Under the pieces are notes generated by a model. The model was not told where the DNA came from and did not search any database. It worked only from the letters and a program-made list of their open reading frames with translations. From the IMG/VR virus record IMGVR_UViG_3300025138_010099, positions 1 through 20,495 of that record: a DNA stretch of 20,495 nucleotides; one strand, given 5' to 3'. Made by a program: the position numbers and the translations under genes. This DNA is from a virus. Shown here one piece after another: positions 1 to 20,495 of this stretch. Each line of letters starts with the position of its first letter. The stretch's first letter is position 1.

Positions 1-1230
1 TTTAAAGGTAAAATCACTATTATTGATATGGGTAAAGATCCATATTTAAGACCATATGAAGAGGTAATGACAGGTTTTCTAGGAGCAGGAGGTTGGTCTG
101 ATGGTAAATTAACTTATCATACTTCAATTGGTGGTCAATTATCTAAATATTGTGGAGAAGAAAAAGCAATGGAATTATTTGATCAGGTAATTAATAATTT
201 TAAACGTTTCCACCCTAAACCAGAAGAAGTACAATGTTCAAACCCTATAGCAGAACCAGATTTTATCAAACCATATTTTGGTTTACGTTTATTCCCAGTA
301 TGGCATGTTGGTACTGATTATTTACATGAAATAGGTAAAAATTGGTATGACTTTTTAGTTGATGGTGGTGTTGAGTTTATTTGGGAAACTAAAGTAACAG
401 CTATAGATTTTGATAATAATTCAGTATTTTACGTTAATGGTCAAAACCCAAGATTATTAAAATATGATAAACTTATCTTTGGTGTAGGGAAATCAGGTAT
501 TGATTTTGGTAAATTATTAGCAGAACAGTATGAATTACCTACTGAACCAAAACCAGTACAAATTGGTGTTCGATTTGAGGCACCCCAAAAACATTTCCAA
601 AAATTAATTGATATATCTTATGATTTTAAATTGTATAGAAAATACGAGGACAAAGGAGTATCACTTCGTTCCTTTTGTACTAATAATAATGCAGCTTATG
701 TAGCTGTAGAAGAAACATATGGTGATCATTCATATAATGGACATGCTAAAAAAGATAAATCATTTAGAAATGATATGACTAATTTTGGTATACTAATGGA
801 AGTACAAGGCATATCAAAACCATTTGAATGGGCTAGAAATGTAGTTAAAAAACTACAAATAGATGGTACTGGATTATATTATAGTCCAACACGTAAACCA
901 TCAACAACATCAGAAGGTGAAAATGTATCAGCTATCCAAGTAGATAGATTACATGAAATTTCTAAAGCAATGCAACCCTATTTTCCTTATGTATATGATT
1001 TTATTAATGACATGAAAAAAGTATTTCCAACATTAAAAGATGATTGGGGTATTTATGTGCCTGAAGTAAAATATCTATCACCTGAGCCACTTGTTAATTA
1101 TACTAATTTAGCACTCACCAAGTATCCTAACGTACACTTCGTAGGCGATGCTTTATCCGCTAGAGGTATAACAGTAAGTGGTGCACAAGGTACTTATGTT
1201 GCTGAAAATATATTAGGAGAAGCAAAATAA
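1..1230 (+). CDS. FAD-dependent oxidoreductase, COG2509-like (5' partial)
   Basis: The reading frame is open from base 1, so the gene starts upstream; the first ATG in view (28) is internal. The visible fragment is about 409 residues. It opens with the end of a Rossmann fold: the strand ITIID ends in an acidic residue (residue 9) of the kind that binds the FAD ribose. The GxGxxG loop would lie upstream of the window. Next comes FLGAGGWSDGKLTY (residues 27-39), close to the GGAGxFSDGKL signature I know from COG2509 'uncharacterised FAD-dependent dehydrogenases'. A central RSFC...YNGHA block and a C-terminal FVGDALSARGITVSGAQG block, the usual second FAD contact, also fit that family. The substrate is unknown. 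In a phage this would be an auxiliary metabolic or nucleic-acid-modification gene. Family assignment is fairly sure; the biological role is not. Confidence 0.8.
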   Translation, partial: FKGKITIIDMGKDPYLRPYEEVMTGFLGAGGWSDGKLTYHTSIGGQLSKYCGEEKAMELFDQVINNFKRFHPKPEEVQCSNPIAEPDFIKPYFGLRLFPVWHVGTDYLHEIGKNWYDFLVDGGVEFIWETKVTAIDFDNNSVFYVNGQNPRLLKYDKLIFGVGKSGIDFGKLLAEQYELPTEPKPVQIGVRFEAPQKHFQKLIDISYDFKLYRKYEDKGVSLRSFCTNNNAAYVAVEETYGDHSYNGHAKKDKSFRNDMTNFGILMEVQGISKPFEWARNVVKKLQIDGTGLYYSPTRKPSTTSEGENVSAIQVDRLHEISKAMQPYFPYVYDFINDMKKVFPTLKDDWGIYVPEVKYLSPEPLVNYTNLALTKYPNVHFVGDALSARGITVSGAQGTYVAENILGEAK

Positions 1231-1261
1231 ATTACGTATATTAAGGTATAAAATAAATAAT

Positions 1262-1528
1262 ATGAAAATAGAATCAGGACAACCTTTCCCCCAATCTAAA
1301 AGATTAAAAAAAGCAGATGGTACTATAGCTTATGTATGGGATGGTAAGTTACATAATTGGGAAGGACCAGCATTAATTCCAGAAGGCAATAAGAAAAAAA
1401 GTGAATATTATCTTTATGGTATGCTAAAAACATTTGATGATTGGAAAGAAATTAGACGTCAAAGAGAAGGTTTACCTTATTATAAAAATCAATCAATGAA
1501 AAATCAATTAGATCAACATAGAAATTAA
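1262..1528 (+). CDS. Small hypothetical phage protein with a WDGKLHNWEGPA motif
   Basis: An 88-residue protein starting at ATG 1262 after an A/T leader with no Shine-Dalgarno sequence. Residues about 26-53 contain WDGKLHNWEGPALIPEG followed by YYLYG. This resembles the 'G.LH..DGPA....G...WYLNG' repeat seen in small proteins of many phages and bacteria, here as a single copy. The C-terminal third is basic and polar. No catalytic motif or membrane segment is seen. It ends 2 bases before the P-loop gene, so the two are probably cotranscribed. The function is unknown and the family resemblance is from memory. Confidence 0.65.
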   Translation: MKIESGQPFPQSKRLKKADGTIAYVWDGKLHNWEGPALIPEGNKKKSEYYLYGMLKTFDDWKEIRRQREGLPYYKNQSMKNQLDQHRN

Positions 1529-1530
1529 TT

Positions 1531-2061
1531 ATGAAAATAGGTTTATGTGGCACAATGTCAGTAGGTAAAACTACATTAGTTAATGCTTTAAAGGAGCTAG
1601 AACAATTTAAAAATTATAAATTTGCTACTGAACGTAGTAAATATTTAAATGATTTAGGTATACCATTAAACACTGATTCAACATTAAAGGGTCAAACTGT
1701 ATTTTTAGCTGAACGTTGTGCAGAATTAATGCATAAGGATCTAATAACTGATAGAACTATATTTGATGTAATAGCATTTACAAAATCAGCTAAATCAATA
1801 GATTTAATAGAAAGTGGAAGATTTGAAGAATATGCTTCTGATTTTATTAGAGAATATGATTATATATTTTATATTTCACCTGAAGGTATTCCTATGGAAA
1901 ATAATGGAGTAAGAGAAACAGATGAACATTATAGAGATTTAATTGATTTTTCTATTTTACATTTAATTAAAAGATATGGTTACAAAACAAACAACCTATC
2001 CGAAATTAAGGGTACTACAGATGAGCGGATTAAACAAATATTAAATGTTATTAATTTTTAA
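1531..2061 (+). CDS. P-loop ATPase/kinase-like protein (AAA_28/NadR-like)
   Basis: A 176-residue protein. A Walker A loop, GTMSVGKTT, sits at residues 7-15 directly after the first strand (MKIGLC). ITDRTIFDVIAF (residues about 72-83) matches the DR(S/T)xxD motif typical of AAA_28/NadR-type nucleotide-binding proteins, where the aspartates contact Mg2+ or substrate. A later strand (YDYIFYISPE) and an arginine-bearing lid-like stretch (NGVRETDEHYRDL) fit a small-molecule or nucleotide kinase fold. The length is right for a single-domain kinase. The substrate cannot be told from sequence; a nucleotide or modified nucleotide is plausible for a phage. It starts 2 bases after the preceding gene and has no Shine-Dalgarno sequence. 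Confidence 0.75.
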   Translation: MKIGLCGTMSVGKTTLVNALKELEQFKNYKFATERSKYLNDLGIPLNTDSTLKGQTVFLAERCAELMHKDLITDRTIFDVIAFTKSAKSIDLIESGRFEEYASDFIREYDYIFYISPEGIPMENNGVRETDEHYRDLIDFSILHLIKRYGYKTNNLSEIKGTTDERIKQILNVINF

Positions 2062-2062
2062 T

Positions 2063-2072
2063 ATATTTATAA
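2063..2072 (+). promoter_or_regulatory. Late-promoter-like motif ATATTTATAA
   Basis: An exact copy of the recurring intergenic motif, 12 bases before the ATG at 2085. If it acts as a -10 element, the transcript would have a very short leader. Promoter function is inferred from recurrence and position only. Confidence 0.5.
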
Positions 2073-2084
2073 CAAAATCGAAAA

Positions 2085-2447
2085 ATGAAAAAGTCTGAAT
2101 TAAGAGCTTTTATTAAAGAGCAAATAAAATCTTCCCTTGTTTCTGAAGCAACTGAAAATGATGTAAAAGTTCAACAAGATTTAAATATAGAATTAGAAAA
2201 AACAGCGGATTTAATGTCTAAAATGGATATGAATGAAGAAGATGAACTTGAACCATCAAAATCAGAACTTAACAAATCTAAAGGTTTAGCTAAAGCAAAA
2301 GAAGAACTTGCTCAATTAACTAAACAAATGAAATCTTTAGCTCGTAAATATAAAGAAGCTGAAGGTGAAGAAAAAGCAAAAATAGTAGCTGACCTTAAGG
2401 AAAAAACAAAACTTAAGAAGGAATTAGATGCTATTATAGACAAATAA
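2085..2447 (+). CDS. Small charged coiled-coil phage protein
   Basis: A 120-residue protein, very rich in Lys and Glu. The N-terminus, MKKSELRAFIKEQIKSSL, resembles an amphipathic 'LRxxIREEI' start that I associate with structural or accessory proteins of marine T4-like phages. It is followed by VSEAT, which looks somewhat like a T4-type prohead protease site (hydrophobic-x-E|A). Residues about 65-118 form a continuous predicted helix with heptad spacing. No signal peptide or catalytic motif is seen. It is the first gene after a late-promoter-like motif and lies just upstream of the spanin-like pair and terminase. It could be a head-core component or an accessory protein; I do not recognise it securely. 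Confidence 0.65.
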   Translation: MKKSELRAFIKEQIKSSLVSEATENDVKVQQDLNIELEKTADLMSKMDMNEEDELEPSKSELNKSKGLAKAKEELAQLTKQMKSLARKYKEAEGEEKAKIVADLKEKTKLKKELDAIIDK

Positions 2448-2456
2448 AAAAATATT

Positions 2457-2828
2457 ATGCTTAAATGGATAAAAAAAAATTATCATTTATTTGTTATATT
2501 AGGAGCGGGTATTATAGTTTTTAATTTTTTTTCAAAAAAAGAAGAGTATGTTGAAGACTATAGTCTAAAGATACAAGCATTAGAAGCAAAAGTAGATTCA
2601 CTTCATACTGAAAATTCTGAATTAGTTAAAGAATCTAAAGTGTTAGAAAACCAATTATCTAAGTATGATAAAAGAATTAAAAACCTTAATCTTAAAATTA
2701 ATGTTATTAAAAATGAAACTCAACAAAAAATTGATGCTGTTGATAGTTTTGGTGATGATGAGCTTGAACGCTTTTTCACAGAACGATACCTTAAAGTTAA
2801 AGGACAACAAAAAGATACAATTAACTAA
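2457..2828 (+). CDS. Membrane-anchored coiled-coil protein, i-spanin-like candidate
   Basis: A 123-residue protein. A basic N-terminus (MLKWIKKN) precedes one hydrophobic segment (residues about 9-25, HLFVILGAGIIVFNFF), then KK and a long heptad-rich region (residues about 36-95) ending in an acidic tail. This N-in/C-out layout, one membrane anchor with a periplasmic coiled coil, is that of Rz-type inner-membrane spanins, which help disrupt the outer membrane at lysis. Its last 116 bases overlap the next gene in another frame, as in Rz/Rz1 pairs. No sequence identity to a named spanin is claimed. It could instead be a membrane protein with another role. It starts at ATG 2457, 9 bases after the preceding stop, with no Shine-Dalgarno sequence. 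Confidence 0.65.
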   Translation: MLKWIKKNYHLFVILGAGIIVFNFFSKKEEYVEDYSLKIQALEAKVDSLHTENSELVKESKVLENQLSKYDKRIKNLNLKINVIKNETQQKIDAVDSFGDDELERFFTERYLKVKGQQKDTIN

Positions 2829-3138
2829 ACCCGTAGCTAAATTAGTAATAAAAGATTTGCTAAAAGGTGATGGTTTAAGTAATGAAATAAAAACAATACA
2901 GATACTTTTGACAGAAACTAATAATAAGTTTCTTTCCCAAAGTGATTTAGTTTTTAATTTAAAAAATCAAATTATTAATTTTGAAAGAATAGTAAATAAT
3001 AAAGATAATCAAGTAGGTTTATCTAAAGAATTAAGTGAAAAGTTACAGGCAGATTTAAAAAAACAAAAACTTAAAACTAAACTATATGGAGGAGCAGGAA
3101 TATTAGCTGTGGTAGGAGTGTTAGTTTTAATAAAATAA
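2713..3138 (+). CDS. Exported coiled-coil protein with C-terminal membrane segment, overlapping spanin-partner candidate
   Basis: I place the start at ATG 2713 (141 residues) rather than the more upstream ATG 2665. From 2713 the protein begins with a textbook signal peptide: MKLNKK, a hydrophobic core LMLLIVLVMMSL, then NAFS|Q. A Gln at +1 after AxS fits the Bacteroidetes 'Q-rule' for signal peptidase I substrates. There is no lipobox cysteine. The mature part is Lys-rich with heptads (NLKNQIINFERIVNN and onward). The last 19 residues (KLYGGAGILAVVGVLVLIK) form a hydrophobic segment with a terminal Lys. It overlaps the preceding gene by 116 bases in the +1 frame and ends 1 base before gp17. 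The partner-of-spanin idea rests on architecture and overlap only; classical o-spanins are lipoproteins, which this is not. Confidence 0.7.
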   Translation: MKLNKKLMLLIVLVMMSLNAFSQNDTLKLKDNKKIQLTKPVAKLVIKDLLKGDGLSNEIKTIQILLTETNNKFLSQSDLVFNLKNQIINFERIVNNKDNQVGLSKELSEKLQADLKKQKLKTKLYGGAGILAVVGVLVLIK

Positions 3139-3139
3139 A

Positions 3140-4708
3140 ATGTCAGATTTAAAAAAAGTAATACGTCAAGAATATATTAGATGCGCTAAGGACCCAGTCC
3201 ATTTTATGCGTAAATATTGTTATATACAACATCCACAAAGAGGGCGCATACAATTTAATCTATACCCATTTCAAGAAAAGGTATTAACTTTAATGAGAGA
3301 TAACCCCTATTCTATTATTCTAAAGTCTAGACAATTAGGTATATCAACTTTATCTGCGGGTTATTCTTTGTGGTTAATGTTATTCCATAAAGATAAAAAT
3401 ATACTTTGTATTGCAACTAAACAGGAAACAGCAAAAAACATGGTTACTAAGGTAAAATTCATGTATGAAAATTTACCTTCATGGCTTAAAATAGATGCTT
3501 CTGAAAATAATAAATTAAATCTTAGATTTAAAAATGGGTCCCAAATCAAAGCAACCTCAGCAAGTTCGGATGCAGGTAGATCAGAAGCAGTATCTTTACT
3601 ATTAATTGATGAGGCAGCCTTTATTGATAATATTGGAGAAATTTGGGCTTCAGCACAACAAACATTAGCAACGGGTGGTGGTTGTATAGCATTAAGTACC
3701 CCTTATGGTACTGGTAATTGGTTTCATCAAACATGGACAAGGGCGGAGGCATCAGAAAATGAATTTTTACCTATAAAATTACCTTGGTATGTACACCCTG
3801 AAAGAGATGAAATTTGGAGAAAAAGACAAGATGAATTATTAGGTGATCCTAGAATGGCCGCTCAAGAATGTGATTGTGATTTTTCTACTTCCGGTGATAT
3901 TGTATTTTATCCTGAATATATAGAATATTATGAAAAATCTTATATTAAAGAACCATTGGAAAGAAGAGGAGCAGATCAAAATTTATGGGTTTGGGAATCT
4001 GCAGATTATTCAAGGTCTTATATGGTTGTAGCGGATGTTGCTAGAGGAGATGGAAAAGATTATTCTGCATTTCATGTAATTGATATTGAAAATAATGTAC
4101 AAGTAGCTGAATATAAAGGACAAATTGGGACAAAAGAATATGGACATTTATTAGTAGGTATAGCTACTGAATATAATGAAGCTTTACTTGTAATTGAGAA
4201 TGCTAATATTGGGTGGGCAACTATCCAAGCAGCCATAGATAGAAATTATAATAATCTATATTATTCACCTAAAAATGATTCTAATGTAGATTCATATTTT
4301 GATAAGTACATGGATACTTCTAAAATGACAGCTGGGTTTACAATGTCATCTAGAACTAGACCCATGGTAGTGGGTAAATTTCAAGAATATATTTCTGATA
4401 AAGGAGTAACATTTCAGTCTAAAAGATTAATAGAGGAAATGAAAACTTTTATTTGGAGAAATGGTAGACCCGAAGCACAATCAGGATACAATGATGATTT
4501 AGTTATGGCGTTTGGAATTGCTATGTATATTAGAGATACTGCTTTAAAATATAAACAACGAGGAATTGATTTAACTAGACAGACCCTAAATAATATAACA
4601 GTAAATAGAACAACACATCAAGGGGCTTATTTTTCAAAAGGAGCTGATAACCCTTATCATGTAAAAACAGAACATGGTAAAGAAGATATTAGTTGGCTTC
4701 TTAAATAA
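3140..4708 (+). CDS. gp17: Large terminase subunit, T4 gp17-like packaging ATPase/nuclease
   Basis: A 522-residue motor that drives DNA into the prohead through the portal and cuts the concatemer. ATPase motifs are a Walker A-like KSRQLGIST (residues 62-70), Walker B LLLIDEAAFI (153-162, acidic pair D157/E158) and coupling motif STPYGTGN (186-193). Nuclease acids are D300 in VVADVARGDGKDYSAFH, E354 in VIENANIGW and D453/D454 in YNDDLVMA. These align with T4 gp17 LDCSEGRGQDYHALH, IELNSTG and YHDDLVMS. The Walker A is deviant: the usual G-K-T/S lysine is Ile, and a lysine sits at the start of the loop instead, as in phage lambda gpA. It is shorter than T4 gp17 (610). It starts 1 base after the preceding gene. 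No small terminase gene is seen in the window. Confidence 0.96.
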   Translation: MSDLKKVIRQEYIRCAKDPVHFMRKYCYIQHPQRGRIQFNLYPFQEKVLTLMRDNPYSIILKSRQLGISTLSAGYSLWLMLFHKDKNILCIATKQETAKNMVTKVKFMYENLPSWLKIDASENNKLNLRFKNGSQIKATSASSDAGRSEAVSLLLIDEAAFIDNIGEIWASAQQTLATGGGCIALSTPYGTGNWFHQTWTRAEASENEFLPIKLPWYVHPERDEIWRKRQDELLGDPRMAAQECDCDFSTSGDIVFYPEYIEYYEKSYIKEPLERRGADQNLWVWESADYSRSYMVVADVARGDGKDYSAFHVIDIENNVQVAEYKGQIGTKEYGHLLVGIATEYNEALLVIENANIGWATIQAAIDRNYNNLYYSPKNDSNVDSYFDKYMDTSKMTAGFTMSSRTRPMVVGKFQEYISDKGVTFQSKRLIEEMKTFIWRNGRPEAQSGYNDDLVMAFGIAMYIRDTALKYKQRGIDLTRQTLNNITVNRTTHQGAYFSKGADNPYHVKTEHGKEDISWLLK

Positions 4709-4717
4709 TATTTATAA
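4708..4717 (+). promoter_or_regulatory. Late-promoter-like motif ATATTTATAA
   Basis: An exact motif copy beginning on the last base of the gp17 stop codon and ending 18 bases before the gp20 start. It would give the portal gene its own late transcript. Function is inferred from recurrence. Confidence 0.5.
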
Positions 4718-4735
4718 CAATAATTATATACCTAA

Positions 4736-6637
4736 ATGGCGAATAAAAGCATTTTTTCAAGACTACAAAGATTATTTTCAACTGATGTTATCATTAGAAA
4801 CATAGGAGGAAATCAAGTAAAAGTAATGGATAGTAGTACTATTCAATCTACAGGGGAAATTGAAACTAATTCTTTAATAGACAGATATAATAGAATATAC
4901 ACTAGTAATTCTACTTCTTTATATGGGTCTCAATTTAATTTTAATTACCAATATCTCAGACCTCAATTATACTCAGAATATGATGTAATGGATCAGGATG
5001 CAATTATTGCTTCTGCTTTAGATATTATAGCTGATGAATCTTCTCTTAAAAATGATATGGGAGAAGTATTATCTATTAGATCTGCAAATGAAGATATACA
5101 AAAAATATTATATAACCTATTTTATGATGTATTAAATATTGAATTTAATTTATGGATGTGGGTTAGACAAATGTGTAAATATGGTGATTTTTTCTTAAAA
5201 CTAGAAATTGCAGAAAAATATGGAGTATATAATGTTATACCTTATACAGCATACCACATAAGCAGAGAAGAAGGATTTAATACAGAAAATCCAGCAGATA
5301 TAAGATATAGATATTCTCCTGATGGGATTATAAATACCAACTCAGGAATGTATAGAGTACCAGGTCAAGACCCAAATTCTTCTCCTGGTGTATATTTTGA
5401 CAATTATGAGATGGCTCATTTTAGATTAATTGCAGATGTTAATTATCTACCTTATGGACGTTCATATATTGAACCAGCTAGAAAATTATTTAAACAATAC
5501 ACATTAATGGAAGATGCGATGTTAATTCATAGAATTGCTCGTGCCCCTGAAAAACGTATTTTTTATATGAATGTTGGTTCTATTCCTCCAAATGAAGTAG
5601 ATGCATTTATGCAAAAAACTATTTCTAATATGAAACGTACTCCACATATGGATGAAAAAACTGGGGAATATAACTTAAAGTATAATATGCAAAATATGCT
5701 TGAAGATTTTTATATCCCAATCCGTGGAAATGATACTACAACAAAAATTGATACTACACCAGGCTTAACATATGATGGTATCCAAGATGTAGAATATTTA
5801 AGAGAAAAATTATTTGCTGCACTTAAAATACCTAAAGCATTTTTAGGATATGAGAAGGACTTAGAAGGAAAAGCAACATTAGCTGCTGAAGATATTAGAT
5901 TTGCTCGTACTATAGAAAGGTTACAAAGGATAGTGGTATCTGAGTTAAACAAAATTGCATTAGTACATTTATACACTCAGGGATACACAGATGAATCTTT
6001 AACTAATTTTGAAATTTCATTAAATTCACCTTCAATTATATTTGAACAAGAAAGAATGGAATTATTAAAATCTAAAGCTGAATTAGCTGCATCTTTACAA
6101 GAACAAAAACTAATCCCAACAGATTGGATTTATGATAATATATTTAACTTTAGTGAAAATCAGTATGACGAATACAGAGATTTAATAAGAGAAGATGCTA
6201 AACGTAAATTTAGAATAGAACAAATTGAAGCTGAAGGCAATGATCCGGTTGAAACAGGTAAATCTTATGGTACACCTCATGATTTAGCCTCACTATATGG
6301 TAAAGGAAGAATGTATTCAGACCCTGGGAATGTACCTGCAGGATATGGAGATGATTTAGATTTAGGAAGACCTAAAGATTCTATAACTAAAACAGGAACT
6401 CAAGATTCTAATTTTGGAAAAGATCGTTTGGGAGTAAAAAGAATGAAAGACACTGATAAAAATGATTCATCAAACAGTAGAACAGATACCAATAAAAGCG
6501 GATTAGCTTTAGAATCTGCTAAAACTACATATATGAAGAATAAAGATATGTTTAAAAAAATTAATAAGAAACAACTAGTGTTTGAAAATAATAAAACTAA
6601 TAGTAAACTATTAGACGAATCTCAATTAAAGGAATAA
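4736..6637 (+). CDS. gp20: Portal vertex protein, T4 gp20-like
   Basis: A 633-residue portal protein that would form the dodecameric ring at one capsid vertex, initiating prohead assembly and serving as the DNA channel. Family-like stretches include MDQDAIIASALDIIADES (residues 85-102), the core around FRLIADVNYLPYGRSYIEPAR, then HRIARAPEKRIFYMNVGSIP, NMLEDFYIPIR and the DVEYLREKLFAALKIPKAFLG stretch. All these match the order and spacing of T4-family portals. T4 gp20 has 524 residues. The extra length here is mostly a polar, low-complexity C-terminal tail (about residue 525 on) rich in Asp, Lys, Ser and Thr. It follows gp17 directly, whereas in T4 genes 18 and 19 lie between. No Shine-Dalgarno sequence. 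Confidence 0.93.
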   Translation: MANKSIFSRLQRLFSTDVIIRNIGGNQVKVMDSSTIQSTGEIETNSLIDRYNRIYTSNSTSLYGSQFNFNYQYLRPQLYSEYDVMDQDAIIASALDIIADESSLKNDMGEVLSIRSANEDIQKILYNLFYDVLNIEFNLWMWVRQMCKYGDFFLKLEIAEKYGVYNVIPYTAYHISREEGFNTENPADIRYRYSPDGIINTNSGMYRVPGQDPNSSPGVYFDNYEMAHFRLIADVNYLPYGRSYIEPARKLFKQYTLMEDAMLIHRIARAPEKRIFYMNVGSIPPNEVDAFMQKTISNMKRTPHMDEKTGEYNLKYNMQNMLEDFYIPIRGNDTTTKIDTTPGLTYDGIQDVEYLREKLFAALKIPKAFLGYEKDLEGKATLAAEDIRFARTIERLQRIVVSELNKIALVHLYTQGYTDESLTNFEISLNSPSIIFEQERMELLKSKAELAASLQEQKLIPTDWIYDNIFNFSENQYDEYRDLIREDAKRKFRIEQIEAEGNDPVETGKSYGTPHDLASLYGKGRMYSDPGNVPAGYGDDLDLGRPKDSITKTGTQDSNFGKDRLGVKRMKDTDKNDSSNSRTDTNKSGLALESAKTTYMKNKDMFKKINKKQLVFENNKTNSKLLDESQLKE

Positions 6638-6647
6638 TACTTTTTAC

Positions 6648-6657
6648 ATATTTATAA
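6648..6657 (+). promoter_or_regulatory. Late-promoter-like motif ATATTTATAA
   Basis: An exact copy in the short gap after gp20, 16 bases before the next start. Here the motif runs into AATA, so the classical T4 late core TATAAATA is also present on the + strand (6653-6660). Confidence 0.55.
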
Positions 6658-6673
6658 ATAAATATATTTTTTA

Positions 6674-7540
6674 ATGAAAATAAAACATTCTAAGTATAAA
6701 AATACCGGAATTCTTTTTGAATTATTGGTACGTCAAATTACGGCAGATACTTTAAAAGGAGGAAACTCCCCCGCTATTAATATATTAAAAGAATACTTTA
6801 TAAAAACTTCTTTAGGTCGTGAATATAAACTGTATGAATCTATTTTAAAATCTAAGGTTTTAAATGAGGGAAGAGCCAACATGGTAGTTACTACTATTTT
6901 AGAATCATCCCAAAAATTTAATCGTTCTACTTTAAAAAAACAAAAATACAACCTAATTAATGAAATTAAAAAGCATTATGATTTAGATATTTTCTTTGGT
7001 TCAAAGATTATAGATTATAAAGAATTAGCGGCTTTGTATACTTTGATTGAAGGATATAATGTAAAAGATTCTGTAGATACTGAACAGTTAATCAGTAGTA
7101 AAATTACTTTATTAGAACATTTAACTAAAAAAGAAGTAGAATCTAAAAACATTAAAGAAGATATTTTAAAAGAATTCTCAACTTATGATAAAGATTTAAG
7201 AATTCTTACTTATAAAGTAATATTAGAAAAATTTAATAATAAATACCAGGATTTATCTTCTGAACAAAAACAAGTGCTTAAAGAATTTATTAATTCTGTT
7301 GATTCAACTCCGGGATTAAGAAGTTTTTATAATACTAAAATTCAAGAATTAAAGTCTATTTTAATTAAAGAATCAAAAAATATTAAAGATAAAGTTATTC
7401 AAATTAAGATAACGGAAGTAATTAAATATTTAGTTGAATTAGATAAAACAGCTAAAGTTGATAATAATAACTTAGTTGACTTGTTACAATATTATGAATT
7501 AATTCAAGAAATTAAAACAGCAAATGGAGTACAAGTATAA
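6674..7540 (+). CDS. Conserved hypothetical phage protein between portal and protease
   Basis: A 288-residue, Lys-rich, largely helical protein. Its N-terminus (MKIKHSKYKNTGILFELLVRQ) resembles a family in marine T4-like phages, including cyanophages, that typically begins with K(H/R)NK.(R/K)NT..L(F/Y)E.LVR. I recall those as uncharacterised or virion-associated proteins. No catalytic motif, signal peptide or membrane segment is seen. Its 3' end overlaps the next gene by 17 bases, suggesting translational coupling. Lying between gp20 and gp21, where T4 has prohead-core genes 67 and 68, suggests an assembly or structural role, but that is inference from position. Confidence 0.75.
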   Translation: MKIKHSKYKNTGILFELLVRQITADTLKGGNSPAINILKEYFIKTSLGREYKLYESILKSKVLNEGRANMVVTTILESSQKFNRSTLKKQKYNLINEIKKHYDLDIFFGSKIIDYKELAALYTLIEGYNVKDSVDTEQLISSKITLLEHLTKKEVESKNIKEDILKEFSTYDKDLRILTYKVILEKFNNKYQDLSSEQKQVLKEFINSVDSTPGLRSFYNTKIQELKSILIKESKNIKDKVIQIKITEVIKYLVELDKTAKVDNNNLVDLLQYYELIQEIKTANGVQV

Positions 7541-9023
7541 AATTAAAGAAGATATATCTTCAAGATTTATAAAAAAATACCTTTCAAGGGGTACACCTGA
7601 AGTTTTTTTAGATGTAGAAGATATAGAATCATATAGTGATAGAGATAAAGCTATACTTATATTCCTAGATGAAGAACATGGAGTTACGATAAGTGATAAA
7701 TTAGCAAAAGGTATTAAAGGTAAATCATCAGCTGATATAATTAAATACTTTAAGGATGAAGATTATGAGTATATATCCTATGGTGTGATGAGAAAACAAT
7801 TAAATGTTCCTGCAGTTACAGGATTTACATGGGATGAATCAGGATCACCTGGAGATAATGGTGAATATTGGTACGCTTATAAAAGAAGGGAAAGGGATTT
7901 AAATAAAATATGGAGTAAAAATTACCCAGAACTTAATATTCCGGAGTTTAATAAGGCCAATTATGACACAATATCTCTGGTAGCAAAAGAGTTAGATGAT
8001 TACTATCGTGATATAGCAAGGGGGCAAAAAGGAAGAGATTTAGAGGTTAGTTATGAAGAGTATGCTGATATGTGGGTTCAAGCCTTAAAAGGTAAAAATG
8101 ATGATGAAGGAGTGCCGTTTAAACTTAAAGAAGTAGAAAGAAAAGTTGGAGATGTTAAAGTTGTAGATGGAACAAAATCTGTTGTAACTAAAATAAACCC
8201 TGAAACTGGGTCCGTTACTTGGGATATAACCACCGTTCCTGCTCTTGATTCTACTTATAAAGAATTTGATGAGTTAAGAAAATATATTACTAAATTATCT
8301 CGTGATACTAAAGATAAAGTAATTGATGATATTGCAGATGATATTAAAAACTCATTTAATCAATACAGGACTCATCTTAGAAAAAATTATTATGAAGCAT
8401 ATAAAAAAATAATTAGAGAAAATAATATAGACGAAAGAGTTTCTTTTGATGATATATTAGATTTAAGAGCTGATAAAGCAGATTTAGAAGATAGAATTTC
8501 ACAATTATATAGAGATATGGAGCAAGAAGCTGAACCAGAAGGTGGGCCAATTGCAGACAGATATGGTGATGAATTAGAAAAATTAGAAGCTAAATTATAC
8601 AGAGTTAGTAAACAAATTAATGACTATGATATGAATGAATCAGTAGTTACTGAATCTAAAGGTGCTAAAAATTATTTTGATGATTTAAAATTTAATTACC
8701 AAAAAGCATTTAGATATTTAGATGCTGATGAAAAAGAAGAATATAAACAATTAGCTAAAGATTTCTTTTCTAAGTTAAATGAAATGTCAACATCAGGGGG
8801 AGCAGGAGCATATTTAACGAAGTATGCTTTTAAATTACCTAAAAAACAAGAAAAAATTGTACCTGAAGGAGTAGGTGCTACATTAGGACCGGGTCCTAAA
8901 GCAAGTGAAGAAGGAGTAAAAGATAATGCATATATAAAGCAATTTAAGTATAAATTAGTACCTAAAGACAAAAATGGAAACTATGTTCAAAAGGGTAGTG
9001 GTTTAGAGGTAAAAAACTTTTAA
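7524..9023 (+). CDS. Hypothetical phage protein, possible prohead or virion component
   Basis: A 499-residue hydrophilic protein with alternating acidic and basic helices. It opens with MEYKYKIKED, nearly shared with the next gene (MYNYKLKED). Both lie in the portal-protease interval, so a common N-terminal targeting peptide is possible. The middle contains long predicted helices (residues about 255-375). Near the C-terminus, LNEMSTSGGAGAYLTKYAFKLP followed by GVGATLGPGP resembles a Gly-rich 'EMST(T)GGGAGA' segment that I recall in other marine phage head-region proteins. No enzyme motif is seen. Its start lies inside the end of the preceding gene (17-base overlap), and it ends 1 base before the next. 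Function unknown. Confidence 0.72.
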   Translation: MEYKYKIKEDISSRFIKKYLSRGTPEVFLDVEDIESYSDRDKAILIFLDEEHGVTISDKLAKGIKGKSSADIIKYFKDEDYEYISYGVMRKQLNVPAVTGFTWDESGSPGDNGEYWYAYKRRERDLNKIWSKNYPELNIPEFNKANYDTISLVAKELDDYYRDIARGQKGRDLEVSYEEYADMWVQALKGKNDDEGVPFKLKEVERKVGDVKVVDGTKSVVTKINPETGSVTWDITTVPALDSTYKEFDELRKYITKLSRDTKDKVIDDIADDIKNSFNQYRTHLRKNYYEAYKKIIRENNIDERVSFDDILDLRADKADLEDRISQLYRDMEQEAEPEGGPIADRYGDELEKLEAKLYRVSKQINDYDMNESVVTESKGAKNYFDDLKFNYQKAFRYLDADEKEEYKQLAKDFFSKLNEMSTSGGAGAYLTKYAFKLPKKQEKIVPEGVGATLGPGPKASEEGVKDNAYIKQFKYKLVPKDKNGNYVQKGSGLEVKNF

Positions 9024-9024
9024 T

Positions 9025-9249
9025 ATGTATAATTATAAATTAAAAGAAGATAAAACAAAAAAATTCCATGATGAACGAATTATGGTTTTTGATGATTTAG
9101 AACTTAGATTAGATAATATAAAAAAATTAATACGTCAATCCAAAATTGAAACTATAAAATATTATAGAGAAAATCCCACAAGTTTTAATGTTTTTAAACC
9201 AACAGATTTAATTAGGGATTATATAAAAGATATTGAAACATTATTATAA
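9025..9249 (+). CDS. Small hypothetical phage protein
   Basis: A 74-residue protein with an N-terminus (MYNYKLKED) like that of the preceding 499-residue protein. The remainder is helical: DLELRLDNIKKLIRQSKIET, then KYYRENPTSFNVFKPTDLIRDYIKDIETLL. The PTD..RDYI.DI pattern looks like a conserved phage small-protein motif, but I cannot name the family. It is placed 1 base after the previous stop and 5 bases before the next start, so it belongs to the same transcript. By size and place it could be the counterpart of a small T4 prohead-core protein (gp67/gp68), though no homology is visible. Confidence 0.65.
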   Translation: MYNYKLKEDKTKKFHDERIMVFDDLELRLDNIKKLIRQSKIETIKYYRENPTSFNVFKPTDLIRDYIKDIETLL

Positions 9250-9254
9250 AAAAC

Positions 9255-10808
9255 ATGAAAAACTCAGAAAAAATATTTGAATCCGTAAAAAAAGGATTAA
9301 TTAATGAAAATCTAACAGGATACGTAGATTTACAACCAATTAGTAATTTAGAAGCTTCTCCAAAAGAAGACTTTGAAAATAAATTTGCTGCATTTTTAGC
9401 AGAAGATAAAAAGAAAGATGATGAAGCTGTAAAAGTTGAAGAAAAAAAGGTTTCTAAACATGTTGAAGAATTAGAATCTCATAATTTTGATTATAAAGAT
9501 CCTAAAAATTTAGATAATCAAATTGGTCAAGAAGTAATGAATGGTGTTTATTTTGAATCAAAACAAAACCCTGATAAAACTATCGAAGAAATAAAAGAAA
9601 TGGTTTCTAAAAATTTAGCTAAAGATGGTCAATATTATATAAAAAATGCTGCTTTTGGTGTTAAAGGTATTGGATATCAAGAAACTGAATTAGAAGAAGT
9701 ATCTGGTAAACATGCCTCTAGTGGGTATTCAGATAAACTAAAAAAAGTAGTTAAAGAATCTTTAATGGGAGGAAGTATAGTATCTACAGGTAACCCAAAT
9801 TCAATATCTTCTCAACAAAATGAAATAGTAAAAGAAATTGCGGATGAAGTAGATGAAAGCTATGATGAATTTCAAAGAGATGATAAAGGTGCTAAAGATG
9901 TAGATAAAAAAGATAAAGGTGAAGAAGATGCATATGGTGCAGGAGTAGCTAAAGGAGAAAAAATAGAAAAGAAAAAAATGAAAAAAGAATCAATTGATTC
10001 TAAACTAGCAGAAATAGGTAAAGAAGCTGAAGCTGTAAAATTAGAAGCTCAATTAAATTACTTACATGATCATATTGTTGAAAAAGTTGATAGAGTAAAT
10101 TCAATTAATGAGGATGAAAACCTTCAAGAATTAATTGATAAGTCTAAAATGAAACAAATGCAGAAAGAAATAAGGCTTTTAGAAAAAAGAAAAGCTAAGA
10201 TGGAAAAGATATATGAAAAAATGTGTGGTAAAAAATACCAAAAAGAAGAAATTGTAGACGAAGAAATGGTTAATGGGGTTGAAGTAGAAGAAGTATCTTT
10301 AGAAAATGAATCTGCTTATGCTATTAACGAAGGGGGGTTCGATACAGGTGGAACATCTGATTTTGGTGTTGATTCAGACCCAGTATGGGAAATTCCTAGT
10401 GATGCAAAGGATGTTAGTTTAGAACCTTTTGCTGGTAAATTTGTAATAGCAACCGGAGGAGGAGGCCAATCAGGTAACCCAAAAATAAACCAAATTACAC
10501 CCGTTGAAAAAGATTCTAAACAGGGTTGGAAAAAACTAAAAACTTTAGAATTAAAACCAAGTGCATATTTAAGTGATTTTGGTAAGGTAAAAGGTTATTT
10601 TAAAAAAGATAAAAGTGATCCTGATTTCGAAGCTAAAAAGGCAGCAATAAATTATACCATGAAGCCTGAAGATAGAGATAAAAAAAAGAAAGTAAGAGCA
10701 GCTATACAATCCGGAGATTTATCAACTCTTACTTTTAAGAAAAAAGATGGTCAAATGAGTAATCTAAAAGATGATCCTATAAAAAACGTACTTGCATCAA
10801 GTAAATAA
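9255..10808 (+). CDS. Large charged hypothetical protein upstream of prohead protease
   Basis: A 517-residue protein with a strongly acidic and Lys-rich composition. The N-terminus is amphipathic (MKNSEKIFESVKKGLINENL). A block around residues 115-150 (MVSKNLAKDGQYYIKNAAFGVKG is its core) resembles a conserved segment I recall from marine phage proteins. Then come a polar linker, a coiled-coil stretch (residues about 250-330, including MQKEIRLLEKRKAKMEKIYEK) and a Gly-containing C-terminal domain (residues about 360-517). No enzyme motif, signal peptide or membrane segment is seen. Composition and place just before gp21 suggest a core or scaffold-associated or internal head protein. It ends 3 bases before gp21. 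Confidence 0.7.
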   Translation: MKNSEKIFESVKKGLINENLTGYVDLQPISNLEASPKEDFENKFAAFLAEDKKKDDEAVKVEEKKVSKHVEELESHNFDYKDPKNLDNQIGQEVMNGVYFESKQNPDKTIEEIKEMVSKNLAKDGQYYIKNAAFGVKGIGYQETELEEVSGKHASSGYSDKLKKVVKESLMGGSIVSTGNPNSISSQQNEIVKEIADEVDESYDEFQRDDKGAKDVDKKDKGEEDAYGAGVAKGEKIEKKKMKKESIDSKLAEIGKEAEAVKLEAQLNYLHDHIVEKVDRVNSINEDENLQELIDKSKMKQMQKEIRLLEKRKAKMEKIYEKMCGKKYQKEEIVDEEMVNGVEVEEVSLENESAYAINEGGFDTGGTSDFGVDSDPVWEIPSDAKDVSLEPFAGKFVIATGGGGQSGNPKINQITPVEKDSKQGWKKLKTLELKPSAYLSDFGKVKGYFKKDKSDPDFEAKKAAINYTMKPEDRDKKKKVRAAIQSGDLSTLTFKKKDGQMSNLKDDPIKNVLASSK

Positions 10809-10811
10809 TTT

Positions 10812-11417
10812 ATGAGCAAAAAACTATTAATAGAAACTCATACTGTAAAAATTTCACCTCTTCAATTAACAGAAAATGTTAATAAAAAGACGGGTAATCT
10901 AATAGTTGAAGGTGTATTAGCTACTGCCGAAGTTAAAAATGGTAATGGTAGATATTATTCTAAAGGCTTGTGGGATAGAGAAATGGATAAATATAATCAA
11001 TTAATCCAAGAAAGACGTTCAATGGGGGAATTAGACCACCCCGAATCTTCAGTTATAAATTTACAAAATGTATCTCATCTAATCTCAGAATATTGGTGGG
11101 ATGGAGATAATGTAATGGGTAAAATAGAAATTTTACCTACTCCTTCAGGAAATATATTAAAAGAATTAATCAAAGCCGGTGTAACCGTAGGTGTTTCATC
11201 TCGTGGTATGGGTTCATTAGAAGAAAATGGTAATGTAATGGAAGTACAAGATGACTTTGAATTATTATGTTGGGATTTTGTTTCTACACCATCCAACCCA
11301 GGTTCATTTATGCATACTTTAAATGAAGGTAAAAAAATATTTACCTATGATTATACAAGTGTAAATGATGTTATAAGAGAAATCCTTTGTTCTAAAGGTT
11401 CTTGCCCTATCTGTTAA
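10812..11417 (+). CDS. gp21: Prohead core protease, T4 gp21-like (peptidase S77)
   Basis: A 201-residue serine protease, close to the 212 of T4 gp21. It matures the prohead by cutting gp22, gp23 and other core proteins. The characteristic NGNGRYY...LWDREM block is at residues 43-58. The catalytic His is H76 in GELDHPE, the nucleophile is one of S129/S130 in GVSSRG, and D155 in CWDFVSTPS fits the third position. The last residues (CSKGSCPIC) hold three cysteines, with two more Cys-free lengths typical of relatives; this tail is unusual and could be a metal or redox site. It sits directly upstream of its substrates gp22 and gp23, as in T4. Confidence 0.93.
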   Translation: MSKKLLIETHTVKISPLQLTENVNKKTGNLIVEGVLATAEVKNGNGRYYSKGLWDREMDKYNQLIQERRSMGELDHPESSVINLQNVSHLISEYWWDGDNVMGKIEILPTPSGNILKELIKAGVTVGVSSRGMGSLEENGNVMEVQDDFELLCWDFVSTPSNPGSFMHTLNEGKKIFTYDYTSVNDVIREILCSKGSCPIC

Positions 11418-11537
11418 TCTTACAAAATACTCATATACGTATCACCATAATATGCCATCTCTATATGGTATTAAATAAAGTATAACTTACCCTATTACGT
11501 TTCTAATAAACGTATTTCACAAACAAATTTTGCGATT
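11418..11537 (+). promoter_or_regulatory. Non-coding leader of gp22 with two potential hairpins
   Basis: A 120-base gap without a gene, unusual in this tightly packed block. It contains a 7-base-pair stem (11452-11458 with 11465-11471, one G-U pair, 6-base loop) and a second perfect 7-base-pair stem (TACGTTT 11496-11502 with AAACGTA 11508-11514, loop CTAAT). An 8-base palindrome ATACGTAT is at 11435-11442. The second hairpin is not followed by a T-run, so it is not a standard terminator. The ATATTTATAA motif is absent here. It may regulate gp22 expression; that is inference. Confidence 0.4.
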
Positions 11538-12647
11538 ATGTCAAACAACAGAGATTTGCTTAAAGAAGCAATTGCAGATGCTAAGGCTGTAAAAGAAACA
11601 GCAATAACAAATGCCAAAGCCGCTTTAGAAGAAGCTTTTACTCCACATTTGAAATCTATGTTATCTGCTAAATTAGAAGAAATGGATAAAGAAGACGTTG
11701 AAGAAAAATACGATAAGTATGAAGAAGACGACGTTAAAGAAGAAATTTCTACTGAATTAGATGAAGATAAAAAAGAAGACAAAGATGAAGTTAAAGAATC
11801 TAAAAAAGAGGAAAACAAAGTTGACGAAGAAGTTAACTTAGACGAATTACTTGCAGAAATCAATGAAGACGAAGAGGTAATTGAATCTAAAGAAATTGAA
11901 GAAACTGAAAAAGTAACTGAAGAAGAAGAAGTCGAAGACGAAATTGAAGTCAAAGACGAAGAATCTGAAGGTGAAATGGAAGATGATGAAGTTGATTTAG
12001 AGGATATGTCGGAAGACGACCTTAAAGGATTTATTGAAGATGTAATTAAGGACATGGTAGAAGCTGGAGAATTGGAAGCTGGTGATGAAATGGAAATGGA
12101 TGATGAAGAATCAGACATGGATATAGATATCGAAGTAGAAGATGAAGAAGTAGAAGTCATGGAAGAAGAAAAAGAAGAAAAGTTAGAGGAAATGGATGAA
12201 GTAAGCTGGAATGAGAAAAACAACCCTACAAGAGGAGCTAGTAAAAAAGAACTAGACCCTAAAAAGGTTGGACAATCAACTTCTGCTTATGCCGTTAATT
12301 TAAAAGAAGCTTTAGCCCAAGTAGACGAACTTAAAGAAGAAATTAAAGAAGTTAATCTATTAAATGCTAAATTACTTTACACTAACAAAATCTTTAAAGC
12401 TAAAAATTTATCTGAAGATAAAAAATTAAGAGTATTAAAAGCTTTTGATAAGGCATCAACAGTTAAAGAGGCAAAAGTTGTCTTTGAAACATTAAATGAA
12501 GGAATAACTGATAAAGTTAGTAAATCAATTAATGAAGTAAAAGGTAGCGCATCTAAAGTAACAGGTACAGCTCCTAGTGCTAAACAACCAATCGTTGAAA
12601 GCGATGCTATGGTTGATAGATTTAAAAAATTAGCTGGAATAATTTAA
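11538..12647 (+). CDS. gp22: Prohead core scaffolding protein, T4 gp22-like
   Basis: A 369-residue, extremely acidic protein with long runs of Glu and Asp from about residue 50 to 225, as expected for the scaffold around which gp23 assembles and which gp21 later degrades. Landmarks are VNLDELLAEINEDEE (about residues 97-112), a helical C-terminal domain (about 260-320) and the C-terminus VDRFKKLAGII, which resembles the conserved end of gp22 in other T4-like phages. It is longer than T4 gp22 (269), mainly through the acidic middle. Identification rests on composition, C-terminal motif and position between gp21 and gp23. A long Ser-rich frame on the opposite strand is only the complement of the GAA/GAT codons. 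Confidence 0.88.
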   Translation: MSNNRDLLKEAIADAKAVKETAITNAKAALEEAFTPHLKSMLSAKLEEMDKEDVEEKYDKYEEDDVKEEISTELDEDKKEDKDEVKESKKEENKVDEEVNLDELLAEINEDEEVIESKEIEETEKVTEEEEVEDEIEVKDEESEGEMEDDEVDLEDMSEDDLKGFIEDVIKDMVEAGELEAGDEMEMDDEESDMDIDIEVEDEEVEVMEEEKEEKLEEMDEVSWNEKNNPTRGASKKELDPKKVGQSTSAYAVNLKEALAQVDELKEEIKEVNLLNAKLLYTNKIFKAKNLSEDKKLRVLKAFDKASTVKEAKVVFETLNEGITDKVSKSINEVKGSASKVTGTAPSAKQPIVESDAMVDRFKKLAGII

Positions 12648-12672
12648 TTTTAACTAAAAAAAACTAATAACA

Positions 12673-14304
12673 ATGAGTTTACAAACTTTATTAGAAAGTG
12701 CAAACCCATATCACTCAGTACAAAGCGACGCTGCTAGACTATCTGAAAAGTGGGAAAAAACAGGTTTATTAGAAGGTTTAGGGGGGTCTCATAAAAATAA
12801 TATGGGAATGATCCTTGAAAACCAAGCTAAACAACTTGTAGTTGAAAGTTCACAAACTGGTGGAGGTGCCGCTTCTCAAGGTACATTTACTGCTGGTGTA
12901 GGTGAGCAATGGGCTGGTGTAGCCCTACCATTGGTAAGAAAAGTATTTGGACAAATTGCTGCTCAGGAATTTGTTTCTGTACAACCAATGAATTTACCAT
13001 CTGGACTAGTATTTTTCCTAGATTTCCAATATGGTACTGACAAAGCTCCATTTACTTCAGGAGGTTCTTTATATGGTAACGCTGGTGCGAATCCATTTGG
13101 AAATACTGCAACTGGAGGATTATATGGTGCTGGTAGATTTGGATATTCTATCAATGATACATCTTCAGCTCCAGGAGCAGGGAACGTTGCAACAAGTTCT
13201 GCTAACTGGTCTGATGTTAATTATGATTCAGAATTTTCAGCATCAATCGTTGCTGGATCTGTAGTATCAGTTAACGTAGTATTATCAACACTTAGTGCTA
13301 ACTATGATGCTGAAGCTATTAGAGCATTCAGATTAACAGGATCTAACGCTCCAACTGAAGCTCAACAATACCCACAGTTTACTAAAATTAGTGCTGATGG
13401 TAATGATATCGAGTTTATAGTGGATCAAAACTCTATTAACCCAGCTGCAGATACAATAGTATTCTATTCTCTACAGCCAACGGATCAATATAGAGGTGAT
13501 TTTGAAGATGGAAATGATTCTCTAAATGGAGAAAATACTCCAATTTCTATCCCAGAAATTAACGTACAGATGAAATCATCTGCTATCGTTGCTAAAACTA
13601 GAAAACTAAAAGCTGTATGGACTCCTGAGTTTGCTCAAGACCTTAACGCTTATCATGCTCTAGATGCTGAAGCTGAATTAACTTCAATCTTAAGTGAGTA
13701 CATTTCATTAGAAATTGACTTAGAAATTTTAGATATGTTAATTGATTCTGCTGCTGCTGGAACAGAAGTATGGTCAGCTGTTAATAATAGATCAATTGCT
13801 CAAAATGCTAACGGTACAGTTAGTGATTTAGGTTTCTATAATAGCCAAGGACAATGGTTCCAAACTTTAGGAACTAAAATCCAAAAACTATCTAACATCA
13901 TCCACCAAAGAACGTTAAGAGGTGGTGCAAACTTCCTAGTATGTTCTCCAACTGTAGGTACAATCTTAGAATCAATTCCAGGATTTGCTGCTGATTCAGA
14001 TGGTGATACTTCAAAAGCTAGTTATGCATTTGGTGTACAGAAAGTAGGTGCTTTAAATAGCAGACAAAAAGTTTATAAGAACCCATATATGACTGAAAAC
14101 AAAATTCTATTAGGATTTAGAGGAGGTCAGTTCTTAGAAGCTGGTGCTGTTTTTGCCCCATACATTCCGTTAATCATGACTCCACTAGTATATGATCCAG
14201 ACACTTTCACTCCAAGAAAAGGATTATTAACTAGATATGCTAAGAAAATGGTTAGACCAGAATTCTATGGTATCATAGAAGTAAATGGTTTAAACACTCT
14301 ATAA
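12673..14304 (+). CDS. gp23: Major capsid protein, T4 gp23-like
   Basis: A 543-residue protein that forms the hexameric head lattice (T4: 521). Strong family stretches are GLLEGLGG (31-38, T4 PLLEGEGL), MILENQAK (46-53, T4 KIFENQEK), VSVQPMNLPSGLVF (T4 CGVQPMNSPTGQVF) and RKLKAVWTPEFAQDLNAYHA followed by LDAEAEL (T4 RQLKAAYSIELAQDLRAVHG, MDADAEL). The expected gp21 cleavage site by alignment with T4 FLTE|AEIGG is VVE58|S59SQTGG. The start at 12673 follows an A-rich leader (CTAAAAAAAACTAATAACA), the kind linked to strong translation in Bacteroidetes, with no Shine-Dalgarno sequence. It uses more C-ending codons than its neighbours, consistent with high expression. A strong terminator follows. 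Confidence 0.97.
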   Translation: MSLQTLLESANPYHSVQSDAARLSEKWEKTGLLEGLGGSHKNNMGMILENQAKQLVVESSQTGGGAASQGTFTAGVGEQWAGVALPLVRKVFGQIAAQEFVSVQPMNLPSGLVFFLDFQYGTDKAPFTSGGSLYGNAGANPFGNTATGGLYGAGRFGYSINDTSSAPGAGNVATSSANWSDVNYDSEFSASIVAGSVVSVNVVLSTLSANYDAEAIRAFRLTGSNAPTEAQQYPQFTKISADGNDIEFIVDQNSINPAADTIVFYSLQPTDQYRGDFEDGNDSLNGENTPISIPEINVQMKSSAIVAKTRKLKAVWTPEFAQDLNAYHALDAEAELTSILSEYISLEIDLEILDMLIDSAAAGTEVWSAVNNRSIAQNANGTVSDLGFYNSQGQWFQTLGTKIQKLSNIIHQRTLRGGANFLVCSPTVGTILESIPGFAADSDGDTSKASYAFGVQKVGALNSRQKVYKNPYMTENKILLGFRGGQFLEAGAVFAPYIPLIMTPLVYDPDTFTPRKGLLTRYAKKMVRPEFYGIIEVNGLNTL

Positions 14305-14332
14305 GCAGTAGTTTAGATTAATTCTAAAAATT

Positions 14333-14358
14333 AACCCGGCCTTGTGCCGGGTTTTTTT
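14333..14358 (+). terminator. Rho-independent terminator after gp23
   Basis: A GC-rich perfect stem, CCCGGC (14335-14340) with GCCGGG (14346-14351), 5-base loop CTTGT, extended by two A-T pairs and followed by seven T (14352-14358). It lies 30 bases after the gp23 stop and is by far the most GC-rich hairpin in the window. Confidence 0.93.
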
Positions 14359-14366
14359 ATCTTAAA

Positions 14367-14376
14367 ATATTTATGA
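14367..14376 (+). promoter_or_regulatory. Late-promoter-like motif variant ATATTTATGA
   Basis: A near-exact motif copy (A to G at position 9) just after the gp23 terminator and 225 bases before gp13. It is too far upstream to set the gp13 leader alone; it could drive a longer transcript covering the whole control region. Confidence 0.35.
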
Positions 14377-14552
14377 TTAACAACATTTTATAATTATATT
14401 ACTACTTATCTCATTATATCATTATATTAAATTATAACCGTTTTTTAACGTAGCTTTATTATTTACTATAATTTTTAATATAACTTATAATATAAAAAAG
14501 TTATAGTATTAAAGGCGCACATTAACCAAATTAATGGTCACCTTGGAGTCCT

Positions 14553-14562
14553 ATATTTATAA
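14553..14562 (+). promoter_or_regulatory. Late-promoter-like motif ATATTTATAA
   Basis: An exact motif copy, 39 bases before the gp13 start and the first of two close copies. It directly follows the locally GC-richer island. Confidence 0.5.
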
Positions 14563-14579
14563 TAATAAAAAATAATTTA

Positions 14580-14589
14580 ATATTTATAA
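14580..14589 (+). promoter_or_regulatory. Late-promoter-like motif ATATTTATAA, with overlapping TATAAATA
   Basis: A second exact copy, 12 bases before the gp13 ATG. As at 6648, the following bases also create the T4 late core TATAAATA on the + strand (14585-14592). The doubled motif suggests two start sites or strong expression. Confidence 0.55.
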
Positions 14590-14601
14590 ATAAAATATAA
14601 T

Positions 14602-15744
14602 ATGGCAAACATACCAATTTGGCCCGGTTCCAGTTCATTTACTCCGGGTGCTGATACTCCATTTGGGTTTTACGATGCAGATAGTGATTTTCAATTAGAT
14701 GCCGATAAAGTTTCAAATTTTTGTGCCAGAAGATTAGGATACCCTTTAGTAGATATAGAACTTCAAGATATAAGTTTTTATGCCGCATTCGAGGAATCAG
14801 TTACAACTTATGGAAATGAATTATATGCTTATAAAATTAGAGATAATCAGTTAACTTTTGAAGGATTATCAACCGGGAGTAATTTAAATACTTCTATTGT
14901 AACCCCTAGTTTTGAACCTATTGTTAGATTATCTGAACAATATGGAGCTGAAGGAGGTACAGGAGGAAATATAACCTATTATTCAGGTTCAATCCCTTTA
15001 ACAGCATCTGTTCAAGAATATGATTTAAAGCAATGGGCCGTAGATGAAGGAATAACAGGTAGTATAGAAATTAAAAGAGTATTTTATGAAAACTCACCAG
15101 CAATAGATAAGATATATGACCCTTATCTAGCAAATGGTCTTAATTTAATGAGTAGTTTTGGTTTTGGAGGAATGAGTCCAGGTCTTGGTGGTTTTATGAT
15201 GATGCCAAATAATTTTACTATAGCAATGGTGCAAGCTATAGAAATAAGTGAACAGGTTAGAAGATCTAATTTTAGTTTTGAAATGCGTAATAATAAATTA
15301 AAATTATTCCCTATACCAACATCAGGAAGTCACAATATGTGGTTTGAATATATTAAAAGAGATGAAAGGATTAATAGTAGTGTAGATAACGAACCTGCAA
15401 AGATATCTAATGTGTCTAATACTCCATATGTAAACCCAACATATAGTAGCATAAATTCTGTAGGACGTCAATGGATATTTGAATACACTTTAGCTGTATC
15501 AAAAGAGGTGTTAGGTTATGTAAGAGGCAAATACCAGAACATACCTATTCCAAATGCAGATGTTCAATTAAACCAAGGAGATTTAATTTCTGCTGCTACT
15601 TCTGAAAAAACAAATTTAATAGAAAGATTAAGAGGGTACTTTGATGAAACTTCACGTAAATCTTTATTAGAAAGAAGGTCACAAGAAGTAGAATTCAAAC
15701 AAACAGAATTAAAACAAGTACCTTACACAATTTATATAGGTTAA
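14602..15744 (+). CDS. gp13: Neck protein, T4 gp13-like
   Basis: A 380-residue head-completion (neck) protein (T4 gp13: 309). After DNA packaging such proteins bind below the portal and, with gp14, form the tail-joining site. Family-like parts are ARRLGYPLVDIELQDISFY with EESVTTYGNEL (residues about 42-75) and the C-terminal FEYTLAVSKEVLGYVRGKYQ then NIPIPNADVQLNQGDL, a stretch I know from gp13 relatives. A Gly/Met-rich insertion (SFGFGGMSPGLGGFMMMPNN, about 184-203) accounts for part of the extra length. It begins the second half of the window after a terminator and doubled promoter motif, and ends 1 base before gp14. Confidence 0.82.
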   Translation: MANIPIWPGSSSFTPGADTPFGFYDADSDFQLDADKVSNFCARRLGYPLVDIELQDISFYAAFEESVTTYGNELYAYKIRDNQLTFEGLSTGSNLNTSIVTPSFEPIVRLSEQYGAEGGTGGNITYYSGSIPLTASVQEYDLKQWAVDEGITGSIEIKRVFYENSPAIDKIYDPYLANGLNLMSSFGFGGMSPGLGGFMMMPNNFTIAMVQAIEISEQVRRSNFSFEMRNNKLKLFPIPTSGSHNMWFEYIKRDERINSSVDNEPAKISNVSNTPYVNPTYSSINSVGRQWIFEYTLAVSKEVLGYVRGKYQNIPIPNADVQLNQGDLISAATSEKTNLIERLRGYFDETSRKSLLERRSQEVEFKQTELKQVPYTIYIG

Positions 15745-15745
15745 T

Positions 15746-16276
15746 ATGGCAATGTACGGAGGCTCACGGGATGTGAGTTTAATTAGAGGATTAAATAGAG
15801 AATTGTTACATAATATTGTAACTCAACAAGCAGCTTTTTATAAATTTAAATTAGAAGAAACTAAAACAAATTTATACGGTGAAGCTAGTGGAGAAAAATA
15901 TTATGATGGTCCTTTCTTATTTAATTGTTTAATAGATAGACAAGACCAATCATATCCTGAAAGTGATGAGGGAATTAATTTTTCCCAAGGTATTAGTTTC
16001 GCATTTTTAAGAGATGATTTAAAAGATGCTGAAGTTGTACCTGAAGTAGGAGATATAATCTTATATCAAAATGGATATTATGGAGTTCAAGCAACAGTAG
16101 CAAATCAATATTTTGTAGGTAAAAATCCAAATTACCCAAATAAAGGGTCCGATGGTAGTGCTAACCCACTTAACCCGGGATTAGAAAATTTTGGTGCTAA
16201 TTTATCTATAATTTGCGAAACATATTATATACCTTCAGATAAAGTAGCAATTTCACCCTTTAAAGAAAGATTTTAA
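15746..16276 (+). CDS. gp14: Neck protein, T4 gp14-like
   Basis: A 176-residue protein (T4 gp14: 256). The opening DVSLIRGLNRELLHNIVTQQ and KLEETKTNLYGEASG are followed by the most diagnostic stretch, PEVGDIILYQNGYYGVQ...NQYFVGKN (residues about 99-130). That stretch parallels T4 gp14 REGDLIYFPMDNSLFEI...PFYQVGQN in pattern and spacing; the end (CETYYIPSDKVAIS) parallels AGKFIYSGEEINP. With gp13 it would close the filled head and receive the tail. The last base of its stop codon is the first base of the next ATG (TAATG), so the next gene is probably translationally coupled. Confidence 0.75.
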   Translation: MAMYGGSRDVSLIRGLNRELLHNIVTQQAAFYKFKLEETKTNLYGEASGEKYYDGPFLFNCLIDRQDQSYPESDEGINFSQGISFAFLRDDLKDAEVVPEVGDIILYQNGYYGVQATVANQYFVGKNPNYPNKGSDGSANPLNPGLENFGANLSIICETYYIPSDKVAISPFKERF

Positions 16277-17259
16277 TGGCTCAATATAGAAAACCAATAC
16301 CCAAAAGTCAACGTGAATTAAGTGAAGATTCACAAATTGCTACTGATATAACAAGAGGAAATCCTAATGCTAGGCTTAACCCTAATGAAAGTGAAACAGG
16401 TATCAATTTTAATAGATCTAAAAAAATAAGTTTTAAAGATGATACAACAAAACCATTTTCAATTGGAATACAAGATTTAGATGAAGCAGTATTTTTTTAT
16501 TTTGAAAATGTAATTCAACCCTTTGTTTTTCAAAATGGACAAAGGAGAAATGTGCCTATTATTTATGGTTCTCCTGAAAGATGGAAATCATATCAAAAAG
16601 ATGGATATTATAGAGATAAAGGTGGAGCAGTAATGCTTCCTATTATAATAATTAAAAGGGATACAATATCTAAAGATAGAACAGTAACAAATAAATTAGA
16701 TGCTAATATGCCTAATTTATATGCTTCTTTTCAAAAAGAATTTAATCCTAAAAATTTTTATTCTAATTTTGCAGCTTTAAATAATAGAATACCTACAAAA
16801 ACATTTTATGCAGTAGCAGTACCAGACTATGTTACTTTATCCTATAGTTGTATTATTCAAACTTATTATATGGAACAATTAAATAAAATAATTGAATCTA
16901 TAGAATATGCTTCGGATGCATATTGGGGAAATCCTGAAAGGTTTAAATTTAGAGCTTTTATAAATGATTTTACAACAACAACAGAACTTGTTGCTGGTCA
17001 AGATAGATTAGTAAAAGGTACATTTAATATTAATCTTAGAGGATATATAATACCAGAAGTATTACAGAAAGATTTAAACTCAATTAAAAAGTTTAATTCA
17101 AAATCTAAAGTTATAATACAATTAGAAACAGTAACTAACTCTGATATTTTTGATCCAAATATTGTTAAACTTAAAGATGGTAGAACAAGAAAAAATAGAG
17201 AAATTGAAGGTAAAACTAGTAACATAGGTGATGTAACTCCTGGAACAGAATTATTTTAA
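16276..17259 (+). CDS. gp15: Tail completion/sheath terminator protein, T4 gp15-like
   Basis: A 327-residue protein (T4 gp15: 272). The pattern NVPIIYGSPERWKSYQKDG ... MLPIIIIKRDTISKD (residues about 91-135) parallels T4 gp15 RVPITYASKEHFMMK ... ILPRINLHLVDFSYN. The later LSYSCIIQTYYMEQLNKIIE ... FKFRAFINDFTTTTELVAGQ ... LRGYIIPE parallels T4 YELSIFTRYEDDMFQIVE ... FKRDIKIVLMSAAIDEAIDG ... VNGWMYPP. In T4 this protein caps the tail tube and sheath and binds gp14. About 60 extra N-terminal residues are polar and probably disordered. Position directly after gp13-gp14 supports the call. The similarity is by eye and distant. Confidence 0.66.
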   Translation: MAQYRKPIPKSQRELSEDSQIATDITRGNPNARLNPNESETGINFNRSKKISFKDDTTKPFSIGIQDLDEAVFFYFENVIQPFVFQNGQRRNVPIIYGSPERWKSYQKDGYYRDKGGAVMLPIIIIKRDTISKDRTVTNKLDANMPNLYASFQKEFNPKNFYSNFAALNNRIPTKTFYAVAVPDYVTLSYSCIIQTYYMEQLNKIIESIEYASDAYWGNPERFKFRAFINDFTTTTELVAGQDRLVKGTFNINLRGYIIPEVLQKDLNSIKKFNSKSKVIIQLETVTNSDIFDPNIVKLKDGRTRKNREIEGKTSNIGDVTPGTELF

Positions 17260-17275
17260 ATTTATTTTTAAAATA

Positions 17276-17285
17276 ATATTTATAA
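17276..17285 (+). promoter_or_regulatory. Late-promoter-like motif ATATTTATAA
   Basis: An exact copy in the 74-base AT-only gap before the first fibre-like gene, 48 bases ahead of its ATG. Confidence 0.5.
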
Positions 17286-17333
17286 TAAATTATATAATAT
17301 AGATTACAAATTTTATAATTAAGATTTTAATAG

Positions 17334-17717
17334 ATGGCAGAAAATATTAGATATATAGACTCTTTAAAAGTAGGGGCTTATGAAACAGACACACAGGGGG
17401 TCACTATATTAAATAATATTGATCATTATGTCATAACTGCTACAGGTACAGAACAAACAGTTAGAGGTAATCCTGAATTATATTTTGATAATTTAAATTT
17501 AGGAATAGGAACTCAATCTCCGGTTGCAAGATTACAAGTAAATCACAACGATAATGTTGATGATATTTTAATAATTAAAAATACAGATAATAACACAGGA
17601 TTAAAAGTAAATAAAGAAGGAACATTTCAATTATTAGAATTTTCTTCATTGCCTACAGCAATAACAGGCGGTGTTGCATATTCAAATGATAATTTTTGGT
17701 TAGGAGTAGTTTCCTAG
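17334..17717 (+). CDS. Small tail-fibre-like structural protein
   Basis: A 127-residue protein. The central LGIGTQSPVARLQVNHND (about residues 55-72) is the 'N.GIGT.SP...L.V' repeat typical of phage tail fibres and fibre-like adhesins, in which short beta strands form a trimeric shaft. A second beta-rich part ends FSSLPTAITGGVAYSNDNFWLG, resembling the closing segment found in such proteins. There is no intramolecular chaperone domain and the protein is short, so it may be a fibre tip, a spike or a module of a larger fibre. It starts at ATG 17334 without a Shine-Dalgarno sequence. Confidence 0.72.
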   Translation: MAENIRYIDSLKVGAYETDTQGVTILNNIDHYVITATGTEQTVRGNPELYFDNLNLGIGTQSPVARLQVNHNDNVDDILIIKNTDNNTGLKVNKEGTFQLLEFSSLPTAITGGVAYSNDNFWLGVVS

Positions 17718-17719
17718 CA

Positions 17720-17729
17720 ATATTTATAA
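17720..17729 (+). promoter_or_regulatory. Late-promoter-like motif ATATTTATAA
   Basis: An exact copy 2 bases after the stop codon of the preceding fibre-like gene and 36 bases before the next ATG. Confidence 0.5.
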
Positions 17730-17765
17730 GCACAATCCAATATTAAAAATAAAATATAGTACATA

Positions 17766-18806
17766 ATGGCAACTTGGAAAAAAATATTAGTTAGTGGCTC
17801 ACAGGGAGCGTTTACAGGAATAACTTCTTCAATACTAACAGACACAAATTTAGTAATAGCAGGAGCGGGTGGGGCACTAGAAAATAGTGGTTTAATTTTA
17901 AATGGTGGAGTTTTATCTGTTGGTTCAAATTCTATTACATCAACAGGACAAAATTCAATACTAACTGGTTCATTTTCTGGTTCTTTTATTGGAGATGCTA
18001 CACTTGACCTACCAGATTTAACTGAAGGGGCAGGTATTAGTGATTTTGTTTATGATGGTTCTGCTACTGCAAATATTGCAGTTTCAGGAGCAGCTTCATT
18101 AAGTACTAATATCATTACTAAATGGAGTGGAGATTCGTTTGTTAATTCTTCTATAACAGATAATGGTACTGTAATATCAGGTGCTTCTTCTATTAGTTTA
18201 ACTGGAGCTTCCTCAAAATTAACAGGTTCGTTTACAGGATCTTTTATTGGAGATGGTTCACAATTAACAGGTTTAGTTACTGAATTAGGAGTTTCTGGAT
18301 CAGATGGTACTGGTATATCTGTTAATCTTTTAAATCAAGATTTAACAATAGGAGGTACTACAAATGAAATTGAAACTACATCTGCGGGTACTACTTTAAC
18401 AATTGGTTTACCTAATAATGTAACTATTGGCCAAGATTTAACAGTTGATAGAAATTTAATAGTTAAAGGTACAGCTTCTTTCCAACATACCGAAGATTTA
18501 GATATTGCAGATAGATTTATTAGATTAGCTTCAGGTTCTACAAGTGTAGGAGATGGTGGTATTGTTATACAACAAACAAATAATTCAGATGGAGAAGCTT
18601 TTGCTTTTGATTCTGCTCAATTACGTTGGGGATTAACAAGTTCATTTGATGCATCAGAAAATTCATATACCCCTGATGCTTTTATGGCTGCTGTAACAAA
18701 TTTAGCAAGTACAAATCCTAATACAAGTGGGCCTGCTTCTAGATTTGGTAAAGCAGGTAATATATATGTGTCAAGTGGAGATGAATCTATTTGGGTATAT
18801 TCATAA
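17766..18806 (+). CDS. Tail-fibre-like protein with WKKILVSGS start and GSFSGSF repeats
   Basis: A 346-residue protein, Ser/Thr/Gly/Asn-rich and low in charge, as fibre shafts are. It begins MATWKKILVSGSQ, matching the start of the last gene in the window (MPNWKKVIVSGSN). Two copies of a repeat, LTGSFSGSFIGD and LTGSFTGSFIGDGSQLTGL (DNA at about 17961-17999 and 18219-18262), lie in the first half. The C-terminal part (DIADRFIRLASGSTSVGDGG onward, to NIYVSSGDESIWVYS) looks like a compact domain rather than shaft. It is probably a receptor-binding or baseplate-attached fibre; the exact role is unknown. Confidence 0.78.
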   Translation: MATWKKILVSGSQGAFTGITSSILTDTNLVIAGAGGALENSGLILNGGVLSVGSNSITSTGQNSILTGSFSGSFIGDATLDLPDLTEGAGISDFVYDGSATANIAVSGAASLSTNIITKWSGDSFVNSSITDNGTVISGASSISLTGASSKLTGSFTGSFIGDGSQLTGLVTELGVSGSDGTGISVNLLNQDLTIGGTTNEIETTSAGTTLTIGLPNNVTIGQDLTVDRNLIVKGTASFQHTEDLDIADRFIRLASGSTSVGDGGIVIQQTNNSDGEAFAFDSAQLRWGLTSSFDASENSYTPDAFMAAVTNLASTNPNTSGPASRFGKAGNIYVSSGDESIWVYS

Positions 18807-18822
18807 AAATTATTAAAATAGG

Positions 18823-19092
18823 TTGTTTAAAAAAATAAAAAATTGGTTTATGTCATTTAAAGCAGGCAATATAAATGTAGGAGGAAAACCTATAAAACAA
18901 GATAACATTATTGAAACCACAGAAAGCTCTAAAAGCATTAAAATTGATGTAAATCAAAGTGAGTTAGAACTTTTATTACTTACTATTAAAAATGGTTTAT
19001 TTAGAGGAGAATATGTTGAAACTGTTTATACCCTTACTTTAAAACTTCAAAAACAACTTGTTGATTTAAAGTATGAAAAAGAAAAGTTATGA
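18823..19092 (+). CDS. Small conserved phage protein with coiled C-terminus
   Basis: The frame allows a TTG start at 18823 (89 residues) or ATG 18850 (80 residues). I give the longer form because MFKKIKNWF continues the frame, but TTG starts appear nowhere else here and the ATG is equally defensible. The second half, VNQSELELLLLTIKNGLFRG then EYVETVYTLTLKLQKQL, matches a pattern I recall in small proteins common in marine T4-like phages (E.E.LL.LIK...F.G..VE..Y....KLQ). Function unknown. Its stop overlaps the next start (ATGA), so the two are probably translationally coupled. Confidence 0.65.
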   Translation: MFKKIKNWFMSFKAGNINVGGKPIKQDNIIETTESSKSIKIDVNQSELELLLLTIKNGLFRGEYVETVYTLTLKLQKQLVDLKYEKEKL

Positions 19093-19313
19093 AAATTAAT
19101 ATAAATGATTTAGAGCTTAGAGAAATAAAAGCACTTCGTAAATCTTTAAATTTTATCCCCCTTACAGGAATTGATGCTATGTTTATAGCTTTACTTCAAA
19201 CTAAAATTTCTACCCATATTTCTAAAACAGAAGAAAAAATTAAAAAGGAAGAAATTAAAAGTAGTAAGGATTTAAAAATTGCAATAGAAAACGACCCTGA
19301 AATAAAAAATTAA
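19089..19313 (+). CDS. Small hypothetical phage protein coupled to the preceding gene
   Basis: A 74-residue protein whose ATG overlaps the previous stop by 4 bases (ATGA). The first half, NDLELREIKALRKSLNFIPL and GIDAMFIALLQTKI, is hydrophobic-patterned helix. The second is a charged Lys/Glu helix (KTEEKIKKEEIKSSKDLK). The LE..EI.ALR.SL...I.G.DA.F...L..K pattern looks like a recurrent small phage protein, but I cannot name a family. Lying between fibre genes, the pair might be small accessory or assembly proteins. Confidence 0.62.
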   Translation: MKININDLELREIKALRKSLNFIPLTGIDAMFIALLQTKISTHISKTEEKIKKEEIKSSKDLKIAIENDPEIKN

Positions 19314-19338
19314 CTTTTAAATGGGACCAAAGCCTTTC

Positions 19339-19348
19339 ATATTTATGA
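19339..19348 (+). promoter_or_regulatory. Late-promoter-like motif variant ATATTTATGA
   Basis: A near-exact copy (one substitution, as at 14367) in the gap before the last fibre gene, 69 bases ahead of its ATG. The 69-base leader is unusually G/C-rich for this window. Confidence 0.4.
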
Positions 19349-19417
19349 ATGTATTATTGGCCCGTAAGGGAAGTGGGTATCGCATTATTCGATATAACCA
19401 ACCATAATGAAGTTAGT

Positions 19418-20495
19418 ATGCCAAATTGGAAAAAAGTCATTGTTAGCGGCTCGAATGCCGAATTAAATTCACTTAATGTAGCAAACGCAGTTACTGCGTC
19501 CTTATTTAAAGGAAATGGAGCAAACATAGTAGGAGTTATTTCTTCTTCTTATGCTTTAACCGCTTCTTTTGCCCCTAATACAGGAGTAACTTCTATTATA
19601 GCCGGAACTAATGTAAGTATAAATCAATCTACAGGAGATGTTACAATTTCATCTACTGGTGGTGGAGGAGGTGGAGGTACTTTCCCATTTGATGGAGATG
19701 CTATAATTACAGGTTCTTTACTAGTATCACAATCTTTTGTAGACTTTACAGACTCAACTGGAGTATCAGGCTCATTTAGTGGTTCTTTTACAGGAAATGG
19801 TAGTGGATTAACCAATTTAGATGTTCCTCAAGTTGCTACTGTAACTGCTTCATTTGCTAATACCAGTAGTATTACAATAAATCATAATTTAGATACCCAA
19901 AATATTATAGTATCTGTATATGATTCTATAAGAGACCAAATAATACCTCAAACAACAAATTTAGTTGATAATGATAATGTTAGAGTAGATTTTGCTAATA
20001 CTAGCTCAGGTTTTGTTGTTGTAGCAAAAGGTGGACATATTGTATCAGGATCTGTATTAGTACCTCAAATATCTACTGTAGCTGATTCCTTTACATCATC
20101 CTTATCACATGTTACAACCCATAATTTTGACACTAAAAATGTAATTGTATCTGTGTATACAGGTTCGGATGAAGTAATTATACCTTCTTCTATTACAACC
20201 ACAACAGTAGACACCGTAACTATTACTTTTCCTGAAGCAACAACAGGTAGACTTGTTGTAGTTAAAGCAGGACATATTGTATCAGGTTCAGCTTATAACT
20301 CAGATAGACTAAATAATGAACCAGGTTCATATTATTTAGATTATGATAATTTTACAAATATTCCTGAGGGAATAATATCAAGTTCTAATTTTCCAAATGG
20401 GGTAGTAATTACTGGATCATTACTAGTATCACAATCTGTAGTTGATTTTACAGATGCAACTGCTATATCAGGTTCATCATTTTCTGGTTCTTTTT
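19418..20495 (+). CDS. Tail-fibre-like protein with duplicated beta domains (3' partial)
   Basis: The frame is open from ATG 19418 to the window end (359 codons visible), so the gene continues beyond. The start MPNWKKVIVSGSN matches the other WKK fibre gene. It continues with ISSSYALTASFAPNTG, a Ser/Ala-rich fibre pattern, then a Gly-run hinge (STGGGGGGGTF). Two copies of an about 75-residue domain follow (from about 19826 and about 20069). Each has the outline HN(L/F)DT(Q/K)N(I/V)IVSVY...IIP...V.V.F...VVV(A/V)K(G/A)GHIVSG, a type seen in phage tail adhesins. ITGSLLVSQS(F/V)VDFTD with GSFSGSF segments occurs before (about 19706) and after (about 20408) the pair, so the whole unit is repeated. 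Probably a receptor-binding tail fibre. Confidence 0.85.
   Translation, partial: MPNWKKVIVSGSNAELNSLNVANAVTASLFKGNGANIVGVISSSYALTASFAPNTGVTSIIAGTNVSINQSTGDVTISSTGGGGGGGTFPFDGDAIITGSLLVSQSFVDFTDSTGVSGSFSGSFTGNGSGLTNLDVPQVATVTASFANTSSITINHNLDTQNIIVSVYDSIRDQIIPQTTNLVDNDNVRVDFANTSSGFVVVAKGGHIVSGSVLVPQISTVADSFTSSLSHVTTHNFDTKNVIVSVYTGSDEVIIPSSITTTTVDTVTITFPEATTGRLVVVKAGHIVSGSAYNSDRLNNEPGSYYLDYDNFTNIPEGIISSSNFPNGVVITGSLLVSQSVVDFTDATAISGSSFSGSF

Follow-up and report, generated by a model that had tools for sequence, protein, structure and literature searches.

Within a 20,495-base IMG/VR viral record (the window), we describe two overlapping genes, ORF1 and ORF2, whose products on balance seem to form a spanin-like complex of two components by which T4-like phages of Bacteroidetes would disrupt the outer membrane, and in which the outer subunit is not a lipoprotein. 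In the mechanism we propose, ORF1 would be anchored in the inner membrane through its N-terminus, its long coiled coil reaching into the periplasm. ORF2 would be exported by Sec and cut by signal peptidase I, leaving an N-terminal Gln, and would be held, most likely in the outer membrane, by a hydrophobic helix at its C-terminus, with the polarity of this outer subunit reversed relative to Rz/Rz1. The distal ends, namely the ORF1 C-terminus and the KPIAKLVIKDL region near the N-terminus of ORF2, probably dock. Removal of the peptidoglycan by the endolysin would let the complex collapse and so draw the inner and outer membranes together, presumably to fuse.

A dual-coding gene pair conserved across relatives

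The preliminary description of this DNA had claimed a 116-nt overlap between the two frames, and this is exact, with ORF2 in the +1 frame (Table 1). Its account of the proteins was likewise borne out: an N-terminal anchor and a coiled coil are apparent for ORF1 in both sequence and model, and ORF2 has a signal peptide ending before a Gln, then a helical body and a hydrophobic C-terminal segment whose last residue is Lys. ORF2 runs from MKLNKKLMLLIVLVMMSLNAFS, followed at the cut by Q, to LKKQKLKTKLYGGAGILAVVGVLVLIK and contains no Cys; cleavage is predicted between AFS and Q, leaving the helical body and the hydrophobic C-terminus. Two alternative in-frame ATGs lie at 2665 and 2701. The Gln at position +1 conforms to the Q-rule of Bacteroidetes, in which Gln follows the signal peptidase I cleavage site (PMC5837995). 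The distal motif of ORF1 is VDxFxDDELExFFTERY.

Table 1. Features of the gene pair and its neighbours in the window, and copies of gp86 in relatives
Feature	Coordinates	Strand	Description
Gene before ORF1	2085-2447		120-aa charged helical protein
ORF1, 123 aa	2457..2828	+	i-spanin-like: N-terminal transmembrane anchor, long periplasmic helix, conserved distal motif
ORF1/ORF2 overlap, 116 nt	2713..2828	+	Dual-coding, ORF2 in +1 frame; covers the C-terminus of ORF1 and, in ORF2, the signal peptide and the N-terminus of the mature protein
ORF2, 141 aa from ATG at 2713	2713..3138	+	Exported partner, without lipobox
ORF2 signal peptidase I signal peptide, residues 1-22	2713..2778	+	Gln23 at +1
ORF2 residues 39-53, KPVAKLVIKDLLKGD	2827..2871	+	Most conserved stretch of mature protein, far from the C-terminal anchor; putative docking site for the distal end of ORF1
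ORF2 basic flank LQADLKKQKLKTK and tail	3043..3135	+	17-residue uncharged hydrophobic tail, terminal Lys
terL	start 3140		T4-type large terminase, directly 3' of ORF2
gp86 copies	L001:12413-13558; L167:17136-18350; G022:36325-37515		

We collected homologues from IMG/VR and one isolate, in a first set of 131 pairs later widened to 220 distinct pairs (from 353 ORF1 loci and 359 ORF2 loci). Phage contigs with the pair number in the hundreds and are related to a Flavobacterium phage; the nearest isolate to the window is Flavobacterium phage immuto (terminase 62% identical). Loss of the overlap in relatives had been named beforehand as evidence against the pair; instead, the +1 offset is kept in 219 of the 220 distinct pairs. 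All 220 carry the SQ cleavage motif (FSQ in 215, SSQ in 2, LSQ in 1 and TSQ in 2), and the lack of a lipobox noted for the window's ORF2 holds family-wide (0/220). The hydrophobic tail is kept in nearly all pairs, uncharged and mostly 15-20 residues long; together with the terminal residue it measures 18 in 92 of the 103 complete ORF2 proteins of the first set. The last residue is Lys in about 177 of the 220 pairs and Asn in 30. Mature ORF2 contains Cys in only 53 distinct pairs, and the window pair is Cys-free.

We considered a hidden lipobox and rejected it: the Cys found three residues before the Gln in four first-set members (e.g. NCFSQ) lies outside any lipobox. In the 120-kb contig G001, the ORF2 copy (L080:6001-6412) is split over two frames, through sequencing error or decay. 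A tblastn search of the phage collection with ORF2, immuto gp84/gp85 and the proteins of Croceibacter phage P2559S gave no further convincing isolates, and a search of genome contigs found no prophage family, returning one MAG contig.

Both frames are under selection, as several observations on codon choice indicate. When ORF1 was resampled with synonymous codons, the +1 frame stayed open in 1.5% of resamplings, compared with 104/104 observed. Opposite FSQ, all 104 sequences encode the second Phe of ORF1 with TTC; among the genes of the window itself, TTC accounts for 22 of 166 Phe codons. The ORF1 residue after that Phe is variable (Thr/Ala/Ser), and the ORF2 Gln is invariant there. Finally, ORF1 shows half as many synonymous differences within the overlap (0.16) as outside it (0.33). 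The synonymous-codon tests reject a chance origin of the ORF2 reading frame.

Lysis-gene context in relatives

The context of the pair in relatives supports a role in lysis. In immuto, gp84/gp85 are homologous to ORF1/ORF2 and lie between the lysis genes gp79-gp83 and gp86, in the order gp80 - gp81 - gp82 - gp83 - gp84/gp85 - gp86, with gp80 a GH19 endolysin (PHROG 181, E 3e-63) and gp81 a holin (PF05105). The terL gene of immuto is about 73 kb away. With its deposited start at 46129, gp85 (L156:46087-46488) lacks the signal peptide; reading from the ATG at 46087 recovers it and gives an overlap with gp84 of 89 nt. GH19 and/or holin genes are found upstream in about 35 further distinct freshwater pairs. 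In G022, a 176-kb marine contig, a different endolysin (38230-38838) is followed after a 27-nt gap by ORF1, which overlaps ORF2 by 119 nt, and gp86 begins inside the last codons of ORF2. The G022 endolysin is 64% identical to a G001 protein matching PHROG 33083 'endolysin'. The pair thus accompanies two endolysin types, GH19 in immuto and its freshwater relatives and another type in G022, and because gp86 flanks it with both, a lysis role is the best reading. As for gp86 itself, this conserved membrane protein stands beside the lysis genes of three genomes whose endolysins differ, and may be a lysis component.

The preliminary description had proposed a lysis pair from architecture, and linkage to holin or endolysin genes in immuto, the freshwater clade and G022 supports this; the window itself does not share that linkage, its pair being followed by terL. 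This is the neighbour in 173 of the 220 pairs, the window and the marine clade included. No recognised lysis gene was found among the window genes searched, and a single amidase was all that searches for GH19-type endolysin, Amidase_2 and PHROG 181 returned from the long marine contigs. Upstream in the window, positions 28-1230 encode an FAD-dependent oxidoreductase-like protein (PHROG 12409 dehydrogenase), a gene found upstream in about half of the pairs; the 120-aa protein preceding ORF1 matches nothing in PHROG and gives only weak Pfam hits.

Predicted structure and membrane placement

AlphaFold2 models, built from alignments that left out the immuto row, depict both proteins as essentially long single helices. 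ORF1 (pLDDT 86.5) has helices at residues 9-96 and 100-118, and ORF2 (pLDDT 77.6) is disordered at 22-38, followed by a helix at 39-51 and one helix at 53-140. By arithmetic from these models, the non-membrane parts of ORF1 and ORF2 form helices of ~10 nm each, which together may be long enough to span the periplasm end to end. Conservation peaks distal to the membrane anchors, at residues 101-110 of ORF1 (0.80) and 41-50 of ORF2 (0.85). The ORF2 peak lies almost wholly outside the overlap and is therefore not a by-product of dual coding; the ORF1 peak lies inside it, so part of the ORF1 conservation may come from dual coding.

In database searches, ORF1 matches PHROG 739 'Rz-like spanin' weakly (E=4.8e-5), a match driven in part by the coiled coil; this is also the family that most members match (19/43, weak). 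ORF2 has no Pfam match and weak PHROG matches to families of unknown function, and its profile gave only weak coiled-coil matches against solved structures.

Hydrophobic alpha-helices normally stop in the inner membrane, and one inserted in the outer membrane would be unusual. We compared the flanks and hydrophobicity of the ORF2 tail with those of other segments. The net charge on its N-side is +3 to +6 in 196 of 218 proteins and on its C-side about 0 to +1, the reverse of what the positive-inside rule predicts for a type I segment in the inner membrane. The tail is also less hydrophobic than the ORF1 anchor (approximate dG -1.5 versus -3.1, on a scale used only to compare segments), with an approximate insertion score above zero for 48 of 218 tails. 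Three flavobacterial u-spanin-like proteins, from phages 11b, FCL-2 and RAP44, carry a net charge of +2 to +3 after the segment and have stronger hydrophobicity. Judged from these features, the outer membrane is the likelier place for the ORF2 tail to insert.

Relation to known spanins and alternative readings

The pair resembles the overlapped two-component spanins, whose prototypes are lambda Rz/Rz1 and T4 PseT.3/PseT.2. ORF1 has the sequence and model of a type II inner-membrane subunit with a periplasmic coiled coil, the second gene overlaps it in another frame (overlapped, embedded or adjacent genes being typical of such systems), the partner is short and exported, and relatives place the pair among lysis genes. 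Unlike these systems, ORF2 is a signal peptidase I (Q-rule) product in which a C-terminal hydrophobic anchor takes the place of the lipobox that an outer lipoprotein subunit would carry, and the interface would use the ORF2 N-terminus. The pair is also mostly free of the periplasmic Cys that could form disulfides. Such Cys are not strictly defining, intermolecular disulfide Cys being found in 507/528 known two-component systems and missing from about 4% (Kongari et al. 2018); their absence from most members nevertheless counts against the spanin-like reading.

Like the u-spanins (T1 gp11 and, as read here, 11b gp49, FCL-2 gp19 and RAP44 gp03), ORF2 has an export signal, an extended body and a C-terminal hydrophobic segment. 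However, u-spanins combine an N-terminal lipobox with a C-terminal TMD in one protein; ORF2 lacks the lipobox, its body is helical where theirs is beta, it depends on a second gene, and its charges come before, not after, the C-terminal segment. The lipobox defines o-spanins, and type I or outer-membrane proteins acting as spanins are considered possible outside those criteria (Kongari et al. 2018). Since the lipoprotein test fails for both o-spanins and u-spanins, present definitions do not admit the pair, although it would act in a spanin-like way; it is best called a variant two-component spanin in function, outside the defined o-spanin and u-spanin classes. In the open-licence papers that we searched, no two-component spanin without a lipoprotein is described.

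A different arrangement, in which both subunits of a lysis pair sit in the inner membrane, is unlikely but carries real weight. ORF2 would then be a type I protein (N-out, C-in) with a u-spanin-like C-terminal segment, and the outer membrane would be reached by its N-terminal region or by another protein. The inner membrane is where Sec normally stops segments of this kind. Moreover, Flavobacterium phage 11b and Riemerella phage RAP44 encode proteins with a signal peptide, body and C-terminal TMD, in these cases with a lipobox, right beside the endolysin, and FCL-2 has one <1 kb from it. The charge pattern of ORF2 is however opposite to that of a type I protein, and neither subunit would then have a means, lipid or beta, of anchoring to the outer membrane. 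We regard as improbable a mode of lysis with no membrane linkage, in which ORF2 would be a disruptin-like cationic helix with a fusion-peptide-like tail and ORF1 its regulator or carrier. In the window ORF2 and most relatives, a hydrophobic, Gly-rich end does follow a basic helix, but ORF1 and ORF2 are hardly ever found apart, long helices make up much of each protein, and their distal ends are the most conserved.

There is a similarly small chance that the pair has no part in lysis and serves in envelope modification, superinfection exclusion or as a head/packaging accessory. The frequent proximity of terL and the lack of a recognised lysis gene among the window genes searched would fit such roles; the immuto pair, far from terL and between endolysin/holin and gp86, argues against them, as does the like placement in the freshwater clade and, with a different endolysin, in G022. 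Very improbable, finally, is a canonical lipoprotein spanin elsewhere in the genome to which ORF1/ORF2 would be accessory. Our lipoprotein scans, which covered immuto and the marine contigs G001, G021 and G022, did find candidates: gp30 (75 aa) and gp149 in immuto, a 183-aa lipoprotein beside a 94-aa N-TM protein in G001, and 126-aa lipoproteins near gp79 in G021/G022. Yet no candidate is common to immuto and the possibly incomplete contigs G021 and G022, none is overlapped by a type II partner, and the coding-strand candidates all lack a C-terminal TMD. The immuto gp30 is present in two freshwater relatives only and missing from G021 and G022.

The spanin-like reading of ORF1/ORF2 bears on phages for which spanins are missing. 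About 13% of surveyed phages, Bacteroides and Croceibacter phages included, have no recognisable spanin, in part because searches begin from lipoproteins (PMC6139136). The pair offers a search template for Bacteroidetes phage lysis cassettes, in which the second gene is hidden by the overlap and its start is liable to misannotation (immuto gp85, P2559S gp30). As immuto is a cultured Flavobacterium phage, its conserved non-lipoprotein pair also permits a direct genetic test of whether a different anchor suffices.

The spanin-less list of Kongari et al. (2018) includes Croceibacter phages P2559S and P2559Y, Bacteroides phage B124-14 and Rhodothermus phage Rm378. In P2559S (L160:27300-28065), the gene next after the endolysin, gp29, encodes a type II coiled-coil protein. 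An unannotated ORF (27508-28065) overlaps it in the +1 frame and has an SPI-Q signal, a coiled coil and no lipobox; the deposited gp30 (27826-28065) is a truncated version of this ORF. The layout is like that of the window pair, but there is no detectable sequence homology, and where ORF2 has a hydrophobic helix the P2559S ORF has a strand-like C-terminus ending in ...YYGGRLSFAIW. No relatives of this pair, seen in a single genome, were found by tblastn in the phage collection. The P2559S case suggests that the idea of a C-terminal anchor may extend beyond the ORF1/ORF2 family. We tentatively propose, with a little under even confidence, a spanin class whose outer subunit is anchored by a C-terminal transmembrane helix in place of N-terminal acyl chains, with reversed polarity; it would be one of several non-lipoprotein solutions (a helix here, a strand-like C-terminus in P2559S) in Bacteroidetes phages, some of them listed as spanin-less.

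Single proteins with an N-terminal TM and no lipobox stand beside the amidase/endolysin in P2559Y (L170:22998-23621) and B124-14 (L161:6765-7370); their C-terminus is possibly strand-rich, and they are possible single-protein links of reversed polarity. Lipobox proteins lie near the endolysin in 11b (L174:28129-28593), FCL-2 (L175:11415-11798), RAP44 (L176:1209-1787) and Cellulophaga phage phi18:1 (L177:38693-39000, read as a partial stretch), and those of 11b, FCL-2 and RAP44 also have the C-terminal TMD of the u-spanin layout.
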